Below, one piece after another: positions 1 to 64,000 of a DNA stretch of 64,000 nt. The notes beneath the pieces were generated by a model, which saw only the letters and a program-made list of their open reading frames with translations, was not told where the DNA came from and did not search any database. Source of the stretch: Rhodoligotrophos defluvii (lineage in GTDB: Bacteria > Pseudomonadota > Alphaproteobacteria > Rhizobiales > Im1); contig NZ_SZZM01000001.1 in NCBI RefSeq assembly GCF_005281615.1, forward strand, positions 716,496 to 780,495, read 5' to 3'. The position numbers were made by a program, and so were the translations under genes. Every line of letters begins with the position of its first letter. Positions within the stretch are counted from its first letter, which is position 1.

Positions 1-285
1 CCCGAGATCGGCCCGCAGCGAGCGCGTGAGCATGGCCACCGCCGGTGTGGGCAGCGGCCCGAACTGGAACACGTTCATGCCGACAGACAGAAACCCGGCC
101 GCCAGCGCCGACTCGATCATATAGCCAGACAACCGCGTGTCCTTGCCGATCACCACCCGATGATTGTTGTCGTCGCGCATGAACAGGCGTCCGGCAGCCA
201 TGCCGACCTTCAGCGCCGTTTCCGCATCCATTGGCCATGTATTGGCCTGCCCCCGGATACCATCGGTTCCGAAATGTTTGCGCAT
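1..285 (-). CDS. glmM: Phosphoglucosamine mutase GlmM (N-terminal 95 residues, cut by window edge)
   Basis: GlmM interconverts glucosamine-6-phosphate and glucosamine-1-phosphate on the way to UDP-GlcNAc for peptidoglycan and lipid A. The visible part begins [12 protein letters not shown], the standard opening of the family, and continues with a [10 protein letters not shown] segment that is conserved near the N-terminus. The catalytic serine loop lies beyond the window edge. The ATG at 285 is preceded by AGGGAG about ten bases upstream. The reading frame is open to base 1. It follows folP by only 14 bases on the same strand, the ftsH-folP-glmM order common in proteobacteria, so it is probably the last gene of that run. 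Confidence 0.95.
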
Positions 286-299
286 CTGCGTTGGCTCCC

Positions 300-1373
300 T
301 CATGCGGCAGCATCGGCCTCGATTATTCTACGCCATACTGCAATGGACTGCACCGTTTCGCGGACATCGTGCACCCGCACGATCTGCACACCTTGCTGCA
401 CGCCGGCCATGGCGGCGGCGACAGACCCCATGACCCTGCTGCGCGCCTCGGTCTCGCCGGTGACCTTGCCGATAAAGCCCTTGCGAGAGGCGCCCAGCAG
501 CAGCGGCACACCCAACCCGTGAAACAGGCTGAGCTGCGCCATCAGCTGCAGGTTGTGCTGATGGGTCTTGCCGAAGCCGATGCCGGGATCGGCAATGACC
601 CGTGACCGCGGGATACCAGCCCCTTCGGCTTCCGCAATGCGCCGGGCCAGGACATCGAATATGTCGAGCGCCACGTCGTCATAACGCGGGTCGATTTGCA
701 TGGTCTTCGGCGTACCCTGGGCATGCATGAGAATGACGGGCGCCCCGGTCTCCACCACAGCCGCGGTCGCACCGGGATCATGCTGCAGGGCGGAGACATC
801 GTTGATGATCGAAGCCCCCGCGGCAACGGCGCGGCGCATGACCGATGCCTTGCGCGTATCGATCGAGACCGGCAGACCGAGCGGCCGCACCCCCTCGACC
901 ACCGGCAGCACGCGCCGGGCTTCCTCCTCCTCCGGCACGTCGTCGGCGCCGGGCCGGGTCGACTCTCCACCGATGTCCAGTATGTCGGCGCCCGCCTCGG
1001 CCAAATGGCGGGCGTGATCTATGGCAGCCTGCGACTGGGAGAACAGGTTGCCATCGGAAAAGCTGTCGGGCGTCACGTTGACGATCCCCATGACCAGGGG
1101 CCAGGCGAAATCGAGGCCCGCGATCGCCGGGCGCGGTGTGGTCAGGGCTTGCAAGATTGCGCGAACGGTGCTCTCGGTCGACCGAGCCATTTCATCGGCG
1201 GGAAACATTCGGGCAGCGCTGCGGCGCGAGGCTCCCGCGCGCTCGATGAGCTCGACCAGAGAGAAGGCCGCGGGCCCTCCGGCGAGCCGCATGGCGGCGC
1301 CTGCTGCCACGGCCGCGGCTGCTTCTGCACCGTATACGAGCCCGGCTGGCCTCAGGTAAACGGATGCCCCCAC
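300..1373 (-). CDS. folP: Dihydropteroate synthase with N-terminal extension
   Basis: Condenses 7,8-dihydropterin pyrophosphate with p-aminobenzoate in folate synthesis, in the cytoplasm. The catalytic domain is clear: [12 protein letters not shown] at residues 97-108, GGESTRPGA at 135-143, SIDTRK at 170-175 and GASRKGF at 294-300. At 357 residues it is about 80 longer than the usual enzyme; the extra N-terminal part (residues 1-85) is alanine-rich and carries no motif I recognise. The start is a GTG, supported by GGAGG four bases upstream; an internal start nearer residue 95 would give a standard-length protein but has no better ribosome site that I can see. It lies between ftsH and glmM on the same strand. 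Confidence 0.93.
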
Positions 1374-1410
1374 ATCGCCTCCACGAATGCTCGGGTCCTT
1401 GAAATGCGAA

Positions 1411-1438
1411 GGAGCCGGAAACGAAAATTCCCGGCTCC
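1411..1438 (-). terminator. Hairpin downstream of ftsH
   Basis: On the minus strand an 11-base-pair stem (GGAGCCGG paired with CCGGCTCC, extended by weaker pairs) closes a short loop between the ftsH stop and the folP start. It is followed by a weak T-containing tract rather than a clean T-run, so it may attenuate rather than stop transcription into folP-glmM. Confidence 0.5.
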
Positions 1439-1571
1439 ACCACTAAGACCACGAATTGTAACGAGACCGTTGCTCGACCTCAACCCTGGCGGTTTCATGA
1501 CTTCCATCGTGTTAAGATGCGGAAGCCGTGAACCGGGCGTCAGGCATCATCGGGCATGCATGCCAAAAGGG

Positions 1572-3497
1572 CTACGCCTGCGGCTGCGGCTCGAACTCGC
1601 CGGGCGCAGTGCCCGCATCCCCACGCCGGCCGCTGCCGGCCGACGGTACCGCCGATTTCGGCGGCACGGGGTCTTCCTTGATGGAGGTGTCGCGCACCGG
1701 CGGCTTGCCGTTCAGCAAGTCCTTGATCTCCTCGCCGGTGAGGGTCTCGTATTCGAGCAGGCCGTTGGCGATCACATGCAGCTGATCGATGTTCTTCTCC
1801 AGGATGTCCTTGGCCATCCTGTAGCCTTCATCCACCAGCTTGTAGATCTCGGCATCGACGATGCGCTGGGTCTCCTCCGATAGGTTCTGGGTGCGCGCCA
1901 CCGAATGACCGAGGAACACTTCCTCCTCGTTGTCGCCATAGGCCAGCGGGCCCAGCCTCTCGCTCATCCCATATTGGGTGACCATGGCCCGCGCCATCTG
2001 GGTGGCCATCTTGATGTCCGACGATGCGCCCGAGGTGACCTTGTCGTGCCCAAAGATGAGCTCTTCGGCCACGCGCCCGCCCATGGCCACCGCGAGGTCC
2101 GCCTTGAATTTGCTGCGGGTCACCGACAGGTGGTCCCGTTCCGGTAGCCGCATCACCATGCCCAGCGCGCGGCCGCGCGGGATGATGGTGGCCTTGTGCA
2201 CCGGGTCGGACGCATCGAGGTTCATCGCCACCAGGGCATGTCCGCCTTCGTGATAGGCGGTGAGCTTCTTTTCCTCTTCGGTCATCATCATCGACCGGCG
2301 CTCGGCGCCCATCAGCACCTTGTCCTTGGCGTCCTCGAATTCGAGCTGTGTGACCAGCCGCTTGCCGCGGCGGGCCGCCATCAGCGCCGCCTCGTTGACC
2401 AGGTTGGCAAGATCCGCGCCGGAGAAGCCCGGCGTGCCGCGCGCGATGGTCTTGGGGTCCACATCGGGCGCCAGTGGCACATTGCGCATATGCACCTTCA
2501 GGATCTTCTCGCGGCCGACGATATCCGGGCGCGGCACCACGATCTGCCGGTCGAATCGGCCGGGACGCAACAGTGCCGGGTCTAGCACGTCCGGCCGGTT
2601 GGTGGCAGCGATCAGGATCACGCCCTCGTTGGCCTCGAAGCCGTCCATTTCCACCAGCAGCTGGTTTAGGGTCTGCTCGCGCTCGTCGTTGCCGCCGCCG
2701 AGCCCCGCGCCACGGTGGCGGCCCACCGCGTCGATTTCATCGATGAAGATGATGCAGGGCGCGTTCTTCTTCGCCTGCTCGAACATGTCGCGCACGCGGG
2801 ATGCGCCCACGCCCACGAACATCTCGACGAAATCGGAGCCGGAAATCGTGAAGAACGGCACATTTGCCTCGCCGGCGATCGCGCGGGCGAGCAAGGTCTT
2901 GCCGGTTCCGGGCGGGCCCACTAGCAGCGCGCCCTTGGGAATACGGCCGCCAAGGCGCTGGAACTTGTGCGGATCCTTCAGGAACTCGACGATCTCCTCC
3001 AGGTCCTCCTTGGCCTCATCGACGCCGGCGACGTCGTCGAAGGTGATGCGGCCGTGCCGCTCCGTCAGAAGCTTCGCCTTGGATTTGCCGAAGCCCATGG
3101 CCTTGCCGCCGCCCGACTGCATCTGGCGCATGAAGAACACCCAGACCGCAATCATCAGCAGGATCGGGAACCAGGAGATGAACACATTGAGCAGGAAACT
3201 GTCGTCAGCCGGAGCCTTGACGCTGATGCCCACATTCTGCTTGCGCAGCTCGGAAATCAGGTTCGGATCGTTCGGCGCTTGCGTCGTATAGGTGCGCCCG
3301 TCCGTATATGTGCTGATGATCGTATCGCCCGCGATTTGCACCTCGCGCACCTTGCCGGCATCCACGTCGTTCAGCAGCTGCGAATAGGCCACATCGGTGG
3401 ATGCTGTCCGCTGCCCCGGTGCCTGGAACAGCTGGAACAGCGCGAACAGCAACAGGGCGATGATGACCCAGACAGCGAAATTTCGAAAATTGTTCAC
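1572..3497 (-). CDS. ftsH: ATP-dependent zinc metalloprotease FtsH
   Basis: Membrane-bound AAA+ protease that degrades misfolded membrane proteins and regulators such as LpxC in related bacteria. Two membrane segments lie at about residues 8-26 and 103-124 with a periplasmic stretch between. Walker A GPPGTGKT is at 194-201, Walker B FIDEID at 251-256, the zinc site HEGGH at 416-420 and the third zinc-ligand aspartate in SGASSD at 494. Length 641 is normal. The start is GTG with GAGG five bases upstream. The C-terminal tail is proline- and charge-rich and probably flexible. It follows tilS on the same strand, a common pairing. Confidence 0.97.
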
Positions 3498-3641
3498 GGA
3501 TACCTCGCCAAGGTCGGTCTGACGTGAGCAGCCAAGAGCGCGCAGTCTCCGAGGCTCGAAGTCAGTTCCGAGCTAACATAGGAACACCGCCACGCTTTGC
3601 CAAGCGCCACAAACTGCCGCGCTTAAGGAAGAATTCCTGGG

Positions 3642-4997
3642 CTATAGCGGTTCCCCGGAAAACCGTTCGACCAATCGGGCCGGCATGAGCTCCTTTCCCA
3701 CGAAGTGGAGAGACAGGTCCGGCTTGTCCAGGCGCGCACCGAGATAAGGCACGAGCACCTCGCCACCGCGGCGGATTGCGGGCAAGGTGCGGCCGATGAA
3801 GGCCGGAATGGCTGCGAGCTCGGTCCTTGCGGCGCGCAGCCGTGGCCAGTCCACTGCTCCGACCGCGCCGATGGTAGCTTCGGCGTCAACCGCGGATGAG
3901 AGCACGACCCGCAAGCGGTTGTCCCAGATCATGCCGTCGGCCAGCGGGTGCCGCGCCTGGTCCATGCGCCCCCATTCCCGCACCACGTACAAGCGGTCGT
4001 TGCGGGTGACGAGACGGCAGCCGCCGGCGGTGCGGTCGAGATCGCATCCCCGGGTCAGCCGCCCCGCCATATCGGCCAGTGATTCATAGCGCAGGGGATA
4101 GGTCCGCCCGCCGATCACCTTCACCGCCCGCTCCAGCACCCGGCGCACGATTTCGCGCGGAACATCCTGCAAGGCCGCTCGCTCCACGAGAGCAAAGCCG
4201 CCTCCATGCAAGGTGCAAGACCGCGCAATCAGCTCATCGGTGAAATGATCCAGCGCACAGGCCGCATCGCGCAACCGCGCCGCTGTCCGGGCGAGGCTCT
4301 GCGGCGTCACGCCAACTTCGGCGAAATCGGCGAGCTTGCGCCGAATGCGCACCCGCTCGAACCGCTCATCCTCATTGCTGGGGTCATCGATGAACGGCAC
4401 ACCGCGCGCCGTCAGCGCGTGCCGCAGCGCAGGGCGCGATAAGTCGAGCAGGGGCCGTAGCAGCGTCACCCCGTCCAGCTCGCTGGCGGCCGCCATTCCG
4501 GCCAAACCGTCGACGCCACTGCCATGGGCCAGACGCATCAGCATGGTCTCGGCCTGGTCGTCTCCAGTATGGCCGGTCACGAGGCAGGCCGCACCGTGGC
4601 GCCGGCACCAGTCCACCAGCAGCCGATAGCGCGCATCGCGTGCTGCGGCCTGAATACCGGTGGCCGGCTTCTCGCCGCGCCAGGGCAGGATGCGATGCGG
4701 CAGCCCGAGGGCTTCAGCTTGGCTCGCCACCACGCGGGCTTCCCCGGCCGAGGCTGGACGCAGCCCATGGTCGATGGTCAAGACGATGACTTCCGGCCGA
4801 GACTCGCCCGCTTCGGCATTGGACAGCCAGGCCGCAACCATATGCATGAGCGCCGTGCTGTCCGCGCCGCCGGACACGGCAAGAGCAACGTGCGAAAACG
4901 GGAGTAGCGGCGCAAAACGAGGGATGAGATTGGCCGGCGCGAACAGGTGCGCCGAGGCGTCAGACGCAACCGGCCTTCTTGCTCTCCTGGGTCGCAC
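3642..4997 (-). CDS. tilS: tRNA(Ile)-lysidine synthase TilS
   Basis: Modifies C34 of the CAU-anticodon isoleucine tRNA with lysine using ATP, so that AUA is read as isoleucine. The N-type ATP pyrophosphatase P-loop SGGADST sits near the N-terminus, followed by the conserved HGLRP region and the family's CLVTGHTGDDQAETMLMR segment. The start is uncertain because the gene begins inside cpoB: no start codon exists between the cpoB stop and the P-loop. The GTG at 4997 has AAGGA eleven bases upstream; an ATG at 5009 and a longer start at 5084 are alternatives. All imply translational coupling to cpoB. Confidence 0.93.
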   Translation of the reverse strand: MRPRRARRPVASDASAHLFAPANLIPRFAPLLPFSHVALAVSGGADSTALMHMVAAWLSNAEAGESRPEVIVLTIDHGLRPASAGEARVVASQAEALGLPHRILPWRGEKPATGIQAAARDARYRLLVDWCRRHGAACLVTGHTGDDQAETMLMRLAHGSGVDGLAGMAAASELDGVTLLRPLLDLSRPALRHALTARGVPFIDDPSNEDERFERVRIRRKLADFAEVGVTPQSLARTAARLRDAACALDHFTDELIARSCTLHGGGFALVERAALQDVPREIVRRVLERAVKVIGGRTYPLRYESLADMAGRLTRGCDLDRTAGGCRLVTRNDRLYVVREWGRMDQARHPLADGMIWDNRLRVVLSSAVDAEATIGAVGAVDWPRLRAARTELAAIPAFIGRTLPAIRRGGEVLVPYLGARLDKPDLSLHFVGKELMPARLVERFSGEPL

Positions 4998-6234
4998 GCT
5001 TGATGGCATCCTTGGCGCTGGGGAAGGCCCGGCTGACCTGCTCGAACGCAGCACAGGCCTGATCCTTCTGGCCGAGCTTGCCAAGGCTGACGGCGAGGCC
5101 GATCAGGCTGTCGGGCGCCTTCCGGCCCTTCTTGTAGTTCTGATATCCCTTGAGGAACTCGCCGGCCGCAGCCTTGTAGTCGCCCTGCGCCGCATAAGTC
5201 TCGCCGAGCCAGTATTGGGCATTACCCGCCAGCTCGTTCCCCGCATAGCGCTGCAGGAAGGCGCGGAAGCGCTGCTCCGCCTCGCCGTAGCGCTTGTTGG
5301 CGAAACTGTCATAGGCCTCTTCATAGAGCTTGTCCGGTCCGCCACCGGTCGTGGTCAGTGCGGCCTCCTGACGCGGCGCCGCATCCGCTGCGGAAGCAGC
5401 AGGCGGCGCGCTAGTGCCGGCCTGCTCGGAGGCAATCGGCGGCGCCAGGCCGTTATCGTTGAGTTGCCCGCGCTCGACCGGCTCGGGCACGAGGCTACCC
5501 GCTTGGTCATATCCAGCCTGGCCGTGGGGCTGCTGACCGTAAACAGGAGCGGCGCTGCCATAGGCACCCTGAACCGTGCCATAGCTGTTCTGCAATCCGT
5601 TGGTCAGATTGACCGGGCCGCCACCCGTGCCGCCCCCCGCGGACGGATCGGGCACGCGCGCCTCTATCGGGTCGGCCGGAATGGTCCCGAGCACCTGCGG
5701 CCCCGGCGCCTGCTGCGCGCTCCCGGCACCATACCCCGCCCCCGGGCCGGCGACCCGCGTGCGCCCCGGATCAAGACTGGGGTCCTGCACGACAGACGAA
5801 GCCAGCTGCTCGAGACCACCTTCCAAATAGGACGGCGCCAGCTGTGTCGGCTGGCCCTGGCCTGCGCTGCCGCCAATGCTGCCCGTGGTCATCGCATCGC
5901 CCGAGGAGCCGCCCGAAGCCATGCGCCGGTTGCCCGGCTCTCGAATGCTGCCGGACCGCCCACCCTTCTCGAGCTGCTGGAAGCGGAATTCCGAATCGTC
6001 CTGCAAGCGCCGGATCTGATCCTGCAGCACCTGGATCTGGCGGCTGGTCTCCTGAACCTGCCCGGCCAGCATCCGCATCTGCTCCTGCAGCTGTCCCATC
6101 TGCAGATTGAGATTGGCAACTGCGGAGGCATCGTAGGACTGCGCCGCAGCCGGCCCTGCCGACATCGCGGTGCAGCCGATCGCTACGGCAACCGCAGCAG
6201 CCCGAATGCGCCTGTCGAATGCCCAAGCCGTCAC
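4960..6234 (-). CDS. cpoB: Tol-Pal cell division coordinator CpoB (YbgF)
   Basis: Periplasmic protein that links peptidoglycan synthesis to Tol-Pal-driven outer-membrane constriction. It has a signal peptide ending near AAAQS (about residue 32), an N-terminal coiled coil rich in glutamine and leucine (about residues 40-90) as in trimeric YbgF, a long low-complexity Gly/Ala/Gln/Pro linker, and C-terminal TPRs including AQYWLGETYAAQGDYKAAAGEF. At 424 residues it is longer than the enterobacterial protein because of the linker. The start is GTG with GGGAG six bases upstream. It closes the tolQRAB-pal-cpoB series. Confidence 0.92.
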   Translation of the reverse strand: MTAWAFDRRIRAAAVAVAIGCTAMSAGPAAAQSYDASAVANLNLQMGQLQEQMRMLAGQVQETSRQIQVLQDQIRRLQDDSEFRFQQLEKGGRSGSIREPGNRRMASGGSSGDAMTTGSIGGSAGQGQPTQLAPSYLEGGLEQLASSVVQDPSLDPGRTRVAGPGAGYGAGSAQQAPGPQVLGTIPADPIEARVPDPSAGGGTGGGPVNLTNGLQNSYGTVQGAYGSAAPVYGQQPHGQAGYDQAGSLVPEPVERGQLNDNGLAPPIASEQAGTSAPPAASAADAAPRQEAALTTTGGGPDKLYEEAYDSFANKRYGEAEQRFRAFLQRYAGNELAGNAQYWLGETYAAQGDYKAAAGEFLKGYQNYKKGRKAPDSLIGLAVSLGKLGQKDQACAAFEQVSRAFPSAKDAIKRATQESKKAGCV

Positions 6235-6404
6235 GATATTCTCCCGATTTGCCTGAAGCCCCAGCTTAACGCAGCGATAGTACCGCTACAATACTTGGAC
6301 AGTCCTTCGCAAAGGCGGAGAAAATGAGGCGAGCGGGCAATTGCTGCCCGCTCCCGCACAAATGGCTGCCAACCCACCAGGCCGATAGCCCGCCCGATCG
6401 CCAC

Positions 6405-6905
6405 CTAGCCGGACACAGCGCCCGACATGATGACGGTGACCGCGCGGCGGTTCTGCGACCAGCACGCTTCGGCGTCGCACAGCGCCACCGGCCGCTCCTT
6501 GCCGTAGGAAATGGTCGAGATGCGATTCGGCGCGATGCCCTGGGCCACGAGGAAGTCGCGTACATTGGCCGCACGGCGTGCTGAAAGCGCCAAGTTGTAT
6601 TCGCGGGTGCCGCGCTCGTCCGCGTGTCCTTCGACCTGCACCGTGACATTGGGATAGAGCTTCAGCCACTGAGCCTGCCGACGCAGGGTTTCCATATTCT
6701 CCTGGCTGAGAGTGCTCACGTCGTTGGGGAAGAACACGCGGTCGCCGACATTCACCGTGAAGTCCCGCTCGGAGCCCGGCACGGCCCGCCCTGCCATAGC
6801 CGCCGCCGATGGGTCCGTCGGATTGTTGCTCTTGGAGCATGCGGCCAAGGCCAGCAATGCGACACCTATCACTGCAACCTTCGAGGCTGCGATCCAACGC
6901 ATCAT
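6405..6905 (-). CDS. pal: Peptidoglycan-associated lipoprotein Pal
   Basis: Outer-membrane lipoprotein that binds peptidoglycan and the Tol proteins. A signal sequence ends in the lipobox LAAC (cysteine near residue 23), followed by a short flexible stretch and an OmpA-type domain with VEGHADERGTREYNLALS and the NRRAV ending typical of Pal. Length 166 is standard. Two adjacent ATGs (6905, 6902) are possible starts. It is 188 bases from tolB, which leaves space for its own promoter; an ATGGTTAA half-site like CtrA's lies at 7073-7080. Confidence 0.95.
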   Translation of the reverse strand: MMRWIAASKVAVIGVALLALAACSKSNNPTDPSAAAMAGRAVPGSERDFTVNVGDRVFFPNDVSTLSQENMETLRRQAQWLKLYPNVTVQVEGHADERGTREYNLALSARRAANVRDFLVAQGIAPNRISTISYGKERPVALCDAEACWSQNRRAVTVIMSGAVSG

Positions 6906-7072
6906 GACTTAGTTCCTACCCAAAGAATACCGCCAGCATCGTGCTGAACCCGGACCTTCTCCGAGCGATCCCGTCCGCACTCCGCTTTGGCCGTCCTGCT
7001 TCCCGCGCTCTCCACCCGATTGGCTCGGTGGCAGCTTTTCCTTTGCCCGCCCAGGCGCCCCGCATGAAGAAT

Positions 7073-7080
7073 ATGGTTAA
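7073..7080 (-). promoter_or_regulatory. Possible CtrA half-site between tolB and pal
   Basis: On the minus strand this reads TTAACCAT, the 8-base half-site reported for CtrA in Rhizobiales. It lies in the 188-base gap before pal. I see no second half-box at the right spacing, so the call is tentative. Confidence 0.3.
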
Positions 7081-7093
7081 TACTGCCCCCACA

Positions 7094-8443
7094 TCACTTG
7101 AGCAAGGGTGACCACGCCGGATCAGATGCAAAATTCGGCGTTTGCAACTGCAGCTCGTTGTAGCCGGTTAAGTCCACTGTCCAGATCTTGGGCCCGCCGC
7201 CTTCGCCCTGGCTCTCGCGGAAGAACATCAGGACCCGCCCGTTCGGCGCCCATGTCGGACCCTCATTGTGGTAGCCTTCGGTTAATATTCTCTCACCAGA
7301 GCCATCCGGACGCATGACACCGATGAGGAACTTGCCGCTCATCTGCTTGGTGAAGGCGATGAGATCGCCGCGCGGCGACCACACCGGCGTCGAGTAGCGG
7401 CCCTGCCCGAAGCTGATGCGCCGCTGGCCGGATCCGTCCGCGTCCATCACATAGATTTGCTGCGAGCCTTCCCGGTCTGATTCGAACACGATCTGGCTGC
7501 CGTCGGGCGAATAGCTGGGGCCCGTGTCGATCGCGTTGGTATTCGTGATCTGCTGCACCTGCTTGCTGCGCAGGTCCATGGCGTAGATATGCGAGTTGCC
7601 GCCTTCCTGCAGGCTCAGCACGATGCGCTGGCCATCCGGCGAGAAGCGCGGCGCGAAAGCCATGTTCGGAAACACCCCGACGATCTCGCGCTGATTCGTC
7701 TCGATGTTCAGCAGGTAGACCCGCGGCTGGCCGCCCGCATAGGACACATAGGTGATCTCCTGCGCATTCGGGCTGAACCGCGGCGTGAGCACCAGGTCGC
7801 TGCCATCGGTGAGATAGCGCAGATTGGCCCCGTCCTGGTCCATCAGCGCCAGCTTCTTCACGCGGCGATCCTTGCGGCCGCTTTCTTCCACGAACACAAC
7901 CCGGCTGTCGAAATAGCCCTTCTCGCCGGTGAGCCGCTCGTAGATCGCGTCCGCGATCATGTGGCCGATGCGGCGCCAGTTGCGCGGGGTGGTCACGAAT
8001 TGCAGCCCGAGCATCTGCTGTTGGGCGAACACGTCCCACAGGCGGAACTCCGCGCGCAAGCGGCCGTCCGGGAGCACGGTGGTGCGGCCGGTGACCAGCG
8101 CCTGCGCCTGGATGATCCGCCAGTCGCCGAAGCGAGGCGGCTGATCGAAATTCGTGATCTGCTCAATGAACGCAGAGGCCGGAATCGACTTGAACAGGGC
8201 CGACCGCTCGAGATCGCCCGTCACCACCTGCGCGATGTCGGCGCCATATTTCTGCGCCTCTGGGGTTGCTCCCACGAAATCCGGTAAGGCAATGGGCAAC
8301 GGCTGCGGCTGGCCCTGCGTGATGTCCAGCTCCAGCACCGCGTGCGCCGGCGTGCTGGCCGCCAGCAGCAGCCACGGTGCAATCACCATGGCCAGCAACA
8401 TGGCAGCCGTCTTCCTGAGCAGGTCGCTCTTTGGTTGGGGCAT
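7094..8443 (-). CDS. tolB: Tol-Pal system beta-propeller protein TolB
   Basis: Periplasmic partner of Pal. A signal peptide ends at about residue 35 (PAHAVLE), an N-terminal alpha/beta domain follows, then a six-bladed propeller shown by repeated [25 protein letters not shown] and [12 protein letters not shown] units. Length 449 is usual. It follows tolA by 18 bases and precedes pal, so it belongs to the tolQRAB transcription unit. Confidence 0.96.
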
Positions 8444-8461
8444 CGCTTCGCTCTTCTTGGA

Positions 8462-9406
8462 TCAGCTCGGGAACATATGGCTTGGATCGAAATTCAGGAT
8501 AACGTCCCGCCAGCTATCGTATTTTTCCTGAGGCATCTGATAGGGTTGGCAGCGCAGAACCGCGCGCACCGCGGCATCTGCTGCCACTTGGAACAAGGGT
8601 GAGCTGCCGGTGTTCGTCACAACCGGGTCGCCGGCCACGGTCCCGTCGATGTTGAACCCGATCCGCAGCTTCACCACGAGATTGGGCGCGTCCATGACCC
8701 CCGTCGGCGGGTTCCAGCAGCGCTGGATCTGGCTGCGCAGCCACTCCCGCTCGTCGGCGGTGATGGCGTTGTCGCTGCCGATCATGCTGGTCTGCTGAGC
8801 CTTCAGCGGTGTTCCCGATTCAGCCGGTACTTCCTGGGCCGCGCTCACCTCGTCGGGAATTTTGTTCAGCAGAGCGGCAATGTCGTCCGGATTGAACTCG
8901 CGCTCCGGCTTCTTTTTATCCGCCACTTTGGGGGCGGGAGGCTTCGGCTTCGCCTTGGGCTTGGGTGCCGGTTGCGCCTCCGCCTTCTTGTCCGGCGCCT
9001 TCTGTGGCACGGGCTCGGGGTCCGGTGAAACGGCCGGCGGCTGCGGCTCCGGCTCGGCCGGCTTGGGCGGCGCTTCTGCCTCGGCCTGCTTCACCGGCTC
9101 GGGCTCCGGTTGCGGGTCGGGCGCCGGTGGCTTTGCCGCCTCGGTGGGCTCGGGCTTGGGTTCGGGCTTGGGCTTCGCCTTCTCAACCTCTTCTTTGGGC
9201 TTGGGTGGCGCAACCTTCTCCGCCGGCTTGTCCGGCGCGTCCTTGCTGACCGCCTGCCGTTTCGAAATGTCGCTCAGGGTCACCAGCTCCACCGGGACGG
9301 CCGGCGGCATCGCCTCGTCCAGCGTCTTCCCGGTCGGCAAGGCGATGACGCAGGCCAGCAACACCGCCACATGCAGGATGAAGGATGTGGTGACGCTCCA
9401 GCGCAT
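8462..9406 (-). CDS. tolA: TolA-like energy-transducing protein
   Basis: Spans the periplasm to connect the TolQR motor to TolB-Pal. One N-terminal membrane helix (about residues 7-25 of the 314-residue form), then about 150 residues dominated by proline, lysine, glutamate and alanine (PKPEPKPEP-type repeats), then a C-terminal TonB/TolA-like domain with a RCWNPPTG segment. The low-complexity rod is not enriched in helix-forming KAA units as in E. coli; it is PxP-like, closer to TonB. The ATG at 9406 has GGGAG upstream within the tolR end; a GTG at 9424 would overlap tolR further. Confidence 0.88.
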   Translation of the reverse strand: MRWSVTTSFILHVAVLLACVIALPTGKTLDEAMPPAVPVELVTLSDISKRQAVSKDAPDKPAEKVAPPKPKEEVEKAKPKPEPKPEPTEAAKPPAPDPQPEPEPVKQAEAEAPPKPAEPEPQPPAVSPDPEPVPQKAPDKKAEAQPAPKPKAKPKPPAPKVADKKKPEREFNPDDIAALLNKIPDEVSAAQEVPAESGTPLKAQQTSMIGSDNAITADEREWLRSQIQRCWNPPTGVMDAPNLVVKLRIGFNIDGTVAGDPVVTNTGSSPLFQVAADAAVRAVLRCQPYQMPQEKYDSWRDVILNFDPSHMFPS

Positions 9407-9413
9407 CGCCCGG

Positions 9414-9869
9414 TCAGCTCCCACTCTCCGGTTCGTTGACGAGGCCGATACGCTTGAACCCCGCCGCGCTCAGCGAGCCCATGACCCGCGCAACGGTTCC
9501 GTAGTCGACGTTCTTGTCACCCCGGACGTAGATCCGCTCATCATAGCCCTGATTGGTTATCGCTTCCAATTTCGGCACCAGTGTGTCGAGGGTAATCTCG
9601 GTATCCTGCAGGAAGATCTTGCCGTTGGCATCGATGGAGACGGTGAGCGGCTCCTTGTCGCCTTCGAGCGGATTGCCGCTGGTTTCCGGCAGTTCCACCG
9701 GCACGCCCACCGTCAGCATCGGCGCCGCGACCATGAAGATGATCAGCAGCACCAGCATTACGTCGACCAGCGGGGTGACGTTGATCTCGCTCATCGGCGC
9801 ATGCGACGAGCGACGGCGCCGGCCATTCCGTCGCAAGCCGCCATTGTTCATCTGAACGCCTGCACCCAT
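9414..9869 (-). CDS. tolR: TolR biopolymer transport protein
   Basis: Part of the proton-driven TolQR motor in the inner membrane. It has one membrane helix with the family signature INVTPLVDVMLVLLIIFMV, in which Asp36 is the proton-carrying residue, and a periplasmic domain ending with a GDKNVDYGTVARVM segment. The basic stretch RRNGRRRRS before the helix agrees with the positive-inside rule. Length 151 is normal. It starts 38 bases after tolQ ends. Confidence 0.95.
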   Translation of the reverse strand: MGAGVQMNNGGLRRNGRRRRSSHAPMSEINVTPLVDVMLVLLIIFMVAAPMLTVGVPVELPETSGNPLEGDKEPLTVSIDANGKIFLQDTEITLDTLVPKLEAITNQGYDERIYVRGDKNVDYGTVARVMGSLSAAGFKRIGLVNEPESGS

Positions 9870-9907
9870 ACGCGCTTGCCCCTCGGGTTAGCGAATAAGT
9901 CCGCTCA

Positions 9908-10615
9908 TCAGCTGCGCTCGTCCAGCTGCCGGGAGATGATTGCCGAGAACTCGTCGGCGAAGTTCTCGAGCCGCGCGGCAATCTTGCCCATCTCGTTGCT
10001 GAGCTTGTTGTAGAATATCACCGCGGGAATGGCCGCGATCAGACCAATGGCTGTGGCAAATAGCGCTTCCGCGATACCCGGCGCCACCACCGCCAGGTTG
10101 GTGTTCTTGCTGGCCGCAATCGCCTGGAACGAGCTCATGATGCCCCATACGGTACCGAACAGGCCGATGAACGGCGCCGTGGACCCCACGGTCGCCAAGA
10201 ACAGGAGCCGGCTTTCCAGCCGCGACATCTCCTTCTGCAGCTGCACGTCCATCACCTTCTCGATGCGCTTCTGCACGCCGTGGAAGCCGGCGCGGATCGC
10301 GCTTTCCTGGCTGCGCTTCCACTCCCGCATCGCCGCCATGAACAGGGCCGCGGCCCCGTGATTGTTGCGAGGACCGAGGGTGAGATAGAGGTCCTCCAGC
10401 GACTGCCCCGACCAGAACATCTGCTCGAAGCGGTCGATGGCCCGCTTTGTCCGGGCGACCAGTGCATATTTCTCGAAGACGATGGCCCAGGTCCAGATCG
10501 AAGCAGCGATCAAACCCAACATCACGATCTTGACGACAATATGCGCCTGCCAAAACAGGGCGAGCAGCGAGTAATCAGCATGCTGCGCGGCGCTTTGAGC
10601 GAGCTCCACTTCCAT
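9908..10615 (-). CDS. tolQ: TolQ proton channel subunit
   Basis: Inner-membrane MotA/TolQ/ExbB family protein. Three membrane helices can be read: about residues 22-45, a second containing APFIGLFGTVWGIM, and a third with AIGLIAAIPAVIFYN, together with the conserved cytoplasmic segment between helices one and two. Length 235 fits. It is the first gene of tolQRAB; 268 bases separate it from ybgC, unlike E. coli where ybgC-tolQ are tightly linked, so a promoter with CtrA-like boxes probably lies there. Confidence 0.96.
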   Translation of the reverse strand: MEVELAQSAAQHADYSLLALFWQAHIVVKIVMLGLIAASIWTWAIVFEKYALVARTKRAIDRFEQMFWSGQSLEDLYLTLGPRNNHGAAALFMAAMREWKRSQESAIRAGFHGVQKRIEKVMDVQLQKEMSRLESRLLFLATVGSTAPFIGLFGTVWGIMSSFQAIAASKNTNLAVVAPGIAEALFATAIGLIAAIPAVIFYNKLSNEMGKIAARLENFADEFSAIISRQLDERS

Positions 10616-10676
10616 TCACTTCCTCGGATTTAGACCGGAACGCATGCCCGAGGCTTGCGCTGGCGCCTCCGCAGGC

Positions 10677-10684
10677 ATGGTTAA
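10677..10684 (-). promoter_or_regulatory. CtrA-like half-site upstream of tolQ
   Basis: Reads TTAACCAT on the minus strand, about 60 bases before the tolQ start codon. Single half-site; inference only. Confidence 0.3.
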
Positions 10685-10793
10685 TGCACCAAGCCCTTCA
10701 AACTTGTCCAAACTGCGGCGCATGAACATTCTGCCCGACCTCCGCCGCTGGACAGCGGCAAGATAACCATCCGTGTCACAGAAGCAGGACATG

Positions 10794-10809
10794 GTTAAGA
10801 AGCGATTTA
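10794..10809. promoter_or_regulatory. CtrA-like double site upstream of tolQ
   Basis: GTTAA and TTTA separated by seven bases, one mismatch from the CtrA pattern TTAA-N7-TTAA, and preceded by ATG so that the ATGGTTAA half-site is complete. It lies in the same ybgC-tolQ gap as the half-site at 10677. Confidence 0.35.
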
Positions 10810-10883
10810 CCGCAAATGCAAAAGAAGATGGACGGAGGAGAAATCAGCGCCTCAGCAACGGTTTGCACCGGGCTGGAGCATGA

Positions 10884-11345
10884 TCATGAAAGGCTGTCCA
10901 ACAGCTGCTGCGGAAGCCGGCGGGGTCGCCCGCGGCGGTCCACCACCGCCACCGTCACGGTGAGCACGAACAGGCGCTCCTCTCCCCGCAGGATCGTCTG
11001 TGAAAGCGTGAGGCGGGCTCTGGTTAACGCCACGGCATCCGTCACCACCTCCAGCACATCGTCCATCACCGCAGGCTTCAGGAAATCCGCCGTGAGCCTG
11101 CGCACCACGAACCCGAGCCCTCCTCCAGCGCCCTCTTCTCGCTCCATCAATTCATGGTGATGCAGGCCGATGAGCCGCAGCCAATCCGACCGGGCACGCT
11201 CGCAGAATTTCAGGTAATTGGCGTGGTAGACGAAGCCGGAGAAGTCCGTGTCCTCGTAGTAGACCCGGATCGGGAGCCGGTGCCGTCCGCCCTCGAGACG
11301 GCCGGCCAGATCCGGCCAGCGCTCATCGCTCGGCTTAGGAGGCAT
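10884..11345 (-). CDS. ybgC: Tol-Pal-associated acyl-CoA thioesterase YbgC
   Basis: Hotdog-fold thioesterase found with tol genes. The signature [24 protein letters not shown] holds the catalytic aspartate and the H-A-N-Y segment. Length 153 is normal. The ATG at 11345 overlaps the last codons of ruvB and has GGAGG nine bases upstream, so the two genes are translationally coupled. Its position between ruvB and tolQ is the usual alphaproteobacterial order. Confidence 0.94.
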
Positions 11346-12384
11346 CCCCGTCGTCCTCCACGAACAGGTCCGTCTGTGCCGTCGTGAGCCGGCCGGGTAC
11401 CGCCAACCCCAGGTGAGCGAACGCATGCGGTGTCAGCACCCGCCCGCGCGGCGTGCGGTTCACGAAACCCTGCTGGATGAGGAACGGCTCGATGATGTCC
11501 TCGATCGCATCCCGCGGCTCGCTCAGCGAGGCGGCCACCGTCTCGATCCCCACCGGCCCGCCGCCGAAATTCATCGCGATGCATTCGAGATAGCGCCGAT
11601 CGAGCATGTCGAGACCGCGCTTGTCCACTTCCAGCATCTGCAAGGCATCGTCGGCGGCTTTGGTGTCGATCCGCTCGATCCCCGCCACATTGGCGAAATC
11701 CCGCACACGGCGCAGCAGCCGGCCGGCAATGCGCGGCGTCCCCCGCGAGCGGCGGGCAATCTCGCGGGCACCGCTCTCGGTCATGGCCACGCCCAGCACC
11801 CGTGCGCCGCGGCTGACGATCCCGAGCAGCTCGTCCTCAGTATAGAAATCGAGCCGGATGGGAATGCCGAACCGATCGCGCAGAGGCGTGGTCAAGAGCC
11901 CTGAGCGCGTGGTGGCGCCGATCAATGTGAACCGGGCCAGGTCGATGCGCACCGACCGCGCGGCCGGTCCCTCGCCGATGATCAGGTCGAGCTGGAAGTC
12001 CTCCATGGCGGGGTAGAGGATTTCCTCGACCGCCGGACTTAGCCGATGGATCTCGTCGATGAACAGCACGTCGCGCTCTTCGAGATTGGTGAGCAGCGCC
12101 GCAAGATCGCCCGCCTTGGCGATCACCGGACCGGACGTCGCGCGGAAATTGACGCCGAGCTCACGGGCCACGATCTGCGCCAGCGTGGTCTTGCCGAGCC
12201 CCGGCGGACCGGCGAACAGCACATGGTCCAACGCCTCCCCCCGGGAACACGCCGCCTCGATGAACACGCGCAAATTCGCCTTCGCCCGGCTCTGGCCGAC
12301 GAAGTCCTCGAGCTTGAGCGGACGCAGGCTGCCCTCGCCTGCGTCTTCGTCCCGTTCGGCGCGGTCGACGAGACGTGCATTCAT
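11335..12384 (-). CDS. ruvB: Holliday junction branch-migration helicase RuvB
   Basis: AAA+ motor of the RuvAB complex. Walker A GPPGLGKT at 59-66, Walker B FIDEIH at 108-113, sensor and arginine-finger region [18 protein letters not shown], and the C-terminal winged-helix domain ([13 protein letters not shown]). Length 349. Its start overlaps the ruvA stop by four bases, and its end overlaps ybgC. Confidence 0.98.
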
Positions 12385-13001
12385 GTGGCCAACTCCCGAA
12401 GCGCTGCGCGGATGAGCTGCTCGGTACGCGCCTCATCGCCCAGCTTGGCCATGGCGCTAGCAACCGCCTGGCCGGCCTGCACTTGGGCATAGCCCAGATT
12501 GACCAGCGCCGAAACCGCTTCGCTTGCCGCAGCGCCGCCGGCAATATTAGCCTCCGCCGCGGCTTGCAGACGGGCGAGGCCGGGGTCGGCGAGCACCAGA
12601 GCCGGTCCCTTGTCCTTGAGCTCGCTCACAATGCGCTGGGCAACCTTGGGGCCGATGCCCGGCGCGCGAGCGATGGAGGCCTTGTCTTGCATGGCAACCG
12701 CATTGGCAAGCTCCGTCGGACTCAGGGTGGAGAGCAAAGCCAGCGCCACCCGGGTGCCGACCCCCTGCACCGATTGCAGCAGCCGGAACCACTCCCGTTC
12801 CGTGGCCGTGGTGAAGCCGAACAACCGGATCATGTCCTCACGCACGTAAGTTTCGATCGCGAGCGTCGCCGGCTCACCCGGCCGCGGCAAGCCGGCGAGC
12901 GTCTTGGCCGAGCAGCTCACCTGATAGCCTACCCCCTGGACATCGATGATGACCCAGTCTTCGCCGAAGCTGTCCACCACGCCCCTGAGCTTGCCGATCA
13001 T
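12381..13001 (-). CDS. ruvA: Holliday junction DNA-binding protein RuvA
   Basis: Binds four-way junctions and loads RuvB. The N-terminal OB fold ([26 protein letters not shown]), two helix-hairpin-helix elements ([32 protein letters not shown]) and the C-terminal domain III that contacts RuvB are all present. Length 206. It lies 27 bases after ruvC. Confidence 0.97.
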
Positions 13002-13028
13002 GCACGCATCATCCTACCGAGAGGCTTT

Positions 13029-13547
13029 TCACACGCTGGCCCCCGCCAAGCGCCGCGCCCCATAGGCGCTGCGGTGATGGGCATGAGTAATCGCCACCGC
13101 CAGGGCATCGGCCGCATCGGCGCCCGTCACCCTGCAGCGGGCGAGCAGCAGCTGCACCATCTCGTGTACCTGCGTCTTCTCCGCATGGCCCGCCCCCACG
13201 ATCGCCTTCTTCACCGCGTTGGGCGCGTATTCGGAAACCGCAATGCCCGCCGAGGCCGGCACCAGCAGGGCGACCGCGCGCGCATGGCCCAGCTTAAGGG
13301 TGGCTCGTGCGTCCTTGTTGACGAACGTCTCCTCCACCGCTGCCTCGTGCGGCTGCCATTCCCGGATGATGGCGGTCAATTGGCCGTGCAGGTCAAGCAG
13401 CCGCTCGGCCAGCGATGCCTTGTCGTCCACCTTCAGCGTGCCGTGGGCGATGTGGCTGAGCCGGCTGCCGCATTGCTCTATGATGCCCCATCCGGTCCGT
13501 CTCAGGCCCGGATCGATGCCGATGATGCGAATCGCCAACTGCGCCAT
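13029..13547 (-). CDS. ruvC: Holliday junction resolvase RuvC
   Basis: Endonuclease that cuts junctions processed by RuvAB. The RNase H-like fold has its acidic residues in [13 protein letters not shown] (Asp12), EETFVN (near 70) and [12 protein letters not shown]. Length 172. First gene of ruvCAB-ybgC; 142 bases of divergent promoter separate it from the LysE gene. I found no clear alphaproteobacterial SOS box (GTTC-N7-GTTC) there. Confidence 0.97.
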
Positions 13548-13689
13548 GCAGGATCAATAGCGCAAAGGCAGGGTTGGCCAAAGCCGTTCCGGATGCCGTC
13601 CAATTCCGAGGCCCTCGGCGCCCTTGACCTGGCGCAGCCCGAGGCGGAAAGTGCCTCCGTAACCTCCACATGCGGGAAGGACGCCATCC

Positions 13690-14301
13690 ATGGAGCTGAC
13701 TGCGCTGCTGATTTTCGCCGGCGCCCTCGTCATTTCCGCGGGATCGCCGGGGCCTAGCATCGCCGCCCTGGTCGCGCGGGTGCTGGCGCGGGGTCCGCGC
13801 GACGTCCTGCCGTTTCTGGCAGCCATGTGGGTGGGAGAGGCGATCTGGCTGTCTCTGGCCGTGTGGGGGCTATCGGCCATCGCTCAGACCTTCCACCTCG
13901 TCTTCGTGGTGATCAAGTGGGCTGGCGTCGCCTACCTCATGTATCTCGCCTGGAGGATGTGGATCGCTCCCGCCAAGCTGGCAGATGGCGAGGTACCCGA
14001 GCGCGCCTCCCCGATCAGGATGTTTGCGGCCGGCATGGCGGTGACCCTGGGCAACCCGAAGATCATGATGTTCTACATGGCCCTGCTGCCGACCATTATC
14101 GATCTGCACAACCTGTCGGTTCTCGGCTGGCTCGAGCTCACCGCGACCATGATGCTGGTGCTGATCCTGATCGACTTGGCCTGGGTGGTCCTTGCCGCCC
14201 GCGCGCGGCTGCTTCTGAAGAGCCCGCGCGCCGTCCGCATCGCCAACCGTTGCAGCGCCGGGCTCATGGCCGGCGCCGCCACCGCCATCGCCACCAAATA
14301 G
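13690..14301 (+). CDS. LysE/RhtB family amino acid exporter
   Basis: Inner-membrane protein of 203 residues with about six hydrophobic segments. The N-terminal GALVISAGSPGPSIAALVAR matches the LysE-type first helix and re-entrant loop, and AVTLGNPKIMMFYMALLP matches the family's second conserved motif. Such proteins export lysine, threonine, homoserine or related compounds; the substrate cannot be told from sequence. It stands alone on the plus strand between ruvC and the DUF882 gene. Confidence 0.88.
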   Translation: MELTALLIFAGALVISAGSPGPSIAALVARVLARGPRDVLPFLAAMWVGEAIWLSLAVWGLSAIAQTFHLVFVVIKWAGVAYLMYLAWRMWIAPAKLADGEVPERASPIRMFAAGMAVTLGNPKIMMFYMALLPTIIDLHNLSVLGWLELTATMMLVLILIDLAWVVLAARARLLLKSPRAVRIANRCSAGLMAGAATAIATK

Positions 14302-14340
14302 AACCCTACGATCACCCCTTGGCCGCAAACGCGAACCATC

Positions 14341-14364
14341 CCTCCCCGGCACGCCGGGAAGGGA
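14341..14364. terminator. GC-rich hairpin between convergent genes
   Basis: A near-perfect inverted repeat (CCCTCCCCGGC against GCCGGGAAGGG, one mismatch) lies between the LysE gene and the oppositely oriented DUF882 gene. There is no T-run on either side, so it may be only a weak bidirectional terminator. Confidence 0.35.
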
Positions 14365-14386
14365 TGAACTGTGGAGAGTGACAGGC

Positions 14387-16117
14387 TTATTCCTGGAACG
14401 ACAGGGGCTGCGGCTCGTCCGAACGCATCCGGGCCATGGTCACCATGGGATTGGGCTGGCTCAGATCTACGGCATAGCTGTCCATCCGCGGCCCCTTGGC
14501 CGCGCCGTTGATCGTGGTCTGCTGATGCCGCGACATGAGCAAGTTGCCCTTGTCCGCACGGTTGATGACCGGGCCGCCGGACTGCGCCTGTCCATCATCC
14601 GTAACCGGCACCGTCTCCGGGTCGAACGGCAGGAACAGCCGGGTCAGCTCGCTCAGCACTGGTGGCAGGAACGAGAACTCGCCCTTCTCCGCCGTGGGCG
14701 CCTCCAAGGTCACCGTCGAGGTGGTGGCGGGCTCGTTCAAGCCCAACTCCTTCGAGGCGTTCGAGTTGAAGAAATGAGGCTTCAGAGAGAACTTGAGGTT
14801 CTGTTCCTTCCAGAACGCCTCCGGCGTCACGCTGGCCTGCACGGCGCCAATACCGAGCGGGCGCGACATGGCACCGGTCATGGGATGGCCGCCGGAGCCG
14901 AGCGAGGTCTTGCCTTCGCCAGAGAAGGGTCGAGCAAACGACTGCCGCTCAGGTGGCGGCGCAGAGGCGGGCTCCACCTGCACGCTTCCGGGCTGGCTCG
15001 ACTGCGGCTTCACGCTCGCCGAAATGGTGGGCGTGGAGATCGGACCGCTCGGGGCCGCGTCGGGCTTTGCGGTCGGCACGACGGGCACGGCAGGCTCCGC
15101 CGGTGCACCAGACGCAGCAGGTGCCGGCGCCGGCTCGGCCGGAGCGCTTTGCGCCACGGTCGTCTCAACCGGTTGCGGGGCCGGTTCTGCCGGTTCCGGG
15201 GTTGCCAGCTTCGGCTTGCTCCGCGGCAGAGGCACGTCCGGAACCACAGCGCTCTTCGCCGGCGCACTCTCCGGCTTTGCCTCTTCCGCAGCCGGTGCGG
15301 TCTCGGCGATATCGGCAGGGGCGGACTGGATGGGCGCCGTCACTGGCGTAGCCAGCTGTGTGCTCTGCGATGACCCCGTGAGCTTCGAGATCAAGGACGC
15401 CAGCGTGCCGGTGCTCTGGGTTCCATCCTCGTCCTCGGCCGTCATCACCGGCTCGGACCGCTTCTGCGGACCGCGCGGCGCATTCTTCATGATCGCGGCG
15501 AATTCCTGCTTCGGTATGGCCGGCCAGTGGCGCACACGTCCGGTGTCGACATGCACGAACCCCAACGGGCCGGACCGCGGATAATAGCCGACGCCGCCGA
15601 TCTGTCGCACGAGAGCCGAATTGCGAAGCTTCTTCGTCGGCACGTCCGGGAAGTAAATGTCCATAGCCTGTCCGCGGCTATGCATGCTCTTCCTCGCGAC
15701 GTTGCGGCCGATCTTCCTCAGCATCGCGTTCGTCGCCTCATTGCGATAGCCGCAGATCACATGCACCGGCTTCTTGGAGCCAAGCTCCTGGTGCAGCTCC
15801 CACACGAGATCGATCACTTCTGGATCGATCTTGATGACCTCGTTCCTCCGCCAATCGCGCAGGAAGTGGTTGAGCTGACGAAGGGCTGAGGGGATGTAGC
15901 GGCCATCCTTCTTGTAGGTGACCGTCAGGCTCTCCTTGGTGTGAACCATGTAAAGGGAAAGGGTGCGCGTGTCGTCCACAGCATTCAGCTGGTTGACAGG
16001 CATTGACAGCACCCCAACGGTGCCAATAGCAGCAAACAAACAGGCTACGGCCAAGCGTCGTGCTTTTGATCGCAAAGAGCTGTTCCGTCTCGTTTGATAG
16101 GACGCGTAAAACGCCAC
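14387..16117 (-). CDS. DUF882 / M15-like peptidoglycan-associated protein with long tail
   Basis: An N-terminal membrane helix or signal (about residues 23-43) is followed by a YcbK/DUF882 domain of the peptidase M15 type: VHTKESLTVTYKKDG, VICGYRNEATNAMLR, HSRGQAMDIYFP and GVGYYPRSGPLGFVHVDTG, which carry the His and Asp ligands expected of a zinc carboxypeptidase fold. The C-terminal 350 residues are a low-complexity Pro/Ala/Ser region of unknown role. Total 576, far longer than E. coli YcbK. Start is GTG with a poor ribosome site. It lies downstream of the L,D-transpeptidase on the same strand, which suggests a shared cell-wall role. Confidence 0.85.
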   Translation of the reverse strand: MAFYASYQTRRNSSLRSKARRLAVACLFAAIGTVGVLSMPVNQLNAVDDTRTLSLYMVHTKESLTVTYKKDGRYIPSALRQLNHFLRDWRRNEVIKIDPEVIDLVWELHQELGSKKPVHVICGYRNEATNAMLRKIGRNVARKSMHSRGQAMDIYFPDVPTKKLRNSALVRQIGGVGYYPRSGPLGFVHVDTGRVRHWPAIPKQEFAAIMKNAPRGPQKRSEPVMTAEDEDGTQSTGTLASLISKLTGSSQSTQLATPVTAPIQSAPADIAETAPAAEEAKPESAPAKSAVVPDVPLPRSKPKLATPEPAEPAPQPVETTVAQSAPAEPAPAPAASGAPAEPAVPVVPTAKPDAAPSGPISTPTISASVKPQSSQPGSVQVEPASAPPPERQSFARPFSGEGKTSLGSGGHPMTGAMSRPLGIGAVQASVTPEAFWKEQNLKFSLKPHFFNSNASKELGLNEPATTSTVTLEAPTAEKGEFSFLPPVLSELTRLFLPFDPETVPVTDDGQAQSGGPVINRADKGNLLMSRHQQTTINGAAKGPRMDSYAVDLSQPNPMVTMARMRSDEPQPLSFQE

Positions 16118-16478
16118 AACGTTTACCGGGAACCCCGCTAGAGGCTGTATTCCCCGCTCCTCTTAAGGGCAATCATTACCCGCCGACGCCGATGAGCACA
16201 AGAGGTAGGCGATCCAAGCTCCCCCGAGCCCCATTACGTGAGACGGCTGCTATCGCGTGTCAGTTTGCGGCGGCCATGATTAAGGATGGGTTAATGCAAA
16301 CCCAGAAATCCCAAAGGATCTGGTGAGCCCTGCTTCACCAGATCTGAACAGTTCTAGATTGCACACAGCTGCATCAGTAAAAAATAACTAAAATTGCCAA
16401 GAATAGAGAAATCCCGCAGGAAACTCAACCAGTTAGCAGAAATATAGAGGCCGAATGTCGCAGAAGTTGCATTTAGCC
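16118..16478. other. Intergenic region, 361 bases
   Basis: Lower in GC than its surroundings, between the DUF882 gene start and the L,D-transpeptidase stop. It holds a strong hairpin (16317-16344) and a GGGTT/AACCC inverted repeat at 16288-16303 that includes GGTTAA. No convincing open reading frame. Confidence 0.6.
16317..16344 (-). terminator. Probable terminator after the L,D-transpeptidase gene
   Basis: A perfect 10-base-pair inverted repeat (GATCTGGTGA / TCACCAGATC, 8-base loop) about 135 bases beyond the stop codon, followed on the minus strand by CTTTGGGATTTC. Confidence 0.5.
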
Positions 16479-18653
16479 CTATTGCAGTGAAACGAGGCCG
16501 CCCTGCATGGCCTTCGCCAGCTTCGCATCGCGTCCATAGATGTCGTTGTAATAGCGGATGGACCCATCGCTGTCTGGCCAGGCCGTCATGTAGACCAAAT
16601 GCACATCAACCCTGTGCTTCAGCCGCACGCCGTTGTTCTTCCCGGTCGCAATGGCCTTGGCGATCTGCTCGGCGGTCCAGCCGTCGCGCGAAAGCAGTAC
16701 CTCCGCCAGCCGGCGCGGATCTTGAACGCGCACACAGCCATGGCTGAAGTCGCGCTCAGCCCTGCTGAACAGTCCCTTCGAGGGCGTATCGTGCAGATAG
16801 ACCGCATGACTGTTCGGGAACAGGAACTTCATTTCGCCCAAGGCGTTCGCCCGCCCCGGAGGCTGCCGCACGCTTGCCACCGGCGTCCGCTCCGAATACT
16901 TGCGCCAGTCGATCGAAGCGGAGTTCACGACCCGGCTGCGCGTATTGAGCACCTCATAGCCGCTGCGCGTGAGATAGCCGGGATCACGCCGAAGCCTCGG
17001 CAGCATTTCGTTGGCCACGATCGAGCGCGGCACGTACCAGTACGGGTTGAACTCGATCGTCTCCATGACGTCGCTGAACGCCGGCGTCTGGTTGGTCTGG
17101 GTGCCTATCACCACCCGAGCCCGATGGATCTCGGCGCCGTCCTCGACTACGCTGACCTCGAACGCTGGCTGGTTCACCAGCACATACCGATCGCCGAGCT
17201 CGCGCGGCAGCCAACGCGCCCGTTCCATGTTCAACAGCAGCTTCTGGATCTTGGCAGCGTGGGACGTGCTGTTGAAGGCAGCCACCGTGCGCTTGCCGAC
17301 GATGCCGTCGGGCTTGAGGCCTTCCCGCTTCTGGAAAGCCTTGATGCCGTCCATGACTTCCTGGTCATAGAGCATCGGGTCCACAGGCGGTGTTCCGGTC
17401 GGGCCAACCGGTGCCGCGTTCGCATCGGCGCTGGCCACCACAACGCCGGCGAGGGACCCCCGTCCGCTGCCGGCGGCGCCGCCAGCCTCGATGGGATCCG
17501 GCCTGATGGTCGACAGCCGGTCTATGGCGACGTCGTCCTCGTGCGTCAGATTGGTCGATGGTCCGTCGGCAGGGGCCGATGCCTCGGTGATCGTGATGTG
17601 GCTGTCGAGCAGTCCGAGCGAGGCCAGGCGGATTCTCAGATTGGGCACCCGCTCGTCCCGCATGCCGAGTGTAATCACCGATCCTGGCTCGAGCTGCGGC
17701 AGCGACGCAACGGCAGCCTCGCTCGCGCGCAGCCGGTGCAGCTCGGCCTTGAGGGCTTGGTAGGCGGCAGTCGTCGGATGCAGCGATGCCAGGTAGCTGC
17801 CGGGCTGTTTGGCCTGGTTCAGCTCGGCGAGCATTTCCTCCGGCGCGAGCTTCGGCGGCTTCAGATCGTTGAAGCGCGTGATCTTGTTCGGCTCGATGCG
17901 GCCGCTCCTCGCATGGCGCGCATATTTCAGGGCAGCAGCCGTGACCTCGAGGTCAAGCCTGGCAAGCGCCTTCGGGCTCGTCACGAGCCGGGTGCCGTCA
18001 TCCCCGAAGCTGCTGAGGGAAGCCGGCAAATAGTCCTGCGCGTTGAGGCCCTCCTCGTCTGCCGAAGCCATGACGGAGAGCATGTCGCGGGCACGCTGGT
18101 TCAATCCCCTGACGCCCACCCATGCCGGGATGTAGTCGCGCGCCTTGTAGTAGGCCAGGATCGCGCTCCGCTCTTCCGATGTCACGCGAAGGGCCGGCAG
18201 GCTATCGTCGCTCAGCTGCGCGAGGATGGCGTCCGAAACAGGATCGCCCAGCTTCACCTTGGCGAGATCGACGTCCTTGAGTGGCACCAGCGGGGCCGGC
18301 ATGTAGACGGTGATGTCCGAGGAAGAGCCTGCGGAAGGCTCGCCATCCGGATCGATGTTTTCCTCGCGCCGCGGCTGCTGCCGCCGGGTCACGCGCGACG
18401 TTGCTCTCTGCGACCGGACGTTTTGCGCAGGCCGAGCCCGCGATTGAACAGCAAGCTGGGGCCCGGCCCATCCCGAGCTGCGGGAGACGAGCGATCCGCT
18501 GGGGCGCTGGCTGCCCGCCTGGAATGCCTGCTCGAACCAGTTGCGGCCTGCGAAGTTCTGGCTGCGGACAGCCTCTGCCGATGCTTCGGTATTTTGCCAT
18601 GCCGCGAGAATCGTGCACGCCAATATACTGAGCCTGAGGGCGGCTTTAGTCAC
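16479..18653 (-). CDS. L,D-transpeptidase, YcbB/LdtD type
   Basis: Makes 3-3 cross-links in peptidoglycan in the periplasm. A signal peptide (residues 1-27) is followed by a disordered stretch, the scaffold domain found in YcbB, a peptidoglycan-binding domain (DGIKAFQKREGLKPDGIVGKRT) and the YkuD catalytic domain, whose SHGCVRVQDP motif holds His638 and the nucleophile Cys640. Length 724 is close to large rhizobial members. The start is GTG with GGAGGA five bases upstream. The sigma-54 regulator gene lies 94 bases upstream on the same strand. L,D-cross-links dominate polar-growing Rhizobiales, so this is likely a major enzyme. Confidence 0.93.
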   Translation of the reverse strand: MTKAALRLSILACTILAAWQNTEASAEAVRSQNFAGRNWFEQAFQAGSQRPSGSLVSRSSGWAGPQLAVQSRARPAQNVRSQRATSRVTRRQQPRREENIDPDGEPSAGSSSDITVYMPAPLVPLKDVDLAKVKLGDPVSDAILAQLSDDSLPALRVTSEERSAILAYYKARDYIPAWVGVRGLNQRARDMLSVMASADEEGLNAQDYLPASLSSFGDDGTRLVTSPKALARLDLEVTAAALKYARHARSGRIEPNKITRFNDLKPPKLAPEEMLAELNQAKQPGSYLASLHPTTAAYQALKAELHRLRASEAAVASLPQLEPGSVITLGMRDERVPNLRIRLASLGLLDSHITITEASAPADGPSTNLTHEDDVAIDRLSTIRPDPIEAGGAAGSGRGSLAGVVVASADANAAPVGPTGTPPVDPMLYDQEVMDGIKAFQKREGLKPDGIVGKRTVAAFNSTSHAAKIQKLLLNMERARWLPRELGDRYVLVNQPAFEVSVVEDGAEIHRARVVIGTQTNQTPAFSDVMETIEFNPYWYVPRSIVANEMLPRLRRDPGYLTRSGYEVLNTRSRVVNSASIDWRKYSERTPVASVRQPPGRANALGEMKFLFPNSHAVYLHDTPSKGLFSRAERDFSHGCVRVQDPRRLAEVLLSRDGWTAEQIAKAIATGKNNGVRLKHRVDVHLVYMTAWPDSDGSIRYYNDIYGRDAKLAKAMQGGLVSLQ

Positions 18654-18747
18654 AACATTCCTCCGCTGACTGGCCCGAGCGACGCTAGACGCCGGTCATG
18701 GCGCCCGCAATATGCTCAAGCTCTACCATGCGAAAACAAACTAACTG

Positions 18748-20259
18748 TTACATTTTAGCTTCGAGCCCGAGGTCGCGGATCTTGCGATAGAGCGTCGAAC
18801 GCCCGATTCCAAGCTTGCGCGCAACCTCGGACATCTGGCCGCGATAGCGCTGCATGGCGAGACGGATCATGTCGGCCTCCACTTCCTCGAGCTTCCGGAT
18901 GTGGCCGCCCGAGGTGACGGCCGGAATGCCGAGCGGCACGCCCGCTCCCGCGATCTGGTCGGAAGAGCCGGCTGCAGGATCGCCGGCAGCAGCCGGCCCT
19001 TGCAGCGGTGCGGTGGGACTGGGCGCCGGTGCCCGTGCCGGCGCGGGAGCAGGTGGAATCCGGGCCGCATAGCCCCCCACCTGGGGCGCGATCTGCGGGA
19101 AGTCATTCACCTCCAGTGTGTCACCCTCGCAGAGCACGATCGCGCGGAACACCGCGTTTTCGAGCTGCCGCACATTTCCAGGCCACGAGTAGCTTTGCAG
19201 CATGTTGAGCGCCGTCGGTGATATGCCGCGGATCTTGCGTCCTTCCTCGGCGGCAAAGCGCACGATGAAGTGCTCGACCAGCGGCGGGATGTCCTCGAGC
19301 CGCTCACGGAGCGGCGGCACGTTTATGGGGAAAACGTTCAACCGGTAATAAAGATCCTCGCGGAATGTGCCCCGCTTGACCATGTCGATCAGGTTGCGGT
19401 TCGTGGCGGAGATCAGCCGGATGTTCACCTTCACGGGCTTGCGGGCGCCGACCGGATCGATCTCGCCCTCCTGGATCGCGCGCAGCAGCTTCACCTGGAT
19501 GTCGGCCGGCAGCTCGCCGACTTCATCCAAGAACAGGGTGCCGCCGTCCGCTTCCTGGAACTTGCCGATGTGCTTCTGCACGGCTCCGGTGAACGCGCCC
19601 TTCTCGTGGCCGAACAGGATGCTCTCCACCAGGTTTTCGGGGATCGCCCCGCAATTGACGGTCACGAACGGCTTGCCGCGCCGGTCGCTCTCCCCTTGGA
19701 TGGCGCGAGCGATCATCTCCTTGCCCACGCCGCTTTCCCCTTCGATGAGAATGGGGATGTTCGACGCGGCGGCGCGTCGGCCGAGCCGCGCGACCGCACT
19801 CATGGCGGGGCTCTCGGCAATCAGCGAGTCGAACGTGAGCTGACCTGATGCGCGTGCATTCAGGCGCTTCACCTCCTCGGTCAGCGCATTCACCTTCAAC
19901 AGGTTTTGAATGGAGACCTTCAGCCGCTCCGGATTGACCGGCTTCACCACGAAATCGTCCGCGCCGGCCCGCATCGCCTTGACGACCGTTTCGATCGAAC
20001 CGTGCGACGTCTGGACGATGACGGGGAGGTCTTTGCGGTGAGCCCCGAGATAGTCCAGAACCTGCATGCCGTCCACGTCCGGCATCACCAGATCAAGGAT
20101 CATCAGGCCGACTTCCTTGCCTTTCGCACCGGCGAGAAAGTCGAGTGCTTCCTGGCCCCCCTGTACTGTATAAGGCTCATACCCGAACCGGCGGATCAGC
20201 TCCTGGAGAATACGTTGCTGCGTCGGATCGTCATCGACAATAAGAACCGCCTGCGCCAT
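18748..20259 (-). CDS. Sigma-54-dependent response regulator (NtrC family)
   Basis: Three domains in order: receiver (phospho-acceptor Asp56, VKPVN lysine near 106), AAA+ activator domain (Walker A GESGVGKE at 174-181, sigma-54 contact loop GAFTGA at 221-226) and a C-terminal Fis-type helix-turn-helix (about 465-503). An Ala/Pro-rich linker (about 400-450) separates the last two. All activity residues are intact. No histidine kinase gene is in view, so it is an orphan here. It is transcribed toward the L,D-transpeptidase gene; I could not find a clear -24/-12 promoter in the 94-base gap. Confidence 0.92.
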   Translation of the reverse strand: MAQAVLIVDDDPTQQRILQELIRRFGYEPYTVQGGQEALDFLAGAKGKEVGLMILDLVMPDVDGMQVLDYLGAHRKDLPVIVQTSHGSIETVVKAMRAGADDFVVKPVNPERLKVSIQNLLKVNALTEEVKRLNARASGQLTFDSLIAESPAMSAVARLGRRAAASNIPILIEGESGVGKEMIARAIQGESDRRGKPFVTVNCGAIPENLVESILFGHEKGAFTGAVQKHIGKFQEADGGTLFLDEVGELPADIQVKLLRAIQEGEIDPVGARKPVKVNIRLISATNRNLIDMVKRGTFREDLYYRLNVFPINVPPLRERLEDIPPLVEHFIVRFAAEEGRKIRGISPTALNMLQSYSWPGNVRQLENAVFRAIVLCEGDTLEVNDFPQIAPQVGGYAARIPPAPAPARAPAPSPTAPLQGPAAAGDPAAGSSDQIAGAGVPLGIPAVTSGGHIRKLEEVEADMIRLAMQRYRGQMSEVARKLGIGRSTLYRKIRDLGLEAKM

Positions 20260-20570
20260 GTTTTCTGCATTCCTGAGGCGCCCCCCGAGGGTGCCGTTCA
20301 GCCATGTGGCTAATTACATGTTCGTGGTCCCCACAGCGCGGCACGCTGCAGGTATACTGTTTATTTGTACTGCTACACGGCCATATTATTAGATCTCGGA
20401 TATGACCCCGAAAAGGTTTAAAGGGTTACAGGCTTAACGGATCCCCAAGCCCAGCCGTCCCTACCCACCTCGCATGGCCGGCTTGTCTCCTAAGCTCGGG
20501 CGCCACATATGGCTCTTGTTCCGGGACGAAACACCTGCTGAGCTCCTTTTCCCATTTGAGAGGCATCGAT
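20260..20570. other. Divergent promoter region, 311 bases
   Basis: Separates the sigma-54 regulator from pepF. It is AT-rich around 20350-20420, with a TATACT hexamer and a GGTTTAAAGGGTTACAGG stretch that could serve promoters in either direction. No open reading frame that I trust. Confidence 0.5.
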
Positions 20571-22400
20571 ATGACAAGCTCGATTTCAGCGGAAGGGACC
20601 GCGGGCAATGCACTTACCGACCTGCCCGAATGGAACCTCGACGATCTCTATCCCGGTCCGGATTCGGTGGAGCTCAAGCGCGACCTCGAAACCGCCTCCG
20701 CTGACGTCAAGGCTTTTGCGGATCGCTACCGCGGTAAGATCGTGGAGCATGCCGGCAAATCGGACGGAGGAGCCTATCTCCATGGCGCCATCCGCGACTA
20801 CGAAGAGCTGAACGATCGCCTCGGGCGCATTGGCGCCTTCGCGACCCTCTACTATGTCGGCGACACGACCGATCCCAAGCGCGCCAAGACCTATGGCGAT
20901 CTCACCGATCGGCTCAACCGCATCACCACGGATCTGATCTTCTTCACGCTCGAGCTCAATCGCATCGACGAGCCCACGCTGGAAACGGCGTTGGACGATC
21001 CTGGCCTTGCCCGTTATCGGCCCTGGCTGCGCGAGCTGCGCAAGTGTCGTCCTCACCAGCTCGACGATCAGGCCGAGACCCTGTTCCACGAGCTGGAGCA
21101 GACCGGCGCCGGCGCCTGGAACCGGCTGTTCGACGAGACCATGGCCAGCCTGACATTCGACGTGGATGGCGAGACCCTGAGGCTCGAGCCCACGCTCAAT
21201 CTGCTCATGAGTCCGGACGAGGACAGGCGTCGGGCGGCCGCTGAGGCGCTGGCCAAGACATTTCGGGAAAATCTGCGGATCTTCACCCTGGTCACCAACA
21301 CGCTGGCCAAGGACAAGGAGATCTCGGACCGCTGGCGCAAATTCGAGGACATTGCCGATAGCAGGCACTTGTCTAACAGTGTCGAACGCGACGTCGTCGA
21401 CGCACTGGTGTCCTCCGTGCAGGCGGCCTATGCCCGGCTGTCGCATCGCTACTACCGGATGAAGGCCAAATGGCTCGGCAAGGACAAGCTTGCGTATTGG
21501 GACCGCAATGCGCCGTTGCCTTACGAGGAAACCCGGATGATCGGCTGGGACGAGGCGCAGCGCACCGTGCTCGAAGCCTATCAGGACTTCGCGCCGGCCT
21601 TGGCCGACACGGCCCGGCTGTTCTTCGACAAGCCTTGGATTGATGCGCCGGTTCGCCCCGGCAAGGCGCCGGGGGCCTTTGCCCACCCGACCGTGCCGAG
21701 CGCCCATCCCTATGTGCTTCTGAACTACCAGGGTAAGCAGCGCGACGTGATGACCCTGGCCCATGAGCTCGGCCACGGCGTGCACCAGGTTCTTGCCGCC
21801 CGGCAGGGATTGCTGCTCTCGCAGACGCCCCTGACCCTCGCCGAAACCGCGAGCGTGTTCGGCGAGATGCTCACCTTTCGCAAGCTGCTCGCCCAGACGA
21901 AAGACCCGCACAAGCGCAAGGCGCTGCTGGCCTCCAAGGTCGAGGACATGTTGAACACGGTCGTCCGCCAGATCGCCTTCTACACCTTCGAGCGTAAGGT
22001 CCACACCGAGCGCCGCGAGGGCGAGCTGACGGCCGATCGCCTGGGCGAGATCTGGTTGGAGGTCCAGCGGGAAAGCTTAGGCGATGCCTTTACCTTCGGC
22101 CCGGGCTACGAGACGTTCTGGACCTATATTCCCCATTTTATCCACTCGCCCTTCTACGTCTACGCCTATGCCTTCGGCGATTGCCTGGTCAATTCGCTCT
22201 ACGCCCTTTACGAGGAGGCGCATGAGGGCTTCGTTGAGAAATATCTTGCTATGCTCGAAGCGGGCGGATCGAAGCATCACACGGAGCTGCTGGCGCCGTT
22301 CGGGCTGAATGCGGCGGATCCCGCCTTCTGGAACAAGGGCCTGGCCATGATCGAGCGGTTGATCGACGAGCTCGAAGCCGTGGACGAGGGAACGCGGTGA
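20571..22400 (+). CDS. pepF: M3 family oligoendopeptidase F
   Basis: Cytoplasmic zinc metallopeptidase that cleaves short peptides. The zinc-binding HELGH lies at residues 398-402, with the downstream glutamate in AETASVFGEML. The N-terminal helical domain and the C-terminal FWTYIPHFIHSPFYVYAYAFG segment match the PepF/M3 group. Length 609. The ATG at 20571 has GAGAGG seven bases upstream, better than the start fifteen bases earlier. Its stop overlaps the GTG of the next gene by four bases. Confidence 0.93.
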   Translation: MTSSISAEGTAGNALTDLPEWNLDDLYPGPDSVELKRDLETASADVKAFADRYRGKIVEHAGKSDGGAYLHGAIRDYEELNDRLGRIGAFATLYYVGDTTDPKRAKTYGDLTDRLNRITTDLIFFTLELNRIDEPTLETALDDPGLARYRPWLRELRKCRPHQLDDQAETLFHELEQTGAGAWNRLFDETMASLTFDVDGETLRLEPTLNLLMSPDEDRRRAAAEALAKTFRENLRIFTLVTNTLAKDKEISDRWRKFEDIADSRHLSNSVERDVVDALVSSVQAAYARLSHRYYRMKAKWLGKDKLAYWDRNAPLPYEETRMIGWDEAQRTVLEAYQDFAPALADTARLFFDKPWIDAPVRPGKAPGAFAHPTVPSAHPYVLLNYQGKQRDVMTLAHELGHGVHQVLAARQGLLLSQTPLTLAETASVFGEMLTFRKLLAQTKDPHKRKALLASKVEDMLNTVVRQIAFYTFERKVHTERREGELTADRLGEIWLEVQRESLGDAFTFGPGYETFWTYIPHFIHSPFYVYAYAFGDCLVNSLYALYEEAHEGFVEKYLAMLEAGGSKHHTELLAPFGLNAADPAFWNKGLAMIERLIDELEAVDEGTR

Positions 22401-23773
22401 GCGAGCGCCGGGACGAGGAAGCCAATCGTTTGACCGGGCGCGTCGCTCGTTACGCCCGGGTCGGCACCAATGTCGGCGCGGTGGCGGCGCGGTTGGCGAG
22501 CGCCCAGCTGCTGGGCCGCAGCCGTGACGATGCGAGCAATGCGCGCCTGTTCCGGGAAGCGCTTGGCAACCTCCGCGGTCCCCTCATGAAGCTGGCGCAG
22601 ATGCTGTCGACCATTCCCGACGCTCTGCCCGCGGAATACGCGATCGAGCTGGCGCAGCTCCAGTCGAATGCCCCGCCCATGGGCTGGCCCTTCGTCCGCC
22701 GCCGCATGGCGGCCGAGCTAGGGCCCGATTGGCTTTCGCGCTTTGCAACCTTCGAGCGGGAGGCGGCGGCTGCCGCCTCGCTCGGTCAGGTGCACCGGGC
22801 CTCCACCAAGGAGGGCGAGCTCGTCGCCTGCAAGCTGCAATATCCCGAGATGCAGTCTGCCGTGGAGGCTGACCTCCAGCAGCTCAAATTCATCCTGGCG
22901 CTGCATCGGCGCATGGATCCGGCCATCGATACGACGGAGATTGGCGAGGAGATTGCCGCGCGGCTGCGCGAGGAGCTGGACTATCGGCGCGAGGCGAAGA
23001 ACATCGCGCTCTATGCCGAGATGCTCGCGCCCTATCCGACCATCCGCGTGCCGAAGGTGCATGACACGCTCTCAACCCGCCGTCTGCTCACCATGACCTG
23101 GCTCGAGGGCAAGCCCATCCTCTATTTCACGCAGCATAGCCTTGCGGCCCGCAATCTGCTGGGGCGGCACCTGTTCGACGCGTGGTGGCAGCCGTTCTGC
23201 CACTACGGCGCCATCCACGGCGACCCGCATCTCGGCAACTACACGGCCGTGGTCGACGCAAAGGATCAGCCCCAGGGCCTCAACCTCCTGGATTATGGCT
23301 GCATCCGGCTCTTCCATCCGCGTTTTGTGGCCGGCGTGGTCGATCTCTATCACGGACTGATGGCCAATGATCGCGACCGCATCGTCCACGCCTATGAGAC
23401 CTGGGGGTTCGTCGGCCTGTCCAACGAACTGATCGAGGCGCTCAATATCTGGGCCCGCTTCATCTATGGTCCGCTCATGGAGGACCGGGTGAGGCCGATC
23501 GCCGAAGGCGTGGCCCCCGGCCAGTATGGCCGCAGGGAAGCCTTCGCTGTGCACCGCACATTGAAGGAACGCGGCCCGGTCAAAGTGCCGCGGGAATTCG
23601 TGTTCATGGACCGCGCCGCCATCGGGCTGGGTTCGGTGCTGATCCACCTGCGCGCGGAACTCAATTTCCATCAGCTGTTCAAGGGCGCCATCGAGCGGTT
23701 CCGTCTTGAGGACGTTGCCAAGCGCCAGGCCGCCGCCTTCACCCGCGCGGGCATCGACGTTCCTGCAGCATGA
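22397..23773 (+). CDS. ABC1/ADCK/UbiB family atypical kinase
   Basis: Protein-kinase-like family linked to ubiquinone synthesis or lipid homeostasis. Visible elements are GPLMKLAQMLSTIPDALP (the place of the family KxGQ motif, here KLAQ), AAASLGQVHRA (the Ala-rich nucleotide loop), the ACKLQYP lysine, the catalytic IHGDPHLGNY loop and LLDYGC in place of DFG. Length 458. No membrane helices at the C-terminus, unlike E. coli UbiB, so it is more like the short alphaproteobacterial AarF group. GTG start, coupled to pepF by GTGA. Confidence 0.88.
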   Translation: MSERRDEEANRLTGRVARYARVGTNVGAVAARLASAQLLGRSRDDASNARLFREALGNLRGPLMKLAQMLSTIPDALPAEYAIELAQLQSNAPPMGWPFVRRRMAAELGPDWLSRFATFEREAAAAASLGQVHRASTKEGELVACKLQYPEMQSAVEADLQQLKFILALHRRMDPAIDTTEIGEEIAARLREELDYRREAKNIALYAEMLAPYPTIRVPKVHDTLSTRRLLTMTWLEGKPILYFTQHSLAARNLLGRHLFDAWWQPFCHYGAIHGDPHLGNYTAVVDAKDQPQGLNLLDYGCIRLFHPRFVAGVVDLYHGLMANDRDRIVHAYETWGFVGLSNELIEALNIWARFIYGPLMEDRVRPIAEGVAPGQYGRREAFAVHRTLKERGPVKVPREFVFMDRAAIGLGSVLIHLRAELNFHQLFKGAIERFRLEDVAKRQAAAFTRAGIDVPAA

Positions 23774-23865
23774 TTTTCTGTGCGGTGCACAAGCACTGTT
23801 GCCTTGGCCGAAACGATCGGCTATCGAACCCCGTTATCTGCTCGTAAACTGGGGGAAACAGCAAC

Positions 23866-24150
23866 ATGGCAGACGACACCGCCCCGCAGATCGACTTCAA
23901 CGAACATGAGCGAACCTATGTGAATTTCCTCAGGGGGTCGGTCGCCGTCATTCTCGGCTCCCTCATCGTCCTGGTTGCCCTGGTGATGTTCGCCTTTGGG
24001 TCGGGGGCCTCGGCCACGGTCCTGGGCTTCCTCGGGCTGATCTTCGGGCTCGCCGCCGTGGTGCTTGATCTGCGCATGGGCAGCAACTGGACCCTTTCGC
24101 TGGTGGTCACTGCGATCTTCGTCTTCATCACCCTCATGTGGGTCGCCTGA
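23866..24150 (+). CDS. Aa3-type cytochrome oxidase subunit IV-like small membrane protein
   Basis: 94 residues. The N-terminal DFNEHERTYVNFLRG matches the bacterial aa3 oxidase subunit IV domain (COX4_pro_2), and three hydrophobic segments follow at about 25-45, 47-64 and 70-92; the classical subunit has one helix, so this is a longer relative. ATG with GGGGGA upstream. Its TGA overlaps the pntAA ATG (ATGA), so it is produced together with the transhydrogenase. The link is conserved in alphaproteobacteria, but its role beside Pnt is unknown to me. Confidence 0.75.
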   Translation: MADDTAPQIDFNEHERTYVNFLRGSVAVILGSLIVLVALVMFAFGSGASATVLGFLGLIFGLAAVVLDLRMGSNWTLSLVVTAIFVFITLMWVA

Positions 24151-25277
24151 TGAAGCTGCTCGTCCTCGCGGATGGAGCGGCGGGCGCTGGCGAAACCCGT
24201 GTTGCGGCGGTACCGGACACCGTCAAGGCGCTCGTGAAGAAGGGACTTGACGTCGTCGTGGTCCGCGGCGCGGGCCAGGGCTCGTTTCTGTCTGACGACG
24301 CCTACCAGGCAGCCGGCGCCACCCTCGCCGACAGCGCTGCTGAAGCTGCGCGCGACGCCGATATCGTGCTGAGCGTCCGCCGCCCCCCAGCGGATGTGAT
24401 CGCCGCCTTGAAGCCCGGTGCCGTGGTGATCGGCCAGCTCGACCCTTATGGCCCGCGTGAGCCGATCGAGCAGATCGCGGGGCAGAAGGCCGTCGCCTTC
24501 GCCATGGAACTGATGCCGCGCATAACGCGCGCCCAATCCATGGACGTCCTGTCTTCCCAGGCCAATCTTGCCGGCTACAAGGCCGTCATTGACGCGGCCG
24601 CCACCTTCGGCCGCGCCCTGCCGATGATGATGACCGCCGCGGGCACGGTGCCCGCCGCCCGCGCCTTCATCATGGGGGTGGGCGTGGCTGGCCTGCAGGC
24701 CATCGCGACGGCCCGGCGGCTTGGCGCGGTGGTGACCGCGACCGACGTCCGGCGTGCCGCTGCCGAGCAGGTGCAGAGCCTGGGCGCCAAGTTCATCATG
24801 GTCGATGCGGAGGGCGAAGACCTCGAGACCAAGGGCGGCTACGCCAAGGAGATGAGCGAGGACTACCAGCGGCGCCAGGCGGCGCTGGTGGCCGAGCACA
24901 TCAAGGCGCAGGATATTGTCATCACCACCGCCCTCATTCCCGGCCGGCCCGCCCCCCGCTTGATTACTGCCGCCATGGTCGAGAGCATGAAGCCGGGCTC
25001 GGTGATCGTCGACCTCGCGGTCGAGCGCGGCGGCAATGTCGAGCTCTCGAAGCCCGGCGAGACTGTGGTGCACAACGGCGTCACCATCTTGGGCCATCTC
25101 AATCTCGCAGGTCGCTTGGCCGGCAATGCTTCGCCGCTCTATGCCAAGAACCTCACGAATTTCCTCGACGTCATAGTCAAGGACGGTGCGCTGGCGATCG
25201 ACTGGGACGACGAGATCATTCAAGGGACGGCGCTCACCAAGGATGGGGAGATCATCCATCCCGCTTTGAAGGGCTGA
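24150..25277 (+). CDS. pntAA: NAD(P) transhydrogenase subunit alpha part 1 (PntAA)
   Basis: Soluble NAD(H)-binding domain I of the proton-translocating transhydrogenase. It has the AlaDH/PNT N-terminal domain ([19 protein letters not shown]) and the Rossmann part ([27 protein letters not shown]), plus [24 protein letters not shown]. Length 375. As in Rhodospirillum rubrum, the alpha subunit is split: this gene ends before the membrane part, which is the next gene. Confidence 0.95.
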
Positions 25278-25293
25278 TACGGGGGAAACGCCC

Positions 25294-25746
25294 ATGGAGA
25301 GTTTGACTGCGCAGCAGGCAGCCGATCAGGCGAGGGAAGCCGCCCAGCGGGCAATGGACGCAGCCGATCAGGCGCAGAGTTTTGCTGATGCCGCCCGGCT
25401 TGCGGCGGAAACCGGGGCCGACGCCTTGGGCGCTGCCACGGGCATTGATCCCTTCGTGTTCCGCCTGTCCATCTTCGTGCTCGCGATTTTCGTCGGCTAT
25501 TACGTCGTGTGGAGCGTCACGCCGGCCCTGCACACGCCGCTCATGTCGGTCACCAACGCGATCTCGTCGGTGATCGTGGTCGGCGCCCTCATCGCGGTGG
25601 CGGGCGGGGCCGCGCATGCCATCGCAGAGGCGAGCCTCACCTCGAAGCTGCTCGGCTTCGGCGCGCTCATCCTCGCATCCGTGAATATCTTCGGCGGCTT
25701 CCTGGTCACCCAGCGCATGCTCGCCATGTACCGCCGCAAGAGCTGA
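25294..25746 (+). CDS. pntAB: NAD(P) transhydrogenase subunit alpha part 2 (PntAB)
   Basis: Membrane domain of the alpha subunit. The 150-residue product has a 50-residue Ala/Gln/Asp-rich amphipathic N-terminus (likely coiled coil, not present in the minimal protein), then three to four membrane helices ([56 protein letters not shown]). It begins 16 bases after pntAA and ends 11 bases before pntB. Confidence 0.93.
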
Positions 25747-25757
25747 GGGGCTGGCCA

Positions 25758-27158
25758 ATGTCGGTGAACGTCGTCGCCACCCTGTATCTCGTGTCCGGGG
25801 TGCTGTTCATCCTCGCGCTGCGCGGTCTGTCACACCCTGAAACCTCGCGCCGAGGCAATCTGTTCGGCATGGTCGGCATGGCCATCGCCATTGTCACCAC
25901 CCTGTTCTATACCCCGCCGACCACCGCCGGCACCTGGACCATGGTGATCGCGGGCATCGCCATCGGCGGTGCGATCGGCGCGATGATCGCCCGGCGCATC
26001 CCGATGACGGCCATGCCCCAACTCGTCGCCGGCTTTCACTCGCTGGTCGGCCTGGCCGCCGTGCTGGTTGCCGCCGCGGCCCTCTATGCGCCCGCCGCCT
26101 TCGGCATCGGCACGCATGATCACGTCCATGCCGCGAGCCTGGTGGAAATGTCCCTGGGCGTCGCCATCGGCGCCGTCACCTTCACCGGCTCGATCGTGGC
26201 CTTCACCAAGCTGCAGGGCCTCGTCTCCGGCGCACCCGTCGTTTTCTCGGGCCAGCATTTGCTGAACCTGCTGCTCGGCCTGCTGCTGGTCGCCTTGATC
26301 GTGTGGTTCGTGGCCTCCGGCAGCCATGCGGCGTTCTGGTTGCTCACCATCCTCGCCCTGGCGCTCGGCATCCTGATCATCATCCCCATCGGCGGGGCCG
26401 ACATGCCGGTGGTGATCTCGATGCTGAACTCCTATTCGGGCTGGGCGGCGGCCGGCATCGGCTTCACCCTGGGCAACACGGCGCTCATCATCACCGGAGC
26501 CCTGGTCGGCTCCTCCGGTGCGATCCTGTCCTATATCATGTGCAAGGGCATGAATCGCTCCTTCTTTAACGTCATCCTCGGCGGCTTCGGCGGTGAGACA
26601 GCCGCTGGCGCCGCCGCCGGGGGCGGCGAGCAGCGCCCCGTCAAGCAGGGCTCGGCGGAGGATGCGGCCTTCCTGCTCAAGAACGCGTCCAAGGTCATCA
26701 TCGTGCCGGGCTACGGCATGGCGGTTGCCCAGGCGCAGCACGCGCTGCGCGAGATGGCCGACAGCCTCAAGAAGGCCGGTGTCGAGGTCAAGTATGCCAT
26801 CCACCCGGTGGCCGGTCGCATGCCCGGACACATGAACGTGCTGCTGGCCGAGGCCAATGTGCCCTATGACGAGGTGTTCGAGCTCGAGGACATCAATTCC
26901 GAGTTCGCCAATGCCGACGTGGCCTTCGTCATCGGCGCCAATGACGTGACCAACCCCGCCGCCAAGGAGGACAAGTCCTCCCCCATCTACGGCATGCCGG
27001 TCCTGGAGGTGTGGAAGGCCGGCACGGTCATGTTCCTCAAGCGGTCGCTGTCATCGGGCTATGCCGGCATCGACAACGACCTGTTCTATCGCGACAACAC
27101 CATGATGCTGTTCGGCGACGCCAAGAAGATGGTGGAAGCGATCGTCAAAGCGATGTAG
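25758..27158 (+). CDS. pntB: NAD(P) transhydrogenase subunit beta (PntB)
   Basis: Membrane and NADP(H)-binding subunit that couples hydride transfer from NADH to NADP+ with proton entry. About nine membrane helices occupy residues 1-260 (including GGADMPVVISMLNSYSGWAA), then the NADP domain with VIIVPGYGMAVAQAQ, YAIHPVAGRMPGHMNVLL, FVIGANDVTNPAAK and MPVLEVWKA. Length 466. Last gene of the cluster, followed by a clear terminator. Confidence 0.96.
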   Translation: MSVNVVATLYLVSGVLFILALRGLSHPETSRRGNLFGMVGMAIAIVTTLFYTPPTTAGTWTMVIAGIAIGGAIGAMIARRIPMTAMPQLVAGFHSLVGLAAVLVAAAALYAPAAFGIGTHDHVHAASLVEMSLGVAIGAVTFTGSIVAFTKLQGLVSGAPVVFSGQHLLNLLLGLLLVALIVWFVASGSHAAFWLLTILALALGILIIIPIGGADMPVVISMLNSYSGWAAAGIGFTLGNTALIITGALVGSSGAILSYIMCKGMNRSFFNVILGGFGGETAAGAAAGGGEQRPVKQGSAEDAAFLLKNASKVIIVPGYGMAVAQAQHALREMADSLKKAGVEVKYAIHPVAGRMPGHMNVLLAEANVPYDEVFELEDINSEFANADVAFVIGANDVTNPAAKEDKSSPIYGMPVLEVWKAGTVMFLKRSLSSGYAGIDNDLFYRDNTMMLFGDAKKMVEAIVKAM

Positions 27159-27196
27159 GGCCAGGCTGCCTCCGCGATCATAACCTTGGGTATCTG

Positions 27197-27226
27197 ACGG
27201 CCGGGCATCTTCGCCCGGCCGTTTTG
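27197..27226 (+). terminator. Rho-independent terminator after pntB
   Basis: A 10-base-pair GC-rich stem (ACGGCCGGGC / GCCCGGCCGT, 6-base loop) followed by TTTT, 39 bases beyond the pntB stop. Confidence 0.85.
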
Positions 27227-27345
27227 CTGTGGACCTCTGCAGGTGGAGCGAGGTCTCCGGTGATTTCTATTTTCAGTAGAGTTATAGGAGAATATACTAC
27301 CTAAAAGAGCAAAACCCGACCAATCGGAAAAAAGGTCCAGCCGCC

Positions 27346-28131
27346 ATGACCGCTGCACGGCCGATCATCAGACCAGAGCGAAGGAGGCCGGACGTCATGC
27401 GGCCGCGCGCGGTGGTCTGGCAGCCGAAAATCCGACTTGAGCCAGGAGAGTCGGCAGAACCGCCCGAGACCGGGCAAGCACTGCGGTCAGAACCTTTCGA
27501 CACGGAGCTCGGACAGCCGGCGCGCGCCCAAGGGAAACTGCCGAATGTTATTCGATGGCTGCTGGCGCGAAATTGGACCGAGCCTCCGATTGGCATCCTG
27601 CTGCTGCACCTCCTCGCCCGCTATCGAAGCGACCTGCTGGTTCAGCGTTTTCCGCCGTCGAACCGCCTGAAGATTGGCTGGCGGCGATCCCGGATCAGGT
27701 GGAACGCGGAAGAGCCGGCGCCCGGCAGCGTGAGCCGGTTTCTGGGTCGCGCCCTCCAGGCAGGCGAGCCATTGGCCAATGAAGTGATCCTGGCCTTTCT
27801 GGTCGATGTTCCGCTTCCGAAGCTCTACCGCATCGAGCTTCGCTTCTGGGTGGGTGCGAATGAGGATCTCGATCGAGCGATGGGCTGCCTGCTGGATTTC
27901 GTCCGGCGGACCGAAATGGCGCTCCCGCATCTCGACCCCTCCGTATTTGCCTATGCGACCGATAGCGAGCAGGTGACCATCGTTCTCCGCTTCTGGACCA
28001 GCCATCCCGACTACCGGGCGGTGGTCTTGGCGGCCAAGCCGGCGGCGCAACGGTTCCTGGGCGGCCACGGCATCACCGTGCTCGAGCCGAGCCGCTCGCT
28101 TCATTCGGTTCGTGAATATCCGCCGGTGTGA
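27346..28131 (+). CDS. Unknown protein with MscS-like C-terminal domain
   Basis: I do not recognise the 261-residue product as a named family. Residues 1-65 are basic and proline-rich; 66-100 contain one weakly hydrophobic stretch. Residues 158-253 follow the pattern of the MscS C-terminal cytoplasmic domain: RIELRFWVGANEDLDRAM, then VTIVLRFWTSHPDY, then FLGGHGITVLEPSRSLHSV, which mirror RIDLTIGVAYDSDID, NFVVRVWS and FDAAGISFPYPQ of E. coli MscS. The pore helices and beta domain of a channel are absent. It may be a soluble derivative, a remnant of a channel gene, or a chance likeness. It stands alone between the pnt operon and rpsU. Confidence 0.55.
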   Translation: MTAARPIIRPERRRPDVMRPRAVVWQPKIRLEPGESAEPPETGQALRSEPFDTELGQPARAQGKLPNVIRWLLARNWTEPPIGILLLHLLARYRSDLLVQRFPPSNRLKIGWRRSRIRWNAEEPAPGSVSRFLGRALQAGEPLANEVILAFLVDVPLPKLYRIELRFWVGANEDLDRAMGCLLDFVRRTEMALPHLDPSVFAYATDSEQVTIVLRFWTSHPDYRAVVLAAKPAAQRFLGGHGITVLEPSRSLHSVREYPPV

Positions 28132-28225
28132 TCACGTGCTGATCCAAACAAGCCGCGCCCGCGGTACCTAATGAGGCATCCGGGCACACTCGTGCTAGGT
28201 GATTTTGGTGGAGTTCGGACCGGAA

Positions 28226-28247
28226 AAGTCAGCCCGTCAGCGGGCCT
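28226..28247 (-). terminator. Short hairpin at the end of rpsU
   Basis: On the minus strand GCCCG-CTGA-CGGGC followed by TGACTTTTCC; the stem overlaps the rpsU stop codon. Five base pairs only, so weak. Confidence 0.4.
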
Positions 28248-28464
28248 TGCCTTTGGCTGGCAGCAGGCCTTCGCGCTGGGCACGCTTGCGGGCCAGCTTG
28301 CGCGCGCGGCGCACCGCCTCTGCCTTCTCGCGAGCACGCTTCTCGGATGGCTTCTCGTAGTGATTCCGGAGCTTCATCTCACGGAAGACCCCTTCGCGCT
28401 GCATCTTCTTCTTGAGCGCTTTGAGAGCCTGTTCGACGTTGTTATCACGTACGAGAACTTGCAC
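28237..28464 (-). CDS. rpsU: 30S ribosomal protein S21
   Basis: 75 residues beginning [20 protein letters not shown], with a strongly basic C-terminal helix ([23 protein letters not shown] type). S21 is needed for initiation on natural mRNAs. The C-terminal extension rich in lysine is usual in Rhizobiales. Monocistronic here, with about 170 bases of upstream sequence after purK. Confidence 0.96.
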
Positions 28465-28632
28465 GAGTGCTGCCTTTGCTGATCCGGTGATTTGGCTGTT
28501 AGCTATGATGCGGCTCGAAGGTTGGCAATAGCAAAATGCTCTTGCAAGCCGCCTGCGCCGCTCAAGATCGCTATGATTAGCAAAACCAGCCGCGTCTGTC
28601 CATGCCCTCGATGGAAGTCCCGAACGGCAGAT

Positions 28633-29739
28633 CTATTCCTCTGCCGGCTGATCGCGCCGCGGGCTGATCCGGTTCACATGGCCCATCTTGCGGCCGGGGC
28701 GGGCAGCTGTCTTGCCATAGAGGTGAACGGCCAGTTCAGCGCGCGCCGCAAGGCCGGCCCATTGCTCCACCTCCTGCCCGATCAGATTCGTCATCTCCAC
28801 GTCGCTGTGGCGCTTGGTCGAGCCTAGCGGCCAGCCGGCCACCGCCCGCATATGCTGACCGAACTGCGAGACCACGCAGCCGTCCTGCGTCCAGTGCCCT
28901 GAATTGTGCACCCGCGGCGCGATCTCGTTGACCAGGAGATGCTCGCCTGCCGCGTCCCGCACCACAAACAGCTCCACCGCCAGCACGCCCACATAGTCGA
29001 GCGCGGCTGCGATGCGCGCGCCGATTCGCCGGGCTTCGGCAGCACTGGCCAGGCTCACCCCAGCCGGCACCGTCGATGTCTTGAGAATATGGTTCTCATG
29101 GCGGTTCTCGGTGATGTCATAGGCAGCGATCGTTCCATCGCCCCCGCGCGCCACCACCACCGAGCATTCCATCGCGAATGGCACCACCGCCTCCAGAATC
29201 GCATCCTGCGCGCCGATTGCCGTCCACGCGCCCGCCAGGTCATCGCCGGGACGGATGGTCACTTGGCCCTTGCCGTCATAGCCGAAGCGGCGCGTCTTCA
29301 AGATGGCGGGATAGCCAAGCGCATCAAGAGCATTGGCGAGGTCGGCCGCGCGATCGACAGGCAGGAAATGCGCCGTTTCGAAGCCCAGCTCGCTCACGAA
29401 CCGTTTCTCGTGCAGCCGGTCCTGGGTGATGCGCAGCGCCTTTTCCCCTGGCAGCACCGGCACACGCGCCGCGAGAAAGGCCACCGTGCCGTGCGGCACG
29501 TTCTCGAACTCGTAGGTCACCCGATCCACATTCCGTACGAACTCGTCGAGCGCCACCTCGTCGTCATAAGCGGCACAGGTCGAGCGGTAGGCCACGTCGA
29601 ACGCCGGGCTATCCGGATCCGGGCAATAAATGTGGCAGCGCAGCCCCAGCTCGGCGGCAGCCAGGGCCAGCATGCGGCCAAGCTGCCCACCGCCCAGAAT
29701 CCCGATGGTACTGCCCGGTGGGAGGGGAGAAATCGTCAC
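28633..29739 (-). CDS. purK: 5-(carboxyamino)imidazole ribonucleotide synthase PurK
   Basis: ATP-grasp enzyme that carboxylates AIR to N5-CAIR in purine synthesis. The N-terminal GILGGGQLGRMLALAAAELG, the YEFENVP segment, the ATP-grasp lysine region LKTRRFGYDGKGQ and NEIAPRVHNSGHWT are all typical. Length 368. The start is taken as a GTG just downstream of the purE stop, giving a short gap of four bases; an upstream frame extension inside purE is not needed. It is co-transcribed with purE. Confidence 0.95.
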   Translation of the reverse strand: MTISPLPPGSTIGILGGGQLGRMLALAAAELGLRCHIYCPDPDSPAFDVAYRSTCAAYDDEVALDEFVRNVDRVTYEFENVPHGTVAFLAARVPVLPGEKALRITQDRLHEKRFVSELGFETAHFLPVDRAADLANALDALGYPAILKTRRFGYDGKGQVTIRPGDDLAGAWTAIGAQDAILEAVVPFAMECSVVVARGGDGTIAAYDITENRHENHILKTSTVPAGVSLASAAEARRIGARIAAALDYVGVLAVELFVVRDAAGEHLLVNEIAPRVHNSGHWTQDGCVVSQFGQHMRAVAGWPLGSTKRHSDVEMTNLIGQEVEQWAGLAARAELAVHLYGKTAARPGRKMGHVNRISPRRDQPAEE

Positions 29740-29743
29740 GCCT

Positions 29744-30241
29744 TCAGCTCTCGTCCTGCGGAAACTCGCCAACCGCCTCGCTTTGCGCCTGCCGCCACGC
29801 GTCCAGACGGCCTGCCAGCGCCGGATCGCCGAGCGCCAGCACGCTTGCGGCGAGCAAGGCGGCGTTGATCGCACCGGCGCGACCGATCGCCAGTGTGCCG
29901 ACCGGAATGCCCGCAGGCATCTGCACGATCGACAGGAGACTGTCCTGCCCCTGCAATGCCTTTGATTCGATTGGCACTCCGAAAACCGGCAGGCTGGTCA
30001 AGGATGCGGTCATGCCGGGCAGGTGAGCCGCCCCGCCCGCCCCCGCAATGATCACCTTGAAGCCGCGGCCGCGCGCGCTTTTCGCGAACTGGTAAAGCCT
30101 CTCGGGTGTGCGGTGGGCCGAGATGATGCGGGCTTCGTGACCCACTCCGAGTGTACCGAGCAGATCGGCGGCGTGCTTCATGGTCGCCCAATCTGACTGG
30201 CTGCCCATGATGATCGCGACTTGCGGCTCGACGGCACCCAT
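29744..30241 (-). CDS. purE: N5-CAIR mutase PurE
   Basis: Converts N5-CAIR to CAIR. Visible motifs are [48 protein letters not shown] and [25 protein letters not shown], the complete active site of class I PurE. Length 165. The ATG at 30241 has GGAG six bases upstream; a TTG at 30268 is less likely. Purine genes purE-purK form a two-gene operon. Confidence 0.96.
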
Positions 30242-30343
30242 GCGGGTCTCCAGCGGATACGGGCGCAACGCCCGGAAAAGCCGCGGATTATAAGAACGAT
30301 TGCTCTGCGTGCAACGGCGGAATTCTGCTGGCGCGAGATCGGC

Positions 30344-30547
30344 TCAGGCAATGATGTCCGGGATGAGCTGATCCTCCAGCCGGGTGATCTCGTCTTTGAG
30401 CATGAGCTTCTGCTTTTTCAAGCGGCGCAACCGGAGCTGATCCTGCGACAGACCCGATTCGAGGCTGGCGATCGCGGCGTCAAGGTCTCTGTGCTGTTCA
30501 CGCAGGGCAGCAAGGCGCTGTTCGAGAGTATCTGGCAGGCCGTCCAT
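30344..30547 (-). CDS. Small coiled-coil protein, YdcH/DUF465 family
   Basis: 67 residues, almost entirely helical with heptads (LAALREQHRDLDAAIASLES) and the family ending LRRLKKQKLMLKDEITRLED. Function unknown. It lies 102 bases upstream of purE on the same strand. A second family member lies about 170 bases away on the other strand, so the two are divergent paralogues. Confidence 0.85.
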   Translation of the reverse strand: MDGLPDTLEQRLAALREQHRDLDAAIASLESGLSQDQLRLRRLKKQKLMLKDEITRLEDQLIPDIIA

Positions 30548-30628
30548 AAGGATCCTCCCATGGCAGTCGGTCTCGTCGGCTTCCCTATCCGCCGCCGGCC
30601 CCGCACCGGGGGTCAGGATTAAGGACTA

Positions 30629-30634
30629 TATAAT
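30629..30634 (+). promoter_or_regulatory. Candidate -10 box before the second DUF465 gene
   Basis: TATAAT, unusual in this GC-rich window, 86 bases before the ATG at 30720. No good -35 at 17 bases upstream. Confidence 0.3.
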
Positions 30635-30719
30635 GGATCGGCCCCGACTGGAATTCGACAAGCGGGCTCCAATATGTCAATCTGGTAACGCTAGGATCAA
30701 GGAACAGGAGACAGCACCG

Positions 30720-30902
30720 ATGTCCCTTCGCAGCCATCTGGAGGAACTGGTGAACAAGCATCGTACCCTTGACAGCAAGATCCATGCTGCGGAAGCGTGC
30801 CCATCCATGGATGGCTTGAAAGTCCTTGAGCTCAAAAAAGAAAAGCTGCGATTGAAGGACGAGATCAGCCGAATTCAGGCGCAGCTTGCACAACCCCATT
30901 GA
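30720..30902 (+). CDS. Small coiled-coil protein, DUF465 family
   Basis: 60 residues. MSLRSHLEELVNKHRTLDSKI and the C-terminal LELKKEKLRLKDEISRIQAQL match the DUF465/YdcH family and resemble the end of the neighbouring protein (KKQKLMLKDEITRLE). ATG chosen because AGGAG stands nine bases upstream. Function unknown; the divergent paralogue arrangement suggests a local duplication. Confidence 0.82.
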   Translation: MSLRSHLEELVNKHRTLDSKIHAAEACPSMDGLKVLELKKEKLRLKDEISRIQAQLAQPH

Positions 30903-31002
30903 GTCACTTTTACGTGCTGGCAACGCCAAGACGGGCATAAGCCTCGCTTTCTGAGAGCGGGCGAAAAGATGCTGGCGCGCCCCGCGCCAGGCAGGTCTGC
31001 AT

Positions 31003-32631
31003 CTACAGCGACTTTGCCCGTTCCCTGAGTTGGAACTTTTGTATCTTCCCCGTCGAGGTCTTGGGCAGCTCGCCGAACACGACGTGCCGCGGCGCCTTGT
31101 AATGCGCAAGGGCGCTGCGGCAGTAAGCGATAAGCTCCGCCTCGGTGGCCGATGCCCCGGGCTTGAGTTCGATGAAAGCACAGGGGGTCTCGCCCCATTT
31201 TTCGTCCGGCCGGGCCACCACTGCTGCCGCCTGGACTGCCGGATGCTTGTACAGAACATCCTCCACCTCGATCGAGGAGATGTTCTCTCCGCCCGAGATG
31301 ATGATGTCCTTTGAGCGGTCCTTGAGCTGGATATATCCGTCCGGGTGCAGCACCCCGAGGTCGCCGGAGTGGAACCAGCCACCCGCGAAGGCGTCCTGGG
31401 TGGCTTGGGCGTTCTTGAGATAGCCCTTCATCACGATGTTGCCGCGGAACATCACCTCGCCCATGGTGTGGCCATCGGCCGGCACGGGGGTCATGGTCTC
31501 AGGATCCATCACAGTGAGATCATCCAGCGCGAGGTAGCGCACCCCCTGGCGCGCTTTCATCTGCGCCTGCACCCTCGCATCCAGGGCATCCCACTGGCCT
31601 TTCCACTCATTCACCACGGCCGGTCCGTAGGTCTCGGTCAGGCCGTAGACATGGGTCACCTCGAAGCCGGCATCTGCCATGGCCCGCAGCACCGCTTCCG
31701 GCGGGGGCGCCGCCGCGGTGATGAAGCTCACCTTGTGCGGAATGGCCCGCTTCTCCTCGGGCGAGGCATTGAGCAGGAGCGACATCACGATGGGCGCGCC
31801 GCAGAGATGGGTGACCCCATGCTGGGTGATCGCCTCATACATGGCCGCCGCGCGCACCGCCCTCAGGCAGACATGGGTGCCCGCTACCACCGACACCGAC
31901 CACGGAAAGCACCAGCCGTTGCAGTGGAACATCGGCAGCGTCCACAGATAGACGGCGTGTTTCGGCATGGAGGCGGCGATGACGTTGCTGTAGCCCATCA
32001 GGTAGGCGCCGCGATGGTGATAGACCACGCCCTTCGGATTGCCCGTGGTGCCCGAGGTGTAGTTGAGGGAGATGGCCTCCCATTCGTCTGCCGGCGGCGA
32101 CCAGCTGAACGCCGGATCGCCGCTCTCGAGCAGCGCTTCGTAGTCGAGAGTGCCGAGCCGCGGCCCGGCCTGGGGAAAGGCCGGGTCGTCATAGTCGACG
32201 ATGAGCGGCTTCACCTTCGCTTGGCGCAGCGCCTGGCCGACGACGCCGGAATATTCCCGATCGGTGATCAGCACCTTTGTCTCGGCGTGGTCGAGCATGA
32301 AGGCGATGTTGGCCGCATCCAACCTTGTATTGATGGAATGCAGCACGGCACCGGTCATCGGCACACCATAATGCGCCTCCAGCATGGCCGGCACATTGGG
32401 CAGCATCACCGACACCGTATCGCCTTTGCCGATGCCTTTGGCGACCAAGGCCGAAGCGAGGCGACGCGCGCGGGCATAGAATGCGGCATAGCTGATCTGC
32501 AGCGGACCATGGATGATGGCCGTATGGTCCGGGAATGCCAGCGCAGCACGCGCAAGAAAGCCGATGGGCGTCAGCGGCTGGTAATTGGCGGGCGTCCGGT
32601 CGAGATCGGTCTCGTAGGCATTTCGGGCCAT
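31003..32631 (-). CDS. Acyl-CoA synthetase, AMP-forming
   Basis: Activates a carboxylic acid to its CoA thioester through an acyl-adenylate. The P-loop-like NYTSGTTGNPKGVVYHHRGAY, the YGLTETYGP core, the SGDLGVLHPDGYIQLKDRSKDIIISGGENISS hinge and the PKTSTGKIQKFQLRE lysine loop are complete. Length 542. It resembles the medium-chain / methylmercaptopropionate-CoA ligase group more than FadD, but substrate is not determined by what I can see. Alone on the minus strand. Confidence 0.9.
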   Translation of the reverse strand: MARNAYETDLDRTPANYQPLTPIGFLARAALAFPDHTAIIHGPLQISYAAFYARARRLASALVAKGIGKGDTVSVMLPNVPAMLEAHYGVPMTGAVLHSINTRLDAANIAFMLDHAETKVLITDREYSGVVGQALRQAKVKPLIVDYDDPAFPQAGPRLGTLDYEALLESGDPAFSWSPPADEWEAISLNYTSGTTGNPKGVVYHHRGAYLMGYSNVIAASMPKHAVYLWTLPMFHCNGWCFPWSVSVVAGTHVCLRAVRAAAMYEAITQHGVTHLCGAPIVMSLLLNASPEEKRAIPHKVSFITAAAPPPEAVLRAMADAGFEVTHVYGLTETYGPAVVNEWKGQWDALDARVQAQMKARQGVRYLALDDLTVMDPETMTPVPADGHTMGEVMFRGNIVMKGYLKNAQATQDAFAGGWFHSGDLGVLHPDGYIQLKDRSKDIIISGGENISSIEVEDVLYKHPAVQAAAVVARPDEKWGETPCAFIELKPGASATEAELIAYCRSALAHYKAPRHVVFGELPKTSTGKIQKFQLRERAKSL

Positions 32632-32726
32632 GGATGGCGGTTCCTGGCAATCGGCACGATTTGACCGGACAATAGCCAGAACCGGACCGCCTCAGCAATC
32701 CGCCAAAACGAATCGAGATTGGACTT

Positions 32727-33899
32727 CTAGCCGTTGGTCGCCCGCGCTTCGCTTACGCCGGCACGGGCGGCGGCGCCCGCCAGCACCTCCCGCTTCCACT
32801 CGATGAGCTGAACGGCGAGGTAAAGAATGATCAAGCCGCCGCCCACGATCATCACGTCTGCTGTGAAGCCCCCGCCACTCTCGCTCCGCAGAACTTGACC
32901 GACCATGCTGAGCACCGACCCGATGCAGAACACGGCAAGCGAGTTCCGCCCGAACATCACGAGAATATTGTCGCGGGTGAGCACGCGCATGTGCTGATGC
33001 AAGCTGGTATGAATGAACACATAGGCCAGCGCCAGCACATGCAGCAGCCGCGGCAGGTGCAGATCGTTCTTGTTGAACTGCCAGAGCATGCTCGGCAGCG
33101 GCAAGGCGTCAGGCTTTGGCCACAGGCCGAACCGCACGATGGCCAGGCACAGCACTAGGTAAGCCAGCGCGCCATAATAGAGGCAGGGCCGGAACGGCAG
33201 CCTCACGCCCGACCAGGCCAGCGCGCCCAGGCAGTAGCCGATCACGAACAGGAACTGCCAGGCCATCGGATTGAAGAACCAGAAGCCGCGGTCGGGGTAG
33301 GTGCCAAACCGCCAGCCATGCACTTGCGCCGCCACATAGAGCAGTGCCGAAAGGCCGAGCGCCGCCATCAGGTTGAAGCGCGTGGTCAAGACCACGAGGG
33401 GCAGCCCCAGCATGAACAGGATGTACATCGGCAGGATGTTGAGATAGGCGGGCTGGAATCCCAGAGCCGCGAGCCCGAACATGCCCAGCTCGGGCGAGTC
33501 GAAGAACGATTTCAGCCCGTGGACCTCCAGCCAGCCTGGATCCTGGAACACATAGGCGCTGCCGACCAGCACGCCCACGCACACAACGCAGGTCAGAATG
33601 TGAGCCGCGTAGAGCTTCCAGGCCCGCGCGAACGTCTTGAAGACGATGTGGGGGAACACCGGGACCGGCTTGTTCGGATGATAGGCGACGGCGGCGGAGA
33701 TGCCTGCAAGCAGCACGAACAGTTCCGCCGCATCCGACACGCCGAAGTTGCGGGAGGTGAACGCTTCGAAGAAATTGCCGGGAATGTGGTTTATGAAGAT
33801 CATCACCAGCGCGACGCCGCGCCAGAAGTCGATGCGATAATCTCGAAGGCTGCCAAGCGGTGCGGAAGCACCGAAGCTATTCATGCCAGATCCGTTCAT
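32727..33899 (-). CDS. OpgC-type acyltransferase-like membrane protein
   Basis: About 390 residues with roughly ten hydrophobic segments. The N-terminal RDYRIDFWRGVALVMIFINHIPGN and SDAAELFVLLAGISAAVAY are the OpgC signature; OpgC-type proteins succinylate periplasmic glucans in other bacteria. No glucan synthase gene is nearby, so the substrate is open. The ATG at 33899 is preferred because the upstream extension to 33977 is not family-like; ribosome sites are poor for all choices. Confidence 0.85.
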   Translation of the reverse strand: MNGSGMNSFGASAPLGSLRDYRIDFWRGVALVMIFINHIPGNFFEAFTSRNFGVSDAAELFVLLAGISAAVAYHPNKPVPVFPHIVFKTFARAWKLYAAHILTCVVCVGVLVGSAYVFQDPGWLEVHGLKSFFDSPELGMFGLAALGFQPAYLNILPMYILFMLGLPLVVLTTRFNLMAALGLSALLYVAAQVHGWRFGTYPDRGFWFFNPMAWQFLFVIGYCLGALAWSGVRLPFRPCLYYGALAYLVLCLAIVRFGLWPKPDALPLPSMLWQFNKNDLHLPRLLHVLALAYVFIHTSLHQHMRVLTRDNILVMFGRNSLAVFCIGSVLSMVGQVLRSESGGGFTADVMIVGGGLIILYLAVQLIEWKREVLAGAAARAGVSEARATNG

Positions 33900-34197
33900 C
33901 CCAACCGTCTGATCGCAAATGCCGGGCGGAAGGGTGCGTTCCGCCGCTTGAAAATGTGAGCGTGATTTGCGGCACATGTGCCAAAACGGTCTAACTAGGC
34001 CGCTGCCACAATGAACCGTGAATGAATGGTACGTTCAGAAAGTTCGCCTCGCCGTAGCATCTCACGAGCGGTGCAATTCTGTGGGCGAGGGCTTTGCCCG
34101 GATGACGATCGGGAATAAGATCGCAGGCTGTCTTAGATGGAGCAAAACCAAGTCTAGCAAGACGCCGCGGCCGACGGTTGGGAGGATCTCGAGGGCG
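33900..34197. other. Divergent region between OpgC and PrpE genes, 298 bases
   Basis: Holds the promoters of both genes. It contains a perfect 12-base palindrome GGCACATGTGCC at 33971-33982 that might be an operator. An open frame from 34018 runs into prpE, but the protein similarity starts at 34198. Confidence 0.45.
33971..33982. promoter_or_regulatory. Perfect 12-base palindrome, possible operator
   Basis: GGCACATGTGCC, midway in the OpgC-PrpE divergent region. No regulator can be named. Confidence 0.35.
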
Positions 34198-36096
34198 ATG
34201 AGTCGCTATTACGACGTTTATGCGAGCTGGCAACGCGATCCCATGGGTTTTTGGGCCGATGCTGCAAACGACATCGACTGGTTCACGCCATGGGACAAGG
34301 TGTTCGAAAAGGTGGACGGCCTCGACCGATGGTTTGTCGGCGCTGAATGCAACACCTGCTACAACGCGGTCGATCGCCATGCCGACAGCGGGCGAGGCGA
34401 CCAGCAGGCCCTCATCTATGACAGCCCGGTCACCAGCCAGGTGAAGCGCTTCACATATCGCGCGCTCCGCGATGAAATTGCATCACTGGCGGCGGCATTA
34501 CAGGATTTCGGCGTGGTCAAGGGCGACCGGGTCATCATCTATATGCCCATGGTGCCCGAAGCGGTCTTCGCCATGCTTGCCTGCGCGCGCATCGGCGCCA
34601 TCCACTCTGTGGTTTTCGGCGGCTTCGCCTCCCATGAGCTCGCAACGCGCATCGACGATGCCAAGCCGAAGCTTATCCTCTCCGCCACCTGCGGCCTCGA
34701 AGGCAGCCGCATTGTCGAATACATGCCGCTGCTGAGGAAGGCCATGGAGCTCGCGGCAACCAAACCGAGCGCTTGTCTGATCCTTCAACGGGCAATGCAC
34801 CAGGTGCCGCTCGAGGACGGCGAGCACGATTGGGCCGAGGCGGTCGCCCGCGCCAAGAGCGAGGGCCGCAACCCGCCTTGCGTGCCGGTCAAGGCGACCG
34901 ATCCCCTCTACATACTTTACACCTCCGGCACCACCGGCCAGCCCAAGGGCGTGGTGCGCGACAATGGCGGCCATATGGTCGCCCTCAAATGGAGCATGCC
35001 GAACATCTATGGCATAGAGCCGGGCGAGGTGTTCTGGGCGGCATCTGATGTCGGCTGGGTCGTGGGGCACTCCTATATCGTCTATGCCCCGCTGCTGCAT
35101 GGCGCCACCAGTATCCTCTATGAGGGCAAGCCGGTCGGCACGCCCGATGCCGGGGCCTATTGGCGCGTCATCTCCCAGCATGGGGTCAAGGCGATGTTCA
35201 CGGCGCCGACCGCCTTTCGCGCCATCAAGAAGGAAGACCCCGACGGTGTCTTCATCCGCCGTCATGACCTCAGCGGCTTCCGGACCCTGTTCCTGGCCGG
35301 CGAACGCGCCGATCCCGACACGGTGAAGTGGGCTGAGGACAAGCTTCGGGTGCCCGTGGTCGACCATTGGTGGCAGACGGAGACCGGCTGGTCGATTGCC
35401 GCCAATCCGGTGGGACTCGGCATGCTGCCGGTGAAATATGGCTCTCCCTCTGTGCCGATGCCAGGCTACCACATCGATATCCTCGATGAAGCTGGCCATG
35501 CCCTGCCCCCGGGCCAGCTGGGTGCCGTTTGCATCAAGCTGCCATTGCCGCCGGGCAGCCTGCCCACCCTCTGGAACAACGACGCGCGTTTCCGGCAGAG
35601 CTATCTCGATGCATTCCCCGGCTACTACCAGACGGCCGATGCCGGCTATCTCGACGAGGACGGCTACGTCTACATCATGGCCCGCACTGACGACATCATC
35701 AATTGCGCCGGCCACCGCCTGTCCACCGGCGCTATGGAGGAAGTCATAGCCGGGCATCCGGACGTGGCGGAATGCGCGGTGATCGGGGTGGCGGATCCGC
35801 TTAAGGGGCAGGTGCCGCTCGGCTTCCTGGTGCTCAAGGCGGGTGTCGAGCGGCCAGTGGCCGACATAGAACGCGAGGTCGTGCAGCGGATCCGCGAACA
35901 GATCGGGCCGGTTGCGTCCTTCCGCACCGCCATCATCGTTGATCGCCTGCCGAAGACGCGGTCGGGTAAGATCCTGCGCGCCACCATGCGCCAGATCGCC
36001 GACGGCGAGAGCTGGAAAATGCCGGCCACCATCGATGACCCAAAAATCCTCGAGGAGATCGGCGTGGCGCTGAAGGGCCGAGGCTTGGCGGCCTGA
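34198..36096 (+). CDS. prpE: Propionyl-CoA synthetase PrpE
   Basis: AMP-forming acetyl-/propionyl-CoA synthetase family, 632 residues. The N-terminal MSRYYDVYASWQRDPMGFW and WFVGAECNTCYNAVDRH match PrpE rather than Acs. LYTSGTTGQPKGVVRDNGG binds ATP, HWWQTETGW is the core motif, and PKTRSGKILR has the C-terminal lysine that is acetylated in relatives. ATG at 34198 with GGAGG 13 bases and GAGGG 3 bases upstream. Followed 41 bases later by an SDR gene in the same direction. Confidence 0.9.
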   Translation: MSRYYDVYASWQRDPMGFWADAANDIDWFTPWDKVFEKVDGLDRWFVGAECNTCYNAVDRHADSGRGDQQALIYDSPVTSQVKRFTYRALRDEIASLAAALQDFGVVKGDRVIIYMPMVPEAVFAMLACARIGAIHSVVFGGFASHELATRIDDAKPKLILSATCGLEGSRIVEYMPLLRKAMELAATKPSACLILQRAMHQVPLEDGEHDWAEAVARAKSEGRNPPCVPVKATDPLYILYTSGTTGQPKGVVRDNGGHMVALKWSMPNIYGIEPGEVFWAASDVGWVVGHSYIVYAPLLHGATSILYEGKPVGTPDAGAYWRVISQHGVKAMFTAPTAFRAIKKEDPDGVFIRRHDLSGFRTLFLAGERADPDTVKWAEDKLRVPVVDHWWQTETGWSIAANPVGLGMLPVKYGSPSVPMPGYHIDILDEAGHALPPGQLGAVCIKLPLPPGSLPTLWNNDARFRQSYLDAFPGYYQTADAGYLDEDGYVYIMARTDDIINCAGHRLSTGAMEEVIAGHPDVAECAVIGVADPLKGQVPLGFLVLKAGVERPVADIEREVVQRIREQIGPVASFRTAIIVDRLPKTRSGKILRATMRQIADGESWKMPATIDDPKILEEIGVALKGRGLAA

Positions 36097-36137
36097 GCAT
36101 GGCCGAACGAAGACACGAACACCAGGGAACCTGACCG

Positions 36138-36944
36138 ATGGCGCTGAGCGGCAAGGTGGCGATCATAACCGGCGGTGCCCGGGGCACCGGCTTTGCCTGC
36201 GTCGAGCGCTTCCTCGCCGAGGGTGCCGAGGTCGTGCTGGCTGACGTGGATGAGGACGCAGCCGAAGCCGCTCTGCGCGAAGTCAGGGAAGCGGGCCGCA
36301 ATGCCCTCTTCGTGGAATGCGACGTGGGCGATCGGCTGGACGTGCAGAACCTCGTCAGGGCCACGGTCGAAGCCTATGGGGCGGTCGATATTCTCGTCAA
36401 CAACGCCGAGGTGACGAGCGCTGTCGATGATTTCCTGCAGCTGAAGGAGGACGAGTTCGAGCGCGTGCTGCGGACCAATCTGAAGGGTGCCTTCCTGGTG
36501 AACCAGGTTGTCGCGCGCGAGATGATTGCGCAGGTTGAGGCCGGGCGGGCGCCGGGCAGCATCATCAACATGTCTGCCGCCGAGATCATGTCGTCCCTGT
36601 CGCAGCACCTCGCTTATTCCGTGTCGAAGGCGGGCCTGACCCAGCTCACCGAAACCACTGCCCTGGCGCTTGCGCCTCATGGGATTCGGGTGAACGCCAT
36701 CGGATCCGGCAGCTTTTCGGCCGGTCCATTGCGGGCCGGCGTCAAAGGGCGGTCGGCCTATGAGCGCCTTCTCGCCCGCGTGCCGCTGGCGCGCCTTGGC
36801 GAGCCGCACGAAATTGCGGCCATTGCAGCTTTTCTGGCCTCCGACGATGCAAGCTGCATTACCGGCCAGACCATTTGCGCCGATGGCGCCAGCATCGCCC
36901 TTCAGGCAGCCCTTGAGGCGACTTCGCTGGGCCCGGGCCAGTAG
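36138..36944 (+). CDS. Short-chain dehydrogenase/reductase-like protein with altered active site
   Basis: 268 residues with a Rossmann fold: the cofactor motif TGGARGTG at 11-18, an aspartate after beta-2 (LADVDED) that favours NAD, and Tyr160/Lys164 in AYSVSK. Two positions are odd: NNAG is NNAE, and by length-matching to FabG (IIxxxS...Y) the catalytic serine position is Ala147 in IINMSAAE, with a serine one residue earlier. It may be a weak or non-catalytic SDR, or may use Ser146. Same direction as prpE, so possibly an operon. Confidence 0.85.
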   Translation: MALSGKVAIITGGARGTGFACVERFLAEGAEVVLADVDEDAAEAALREVREAGRNALFVECDVGDRLDVQNLVRATVEAYGAVDILVNNAEVTSAVDDFLQLKEDEFERVLRTNLKGAFLVNQVVAREMIAQVEAGRAPGSIINMSAAEIMSSLSQHLAYSVSKAGLTQLTETTALALAPHGIRVNAIGSGSFSAGPLRAGVKGRSAYERLLARVPLARLGEPHEIAAIAAFLASDDASCITGQTICADGASIALQAALEATSLGPGQ

Positions 36945-36951
36945 CCGCGAC

Positions 36952-37701
36952 TTAAGACTCGTCCTCGTCGTCCTGCTTGGCGCTCTTGAGGCCCGCGAGC
37001 CGCGCGAACACCTTCTGCTCGTCGATCTCCTGCTCCTCCTCCGGCTCCGCCTGCCCGCCGAAACGCGTGCCCGCGAAGAGCGCCGAGGCGTCCACCTCCC
37101 CGCCCTGGGTCTCTTCTGCCGGCCGCAATGTCGCGCCCCGTTCCTCTTCCGCAGGCACGGGATGCTCGCGCCGCGCCCGGTCGGCTGCCTTGCGCACGGC
37201 CGCATCCAGCTCGCTCTGCGCGCACAGGCCCAGCGTCACCGGATCCTTCGGCGTCAGGTTGGCTGAGTTCCAATGCGTACGGCTGCGGATCGACTCGATG
37301 GTGGGCTTGGTCGTGCCCACGAGCTTGATGATCTGGCTGTCGGAAAGCTCGGGATGGTAGCGCAGCAGCCACGCGATCGCATCCGGGCGGTCCTGGCGGC
37401 GTGAAACCGGCGTGTAGCGCGGACCTTTGCGGCGCTTCACCTCCGGCACGTCGACCTTCGATTCCGACATGCGCAGCCGGTGGTTGGGGTCGCGCTGTGC
37501 GCGCTCGATCTCCTCGCGCGAAAGCTGGCCGGAAACGATCGGGTCCATGCCCTTGATGCCCGCTGCGACATCGCCATCGGCGATCCCCTTCACCTCCAGC
37601 ACGTGCAGGTTACAGAACTGCGCGATTTGCTCGAAGGTAAGCGAAGTGTTCTCGACCAGCCACACGGCGGTCGCCTTCGGCATGAGCAGCGTTTTCGACA
37701 T
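36952..37701 (-). CDS. Cell-cycle transcriptional regulator TrcR (DUF1013)
   Basis: 249 residues. The N-terminal MSKTLLMPKATAVWLVENTSLTFEQIAQFC, HVLEVKGIADGDVAAGIKGMDPI and the central RPDAIAWLLRYHPELSDSQIIKLVGTTKPTIESIR form two helix-turn-helix-like parts of the DUF1013 family, which is restricted to alphaproteobacteria and associated with RNA polymerase. The C-terminal 80 residues are acidic and disordered. It converges on the SDR gene with a seven-base gap. Confidence 0.85.
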   Translation of the reverse strand: MSKTLLMPKATAVWLVENTSLTFEQIAQFCNLHVLEVKGIADGDVAAGIKGMDPIVSGQLSREEIERAQRDPNHRLRMSESKVDVPEVKRRKGPRYTPVSRRQDRPDAIAWLLRYHPELSDSQIIKLVGTTKPTIESIRSRTHWNSANLTPKDPVTLGLCAQSELDAAVRKAADRARREHPVPAEEERGATLRPAEETQGGEVDASALFAGTRFGGQAEPEEEQEIDEQKVFARLAGLKSAKQDDEDES

Positions 37702-37822
37702 AGGCGCACTCCTTCAGAACCATGGGTTCTGATCCGCTAGGACGTCAATTTAAGGATATTTCGGACTTATATAGGCCGATCGCCGGTGGTTGCAAAGAGC
37801 TTCTGGAAGCCCTCGGCCGCCC

Positions 37823-38842
37823 TCAGGTCGTAAGAATGATTTTACCGATATGAGCGCCCTGCTCCATCCGTTGATGAGCATGCGCCGCCTCCTCCAGGGG
37901 GAAGGTCGAATCGATCACCGGCTTGATCACCCCGGATGCGAACAAGGGCCAGACATGCGCCTCGAGCTCTCGGGCAATCGCTGCCTTCTCCTCCACGCTG
38001 CGCGGCCGCAGGGTCGAGCCGGTGACGACGAGCCGTTTCTGCATCACCGGCATGAAGTTGACCTTTGCGGAAGGTCCGCCGAGAAAGGCGATCATGACGA
38101 TGCGGCCGTCTACGGCGGCTGCGCCGATATTGCGCGCGATATAGTCACCGCCCACCATGTCGAGGATGACGTCGACACCGCGCCCGTCGGTGGCGTTTTT
38201 GACAATCTCGACGAAGTCCTCCTCCCGATAGTTGATGGCGCGGTCGGCGCCGAGCTCTTCGCAGGCGCGGCACTTCTGCGCTGTTCCTGCAGTGGCGAAG
38301 ACCCGCGCTCCGAAGGCGCGGCCGAGCATGATGGCGGTTGTACCGATGCCACTCGAGCCGCCATGGACGAGCAGCGTCTCGCCCGCTTTCAAGCCGCCGC
38401 GCTGGAACACATTGGTCCAGACCGTGAAGAAGGTCTCAGGCAAGCCAGCCGCCTCCAGGGGTGTGAGACCTGCGGGAACCGGCAGGCAATTGGCCTCTGC
38501 CGCCACGCAGTATTCCGCATAGCCGCCGCCGGCGACCAGCGCACAGACACTGTCGCCCTCCTGAAAGCGCGTCGTGCCGGGACCGCATCGCACCACCCGA
38601 CCAGCCACTTCCAGGCCTGGGGTGGCCGGCGCGCCCGGCGGCGGCGGGTAATGCCCTTGCCGCTGCAGGACGTCCGGCCGGTTCACGCCGGCCGCGATCA
38701 CCCTGATCAGCAGCTCGCGCTCACCCGCGGATGGTACGGTGAGGCGGTGCGGCTTCAGCACCTCTGGGCCGCCGGGTCGTGAAATCTCGATCGCGGTCAT
38801 CTCATTGGGCAGGTCGGCCATGGGCAGAGAACCATCTCGCAT
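37823..38842 (-). CDS. NAD(P)H-quinone oxidoreductase, zinc-free MDR family (PIG3-like)
   Basis: 339 residues of the medium-chain reductase family. GVNRPDVLQRQGHYPPPPG and TPGLEVAGRVV are typical of the quinone reductase/PIG3 group, and GGSSGIGTTAIMLGRAFGARVFATAG is the nucleotide-binding loop. The zinc-ligand residues of alcohol dehydrogenases are missing. ATG at 38842 with AGGAG 12 bases upstream; ATG at 38821 is an alternative. Divergent from the DUF1192 gene, 98 bases apart. Confidence 0.88.
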   Translation of the reverse strand: MRDGSLPMADLPNEMTAIEISRPGGPEVLKPHRLTVPSAGERELLIRVIAAGVNRPDVLQRQGHYPPPPGAPATPGLEVAGRVVRCGPGTTRFQEGDSVCALVAGGGYAEYCVAAEANCLPVPAGLTPLEAAGLPETFFTVWTNVFQRGGLKAGETLLVHGGSSGIGTTAIMLGRAFGARVFATAGTAQKCRACEELGADRAINYREEDFVEIVKNATDGRGVDVILDMVGGDYIARNIGAAAVDGRIVMIAFLGGPSAKVNFMPVMQKRLVVTGSTLRPRSVEEKAAIARELEAHVWPLFASGVIKPVIDSTFPLEEAAHAHQRMEQGAHIGKIILTT

Positions 38843-38940
38843 GAGGGGGCTTTTCTCCTGGTCATCTAGACAATGCCGCCAAAAAGTCGATTGAATTTTG
38901 GCTGCCGTCCGACACCGGCGACGAAAGAAAGGAGCATGTC

Positions 38941-39132
38941 ATGGCGATTGAGGACGAAGAGGTCAGGCGCAAGTCAGCCGAGATTCGCATCGGCGATGCC
39001 CTTGACGCGCTTTCGGTCGAGGATCTCACGGCGCGAATCACCATCCTCGAGACCGAGATTTCGCGCATTAGGAACGAGCTCCGGGCCCGGCAGGGCACGC
39101 GCGCAGCCGCCGAGCAACTTTTCCGAAAATAG
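38941..39132 (+). CDS. DUF1192 small coiled-coil protein
   Basis: 63 residues. The central SVEDLTARITILETEISRIRNEL is the DUF1192 signature, a short helical heptad protein seen across Rhizobiales. AAAGGAG lies six to seven bases upstream of the ATG. Function unknown. It precedes the small RNA and RcdA region. Confidence 0.85.
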   Translation: MAIEDEEVRRKSAEIRIGDALDALSVEDLTARITILETEISRIRNELRARQGTRAAAEQLFRK

Positions 39133-39241
39133 TTGCATTTTTGCTCACCCGGGCAATAGACGCGTTTTGTCAATCAGTTATCCCTCCGCACAATGGCGCG
39201 GGAACTCGCTCGGAAAAACGTTTTCACTTTTTTGAACGTCG

Positions 39242-39257
39242 TTAACCATTGAGTAAC
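39242..39257 (+). promoter_or_regulatory. CtrA-like binding site before the small RNA
   Basis: TTAA-CCATTGA-GTAAC, one mismatch from TTAA-N7-TTAAC, and containing the full TTAACCAT half-site. It lies about 50 bases before the proposed RNA start. A second GGTTAACG occurs at 39274-39281. Confidence 0.5.
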
Positions 39258-39290
39258 GAGTCCTGGTGTATTTTGGTTAACGTAATCCAG

Positions 39291-39380
39291 TGACCTGGAT
39301 TTGAGTGGCTCCTGTCCACTCTGTTTGACGCCTCCCTGTTAGACCTTGGAGCCGCCGCTTGCGCGCGGCTCCATTTTTTG
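39291..39380 (+). ncRNA. Candidate trans-acting small RNA, MmgR/suhB (alpha-r8) like
   Basis: The intergenic space before rcdA has a compact RNA-like layout of about 85-90 bases. A first hairpin GAGTGG-CTCCTGT-CCACTC (39303-39321) exposes CTCCT in its loop; an unpaired part TTTGACGCCTCCCTGTTAG follows with a second anti-Shine-Dalgarno motif CCTCCC; a strong terminator ends it at 39348-39379 with TTTTTT. A CtrA-like box and a TAATCC -10-like hexamer (39283-39288) precede it. The order of parts resembles the alphaproteobacterial MmgR family (Rfam suhB), which binds Hfq and controls storage-granule genes in Sinorhizobium. The likeness is from memory, not a search. Confidence 0.6.
39348..39380 (+). 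terminator. Rho-independent terminator of the candidate small RNA
   Basis: Stem GGAGCCGC / GCGGCTCC with an inner CGC/GCG pairing, followed by six T residues (39374-39379). One of the two clearest terminators in the window. Confidence 0.85.
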
Positions 39381-39620
39381 TGCATAAAGGGTCCCTGGTC
39401 CGTCCTGGGCTGTCGACACAGCTTTGGCGCGGGCCGAGAATATTTCGGGGCGTCATACTTCCGCCAAAGCGATGTCCAACGAGCAAATTGCTTGCGGGCG
39501 CTTGAGCGCGAGTGGAATGCCGGCCCGGCTATTTGTGGTTAAGATTGCATAACGCCTTGAATGGCACGGCCAATGCAAGGCGAACACTCGGGGCGGCTGA
39601 GTCAGTTCAACAGGATGGTA

Positions 39621-40148
39621 ATGAGATCGGTAGCGGCTGAAAGCGCAACAAGCGGCACTATGATCGATTTTGGCAGTCGTTTCGCGACCTCGGCTCTGTT
39701 CACGCAGATTTTCGCGGAGGGGATGAGCCTGGTCGAGGAGGCAGCCGATTATCTGGACGGCGAGGGTCGCGCTGCGCTGCGTGATCTCGATCGGGGCGCA
39801 TCGCTCACCTATGCAAGCGAGAGCATGAGGCTTACCACCCGGCTGATGCAGCTGGCGTCCTGGCTGCTGCTCCAGCGCGCCGTCAAGGAGGGCGAGCTCA
39901 CCCAGGAAGACGCGCGCCGCGAAAAACAACGCATCAATCTCAAGGATATCGGTTCGACCACCGACGAGGAATGCCTCGCCGCGCTGCCCGCCGGCCTGCA
40001 GAGCCTGATCCAGCGGAGCCTGCATCTCCACCGGCGCGTGCTCAAGCTCGATCGTATGATCTATGATCGCCGGACGCAGCCGAGGCCGCAGGCGAGCCCG
40101 GTCTACGAGCAGATGATGATGCTGCAGCGCGCCTTCGCCGGGAAGTAA
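39621..40148 (+). CDS. RcdA/DUF1465 family protein (regulator of CtrA degradation)
   Basis: RcdA in Caulobacter acts as an adaptor in ClpXP-dependent breakdown of CtrA. The recognisable core is FGSRFATSALFTQIFAEGMSLVEEAADYLDGEGR and SESMRLTTRLMQLASWLLLQRAV, the DUF1465 helical bundle. An acidic-basic C-terminal part follows (LHLHRRVLKLDRMIYDRR). The start is uncertain: ATGs at 39561, 39615, 39621 and 39660 are in frame; 39621 has AGG six bases upstream. It stands downstream of the small RNA and a CtrA-like box. Confidence 0.85.
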   Translation: MRSVAAESATSGTMIDFGSRFATSALFTQIFAEGMSLVEEAADYLDGEGRAALRDLDRGASLTYASESMRLTTRLMQLASWLLLQRAVKEGELTQEDARREKQRINLKDIGSTTDEECLAALPAGLQSLIQRSLHLHRRVLKLDRMIYDRRTQPRPQASPVYEQMMMLQRAFAGK

Positions 40149-40179
40149 TCCGCCGCTCGCGGTCTGCACGCTCCAACAA

Positions 40180-40206
40180 GAAAGCCCGGCAAACGCCGGG
40201 CTTTCT
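40180..40206. terminator. Bidirectional terminator between rcdA and rpmE
   Basis: AAAGCCCGGC-AAAC-GCCGGGCTTT: a symmetrical stem with A-run and T-run on either side, serving both convergent genes. Confidence 0.85.
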
Positions 40207-40229
40207 GCATTCGTCCTGGTTGCTTGCGC

Positions 40230-40451
40230 TTACTTGCCCAGGAAGCTGTATTTCTGCTTGAAGCGGCTGACGCGGCCGCCGCGGTCGACGATGTGGGTCG
40301 AGCCGCCGGTCCAGGCCGGATGGGTCTTGGGGTCGATGTCGAGCTGCATCGTCTGCCCCTCCTTGCCCCACGTCGATCGGGTCTCGAAGGTGGTACCGTC
40401 GGTCATGACCACCGTGATCTTGTGATATTCGGGATGAATGCCTTGCTTCAT
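40230..40451 (-). CDS. rpmE: 50S ribosomal protein L31 (zinc-free form)
   Basis: 73 residues beginning [20 protein letters not shown], ending with [16 protein letters not shown]. There is no cysteine, so this is the zinc-independent type, as usual for Rhizobiales. ATG at 40451; the long upstream open frame is not family-like. Confidence 0.96.
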
Positions 40452-40620
40452 GACGCGCTCGCAGATCCGGGTTGTGGAGGAGAATATGCCCGCGCAGAAG
40501 CGAGCCGTACTGTTGGCCGGTCTATAGCGGAGCGGTGCTGCGGGCGCAACACTCAAATCCTTGAGCTGCCGCCGAGTTCCCGCGGAACGGGCGAGGCTCC
40601 GCACCTGATCGGTGTGGCGG

Positions 40621-42519
40621 ATGGCGCCCTCGCCTTCCCCGGCCAATTCCGTTACAGCGAGAGAAAGCCTCAAGTCAGCGAGAAGACGGTTGAGCGACGA
40701 GAAGACGACCGGCAAGCCATCGCGGCATAGTCTCAAGCCGCTGCTGCGGCTCTTGCCCTTCGCCCTGCGGTATCGCTGGCGCCTCGCCGCGGCCTTGCTC
40801 GCGCTGATCATGGCAGCCGCAGCCACCCTCGCCATTCCGCTGGCCGTGCGGCGCATGATCGATTTCGGCTTCACTCAGGCCAACGCCACGCTGATCCATC
40901 AGTATTTCGCCACACTGTTGGGGGTCGCCCTCCTCCTCGCCCTGGCCAGCGCCGCGCGCTACTATTTCGTCATCTGGCTCGGCGAGCGCGTGGTCACCGA
41001 CGTGCGGGTCGCCGTCTTCGACCATCTGCTGCGGCTCGATGTGGGATTTTTCGAGACCGCCCGCACCGGTGAGGTCATGTCGCGCCTCACCGCCGATACC
41101 ACCCAGATCAAGGCCGCCTTCGGGGCCAGCGCCTCGATCGCCTTGCGCAATGCGCTCCTGTTGATCGGCGCAGTCGCCATGATGGTCGTGACGAGCCCCA
41201 AGCTCAGCGGTCTCGTGGTCGCCGCCATCCCGGTGATCGTAGTGCCGCTGGTGCTCTTCGGCCGCTGGGTCCGGCGCCTGTCCCGTTCGGCCCAGGATAC
41301 GCTTGCGCAATCCGCGGCCTTTGCCAGCGAGCGGCTCAGCGCCATCCGCCTCGTCCAGGCCTTCACCGAGGAAGCAAGGGCGGCCCTCATCTTCACGCGG
41401 GCAAGCGAGGATGCCTTCGCCGCCGCCAAGGCCAGCACCAAGGCGCGGGCGGTGCTCACCGGCTGCATCATTGCCCTCACCTTCGGCTCGATCGTGGCCA
41501 TCCTATGGTATGGCGCCCAATCGGTGCTGGCCGGCGAGATGACCGGCGGCACATTGGGGCAGTTCGTGCTCTATGCCGCCTTTGCCGCCGGCGCCTTGGG
41601 CGAGCTCTCGCAGGTCTGGGGCGAAGTGCAGCAGGCAGCGGGGGCGGCCGAGCGCCTATCGGAGCTGCTCGACACCAAGCCGGCCATAGCGGCGCCGGCG
41701 CCCAAGCGCCTGCCTACCCCGCCGCGCGGCGAGATCGCCTTCGAGGCCGTGAGCTTCGCCTATGCCGGGCGCGGGCCGGAGAAGGCCCTGAACGGATTCT
41801 CCCTGCGGGTGCGTCCGGGCGAAAAGCTGGCAATCGTCGGCCCCTCGGGTTCGGGGAAAAGCACCATCTTCAACCTGCTCCTGCGCTATTTCGACCCCCA
41901 GACGGGCTCCGTGCGGTTGGATGGGGTGAACATCGCCGAGGCCGACCCGCGCGATGTGCGCGCCCGCATGGCTCTGGTACCGCAGGACCCTGTGATCTTC
42001 TCAACCACTATCGCGGAGAACATCCGCTACGGACGGCCCGACGCGAGTAATACCGAAGTGATCGCCGCGGCACGTGCAGCCTCGGCCGCCGCATTTATTG
42101 CTGCCCTGCCGCAAGGCCTTGACACCGAGGTCGGCGAGCGCGGCATAACCCTTTCGGGCGGCCAACGGCAGCGCATCGCCATTGCACGAGCCATTCTGCG
42201 GGATGCGCCGGTGCTGCTCTTGGACGAAGCCACCAGCGCCCTCGACGCGGAAAGCGAACAGCTGGTGCAGGAAGCGCTGGACCGGCTTATGACGGGCCGC
42301 ACCACTCTGGTCATAGCCCATCGGCTCGCCACGGTGCGCAACGCTGACCGCATCATCGTGCTCGATCAGGGGCAGATCGTCGCGGAAGGGTGCCATGACG
42401 ATCTGGTCCAGGCCGGCGGGCTTTACGCGCGCCTGGCCAGCCTTCAATTCATGGACGGGCCGGAAGCCGCGACGGTGCCGGCCGCCACGCACGAGACGGT
42501 CAGCGCTCGGTCAGCTTGA
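40621..42519 (+). CDS. ABC transporter with fused membrane and ATPase domains (MsbA-like)
   Basis: A half-transporter: residues from about 45 to 310 hold six membrane helices of the type-1 exporter fold, and the C-terminal part is the ATPase with Walker [10 protein letters not shown] (41839-41865), Q-loop, signature [14 protein letters not shown] and Walker [12 protein letters not shown]. It is of the lipid/multidrug exporter group. The start is unsure: GTG 40612, ATG 40621, or TTG 40690 (purine-rich GAGAAG just upstream); family similarity begins near [19 protein letters not shown]. It ends 20 bases inside the tail of the opposite OmpA-like gene. Confidence 0.88.
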
Positions 42520-43531
42520 GCTCGATACGCCGGTTCAGCCGCTTTTCCGCTTCGCTGGTACCTGTCGCGATCGGCTGATACTCGCCGAACCCCGCTGCCA
42601 CCAAATGCTCGGGATTCACCCCCTGCCCGATGAGATACTTCACCACCGCGATGGCGCGGGCCGCAGAAAGTTCCCAGTTCGAAGGGTAAAGCGGCGTGGC
42701 GATCGGGTCCACGTCCGTGTGTCCGTCAACGCGCAGCACCCAAGGGATGTCATCGGGAATTTCGCGCTCCAGTTCCTTGATCGCGCCGGCCAGCTTGTCG
42801 AGTTCGGCCCGGCCGGTCTCCTGGAACACCGCCTGGCCCTTCGGGAACAGCACCTCCGCCTGGAACACGAAGCGGTCGCCCACCACCTGTACGTCGGCAC
42901 GCTGGCTCAAGATCTCCCGCAAGCGGCCGAAGAATTCCGAGCGATAGCGGGCAAGCTCCTGCACCCGCTGAGCCAGCGCGATGTTGAGCCGCTTGCCCAA
43001 ATCGGTGATCTGCGCCTTGGATGCCTGATCACGCTCCTCCGCCGCCTCCAAAGCCTCGTTCAGTGCGGCGATCTGCCGCCTCAATGCGGCGATCTGCTGG
43101 TTCAGCAGCTCAACCCGCGCCAGCGCCTCCGACGAGATCTGCCGTTGCGAATCGAGCTCCCCCTGCAAGGTCGCCATGGCCGAGCCCGCGGCCGAGCCCG
43201 CCTGCTGCTGGTCGCTAAGCTGCGCCTTGAGCTGGTCGCGCTCGGACGACAGGCTCTGCAGGTCGTTCAGCAGCGTCGCCAGCCGTGTCTCCATCTCGGC
43301 TGATGACGACTTCTCCAGCGCCAGCATCTCCGTCAAGGAAGCGATTTCATTGCGCAGACGCTGCAGCACGGTGTCCTGCCCGCTCACTTCTCGCGCCAGC
43401 AGATACTGGGCGACGGTGAAGACGCTCACCAGGAACACGAACACCATCAGCAGCGTCGCCGTGGCATCGACGAAACCGGGCCACTGCAAATTGGTATCGC
43501 GCAGACCGCGACCGCGGCGCAACAGAGCCAT
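42500..43531 (-). CDS. OmpA/MotB-like peptidoglycan-binding protein of an orphan motor pair
   Basis: 343 residues. A single N-terminal membrane helix has an aspartate at its start ([22 protein letters not shown]), placed like the proton-carrying Asp of MotB and TolR. A long coiled coil (about residues 50-190, rich in Q, L, E, R) leads to a C-terminal OmpA domain: [10 protein letters not shown] and [20 protein letters not shown], ending in [11 protein letters not shown]. It lies 20 bases downstream of the MotA-like gene, so the two form a channel-plus-stator pair, but no flagellar genes are near. Role unknown. Confidence 0.88.
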
Positions 43532-43551
43532 GGGTCAGATCCTCGCTTGGG

Positions 43552-44649
43552 TTACAAATCTTCGGCCTTCGCCGGGCTGCCCGCCCGCCGCGCCGGCCGC
43601 TCGGACGCAAGGCGCTCGGGCTGGTAGCGCATGCGCATGAGAATGTCCTTGATCTCCGCCTGCGTATCCGCCTGCGACTGCGCCCAGTTGCGCACAACCT
43701 TCTGCTCCTCGCGCATCTGGCTCACCAGGCTCTGCACGGCGCTCGCAAGCCTTGCTATGGCCTCGTCATCGTGTGCAGCAGGCTGCACCGCGCCGCCATC
43801 GGGCTCGCTCAGCGCGTCCTCCAGCGTCTTGTTGATGCGATTGAGGCTGTTCTGCACTTCGCGCAGGTCGAGGTGCAGATAATGCGGCACCACATACTGC
43901 CCGCTCGTGCCTTCGCCCGCGTGGATGTCGGTCAGTGTGGACAGCCACTCCTCGAGGTCGTTGTAGAACCGGTTCTGGGCTTGGCCGGCCTGCAGGTCGA
44001 GGAAGCCCAGGATCAGCGACCCGGCGAGGCCGAAGAGCGAGGAGGCGAAGGCCGTGCCCATGCCCGCAAGCGGGGCCTCCAGCCCATTCTTCAACTGCTC
44101 GAAGATGGTGGCGGCCTCGGTGCTCGTCACCTCGAGCGAGCGGATCGTGGCCCCGACCGACGCCACCGTCTGCGACAGCCCCCAGAAGGTGCCGAGCAGG
44201 CCCAGGAAAACCAGCAGCCCGATCAGGTAGCGCGAGATCTCTCTGGACTCGTCCAACCGCGAGGCGATGGAATCGAGCACCGCGCGCATGACCCCCGGGG
44301 AGAGCACGGTTTCTCCCTGCCGGTTGCGCAGGAGCGTGGCCATAGGCGCAAGCAGCACCGGCGTGTGCGGGATTTCGAGACCCGGGTCCGAGACCCGGAA
44401 GCTGTTCACCCAGGACACCTCGGGAAACAGCCGCCACACCAGGCGGAACGCATAGACGATGCCCACCAGCAAAGTGCCGATGATCACGCCGTTCAAGCCA
44501 GGATTGACCATGAACGCGGTGCGGATCTGCGGGAACAGGATCGCCGCGGCAAAGGCGATCAGGATGGTGAAGACGGTCATGCGGATCAGATAGATCCGCG
44601 GGCGCGTCAGGGCGAACAGATCGTAGTCCTCGGCCAGACTCTTGCTCAA
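43552..44649 (-). CDS. MotA/TolQ/ExbB proton-channel family protein of an orphan motor pair
   Basis: 365 residues. Two N-terminal helices (YLIRMTVFTILIAFAAAILF; GVIIGTLLVGIVYAFRLVW), then ISRYLIGLLVFLGLLGTFWGLSQTVASVG and MGTAFASSLFGLAGSLILGFLDL, which match helices 3 and 4 of the channel family. The C-terminal 100 residues are a charged coiled coil. Both frame starts are TTG; the one at 44649 follows a GGGGGAAGG stretch, so it is chosen over 44697. The pair with the next gene is conserved in Rhizobiales as far as I recall, but not studied to my knowledge. Confidence 0.85.
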   Translation of the reverse strand: MSKSLAEDYDLFALTRPRIYLIRMTVFTILIAFAAAILFPQIRTAFMVNPGLNGVIIGTLLVGIVYAFRLVWRLFPEVSWVNSFRVSDPGLEIPHTPVLLAPMATLLRNRQGETVLSPGVMRAVLDSIASRLDESREISRYLIGLLVFLGLLGTFWGLSQTVASVGATIRSLEVTSTEAATIFEQLKNGLEAPLAGMGTAFASSLFGLAGSLILGFLDLQAGQAQNRFYNDLEEWLSTLTDIHAGEGTSGQYVVPHYLHLDLREVQNSLNRINKTLEDALSEPDGGAVQPAAHDDEAIARLASAVQSLVSQMREEQKVVRNWAQSQADTQAEIKDILMRMRYQPERLASERPARRAGSPAKAEDL

Positions 44650-44922
44650 GATCCCTTCCCCCAAGCCGCTGTGCAGTGAAGTAGACGCAAAGCACAAATC
44701 CGATATTCAAATCGACAATAGACAGGGGCGCCGCAGCACGCTGTACGGTCATTGCCGCTTGATGGCCTTACGGACGCAAGCAACCGGGCCGCGTCCGCAA
44801 CCTTATTTAATCATATATCGTGATTGCGGGCCGATTTCATCAATGGCGCGCTGAGTAACTTCACGTTGTGGTGGGTTTATGGCGGCCCGACCGGCAACGA
44901 GTAGCCCAGTGCGCACTGCCGC

Positions 44923-45717
44923 TTATCCCCGGCCGGCAGCCTTCAGCTCCTTGCCGAGCTCGGCATAAATCCGTTCATTGGCGGCCAGGATATTGCCGGT
45001 CGCGAGCACATCTGCACGACCGTCTATGTCGCCAACCGTGCCGCCGGCTTCACGCACGATCAGCAGCCCTGCGGCAATGTCCCACGCTTTGAGACCTCGC
45101 TCCCAGTATCCGTCATAGCGGCCTGCTGCCACATAGGCGAGGTCGAGAGCCGCCGCACCCAGCCGCCGGATGCCGGCCGCCTTGGCCTGGACCCGCGCCA
45201 GTTCTTCGCGAAACAGCCCGTGGTCCCCGCGCCCGTTGTGTGGAATACCGCAAGCGACGACAGCCTGCGCGAGCTCCCGCCGGGCCGCCACCCGCAGGCG
45301 CCGGTCGTTCAGGAACGCGCCGCGGCCGCGCTCGGCAGTGAACATCTCGTCCGAAATCGGGTTGTAGATCAGGCCGGCCACGATCGTATCGTCGCGCTGC
45401 AGGCCGACCGAGATGGCGAAATGCGGAATGCCATGGAGGAAGTTGGTCGTGCCGTCCAGCGGGTCGATGATCCAGCGGTGATTGGGGTCCGTACCCTTGA
45501 TCTCCCCCCGCTCTTCCAGCAGGAAGCCGTAACCGGGGCGCGCCCTGGCAAGCTCCTCGCGCAGCGTATCTTCCGCCTGGCGGTCCGCATTGGACACGAA
45601 GTCGGCCGGCCCCTTCAACGAAACCTGCAGGTTCTCGACCTCGCCGAAATCGCGCTGAAGCCTGCGCGCAGCTTTCCGCGCAGCCTGCACCATTACATTG
45701 AGCAATGCCGAACGCAT
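44923..45717 (-). CDS. suhB: Inositol monophosphatase family protein
   Basis: Magnesium-dependent phosphatase. Metal and substrate motifs are in order: EERGEIKG, WIIDPLDGTTNFLHG and WDIAAGLLIVREAGG. Length 264, as in SuhB/IMPase. The ATG at 45717 has AGGA six bases upstream; the longer frame to 45753 is not family-like. It stands between the motor pair and efp, on the same strand. Whether the physiological substrate is inositol phosphate is not known from this context. Confidence 0.92.
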   Translation of the reverse strand: MRSALLNVMVQAARKAARRLQRDFGEVENLQVSLKGPADFVSNADRQAEDTLREELARARPGYGFLLEERGEIKGTDPNHRWIIDPLDGTTNFLHGIPHFAISVGLQRDDTIVAGLIYNPISDEMFTAERGRGAFLNDRRLRVAARRELAQAVVACGIPHNGRGDHGLFREELARVQAKAAGIRRLGAAALDLAYVAAGRYDGYWERGLKAWDIAAGLLIVREAGGTVGDIDGRADVLATGNILAANERIYAELGKELKAAGRG

Positions 45718-45857
45718 CGATTGTCCTGTCCCCACAGACTGCCGTTGCGGCACAGCAGCGGTTAAGCGGGGCGCGGCCCCGGGAGAGCCCTCGCCCGCAT
45801 CAATATGGCGCCCGCCTCGCGCGGACGCGTTAGCAGCGATGAACCACGCCCGGCCGT

Positions 45858-46421
45858 TCAGTCCGCCCGGCGTACATAGGCGACCTCATTGGTGTCGACA
45901 ACCACGCGCTCGCCGGAGGTGATGAAGGGCGGCACCATGATGCGCAACCCGTTTTCCAGCACCGCGGGCTTGTAGGACGAAGAGGCGGTCTGGCCCTTCA
46001 CCACCGCGTCCGCCTCCACGATCTGCAGCGTCACCTGGTCCGGCAGGGTGATGCCGATCGGCTTGCCTTCGTGGCTCTCCACGGTCACCTTCATGCCGTC
46101 CTGCAGGAAGGCGGCGCGCTCGCCGACGAAATCCACAGGCAGCTCGATCTGCTCGTAGGTCTCCTGGTCCATGAACACCAGCATGTCGCCATTGGGATAG
46201 AGGAACTGGTAGTCCTTCTGCTCCAGCCGCACCCGCTCCACGGTTTCCGACGAGCGGAAGCGCTCGTTCAGCTTGCGGTTGTCGATGAGGTTCTTGAGCT
46301 CGACCTGGGCATAGGCCCCGCCCTTGCCCGGCTTCACATGCTGAATCTTCACCGCCACCCACAGGCTACCATCGTGCTGGATCACATTGCCCGGGCGGAT
46401 CTCGTTGCCATTGATTTTCAT
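45858..46421 (-). CDS. efp: Elongation factor P
   Basis: Relieves ribosome stalling at proline runs. All three domains are present: [17 protein letters not shown], the [12 protein letters not shown] loop with the lysine at position 33 that is the modification site in the EpmA pathway, and a C-terminal OB domain with [16 protein letters not shown]. Length 187. ATG at 46421. No epmA/epmB gene is in the window, so the modification state is unknown. Confidence 0.96.
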
Positions 46422-46631
46422 CGCTTCACCGTTGGTCTCTGCCGCGCGGCTGACTACCGCGCGCGGCGGTCCTGGGACTGTCGGCGCGATACCTAGCAAC
46501 TCTGTCGCGTCGTTGCACCAAAAACCATGTGGCCCACCTCATCGCCCTTGCAACCACCGGGTTAGGGGCGTGTTGACTCGGGGCCGGCAAATGCTATGTG
46601 TGGCACCTGTTTTCAACGATCGGCGTCCCGA

Positions 46632-48692
46632 ATGAGTCCAGTGAATCCGGCGGCTTCGGCCGCAGCGAAACCGCAACTCCCTGGCGATAGCGTGATCGAT
46701 ATCACCAAGCACCAGCGCATGGCCAATGCTCTCAGGGTCCTGGCTATGGACGCCGTTCAGGCCGCCAATTCCGGCCATCCCGGCCTGCCCATGGGCGCAG
46801 CGGACATCGCCACCGTGCTGTTCACCCGCTTCCTGAAATTCGATGCCACCGTGCCCGACTGGCCGGACCGCGACCGTTTCGTGCTGTCCGCCGGCCACGG
46901 CTCGATGCTGCTCTATGGCCTGCTCCATCTCCTCGGTTATGACGACATGACCATCGAGGAGATCAGGCGCTTCCGCCAGCTCGGCTCCAAAACGGCAGGC
47001 CACCCCGAATATGGCTTCGCCGCCGGCATCGAGACCACCACCGGCCCCCTGGGCCAAGGTCTTGCCAACGCGGTCGGCATGGCCATCGCCGAGCGCCTGC
47101 TGCAGGCGCGCTTCGGCAAGTCCGTGGTCGATCACCATACCTATGTGCTGGCAAGCGACGGCGACCTCATGGAGGGCATCAGCCAGGAGGCGCTCGCCCT
47201 GGCCGGCCACCTGAAGCTCGGCAAGCTGATCGTGCTGTTCGACGACAACGGCATCTCCATCGACGGCCCGGTCACGCTTTCCGATTCGACCGATCAGCTC
47301 CGGCGGTTCGAGGCATCCGGCTGGCACACTATGGGCATCGACGGTCATGACCCCGCCGCTATTGCCACGGCCATTGCCGCCGCGCGCGGCGAGGAGCACC
47401 GGCCCTCGCTCATCGCCTGCCGCACCGTCATCGGCTATGGCGCCCCAAAGAAACAAGGCACGGCCGGAGTGCACGGCTCCCCGCTCGGCCCCGAGGAGGT
47501 TGCCGCCGCGCGCCAGGCCCTGGGCTGGCCGGATGAGCCTTTCGTCATCCCCACCGAGATTCGTGATCTCTGGCGCATAGCCGGGATCCGCTCCTGCCGC
47601 CATCGGCGCACGTGGGAGCAGAACGTGCAGGCCCTCGAGATGGAGACCCGGGTCGAGTTCGAGCGGCGCTTGCGTGGCGACCTGCCCACCGCCTTCACCG
47701 GTGCCGTCACCGCGCTCAAGCAGAAGCTGGTGTCGGAACGGCCCAAGATTGCCACCCGCGTCGCCTCCCAGCGGGTTCTGGAGGTGATCAATCCCATCCT
47801 GCCGGAGACGGTCGGCGGATCGGCCGACCTCACCCCCTCCAACAACACGCGCTCGTCGGACCTTAAGGAAGTCACGCCCGACGACTTCACCGGCCGCTTC
47901 ATTCATTACGGTATCCGCGAGCACGGCATGGCCGCGGCCATGAACGGCATTGCCCTGCACAAGGGGCTCATCCCCTATGGCGGTACCTTCCTAATCTTCT
48001 CCGACTACTGCCGTCCGGCGATTCGGCTCTCGGCCCTCATGCATCAGCGGGTGATCTTCGTGCTCACCCACGATTCGATCGGTCTCGGCGAAGATGGCCC
48101 GACCCACCAGCCGGTCGAGCATCTTGCTGCCCTGCGTGCCATCCCGAATCTTCTGGTGCTGCGCCCGGCGGATGCGGTGGAAACCGCCGAATGCTGGCAG
48201 ATCGCGCTGGAGAACGACAGCGGCCCCTCTGTTCTGGCGCTCACTCGCCAAAATCTTTCCCCGGTGCGCATCGAGGCTGACGAGGAGAACCTCTGCGCGC
48301 GCGGCGCCTATGAAATCGCCAGCACCGAGGAAGACAGCGAGGTTGTGATCTTCGCCTCGGGCTCGGAAGTGGAGATCGCCATCGCCGCCAAGGCCGAGCT
48401 TGACCGGCAGGGCCACCCCACGCGCGTGGTCTCGGTGCCGAGTTTCGAGCTGTTTGCACGGCAGTCGGAAGCCTACCGCTCGGTCGTTCTAGGCACGGAA
48501 AAGTATCGCGTCGGGATCGAAGCGGCCATTTCCATGGGCTGGGAGCGCTTCATAGGGCCCGACGGCGTCTTCATCGGCATGCACGGGTTCGGCGCCAGCG
48601 GTCCTTATCAGGAACTTTATCGCCACTTCGGCGTTACGGCAGAGGCCGCCGTTGCGGCCGTTCTGTCTCAAATTTCCGGTACGAAGCAGTAG
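46632..48692 (+). CDS. tkt: Transketolase
   Basis: Thiamine-diphosphate enzyme that moves two-carbon units in the pentose phosphate pathway. Motifs: [32 protein letters not shown], the ThDP-binding [18 protein letters not shown], and [19 protein letters not shown] in the pyrimidine domain. Length 686, slightly long because of about 20 extra N-terminal residues. It begins divergently from efp (about 210 bases) and is followed by gap; a hairpin between them may lower gap expression from the tkt promoter. Confidence 0.95.
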
Positions 48693-48702
48693 ACTCGCTA
48701 TA

Positions 48703-48737
48703 GCCGGGCGCAAGCTACAGCGTGCGCCCGGCCTTTC
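48703..48737 (+). terminator. Hairpin between tkt and gap
   Basis: GCCGGGCGCA / TGCGCCCGGC, 10 base pairs with a 10-base loop, then CTTTCC. It may terminate or attenuate between the two genes. Confidence 0.6.
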
Positions 48738-48754
48738 CAGGGAAGCCTTACGAG

Positions 48755-49759
48755 ATGACCGTCCGCGTCGCCATCAATGGGTTCGGCCGTATCGGCCGCC
48801 TTGTCCTCCGCGCCATTGCCGAATCGAAGAGCCAGGAACTGGAGGTCGTCGCCATCAACAATCGAACTGATGCCGGCACCGCTGCCCACCTTTTCGAGTA
48901 TGACAGTGTACACGGACGTTTTCCCGGGCAGGTCAGCCATGGCGAGGGCTACATCGATATCGGCAACGGCCGCATCCCGTTCACGGCGATCGAGGATCCC
49001 GCCAAGTTGAATTGGGGCGACCTCGGCGTTGATCTGGTGCTCGAGTGCACCGGCAAATTCAACAGCCGTGAGAAGGCCGGGGTGCACCTGGAGCGCGGCG
49101 CCAAGAAAGTGCTGTGCTCGGCACCGGCCAAGGGCGCCGACCTCACCGTGGTCTATGGCGTCAATCACGAGGCGTTGCGGGCTGGCCACACTATCGTCTC
49201 CAACGCCTCCTGCACCACGAATTGCCTCGCGCCCATGGCGATGGTTCTGGACGAGTTCTGCGGCATCGAGCGCGGCTATATGACCACGATCCATGCCTAT
49301 ACCAGCGACCAGCGCCTGCTCGACAATAGCCACAAGGACCTGCGCCGGGCCCGGGCGGCCACTTTGGCCATGATCCCGACCTCGACCGGAGCCACCAGAT
49401 CCGTGGGCGAGGTGCTGCCCAACCTCAAGGGTAAGCTCGACGGCACCTCGATTCGCGTGCCGGTGCCCAATGTCTCGATGGTGGATCTGGTTTTTGTGCC
49501 CAAGCGGGAGGTTTCGGTCGATCAGATCAACGAGGCGATGCGGAAAGCGGCCGCCGGCAAGCTCGGCGGCGTGATCGAAATCTGCGATGTGCCGTTGGTG
49601 TCCATCGACTTCAATCACAGTTCCGCCTCCTGCGTATTCGACGCCACGCAGACGCAGATCGTTGACAGGATGCTGATCCGGGTGGCCGGCTGGTACGACA
49701 ACGAGTGGGGCTTCTCCTGCCGTATGGTCGATACGGCAGCCTATTGGGGAGCCCTGTAG
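48755..49759 (+). CDS. gap: Glyceraldehyde-3-phosphate dehydrogenase
   Basis: Type I GAPDH, 334 residues. INGFGRIGRLVLRA is the nucleotide loop; SNASCTTNC contains catalytic Cys153; TSTGATRSVGEVLP and GWYDNEWGFS complete the active site. After beta-2 the sequence is VVAINNRTD, with Asn36-Arg37 in place of the Asp-Leu that contacts NAD in E. coli GapA; this may allow NADP use. ATG at 48755 has GGGAAG nine bases upstream. It is the second gene of tkt-gap-pgk-fba. Confidence 0.95.
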   Translation: MTVRVAINGFGRIGRLVLRAIAESKSQELEVVAINNRTDAGTAAHLFEYDSVHGRFPGQVSHGEGYIDIGNGRIPFTAIEDPAKLNWGDLGVDLVLECTGKFNSREKAGVHLERGAKKVLCSAPAKGADLTVVYGVNHEALRAGHTIVSNASCTTNCLAPMAMVLDEFCGIERGYMTTIHAYTSDQRLLDNSHKDLRRARAATLAMIPTSTGATRSVGEVLPNLKGKLDGTSIRVPVPNVSMVDLVFVPKREVSVDQINEAMRKAAAGKLGGVIEICDVPLVSIDFNHSSASCVFDATQTQIVDRMLIRVAGWYDNEWGFSCRMVDTAAYWGAL

Positions 49760-49782
49760 GGTTGCGGGGCGCGGGGGCGACG

Positions 49783-50988
49783 ATGACATTCCGCACATTG
49801 GATGACGTCGACGTAAAGGGCAAGCGGGTGCTGCTGCGCGTCGATTTGAATGTGCCGCTCAAGGGCGAGGAGGTGCAGGATGCCACCCGCATCGCCCGGG
49901 TGGTGCCGACCATCAAGGAGCTGGTGAGCCGCGGCGCGACAGTCATCGTGCTGTCCCATCTCGGGCGGCCCAAGGGCACAGTCGTGCCCGACATGTCGCT
50001 GCGCGTCGTGACGGAGCCTCTCTCCAGGGCTCTGGGCATGCCGGTGGCCTTCGTGGAGACCGACTGGGACAACGGCAAGGCGACCCGTGCCGTTGCCGCG
50101 GCAAAGCCCGGCGATGTGCTCCTCCTGGAAAACACCCGCTTCCACAAGGGCGAGGAGGCCAACCAGCCGAGCTTCGTCAAGCGGCTGCTCGACCTCGGCG
50201 ATATCTACGTCAACGATGCCTTTTCGGCTGCCCATCGCGCCCATGCCTCAACCGAAGGCATTGCTCATTTCCTGCCTGCTGTGGCCGGCCGCGCCATGGA
50301 GGCGGAGGTGGGCGCACTTACTGCGGCGCTGGAAAATCCCAAGCGGCCGCTGGTTGCCGTGGTGGGGGGTGCAAAGATTTCCACCAAGTTCGAAGTGGTG
50401 GGGCATCTCACCTCGCGGGTCGACACCCTGATCATTGGCGGGGGCATGGCGAACACCTTCCTCTACGCGCAAGGCAAGCCGGTTGGCCGGTCGCTCTGCG
50501 AGCACGACGTGGTGAACGAGGTGCGCGAGATCATCAAACAGGCAGGGCATCATGGCTGCGAGATCCTGCTGCCGGTCGACGCCGTCGTTGCGGAGGACTT
50601 CAAGCCCCATGCCCACCACCGCACGGTCGACATCTCCGACGTGAACGCCAAGGAGCGCATTCTCGACATCGGCCCCAAGACGCTGGAGCTAGTGAAGGCC
50701 TGCTTCGATAAGGCCAAGACACTGGTTTGGAATGGCCCGTTCGGCGTTTTCGAGCTGGAGCCGTTCGACCGAGGCACCGTGGCCGCCGCGCAATATGCCG
50801 CCAAGCTCAGCCGGGAAGGCAAGCTCCTGTCGGTGGCCGGCGGCGGCGACACCGTTTCCGCGTTGAACCATGCCGGGGTTGCCGACGACTTCACCTACGT
50901 CTCCACCGCCGGCGGCGCTTTCCTCGAATGGCTGGAAGGCAAAGAGTTGCCCGGCGTCGCCGTTCTGCAGAAATCCCCCTCGGCGTGA
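49783..50988 (+). CDS. pgk: Phosphoglycerate kinase
   Basis: ATP-forming step of lower glycolysis. Motifs: VKGKRVLLRVDLNVPLKG, VIVLSHLGRPKG, LLLENTRFHKGEE, VNDAFSAAHRAHAST, and GGGDTVSALNHAGVADDFTYVSTAGGAFLEWLEGKELPG in the C-terminal nucleotide domain. Length 401. It begins 23 bases after gap. Confidence 0.97.
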   Translation: MTFRTLDDVDVKGKRVLLRVDLNVPLKGEEVQDATRIARVVPTIKELVSRGATVIVLSHLGRPKGTVVPDMSLRVVTEPLSRALGMPVAFVETDWDNGKATRAVAAAKPGDVLLLENTRFHKGEEANQPSFVKRLLDLGDIYVNDAFSAAHRAHASTEGIAHFLPAVAGRAMEAEVGALTAALENPKRPLVAVVGGAKISTKFEVVGHLTSRVDTLIIGGGMANTFLYAQGKPVGRSLCEHDVVNEVREIIKQAGHHGCEILLPVDAVVAEDFKPHAHHRTVDISDVNAKERILDIGPKTLELVKACFDKAKTLVWNGPFGVFELEPFDRGTVAAAQYAAKLSREGKLLSVAGGGDTVSALNHAGVADDFTYVSTAGGAFLEWLEGKELPGVAVLQKSPSA

Positions 50989-51072
50989 CTTACGCCTTCG
51001 GTTTGCCATCGGCTTGCAGCATAATCGTGGGATCAGTCTAGTGCCCATGAGAAATTCGCGAGGGACCACATC

Positions 51073-52092
51073 ATGACCATGACCTTGGAACAGGTAGCGC
51101 AGGCCTTGGTGGCGGATGACAAGGGCATTCTCGCAGCCGACGAGAGCAGCGGCACGATCAAGAAGCGCTTCGACACGATCGGCCTGGCTTCGACGGAGGA
51201 GACACGCCGCGATTATCGCGAGATGCTGTTCCGCTCCACCGAAGCGATGAAGAACTACATCTCCGGCGTGATCCTCTATGACGAAACCATCCGCCAGAGC
51301 GCGAAGGATGGTACGCCGTTCGTCGAGATCCTCAATGCTGCCGGCTGCATTCCGGGCATCAAGGTCGATCTGGGCGCCAAGCCGCTGGCGTTTCATCCCG
51401 GAGAGACCGTCACCGAGGGCCTCGATGGCCTACGCGGCCGCTGCGAGGAATATCACCGGCTTGGTGCGCGTTTCACCAAGTGGCGGGCGGTGATCTCGAT
51501 CGGCAAGGACATGCCGAGCCGCACCTGCATCCTGGCCAACATGCATGCCCTTGCCCGCTATGCCGCCATTGCGCAGGAAGCCAAGCTCGTCCCGATCGTC
51601 GAGCCCGAGGTGCTGATGGATGGCGACCACACCATCGGCCGCTGCGCCGAGGTGACCGAGGCGGTACTGCGCACCCTCTACACCGAGCTTGCCCTGCACG
51701 GCGTTGTGCTCGAGCGGTCGCTGCTCAAGCCGAACATGGTGATCTCCGGCATGGACTGCCCACAACAGGCCAGTGTGGAAGAGGTCGCGGCGCGCACTGT
51801 GCAAATCCTGCGGCGCACCGTGCCGGCGGCGGTGCCAGGCATCGTTTTCCTGTCCGGCGGCCAGTCCGACGAGCTGGCGACGGCCCATCTCTCGGCCATG
51901 AACGCGAGCTATGACCTGCCCTGGAAGCTGTCCTTCTCCTACGGGCGTGCCCTGCAGGCGGCCGCGCTCAAGGCGTGGAATGGCAAGACAGAGAACGTCG
52001 CGGCAGGTCAGCGGGCCTTCTCGCATCGGGCACGGATGAACAGCTTGGCCGCGGCAGGCCAGTGGACGTCTGATCTCGAAAGGGCCGCTTGA
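51073..52092 (+). CDS. fba: Class I fructose-bisphosphate aldolase
   Basis: Schiff-base aldolase of the eukaryote-like family, 339 residues. MTLEQVAQALVADDKGILAADESSGTIKKRF at the N-terminus, FTKWRAVISIG (active-site lysine partner), and LLKPNMVISG with Lys219 in the place of the Schiff-base lysine, then FLSGGQSDELATAHLSAMN. Many bacteria use the class II zinc enzyme instead. No metal-ligand His set is present. Its stop overlaps the possible TTG start of the next gene. Confidence 0.94.
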   Translation: MTMTLEQVAQALVADDKGILAADESSGTIKKRFDTIGLASTEETRRDYREMLFRSTEAMKNYISGVILYDETIRQSAKDGTPFVEILNAAGCIPGIKVDLGAKPLAFHPGETVTEGLDGLRGRCEEYHRLGARFTKWRAVISIGKDMPSRTCILANMHALARYAAIAQEAKLVPIVEPEVLMDGDHTIGRCAEVTEAVLRTLYTELALHGVVLERSLLKPNMVISGMDCPQQASVEEVAARTVQILRRTVPAAVPGIVFLSGGQSDELATAHLSAMNASYDLPWKLSFSYGRALQAAALKAWNGKTENVAAGQRAFSHRARMNSLAAAGQWTSDLERAA

Positions 52093-52814
52093 GCAGCGCC
52101 GGACCGCAGCGGATGGCTCGCGCCAAGCCGGCCCGCAGATCAGTCGAGACCAAGAAGAGCGGTCGCAAGGCCGGATCGGCAGCCGAACGGTCGCGGCCGC
52201 GCCTGTTCCTGGTCAGCCCGGAAGACATGGCGCCAACGCGACTGCACGAAATTCTGTCGGCCGCGCTGCAAGCGGGCGATGCGGCCGCGCTCCTGATTGC
52301 GGGTGATGACCGGCACCAGCTGCGACCCAGGGCGGAAGCGGTGCTGCCACTGGGGCAAGCTCATAATCTTGCCGTTCTTTTGAACGATTGTCCTGAACTC
52401 GCAGCAGAGCTCGGGGCAGACGGGGTGCAGATCGCAGCAGACCTAGCCCGCTATCGTCATGCGCGCGGCATTCTCGGGAATGACCGCATCGTCGGCGCAT
52501 TTTGCGGACGCTCCCGGCATGCGGCCATGGAGCTGGGCGAGGCTGGGGCCGAGTACGTGGCCTTCGATGAGGCCGCACCTTGGGTCGAAAACGGAACCGA
52601 GCCCTTTTCGCTGCTCGGCTGGTGGGCGCAGGTCTTCGAGGTGCCGTGCGTCGCATTCGCGCCCGCGAGCGAGGCAGATCTGCGCCGCCATGTCTCCCTC
52701 GGTGTGGAGTTCATCCGGCCTGCTGACGACATGTGGCGGTCGCCCAACGCCGCCCGCGACACGATCGGCCGCTTCAACGCGGTAATCGATGAGGTCTTGC
52801 GCCATGAAGCATAG
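52089..52814 (+). CDS. Degenerate thiamine-phosphate-synthase-like protein
   Basis: 241 residues. The TIM-barrel pattern of ThiE can be followed: LAVLLNDCPELAAELGADGVQIAADLARYRHAR and IVGAFCGRSRHAAMELGEAGAEYVAF. But key parts differ: the RxK pyrimidine-site motif is IAGDD, GVHLGQ is GVQIAAD, and the pyrophosphate-binding TKT-type loop after the GADYIG-like strand is missing. It is unlikely to make thiamine phosphate. The N-terminal 35 residues are basic and disordered. TTG at 52089 overlaps the fba stop; ATG at 52113 is the alternative. Tight linkage to fba and the next gene suggests shared expression. Confidence 0.7.
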   Translation: MSSAGPQRMARAKPARRSVETKKSGRKAGSAAERSRPRLFLVSPEDMAPTRLHEILSAALQAGDAAALLIAGDDRHQLRPRAEAVLPLGQAHNLAVLLNDCPELAAELGADGVQIAADLARYRHARGILGNDRIVGAFCGRSRHAAMELGEAGAEYVAFDEAAPWVENGTEPFSLLGWWAQVFEVPCVAFAPASEADLRRHVSLGVEFIRPADDMWRSPNAARDTIGRFNAVIDEVLRHEA

Positions 52815-53778
52815 CAGCTTGTCTTTCTGCGCGGCGGCGTGGCTGAGCTTGGCGTTCATGCTGGCGCCGGTCCTGGGTTCCACGACCGCTGCCTGGGCCG
52901 ACATGAACGTTGCCGTGACCGCTGCCGAGGCGGGCGATTACGCCAAGGCGTTCCGCGAAGCCTCGCCCCTCGCCGAGGCCGGCGACCCCGCGGCGCAGGC
53001 CTTCATGGCCACCCTCTATGAGAATGGCTTGGGGGTGACCAGAGACCAGGACATGGCCATTCGCTGGTACGAGCAGGCGGCAGGCCGCGGCCACGCCGGC
53101 GCCATGGTGGCCCTCGCGCTCATGCTGGTCGACGGCCGTGCCGGCAAGAAAGACCTGCAGAAGGCGCAGCAGTTGCTCACCGATGCCGCCAATGCCGGCT
53201 ACGCGCCGGCCCAGCACAATCTGGCGCTGCTCTATGCCGGCGCCGCAGGTTTCGAGCAGGATTGGCAGAAGTCGGCCGAATGGTTCCGCAAGGCGGCAGA
53301 ACAGGGCCTGCCCGACGCGCAATACAATCTCGGCGTGCTCTATGCCGAGGGCCGGGGCGTGCCGAAGGACATGGTGCAGGCGGGTTCGTGGATGGCCAAG
53401 GCGGCATCCCAAGGCCTGGCCGACGCGGCCCTGGACTATGGCATCATGGTGTTCCGGGGCGAAGGCGTGCAGAAGGACGAGAAGATCGGCGCGCAATGGC
53501 TGCTGGTCGCCGCGCGCGCTGGCAACGTGGTCGCCCAGAACCGCATGGCCCATCTCTATATGGCTGGCCGCGGCGTCGAGCAGGATTCTGTTGAGGCGGC
53601 GAAGTGGAACATGCTGGCTCGCGAGGGCGGCCGAGTGGATCAAGAGCTGGATGACATGATATCGAAGCTCTCGGGCGACCAGCGGGCCGAGGCCGAGCTC
53701 CGTGTGCGCAGCTTCAAGGCCCGCCAGCTCGCCCGCGAACTCCCTCCCGTGATGCCCGCCTCCGGGCCGGGCGGGTGA
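52804..53778 (+). CDS. Sel1-repeat periplasmic protein
   Basis: 324 residues with a signal peptide (cleavage near AAWAD, residue 35) and about six to seven Sel1/TPR-like units, for instance AAQAFMATLYENGLGVTRDQDMAIRWYEQAA, PDAQYNLGVLYAEGRGVPKDMVQAG and RMAHLYMAGRGVEQDSVEAAKW. Such solenoids scaffold protein complexes, often in cell-envelope processes. ATG overlaps the previous stop by 11 bases, with GAGG nine bases upstream. The partner is unknown. Confidence 0.85.
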   Translation: MKHSSLSFCAAAWLSLAFMLAPVLGSTTAAWADMNVAVTAAEAGDYAKAFREASPLAEAGDPAAQAFMATLYENGLGVTRDQDMAIRWYEQAAGRGHAGAMVALALMLVDGRAGKKDLQKAQQLLTDAANAGYAPAQHNLALLYAGAAGFEQDWQKSAEWFRKAAEQGLPDAQYNLGVLYAEGRGVPKDMVQAGSWMAKAASQGLADAALDYGIMVFRGEGVQKDEKIGAQWLLVAARAGNVVAQNRMAHLYMAGRGVEQDSVEAAKWNMLAREGGRVDQELDDMISKLSGDQRAEAELRVRSFKARQLARELPPVMPASGPGG

Positions 53779-53891
53779 CTGTTGCGGGCGGCCGCGGCGC
53801 GGTTGACGCTATGCCGCCTGCAAGCCTAATCTTTACGAATCGTCGGTAGCAGGCCACCGGCGGAATAATCGAGAGGTAGCAACGGAACACG

Positions 53892-54173
53892 ATGGCGGAG
53901 TCCACCAAGCTGGACATGGCATTGGCGCGCTTCGAAGATGCTGTCGATCGGCTCGAGGGGATCTTGCGATCGCAACGTCAGGTCAGGGAGGCGGACGCAC
54001 TCGGCGAGCAGCAGGACGGCTCGGCGCAGATGAGCGAGGAACTGGCGGCCTTGAGGGCCGAGAACGAAGAGCTCCGGCTGCGCAACGAGCTGCTCGAGGA
54101 GGCTAACGGCCAGGCGCTGAGCAAGGTCGATCATGCCGTGAGTCGTATTCGCTCCGTACTCGGTGAGGACTGA
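53892..54173 (+). CDS. DUF4164 coiled-coil protein
   Basis: 93 residues. N-terminal LDMALARFEDAVDRLEGIL and a long heptad region EELAALRAENEELRLRNELLEEANGQ fit the DUF4164 family, small proteins found next to zapA in Rhizobiales. It may help ZapA/FtsZ assembly, but that is inference from position: only 36 bases separate it from zapA. Confidence 0.75.
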   Translation: MAESTKLDMALARFEDAVDRLEGILRSQRQVREADALGEQQDGSAQMSEELAALRAENEELRLRNELLEEANGQALSKVDHAVSRIRSVLGED

Positions 54174-54209
54174 GTAGCCGATTTCACCTTTTCTCGGAGA
54201 CCCTGACAA

Positions 54210-54575
54210 ATGGCGCAGGTTGTCGTTCGGGTGAACGATCGCCCCTATACCATGGAATGCGGCCCCGGCCAGGAACAGCATCTGCTCGAGCTGGCACAGC
54301 TGCTCGACAGCGAAGTGAGCAGGCTCAAGCGTCAGGTCGGCCAGGTTGGCGATATTCGCCTGCTGCTGATGGCGGGCCTCACCATTGCCGACAAGCTGGC
54401 GGACGCCCTGCGCCATATCGAGGCTCTCGAGGACGAGATCGGGGGGTTACGGGATGCGCGCATGGCGGCAATCGAGCGCAATCGGCAGCAGGATGATCGC
54501 GTGGCCGAGCGCTTGAACAGCGCCGCAGCCCGGCTCGAGGATCTGTCGCGCGAACTGGGCGGACCGGCAGAGTGA
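54210..54575 (+). CDS. zapA: Cell division protein ZapA
   Basis: FtsZ-ring bundling factor. The N-terminal VVRVNDRPYTMECGPGQEQHLLELAQLLD is the ZapA globular domain, with the coiled-coil tail from about residue 70. Length 121. Upstream is DUF4164, downstream the 6S RNA and 5-FTHF cyclo-ligase, an arrangement common to many proteobacteria. Confidence 0.93.
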   Translation: MAQVVVRVNDRPYTMECGPGQEQHLLELAQLLDSEVSRLKRQVGQVGDIRLLLMAGLTIADKLADALRHIEALEDEIGGLRDARMAAIERNRQQDDRVAERLNSAAARLEDLSRELGGPAE

Positions 54576-54600
54576 TTTTCCTGCGCTATGCGGCTAGATT

Positions 54601-54628
54601 TTGCCGGCATGCGCGACTAGATTAGACC
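54601..54628 (+). promoter_or_regulatory. Candidate promoter of the 6S RNA
   Basis: TTGCCG (54601-54606) and TAGACC (54623-54628), 16 bases apart, placed a few bases before the start of the outer stem at 54632. Confidence 0.45.
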
Positions 54629-54631
54629 TAC

Positions 54632-54787
54632 GGGCTGCCCGGCGCGTCAGGAGATCAAAGTTCCCAGGGGCCTATAAACGATCTCAACGGGAGCTGTCCC
54701 TGATTGAGGCCGTGGCCTCTTTCACATGGCGCCCACCTACGCTAGTAGGGACCCGGGATCGTATCCTCCAACGGCCAGGGCGGCTCG
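54632..54787 (+). ncRNA. ssrS: 6S RNA
   Basis: 6S RNA sequesters the housekeeping RNA polymerase by mimicking an open promoter. Three things agree. First, the position between zapA and the 5-FTHF cyclo-ligase gene is the classic one. Second, the ends pair: GGGCTGCCC (54632-54640) with GGGCGGCTC (54778-54786), nine consecutive pairs including two G-U. Third, inside lie a hairpin CTCAA...TTGAG enclosing GGGA/TCCC (about 54683-54708), and a small CCTAC-GCTA-GTAGG hairpin on the 3' side of the central bubble (54735-54748), as in other 6S RNAs. Length about 156 is usual. Ends are estimates. Confidence 0.8.
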
Positions 54788-54875
54788 GCAATTCCCGCAG
54801 GTAGCGGCCATTCTGGCATGGCCGCGCATGCAAAACGTCCCGGGCGCCGCGTGCTCGGCCCGCAAAGACCGTGTG

Positions 54876-55493
54876 ATGCTGATGGACACACCGGCCTCGC
54901 TGGCCGACCTCAAAAAAGCGGCGCGCCGCCAGGCCGCCTCCACGAGAGCTCAGATTCATGCCGTGGCCGCAGCCACCGCGCGCGAAGCGCTCGCGCGCGC
55001 CGGCGGCAAGGTGCTGGGCGCGGGCCATGGCCGCATTGTCGCGGGCTTCCACGCCTATCGCAGCGAAATCGACGTCGTGCCGCTGATTGCCGCCCTCGCC
55101 GCCGCCGGCTGGGCGACGGCGCTGCCCGTCATCATCGCCACCGATGCACCGCTGGTGTTCCGGCGCTGGGCGCCGGGCGACGAGACCATTCCCGGGCATT
55201 TCGGCATCCATGTGCCTCACGATCGCGCGGCACTGGTCGAGCCTGACGTGGTGCTCGTCCCGATGCTGGCCTTCGACCGCCAGGGCTACCGGCTTGGCTA
55301 TGGCGGCGGCTTCTATGACCGTACGTTGCAACGGCTGCGCGCCCTCAAGCCGGTGATCGCGGTTGGCGTGGCTTTCGCCGGCCAGGAGGTGGAAGCGGTG
55401 CCGCGGGGACCGTTCGACCAGCCGCTCGACTGGATCCTGACCGAAGCCGGCCCGGTCTATCCTATCCATCAGCAGGACGTGAGCGGGGTCTGA
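54876..55493 (+). CDS. 5-formyltetrahydrofolate cyclo-ligase
   Basis: ATP-dependent conversion of 5-formyl-THF to 5,10-methenyl-THF. The N-terminal LKKAARRQAASTRAQIH and the C-terminal signature MLAFDRQGYRLGYGGGFYDRTL define the family (YgfA/FAU1). Length 205. ATG at 54876 or 54882; the frame extends upstream through the 6S RNA but that part is not family-like. Its TGA overlaps the next ATG. Confidence 0.92.
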   Translation: MLMDTPASLADLKKAARRQAASTRAQIHAVAAATAREALARAGGKVLGAGHGRIVAGFHAYRSEIDVVPLIAALAAAGWATALPVIIATDAPLVFRRWAPGDETIPGHFGIHVPHDRAALVEPDVVLVPMLAFDRQGYRLGYGGGFYDRTLQRLRALKPVIAVGVAFAGQEVEAVPRGPFDQPLDWILTEAGPVYPIHQQDVSGV

Positions 55494-56317
55494 TGCGGCT
55501 GATCTTCATAGGCGACGTGGTAGGCAGATCCGGCCGCAAGGTACTGTACGAACGCCTTCCCCAGCTGCGCGAAGAGCTCGCCGCCGATTTCGTCGTGGTG
55601 AATGGCGAGAATGCGGCCGGCGGCTTCGGCATCACCGAGGAGATCTTCCGTGACATCCGCGATGCCGGCGCCGATGTGGTCACGCTCGGCAACCATGCCT
55701 TCGACCAGCGCGAGGCGCTGGTGTTCATCGAGCGCGAGCCGACCCTGCTGCGGCCCATCAACTATCCCGCGGCCACGCCCGGCCGTGGTGTCGGCCTGTA
55801 TCCGACCACCACCGGGCGTTCGGTGCTCGTGATGAATGTCATGGGCCGGCTATTCATGGACCCGCTCGATGACCCCTTCGCCGCCATCGACCGCGAGTTG
55901 GAGAACTGTCCGCTGAAACAGGTCTGCGATGCGGCGGTGATCGATATCCACGCGGAGGCGACGTCCGAGAAGATGGGCGTCGGCCATTTTGCCGATGGCC
56001 GGGCGAGTCTGGTGGTGGGAACTCATACCCATGTCCCCACGGCCGATCACCAGATCCTGCCGCGTGGCACCGCCTATATCACGGATGCAGGCATGACCGG
56101 CGATTACAACTCCATCATCGGTATGGACATTGAAGAGCCGCTCACCCGCTTCACTCGCAAGCTGGCCACCGGCCGTTTCGAGCCCGCAGGCGGCGAGGCC
56201 ACCCTATGCGGGGTGGGCGTGGATGTGGATGACGAGACCGGCCTCGCCCGCGCCATCGCGCCCATACGGGTGGGCGGCCGCCTAGAGCAGATCTTGCCCG
56301 CTTTTTGGCTGTCCTGA
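55493..56317 (+). CDS. YmdB-like metallophosphoesterase (TIGR00282 family)
   Basis: 274 residues. The metal-site motifs are in order: IFIGDVVGRSGR, VVVNGENAAGGFGIT, VVTLGNHAFDQ, VIDIHAEATSEK and VGTHTHVPTADHQIL. Family members hydrolyse 2',3'-cyclic nucleotides or act as signalling phosphodiesterases (YmdB of Bacillus). Coupled by ATGA to the cyclo-ligase gene. Substrate in this organism is unknown. Confidence 0.92.
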   Translation: MRLIFIGDVVGRSGRKVLYERLPQLREELAADFVVVNGENAAGGFGITEEIFRDIRDAGADVVTLGNHAFDQREALVFIEREPTLLRPINYPAATPGRGVGLYPTTTGRSVLVMNVMGRLFMDPLDDPFAAIDRELENCPLKQVCDAAVIDIHAEATSEKMGVGHFADGRASLVVGTHTHVPTADHQILPRGTAYITDAGMTGDYNSIIGMDIEEPLTRFTRKLATGRFEPAGGEATLCGVGVDVDDETGLARAIAPIRVGGRLEQILPAFWLS

Positions 56318-56382
56318 ACTGGATTTCCCCCGGATCCGCGCCTATAAAGCGGCTAAACAGGTTTCCCCGACAGAGATAGACG

Positions 56383-57132
56383 ATGGCCGGCCATTCACAA
56401 TTCAAGAACATCATGTACCGCAAAGGCGCGCAGGATGCGAAGCGCGCCAAGATCTTCTCGAAGCATTCCCGGGAAATAACCGTCGCCGCCAAGGCCGGCG
56501 GCCCTGATCCTGCCAGCAATGCCCGGCTCAGGCTCGCCATCCAGAACGCGCGCGCCGAGAACATGCCGAAGGACAATATCGAGCGCGCTATCAAGAAGGC
56601 CAGCGGCGGCGACGCCGAAAGCTATGAGGAAATCCGTTATGAGGGCTACGGACCTGGCGGCGTGGCGGTGATCGTGGAGGCGCTCACCGACAACCGCAAC
56701 CGCACCGCCGGCACGGTACGCTCCTACTTCACCAAATTCGGCGGCAATCTCGGCGAGACCGGGTCCGTGTCCTTCATGTTCAACCGGATCGGCCAGATCA
56801 GATACAAGCCGGACGCCGGTGACGCCGAGACCGTGCTGGAAGCGGCGATCGAGGCCGGCGCGGAGGACGTGCAGTCGGACGAGAGCGGCCACTTGGTCAC
56901 CTGCACCTTCGAGGACCTCAACGAGGTTTCCGCCAAGCTTCAGGAGCGGCTCGGCGAGGCCGACACGGTGCGCGCCCTATGGGTGCCCCAGACCACGGCG
57001 CCGGTGGACGAGGAGCGCGCCCAGAGCGTCTTGAAGCTGATCGCGGCCCTCGAAGATGACGACGACGTGCAGAACGTCTACTCGAACTTCGAAGTCAGCG
57101 ACGAGGTGATGGCCAAGCTGACCGCCGCGTAG
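56383..57132 (+). CDS. YebC/PmpR family protein
   Basis: 249 residues beginning [25 protein letters not shown], with [28 protein letters not shown] in the centre, both diagnostic. The family was described as transcription regulators; more recent work links YebC to relief of ribosome stalling at prolines. In many alphaproteobacteria it sits before ruvC, but here ruvCAB is 43 kb away. Confidence 0.95.
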
Positions 57133-57164
57133 CCCGTCTCGCTTGAAAGTTCGCCGATATCCGT

Positions 57165-57216
57165 CACCACCGGGCTTGACCCCCGCCCGGCCTGACGGGG
57201 CCCTGTATTCAGGGCA
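57165..57216. repeat. GC-rich palindromic pair between convergent genes
   Basis: CCGGGC-TTGACCCCC-GCCCGG followed by GCCCTG-TATT-CAGGGC. The layout (CACCACCGGGCTTGACCC...) resembles short dispersed palindromes seen in many Rhizobiales intergenic spaces. It may also act as terminator between yebC and gapR. Confidence 0.5.
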
Positions 57217-57264
57217 CCACGATAGGCGCTTCCCCCCGCACGAAGTGAAGCTCGCCAGAGATTT

Positions 57265-57531
57265 TCAGGCCGCCGCTTCCGAGCCCGGCACCATGCCCAG
57301 CGCCTGCAGGTAGAGATCGAGGATCGCCTCCTCCTCTTCCCGCTCGGCCCGATCCTTCTTCCGCAGCGCAATCACTTTGCGCAGGATCTTCGTGTCGAAG
57401 CCATGGGCCTTGGCTTCCGCATAGACCTCCTTGATGTCGGCGGCCATCGCCGCCTTCTCCTCTTCCAACCGCTCGATTCGCTCCACGATGCTCCGCAGCT
57501 GGCCCTGCGCAAAAGATGTGGTCTGGTCCAT
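57265..57531 (-). CDS. gapR: GapR (DUF2312) nucleoid-associated protein
   Basis: 88 residues. [54 protein letters not shown] is the DUF2312 signature. In Caulobacter GapR binds overtwisted AT-rich DNA ahead of replication forks. Residues 14-45 form the dimer coiled coil. An acidic cluster REEEEAILD follows. Second from the end of a three-gene minus-strand run. Confidence 0.93.
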
Positions 57532-57549
57532 ACTCGCTCTGCCTCAAAC

Positions 57550-57846
57550 TCAATGCTTATGCGTCGCCTGGAAGGCAGCCGCCTGTTCGGGAGTCGCTTC
57601 GGACTGATACCGCGCCTTCCACTCCTCGTAAGGCATACCGTAAATCTCGCGGCGAGAGTCGTCCTTCGTGACAACAATCCCCTGACTTTCCGCAGCCTCT
57701 TGATACCAGTTGGCCAGGCAATTCCGGCAAAATCCCGCAAGGTTCATGAGATCGATGTTCTGCACGTCGGTCCGCTTGCGCAAATGCTGGACCAGCCGCC
57801 GGAAAGCGGCCGCCTCCAGCCGCATCTTCGTGTCTTCGTCGATCAT
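57550..57846 (-). CDS. DUF1244 domain protein
   Basis: 98 residues. AFRRLVQHLRKRTDVQNIDLMNLAGFCRNCLANWYQEAA is the DUF1244 core, with two cysteines (FCRNC) that are conserved in the family, and YGMPYEEWKARYQ at the C-terminal side. Function unknown. The start overlaps the upstream amidohydrolase gene by four bases. Confidence 0.88.
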   Translation of the reverse strand: MIDEDTKMRLEAAAFRRLVQHLRKRTDVQNIDLMNLAGFCRNCLANWYQEAAESQGIVVTKDDSRREIYGMPYEEWKARYQSEATPEQAAAFQATHKH

Positions 57847-58604
57847 GGTCTAATCCGTCCGGTTAGGGTTTTGTCCTTCAGCAGAGTGGGCAGCAGGCGC
57901 GCCAGGCGTTCCGCCCATTCCTCGGCACCCGCTTCATCGGCAATGAGGTCCTGGCGGACCTCGATCAGCGCGTGCGAAAGGCCGCGGCGGGTGCAATGAA
58001 TGTCCATTGTGTCACCATCGAGCCCACCGCGATAGGGTTCGTTCTCGCCGACAACCAGGCCAGGCTCCGCGCGCAAGGCCGCAACCAGCGCCCGCGACAG
58101 GCGCTCGTCCCGGTCCCACAGCAGGCCCACATGCCAAGGCCGGGGAACACCCTTCCAGCTGGGCGTGAAGCTGTGGATCGACAAGACGACCGGATCCCGC
58201 CCCGCCGCAACAATGCGTTCCATCCAGCCGTCGATCGCCTGATGATAGGGGCGGTAGAAGCGCTCGAGCCGCCGCAGCCGCTCGGCCGCATCCACTCGGG
58301 CATTCCCCGGCACGATCGATCCATCGGAGAGCCGCATGATCAGCGTGGGATCGTCCTCTCCCCGATTAGGGTCGATTAGCAGGCGGGAAAAGCAGCTCAG
58401 CACGGCGGGAGCGCCGAGCCGCGCCGCGAGTGCCCGCGTCAGGGCTTCCGCCCCGATGTCATAGGCGATGTGGCGTGCGAGCTCGCTCTCCGGCAGTCCA
58501 AGCGTACCATATTCCGGCGGCAGCGTGTTCCGGGCGTGGTCGCAGACAAGCAGCAGACCGCGCTCCACGCCTCCCACCAGTTCGATAAAGGCTTCCGATC
58601 CCAT
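57843..58604 (-). CDS. N-formylglutamate amidohydrolase family protein
   Basis: 253 residues. CDHARNTLPPEYGTLGL, HIAYDIGAEAL, SCFSRLLIDPNRGEDDPTLIM and SIHSFTPSWKG match the FGase family (HutG-like), which deformylates N-formylglutamate in histidine breakdown. No hut genes are nearby, so another acylated amino acid may be the substrate. ATG at 58604; a longer frame is not family-like. Confidence 0.87.
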   Translation of the reverse strand: MGSEAFIELVGGVERGLLLVCDHARNTLPPEYGTLGLPESELARHIAYDIGAEALTRALAARLGAPAVLSCFSRLLIDPNRGEDDPTLIMRLSDGSIVPGNARVDAAERLRRLERFYRPYHQAIDGWMERIVAAGRDPVVLSIHSFTPSWKGVPRPWHVGLLWDRDERLSRALVAALRAEPGLVVGENEPYRGGLDGDTMDIHCTRRGLSHALIEVRQDLIADEAGAEEWAERLARLLPTLLKDKTLTGRIRP

Positions 58605-58947
58605 CGGCCGTGCCGGTAACGCGCAGGTCAAGGCGCCAGCCGGGCCAGCTTGCGCCGCCGAGTGCATGCCACCGCGTCAAAGGGCTGAAGGCCTGGTCCG
58701 TTTCCGGCCGCACTGATCGGCAACCCCCTCAGAGATCTCACGATTCCGCCCCGCCGCCACTGTCGCTGCCATCATCCATTAGCACGGCCTTTAGGATTCG
58801 TCACCCGAACATGAATGATATTTAATCCGGGCGCAAGAATACTGGCCCAAGCCGCCAAACATTTGCCGTAGAGAAGGAGAATTAGATCCGGTCATGTAAA
58901 CCTTCTGGAATATATCCTCTCCATAGATTGTCTTAATAGGATTAGCT
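58605..58947. other. Intergenic region, 343 bases, AT-rich toward the right
   Basis: GC falls noticeably from about 58790 onward (for example GATATTTAATCC and ATATATCC stretches), in contrast to its neighbours. No convincing gene; a long minus-strand frame (58791-59345) overlaps the orphan gene and looks like a shadow. Confidence 0.5.
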
Positions 58948-59817
58948 ATGCCTTTCTTCAACAGGAGAAGCGGCACGCAGGCCTCATCACGCAAGCCGCT
59001 CTTTTCGCCCAGCAAGTCACAGTCTTCGAGTATTGCTTCACACCAGTTCGGCAGCAAGTCACATGAACCAGCCGTACCCTCGCATGCGATTGGCAGCAAG
59101 TCGCGTCCTTTGGCTACGCTGCCGCCTGAAGCGGCACATGTCGTGCCCAAGTTGTCGGAGAGCATGAAGCAAATTGCCAGCCGACTGCCGTCGGATGCGC
59201 GATCGCGGTTTTGGGACGGCGATCCGAAAAAATTTTCACCCGATACCGCGGCGCATACGGTTTCCGGGATCAGCAAGTTGACTGCAACCAATCGGGACAT
59301 CCTGGATGTCAGCCACACCGGCTTCAACGTCCCCAAGGACGACATCAGAAAATATGCTCGCGAGATAGATCACCAGGCGGAAGAGCTTAGCACGCGAATC
59401 CAGAACCTTGGCTCCGTCGGCAGTTCAAAGGAAGCTGCAAGGCGCCTGGCTTCCCTCGGCGATCACGCGCAACGCTTCGATCTGAAGCTGGAACATGGCG
59501 AGATACAGCGCCAGTATGCCGAAAGCCTGATCAACGACGCCAAACTGAAGGGGACCCACCCCCAAACGCTGCCAAACGCGGATCCGAGGCTTCCCCTCAC
59601 CCGTGTGGCGAGCGCGCCATGGAAACACATGGACCACATGCCGTCGACTGATACGGACAGCTTATTGCCCGGTCAGCATACCTCTCCGCATCTGAATCAT
59701 GAACCTGTCGGGACCAGCTCGTACACGAACGGCGCCTATGGTACATATCATGATCCATTGCCCGACAATCCAATGTACCAGATACATGCCTCCGGCCTGC
59801 TCGAAACGCAGCTTTAG
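58948..59817 (+). CDS. Orphan hypothetical protein with N-terminal 14-residue tandem repeats
   Basis: 289 residues, not a family I recognise. It is soluble, with many Ser, His, Pro and Lys. Near the N-terminus a 14-residue unit beginning SKS occurs three times (residues 22, 36 and 50; DNA copies of AGCAAGTC at 59011, 59053 and 59095, spaced exactly 42 bases). A helical, charged part (about 130-195) follows, then a disordered Pro/His/Thr-rich tail. AGGA stands six bases before the ATG. Lower GC than the flanks suggests recent gain. The composition is effector-like, but there is no secretion signal that I can name. Confidence 0.65.
   Translation: MPFFNRRSGTQASSRKPLFSPSKSQSSSIASHQFGSKSHEPAVPSHAIGSKSRPLATLPPEAAHVVPKLSESMKQIASRLPSDARSRFWDGDPKKFSPDTAAHTVSGISKLTATNRDILDVSHTGFNVPKDDIRKYAREIDHQAEELSTRIQNLGSVGSSKEAARRLASLGDHAQRFDLKLEHGEIQRQYAESLINDAKLKGTHPQTLPNADPRLPLTRVASAPWKHMDHMPSTDTDSLLPGQHTSPHLNHEPVGTSSYTNGAYGTYHDPLPDNPMYQIHASGLLETQL
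59011..59137 (+). repeat. 42-base tandem repeat in the orphan gene
   Basis: Three units start at 59011, 59053 and 59095, each with AGCAAGTC followed by diverged sequence; in protein terms SKSxxxxxxSHxxG-like. Confidence 0.6.
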
Positions 59818-60112
59818 CCTTCTACTGAACAGAGCGATGCTAAAGCGTCGCTCTGTCATCAGTTCATCAGCATACACAATACTTCCGGAGAGCGCGCCAC
59901 GTTTGGTCATCGCTCCACGTTTCGGCCGCTCCGCCCACCAAGAGAAATCGCCCAGATTTCGCCCCTTTGCGGCGGCACCAATCATTCTCATCGCTGCACA
60001 GCGCCTGTTAACGGAAAGCTTGCAGAATGTTCATGCGCGCGAGAAGCTGTCGGGACTGACGGAACCGGCCGGTCGTGATATGAAGCTTGAGTGAATGTAA
60101 GGACTGGACGCG
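59818..60112. other. Intergenic region, 295 bases
   Basis: Starts with a strong hairpin just after the orphan gene and then has no feature I can support; a plus-strand frame (59699-60094) crosses it but overlaps the orphan gene and resembles no family. Confidence 0.5.
59829..59856 (+). terminator. Strong hairpin after the orphan gene
   Basis: ACAGAGCGATGC-TAAA-GCGTCGCTCTGT: 12 continuous base pairs (one G-U), 12 bases after the stop. No T-run follows, so it may stabilise the mRNA end. Confidence 0.55.
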
Positions 60113-60604
60113 ATGGCAGTTGCGCCTCGGCTGATCGGATCAGCCTTGTTTTTCCTGTTTCTATTCGGTGCCGCGCCGGCCCACGCCGATCTCAAGGTGT
60201 GCAACGATACTGATTCGCGCGTGGGCGTCGCGCTGGGCTACAAGGACACGAAGGGATGGGTCAGCGAAGGCTGGTGGAACATCGGCCCGCGCAGCTGCGA
60301 GACCTTGCTGAAGGGCGACCTGATCGCCCGCTATTACTACGTCTATGCGGTAGACTATGATCGCGGCGGCTCGTGGGGCGGCAAGGCGATCATGTGCACC
60401 CGCGACAAGCTCTTCACCATACGCGGGCTTGAGAACTGTGAGGAGCGCGGCTATCAGCGTACGGGTTTCTTTGAAGTCGACACCACCGAAGAGCCGGACT
60501 GGACCGTGACCCTCAACGCGCAGACCAACTCCCCCACGCCGCAGGCCAATCAGGGCGCCGCCACACCGTCCAACCGTGCACCGCAATCAGGCACGGTGCA
60601 ATGA
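60113..60604 (+). CDS. DUF1036 periplasmic protein
   Basis: 163 residues. A signal peptide ends at PAHADLK (about residue 26). The mature part has the DUF1036 pattern: LKVCNDTDSRVGVALGYKD, WVSEGWWNIGPRSCETLLKG and YYYVYAVDY, with paired cysteines that probably form disulfides. The C-terminal 30 residues are Gln/Pro/Asn-rich. Its stop overlaps the pyk start (ATGA). The DUF1036-pyk link is common in Rhizobiales but unexplained. Confidence 0.88.
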   Translation: MAVAPRLIGSALFFLFLFGAAPAHADLKVCNDTDSRVGVALGYKDTKGWVSEGWWNIGPRSCETLLKGDLIARYYYVYAVDYDRGGSWGGKAIMCTRDKLFTIRGLENCEERGYQRTGFFEVDTTEEPDWTVTLNAQTNSPTPQANQGAATPSNRAPQSGTVQ

Positions 60605-62037
60605 GACGCAGGCGTCGCGTCAAGATCATCGCCACCCTCGGTCCCGCAAGCTCCACCCCCGAAACGATCCGCCAGCTTTTCGAAAGCGGCGCGGATGTCT
60701 TTCGGGTGAACATGAGCCACACGCCGCACGGGGAGCTGAGCCGGCTGCACGGCATCATCCGTCAGGTCGAGCAGCAGATGGGACGGCCGATCGCTGTCCT
60801 GGCCGACCTGCAGGGCCCGAAGCTGCGCATCGGAACCTTTGAAAACGGCAGCATCGAGCTCATCGAAGGCAACGCCTTCTCCTTCGACCTCAAGAGACGG
60901 CAGGGCGACAACAAGCGCGTGCAGCTTCCCCATCCGGAAATCTTCAGGGCGGTCAAGCCGGGCGACATGCTGCTGCTCAACGATGGGCGGCTCAAGGTTC
61001 AGGTGGAGTCCGCCACGCCCGAACGCATCGTAACCCGCGTCGTCCACGGCGGCAGCCTCTCCGACCGCAAGGGGATCAGCCTTCCCGACACCACGCTGCC
61101 GGTCAGCGCGATGACGGAGAAGGACCGTGCCGACCTCGACCACGCCATCAACATCGGTGTGGACTGGGTTGCCCTGTCCTTCGTGCAGCGGCCCGAGGAT
61201 GTGGCGGAGGCCAAGAAGATGGCCCGCGGCCGCGCCTTGGTCATGGCGAAGCTGGAGAAGCCGTCGGCCCTGGCGCATCTCAATGAGATCCTCGAGCAGG
61301 CGGATGGGATCATGGTGGCGCGGGGCGATCTCGGAGTGGAACTGCCGCTCGAACAGGTGCCCGGCCGGCAGAAGCAGATCATCCGGGCTGCCCGCGCCTT
61401 CGGCCGTCCGGTGGTGGTGGCCACCCAGATGCTCGAGTCGATGATCCGTGAGCCGGTGCCCACCCGCGCCGAGGTTTCGGACGTGGCCACGGCGGTGTTC
61501 GAGGGTGCGGACGCCGTCATGCTCTCGGCCGAATCCGCGGTGGGCAGCTTCCCGTGCCAGGCGGTCGCCACCATGGACAAGATCGCGCAGACCGTTGAGA
61601 ATGATCCGTTCTACGCCGGCATCATCCATGCGCAGCGCGCCCAGCCGCAGGCCACCGCGGCCGATGCGATCAGTGCCGCCGCCCGCACCATCGGCGAGAC
61701 CCTGAACGCCGCCGCCATCGTCTGCTACACCTCCTCGGGCGCAACAGGCCTGCGCGCCGCCCGCGAGCGCCCGGCAACCCCCATCGTGGCGCTCACGCCC
61801 ATACCGGCGACAGGCCGCAGGCTTGCGCTTGTCTGGGGGCTGCACTGCGTCCTGACCGAGGACGCCAAATCCCTGGACGATATGGTTGGCCGCGCCTGCA
61901 ACATCGCCCGGGCAGAAGGCTTCGCCGAGCCCGGGCAGCGCATCATCATCACCGCAGGAGTCCCACTGCGCACACCGGGCGCCACCAACATGCTGCGAAT
62001 TGCCTTCGTATCGAGGGACGGTGCAGGCGAGAGCTAG
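60601..62037 (+). CDS. pyk: Pyruvate kinase
   Basis: Final ATP-forming step of glycolysis. VKIIATLGPASSTPETIRQLFESGADVFRVNMSH, the substrate/metal motif IMVARGDLGVELPLEQVPGRQKQII, and FEGADAVMLSAESAVGSFPCQAVATM are complete. Length 478. C-terminal domain has the TSSGATGLRAAR segment. Coupled to the DUF1036 gene. Confidence 0.96.
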   Translation: MRRRRRVKIIATLGPASSTPETIRQLFESGADVFRVNMSHTPHGELSRLHGIIRQVEQQMGRPIAVLADLQGPKLRIGTFENGSIELIEGNAFSFDLKRRQGDNKRVQLPHPEIFRAVKPGDMLLLNDGRLKVQVESATPERIVTRVVHGGSLSDRKGISLPDTTLPVSAMTEKDRADLDHAINIGVDWVALSFVQRPEDVAEAKKMARGRALVMAKLEKPSALAHLNEILEQADGIMVARGDLGVELPLEQVPGRQKQIIRAARAFGRPVVVATQMLESMIREPVPTRAEVSDVATAVFEGADAVMLSAESAVGSFPCQAVATMDKIAQTVENDPFYAGIIHAQRAQPQATAADAISAAARTIGETLNAAAIVCYTSSGATGLRAARERPATPIVALTPIPATGRRLALVWGLHCVLTEDAKSLDDMVGRACNIARAEGFAEPGQRIIITAGVPLRTPGATNMLRIAFVSRDGAGES

Positions 62038-62161
62038 GAGCATTTTCGAGGGAAGTGGATACCGGTTCGCGTGAAGAAAATGCGACCAGGCAAAAACTTA
62101 GAGTGGTTCCGCGATCCGAGGGACAGCGGAGGTGCTCTAGGAGTATTTTCTGGCGAAGTGG
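62036..62161. repeat. Pair of Rhizobiales-type palindromic repeats
   Basis: Copy one (62036-62087) has GCATTTTC and GAAAATGC as an 8-base inverted repeat around GAAGTGGATACCGGTTCGCG. Copy two begins at 62139 (AGGAGTATTTTCTGGCGAAGTGG) and is truncated. This sequence type (AGTGGATACCGGTTCGCGTGAAGAAAATGC) is abundant in Rhizobiales genomes. The space between contains AGAGTGGTTCCGCGATCCG, the usual tail of the element. Confidence 0.75.
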
Positions 62162-62203
62162 GGTGGATCCAAGCAGGCTCCATCGAGAGCCGAGATCACG
62201 CCG

Positions 62204-62878
62204 TCAGATGGGCTGGCCGGCTTCCCGCTCCAGCTGCTCGACAGCCTTCTTGGCCTCGTCCAGGTGCGGGTTGATCTCCAGCGCCCGTTTGAACGCCTCG
62301 AGCGCCTCTTTCTTGTCGCCTTGCGCCCGGAGCACGACGCCCAGCGCAGTAAGGGCCCCGAAATGACGCGGCTCGAGTTCTAGCACCCGCTCCAAGTCGG
62401 CCAGCGCCCGTTCCCGGTCGCCCTGCAGGAAGAGCACGGTGGCCCGCTTGTTCCAGGCTTCCGGAAATTCCGGCGCGATCTCAACCACAGTGTCGAGAAT
62501 GGTCAGGGCCGTCTGGAACTGCCGTTTTCGGCTGGCCTGGTCTGCCTGCTTGACCAGCACGTCCACCGTAGGGCTGCCCGAGCGGCTCCATAGCTCGGCG
62601 ACGGCCTCCTGCAGCACGGCCGCGCTCGTCTCGTTCTGGGCATTGTGCAGCCGCGCGAACAGACTGTCGAGAAGATCGGCCCTCTGGCGCGCAGCCTCGG
62701 CAGGGCTCGCCGGCATGGGTGGCAACGGCGTCGTGGGCCCGGCGGCGTTGCTGTCCGCCGGCGGTCCGCCCTGCTCCTGCAGGGGAGACTGCGACAAAGC
62801 AGGCGCCGCAGCAGCTCCCCAGCCGAGGAGCACTGCAGCGCATAGGCTAAGGCGACCGGCGCGCATCCAGATGCTCAT
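62204..62878 (-). CDS. TPR-repeat periplasmic protein
   Basis: 224 residues. Signal peptide (AAPALSQ, near residue 30), a Pro/Gly/Ala linker, and a TPR array including FQTALTILDTVVEIAPEFPEAWNKRATVLFLQGDRERALADLERVLELEPRHFGAL and EALEAFKRALEINPHLDEA. Function unknown; scaffold in the periplasm likely. ATG at 62878 is preferred to the longer frame; 62866 is also possible. Confidence 0.82.
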   Translation of the reverse strand: MSIWMRAGRLSLCAAVLLGWGAAAAPALSQSPLQEQGGPPADSNAAGPTTPLPPMPASPAEAARQRADLLDSLFARLHNAQNETSAAVLQEAVAELWSRSGSPTVDVLVKQADQASRKRQFQTALTILDTVVEIAPEFPEAWNKRATVLFLQGDRERALADLERVLELEPRHFGALTALGVVLRAQGDKKEALEAFKRALEINPHLDEAKKAVEQLEREAGQPI

Positions 62879-62997
62879 GCGCCTAAGGTAAGCGATGCCA
62901 GGGGTCTCGAAAAGAGGATGGAGCACGGCGCGCGATCAAGGCGCCGTGACAGCTCGGAAAGGAGCCCTCCGGCGGGCAACTTGCCCCGCCAAACGCA

Positions 62998-63023
62998 ATG
63001 CCCCTGGCCTTGACCAGGGGCAT
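62998..63023 (-). terminator. Hairpin downstream of rpmJ
   Basis: A perfect 10-base-pair stem ATGCCCCTGG / CCAGGGGCAT with a 6-base loop, 57 bases past the rpmJ stop; a second stem GGCGGG / CCCGCC follows at 62971-62990. Confidence 0.55.
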
Positions 63024-63079
63024 CCAGGAGCTCCGCACAGCGCAAACTGCTGATGTCGCCCGAACGAATCGGCTGGACG

Positions 63080-63205
63080 TCAGCCCTGACGCGCCTTGTA
63101 GCGCGGATTGGTCTTGTTGATGATGTAGATGCGGCCCTTGCGACGCACCATGCGATTGTTGCGGTGGCGCTTGGCCAGCGAACGAAGCGAGTTGCGAATT
63201 TTCAT
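63080..63205 (-). CDS. rpmJ: 50S ribosomal protein L36 (zinc-free form)
   Basis: 41 residues, [31 protein letters not shown], strongly basic with no cysteine, so the zinc-independent type with the longer loop. The ATG at 63205 is taken; the longer frame adds residues that are not family-like. Confidence 0.95.
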
Positions 63206-63549
63206 TTTAGCACCTGTGCGAACGCAAAAAGTGACAGCGTCCGCAACCGGACCCGTCTCATTCATGCGCGAAAATAGTAAGGCCGTCAGGGGATGTCAAC
63301 ATTGCGCGGCTAGGTTTCCGCGGGTGCCAAGGCAGCCGACCGGCTGTACCATATAGAGCGAGCAGCAGCCGATTCCCGCCACGAGCTACCGGCGTTTCGT
63401 GCCGGGATGGCGGACACCCCGCTCGAGGCCGCGCCGTCCCAATTCTGCACTACAGCGAATCACAAGTTTTCGTGTAAGATTCGCATGTTTGTGTGTTTGC
63501 GTGCGGGCGTGACGAACACACCGTAACTTCTCTTGCGGGGGCAACACCC
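63206..63549. other. Divergent intergenic region, 344 bases
   Basis: Holds the promoters of rpmJ (minus) and aqpZ (plus). A TAAGAT hexamer at 63475-63480 is a weak -10 candidate for aqpZ. No gene seen. Confidence 0.45.
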
Positions 63550-64000
63550 ATGGATATCAAGAAGCTGGTAGCCGAAGCCTTAGGAACCTTCTGGCTTACA
63601 TTCGGCGGCTGCGGAAGCGCGGTCATTGCGGCAGCGTTTCCTGATGTCGGAATCGGCCTGCTTGGCGTAGCGCTCGCCTTCGGCCTGACCGTGCTGACCA
63701 TGGCGTATGCCGTCGGCCATGTATCCGGCGCGCACTTCAATCCCGCCGTCACCGTGGGACTTGCGGCAGGTGGGCGGTTCCCGTCCAGCCAGATCATTCC
63801 ATATGTCGTGGCTCAGGTGATCGGCGCGATTCTGGCAGCCGCCGTCCTCTACGTGATCGCCAGCGGCACCGCAAGCTTCAACCCCGATGGCGGCTTTGCC
63901 GCGAACGGCTATGGCGAGCATTCGCCGGGGAAATATAGCCTGACGGCAGCCCTGATTGCGGAATTCCTGCTGACGGCCGCATTCCTGTTCATCATCATGG
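63550..64000 (+). CDS. aqpZ: Aquaporin Z (N-terminal 150 residues, cut by window end)
   Basis: Water channel of the MIP family. [24 protein letters not shown] forms the first helix, [15 protein letters not shown] carries the first NPA box, and two more helices follow. The second NPA box lies outside the window. The sequence is closer to AqpZ than to glycerol facilitators. ATG at 63550. Confidence 0.95.

Follow-up and report, generated by a model that had tools for sequence, protein, structure and literature searches.

A BjrC1505-family anti-Shine-Dalgarno small RNA beside rcdA in Rhodoligotrophos defluvii, preceded by a conserved CtrA-like promoter box

A small RNA with two exposed anti-Shine-Dalgarno (anti-SD) motifs lies upstream of rcdA in the window, the whole 64,000-nucleotide stretch of Rhodoligotrophos defluvii DNA analysed here, and belongs to the already catalogued family BjrC1505. 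Its place in the family, its hairpins and terminator, its linkage to rcdA and the conserved TTAA-N7-TTAA box at -35 were all observed, and we regard it as probable that the element, about 95 nt long (about 39284-39378), is a trans-acting anti-SD sRNA under CtrA control; that this CtrA circuit is functional is something that we infer. A first-pass annotation had proposed a small RNA with these motifs beside rcdA. Every element that it named was found, and both the fold and the family match are beyond chance; the RNA had been spotted correctly but misassigned to MmgR. Coordinates are collected in Table 1.

Table 1. Elements of the sRNA locus and its neighbours, in window coordinates.
Feature	Position	Strand	Basis or remark
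DUF1192 small protein	38941..39132	+	Upstream neighbour
CtrA-like box TTAA-N7-GTAA	39242..39256	+	One mismatch to TTAA-N7-TTAA; about -35 position; same placement in pattern loci and class-wide relatives
-10-like TATTTT (putative)	39269..39274	+	By position relative to the box in related promoters
Start site (putative)	near 39281-39284	+	By position
sRNA, BjrC1505 family (RF02356)	39284..39378	+	86.7 bits; fold z -5.8; R1 model match
Stem-loop 1, AATCCAG / CTGGATT	39284..39301	+	Predicted fold; compensatory change
Stem-loop 2, CUCCU exposed (first anti-SD motif)	39303..39321	+	Sequence and predicted fold; loop motif lost in most distant relatives
Weak stem-loop 3, CCUCCC (39331-39336) exposed (second anti-SD motif)	39323..39344	+	Predicted fold; most widely kept element
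Intrinsic terminator, GC-rich stem (about 39348-39372) and six Ts (39374-39379)	39348..39379	+	Sequence, predicted fold, compensatory stem changes
rcdA (DUF1465)	39561..40148	+	PF07323, E 5.1e-56; conserved downstream neighbour; true start codon may be later

The family reportedly takes its name from Bradyrhizobium, and Madhugiri et al. 2012 is said to be its founding paper. A search of the whole window against Rfam at the gathering thresholds (cmscan) returned two matches, BjrC1505 and 6S RNA. The match to BjrC1505 (RF02356) scored 86.7 bits (cut-off 50; E 5.4e-15) and covered model positions 1-140 of 140 at 39228-39378, with the same hairpins, loops and terminator. This model takes in the CtrA-like box and some sequence before it, so that its 5' third is probably promoter; roughly the first 48 model positions fall on the box and the -10 region and would not be part of the RNA. 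The window promoter differs from RF02356 generally in an extra TTAACG (39277-39282) just before the putative start; relatives of the window and a small number of further loci share it (it was seen in L003, L005, L017 and L097), whereas most relatives lack it. A second model, R1, was made from 71 sequences of the RNA only, without promoter, and matched 39275-39378 at 90.1 bits, the window's own copy (L002) being part of the model.

The RNA was predicted to fold at -42.4 kcal/mol (z -5.8), and none of 200 shuffles was equally stable. As the first-pass annotation had claimed, GAGTGGCTCCTGTCCACTC at 39303-39321 forms a hairpin that by inspection carries CTCCT within its loop, and a strong terminator with six Ts closes the RNA. 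CCTCCC had been described as unpaired; it is indeed exposed, but in the predicted fold it is the loop of a weak third hairpin and not plain single strand. Compensatory changes are seen in the terminator stem in the RNAalifold consensus alignment; in alignment A1 the letters set by the 27-letter search pattern are invariant by construction. Stem-loop 1 was absent from the RNAalifold consensus of the related loci, and in a shuffle test by stem length it could not be told from chance, so that its one source of support is the pair count. In that count, which omitted 8 of 121 loci lacking the TCC/GGA frame, the pair beside TCC/GGA shows a compensatory change from GC to AT and is paired in 97% of loci, as against 79% (maximum 86%) with partners shuffled, and a second pair is paired in 60%, as against 45% (maximum 57%).

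The frame downstream of the RNA encodes a DUF1465 protein, which we take to be RcdA; RcdA helps to destroy CtrA. It is named as a contributor to CtrA destruction in the excerpted text of PMC8959179. Further genes nearby in the window encode TrcR, a quinone-oxidoreductase-like protein and ribosomal protein L31. A 27-letter core pattern matched at least 120 genome contigs which, with four family genomes, gave at least 124 loci, the window's own included (the pattern loci); the organisms in their titles include Bradyrhizobium, Rhodopseudomonas, Afipia, Tardiphaga, Roseibium, Stappia, Chelatococcus, Bosea, Microvirga and Phreatobacter. Of the matches listed, 114 had 600 nt or more of downstream sequence, and in 111 of these 114 the RNA is followed by rcdA on its own strand: 106 by an automatic rule and five from a tblastn table, the open frame at these five having overrun that rule. 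The exceptions were L035, which is inverted, L088, and L110, with none nearby. In L035 (a Bradyrhizobium MAG, about 1545-1700) the RNA and box are inverted relative to DUF1192 and rcdA while still lying between both, which is either a real inversion or a misassembly. The converse was examined at 30 rcdA loci of the class with flanks of at most 1.5 kb: six had an upstream R1 match, one more (L177) had a suhB-type RNA, and L161 had a fragment cut off at the edge. The link from the RNA to rcdA is thus strong and the converse weaker, rcdA often occurring without the RNA. At L177, from another alphaproteobacterium, rcdA follows the suhB-type RNA (245-318) at a distance of about 1.2 kb and on the same strand, an arrangement that hints at a common descent of suhB and BjrC1505.

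RF02356 matches were found in 30 of 289 genomes of the class at E<=1e-3, of which 14 were above the cut-off; one weak match is a tRNA (L153). R1 matched 96 of 385 genomes, with a score of at least 35 bits in 34. Among 200 genomes sampled from the phylum, R1 matches at E<=1e-3 were present in 24 of 26 'same order' genomes besides the own genome (20 at 35 bits or more), and also in eight from other classes, where no score exceeded 30 bits. Because these eight genomes outside the class also match weakly, reliance was placed on matches of at least 35 bits; the weak ones are mixed and not safe. Class-wide, CCTCCCTG is kept in 29 of the 34 matches at this level and the CTCCT[GA] motif in 7 of 34. 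Of the two loop motifs on whose conservation in related genomes the first-pass annotation had staked its reading, CCUCCCUG (29 of 34) therefore held up and CTCCT[GA] largely did not. By this distribution the second motif, CCUCCC, would be an ancient seed, and the first, CUCCU, appears to be mainly a feature of this order. Three genomes (G213, G381 and G004) have two or more R1 matches each, some a few hundred bases apart (G381:C6:79514-79812; G213:C10:29-327), which suggests tandem copies.

The TTAA-N7-GTAAC box pointed out in the first-pass annotation recurs at a fixed place before the RNA, in the pattern loci and class-wide. Among the pattern loci listed with full upstream sequence, TT[AT]A-N7-[TG]TAA was present in 112 of 119, compared with 1.65 expected by resampling, and the TTAA-ending form sits 55-67 nt ahead of the GTGG core. 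Since the pattern loci are related, the independent test was the class-wide one, made with the model that lacks the promoter. Here TTAA-N7-TTAA with at most one mismatch was sought in a 78-nt upstream window in 72 of the 96 R1 genomes (73 rows, G270 appearing twice), second copies in a genome being dropped. The 24 genomes left out include G073, whose locus L160 combines a perfect box with an rcdA that lies 187 nt downstream. The box was found at 50 of 73 R1 matches and in 13 of 434 control windows taken from those loci; the figures were 31 of 34 and 5 of 200 for matches of at least 35 bits, and 19 of 39 and 8 of 234 for those below. Where rcdA was not seen in the fetched stretch the box was still enriched (24 of 43, compared with 6 of 256 control windows), so that its association is with the RNA and not with rcdA.

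When spacers of 3 to 12 were tried on the 34 windows of matches of at least 35 bits, N7 gave 31, N6 17, and N3 and N10 10 each; among the pattern loci listed, at one mismatch, N7 gave 119 of 119, N6 68, N10 62 and N9 54. The distance from the start of the box to that of the best TATAAT-like hexamer was taken in 111 related promoters; it is 26 nt in 54 of them and 23 nt in 22, so that 76 of 111 have one of these two distances, which places the box at -35. The derived consensus, GTTAACCnTTTGTTAAC, has the same form as the CtrA motif TTAA-N7-TTAAC obtained by ChIP-seq (PMC7200025, excerpt), and most CtrA-activated Caulobacter promoters are described as having one site at -35 (PMC11264516, excerpt). 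The own genome encodes CtrA, which scores 423 bits against NF045991 (cut-off 350), and also GcrA. The proposal of a CtrA link, made from one window, thus appears to gain comparative support well beyond it, as a predicted binding site. A GANTC (CcrM) site, GAGTC at 39258-39262, is not conserved among the pattern loci listed, with GANTC in 32 of 119 upstream stretches and 44.6 expected.

The proposal that the RNA is a member or relative of MmgR/alpha-r8 was checked by the covariance search with RF00519 (suhB/MmgR) that the first-pass annotation had suggested. At a loose threshold on 301 bases, RF00519 aligned to 39307-39386 with 23.1 bits and E 0.009, under its cut-off of 41 and far under the BjrC1505 score, and membership was rejected. 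The own genome has one separate suhB/MmgR copy (L001, G000:C6:39940-40016) at 66.4 bits, and the suhB RNA is shorter. That the element is itself an MmgR/suhB RNA is accordingly highly improbable, in spite of the CCUCCCU, ACUU and terminator module that the two have in common; 'relative' is a fair description because this 3' module is common to both. The tight linkage to rcdA (111 of 114 pattern loci among the matches listed) might instead be taken to mean that the element is a cis-acting leader or attenuator of that gene. This reading is very unlikely, as the strong terminator ends the RNA about 180 nt before the rcdA frame, the RNA is inverted relative to rcdA in L035, and L110 has no rcdA nearby. 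Moreover, 43 of the 73 class-wide R1 matches are without rcdA in the fetched stretch, yet have the box above controls; in G060, rcdA lies just beyond the stretch.

A further reading accepts the RNA as a housekeeping or stress anti-SD sRNA but denies it any connection with CtrA, the box serving another regulator or being a by-product of an AT-rich promoter. CtrA binding at the box is a prediction, the box is perfect in only 11 of the 34 matches of at least 35 bits, with one mismatch in the window's own, and first-order resampling of the same AT-rich upstream windows yields a box with one mismatch in 14%. The related SorY and SorX are also described as responding to oxidative stress through RpoH-type sigma factors (PMC5036791, excerpt). 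However, the spacing is specific to N7 and the place is fixed across very unlike relatives, and the motif equals published CtrA motifs, so that we consider this reading unlikely and prefer CtrA control of a BjrC1505 sRNA.

Several known systems resemble the window RNA in part. SorX (RF02784) and SorY (RF02651) of Rhodobacter align through a ACCUCCCUGUUGGAC module, but with scores far below their cut-offs (18.6 bits against 46.6 and 21.1 bits against 111, at the loose threshold on 301 bases), and stress sigma factor control is reported for both; the suhB, SorY and SorX alignments all cover the part of the window RNA from CCUCCC to the terminator. SorY is reported to act on takP mRNA and to limit malate import (PMC5036791 and PMC6238624, excerpts). 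The alpha-r14 NfeR1/cuckoo RNAs also display several anti-SD motifs in loops: according to the excerpted PMC10746234 they have three hairpins, each exposing CCUCCUCCC, and the anti-SD loops of NfeR1 silence target mRNAs, ntrBC being named. CCUCCUCCC is absent from 39228-39378, as is UCCGCCGCAUCU, the conserved loop of EcpR1 (PMC4414408, excerpt). EcpR1 and GspR of Sinorhizobium and CcnA of Caulobacter are, like the RNA proposed here, sRNAs linked to the cell cycle, and CcnA has a predicted CtrA site (PMC8959179, excerpt); CcnA and GspR were likened to the window RNA by description only. GspR was also considered as a positional homologue, SMc03845 being suspected to be rcdA, and was dropped because PMC9561847, the paper found under that gene name, concerns a thioredoxin-fold protein.

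In the mechanism that we propose, phosphorylated CtrA would bind the box at -35 and control transcription, most likely by activating production of the 95-nt RNA late in the cycle, the -35 placement of the box being the reason to favour activation. Probably assisted by Hfq, the RNA would use its CCUCCC loop, joined in this bacterial order by the CUCCU loop, to pair with the purine-rich ribosome-binding sites of several mRNAs, and translation of these would be lowered. Lying beside rcdA, whose product helps to destroy CtrA, the RNA would extend the CtrA circuit by a post-transcriptional arm. A broader proposal, quite possible and held here only tentatively, is that this is an ancestral sRNA of the alphaproteobacterial CtrA regulon, in which CtrA directly drives an anti-SD RNA, often beside its own proteolysis-adaptor gene, as the translational arm of the cell-cycle switch, and that BjrC1505, suhB/MmgR, SorX and SorY form one superfamily built on a CCUCCCUGUU-ACUU-terminator module, some branches having switched their promoter from CtrA to stress sigma factors.

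In order to look for targets, pairing was computed with the 5' regions of ctrA and gcrA in four genomes and was at background in 15 of 16 tests; the exception was the pairing of the second motif with the own genome's gcrA (-21.1, past the 5% mark of -20.2), a result not seen with gcrA of its three relatives. SD-plus-ATG patterns complementary to both loops were also searched in the four genomes, and among the matches listed the frames recognised were transporters and enzymes, with no cell-cycle gene. The first pattern had 47 sites in the own genome, of which 40 were listed; 38 loci were read, giving 25 distinct frames of at least 100 aa. Five of these 25 resembled transporter binding proteins by eye, compared with 1 of 11 control SD frames (from 30 of 57 sites), which is not an enrichment of transporters. 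A few orthologue pairs have the site in common (for example L280/L257, 96% identical). Transport and metabolic mRNAs would be the likelier kind of target, by analogy with SorY, SorX, AbcR and NfeR1.

The family is already known, while its links to CtrA and rcdA are apparently unreported: no report of either link for BjrC1505-type sRNAs was found in the literature searched, in which one paper named BjrC1505, as a list entry, and which lacked the family's founding paper, where more may be said. Should the box prove functional, CtrA would have as a direct output an sRNA that is widely conserved in Hyphomicrobiales and beyond, and a route from cell-cycle state to translation would become testable in easily handled bacteria. 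A scattered set of anti-SD sRNAs would then also gain a name and a promoter.

Two observations stand apart from the locus. The 6S RNA of the window (RF00013) lies at 54629-54790 on the + strand and scores 70.6 bits. A sibling group of loci (L218 2577-2666, L220 2556-2642, L240 2530-2623, L241 2501-2592 and L248 2509-2590) has a hairpin like ACGTCTCCCAGACGT followed by GAAGCCTCCCTGTT, and thus two anti-SD loops; no Rfam family scores above its cut-off there, the nearest being SorX for L241 (39.5 of 46.6 bits) and suhB for L240 (30.9 of 41 bits).
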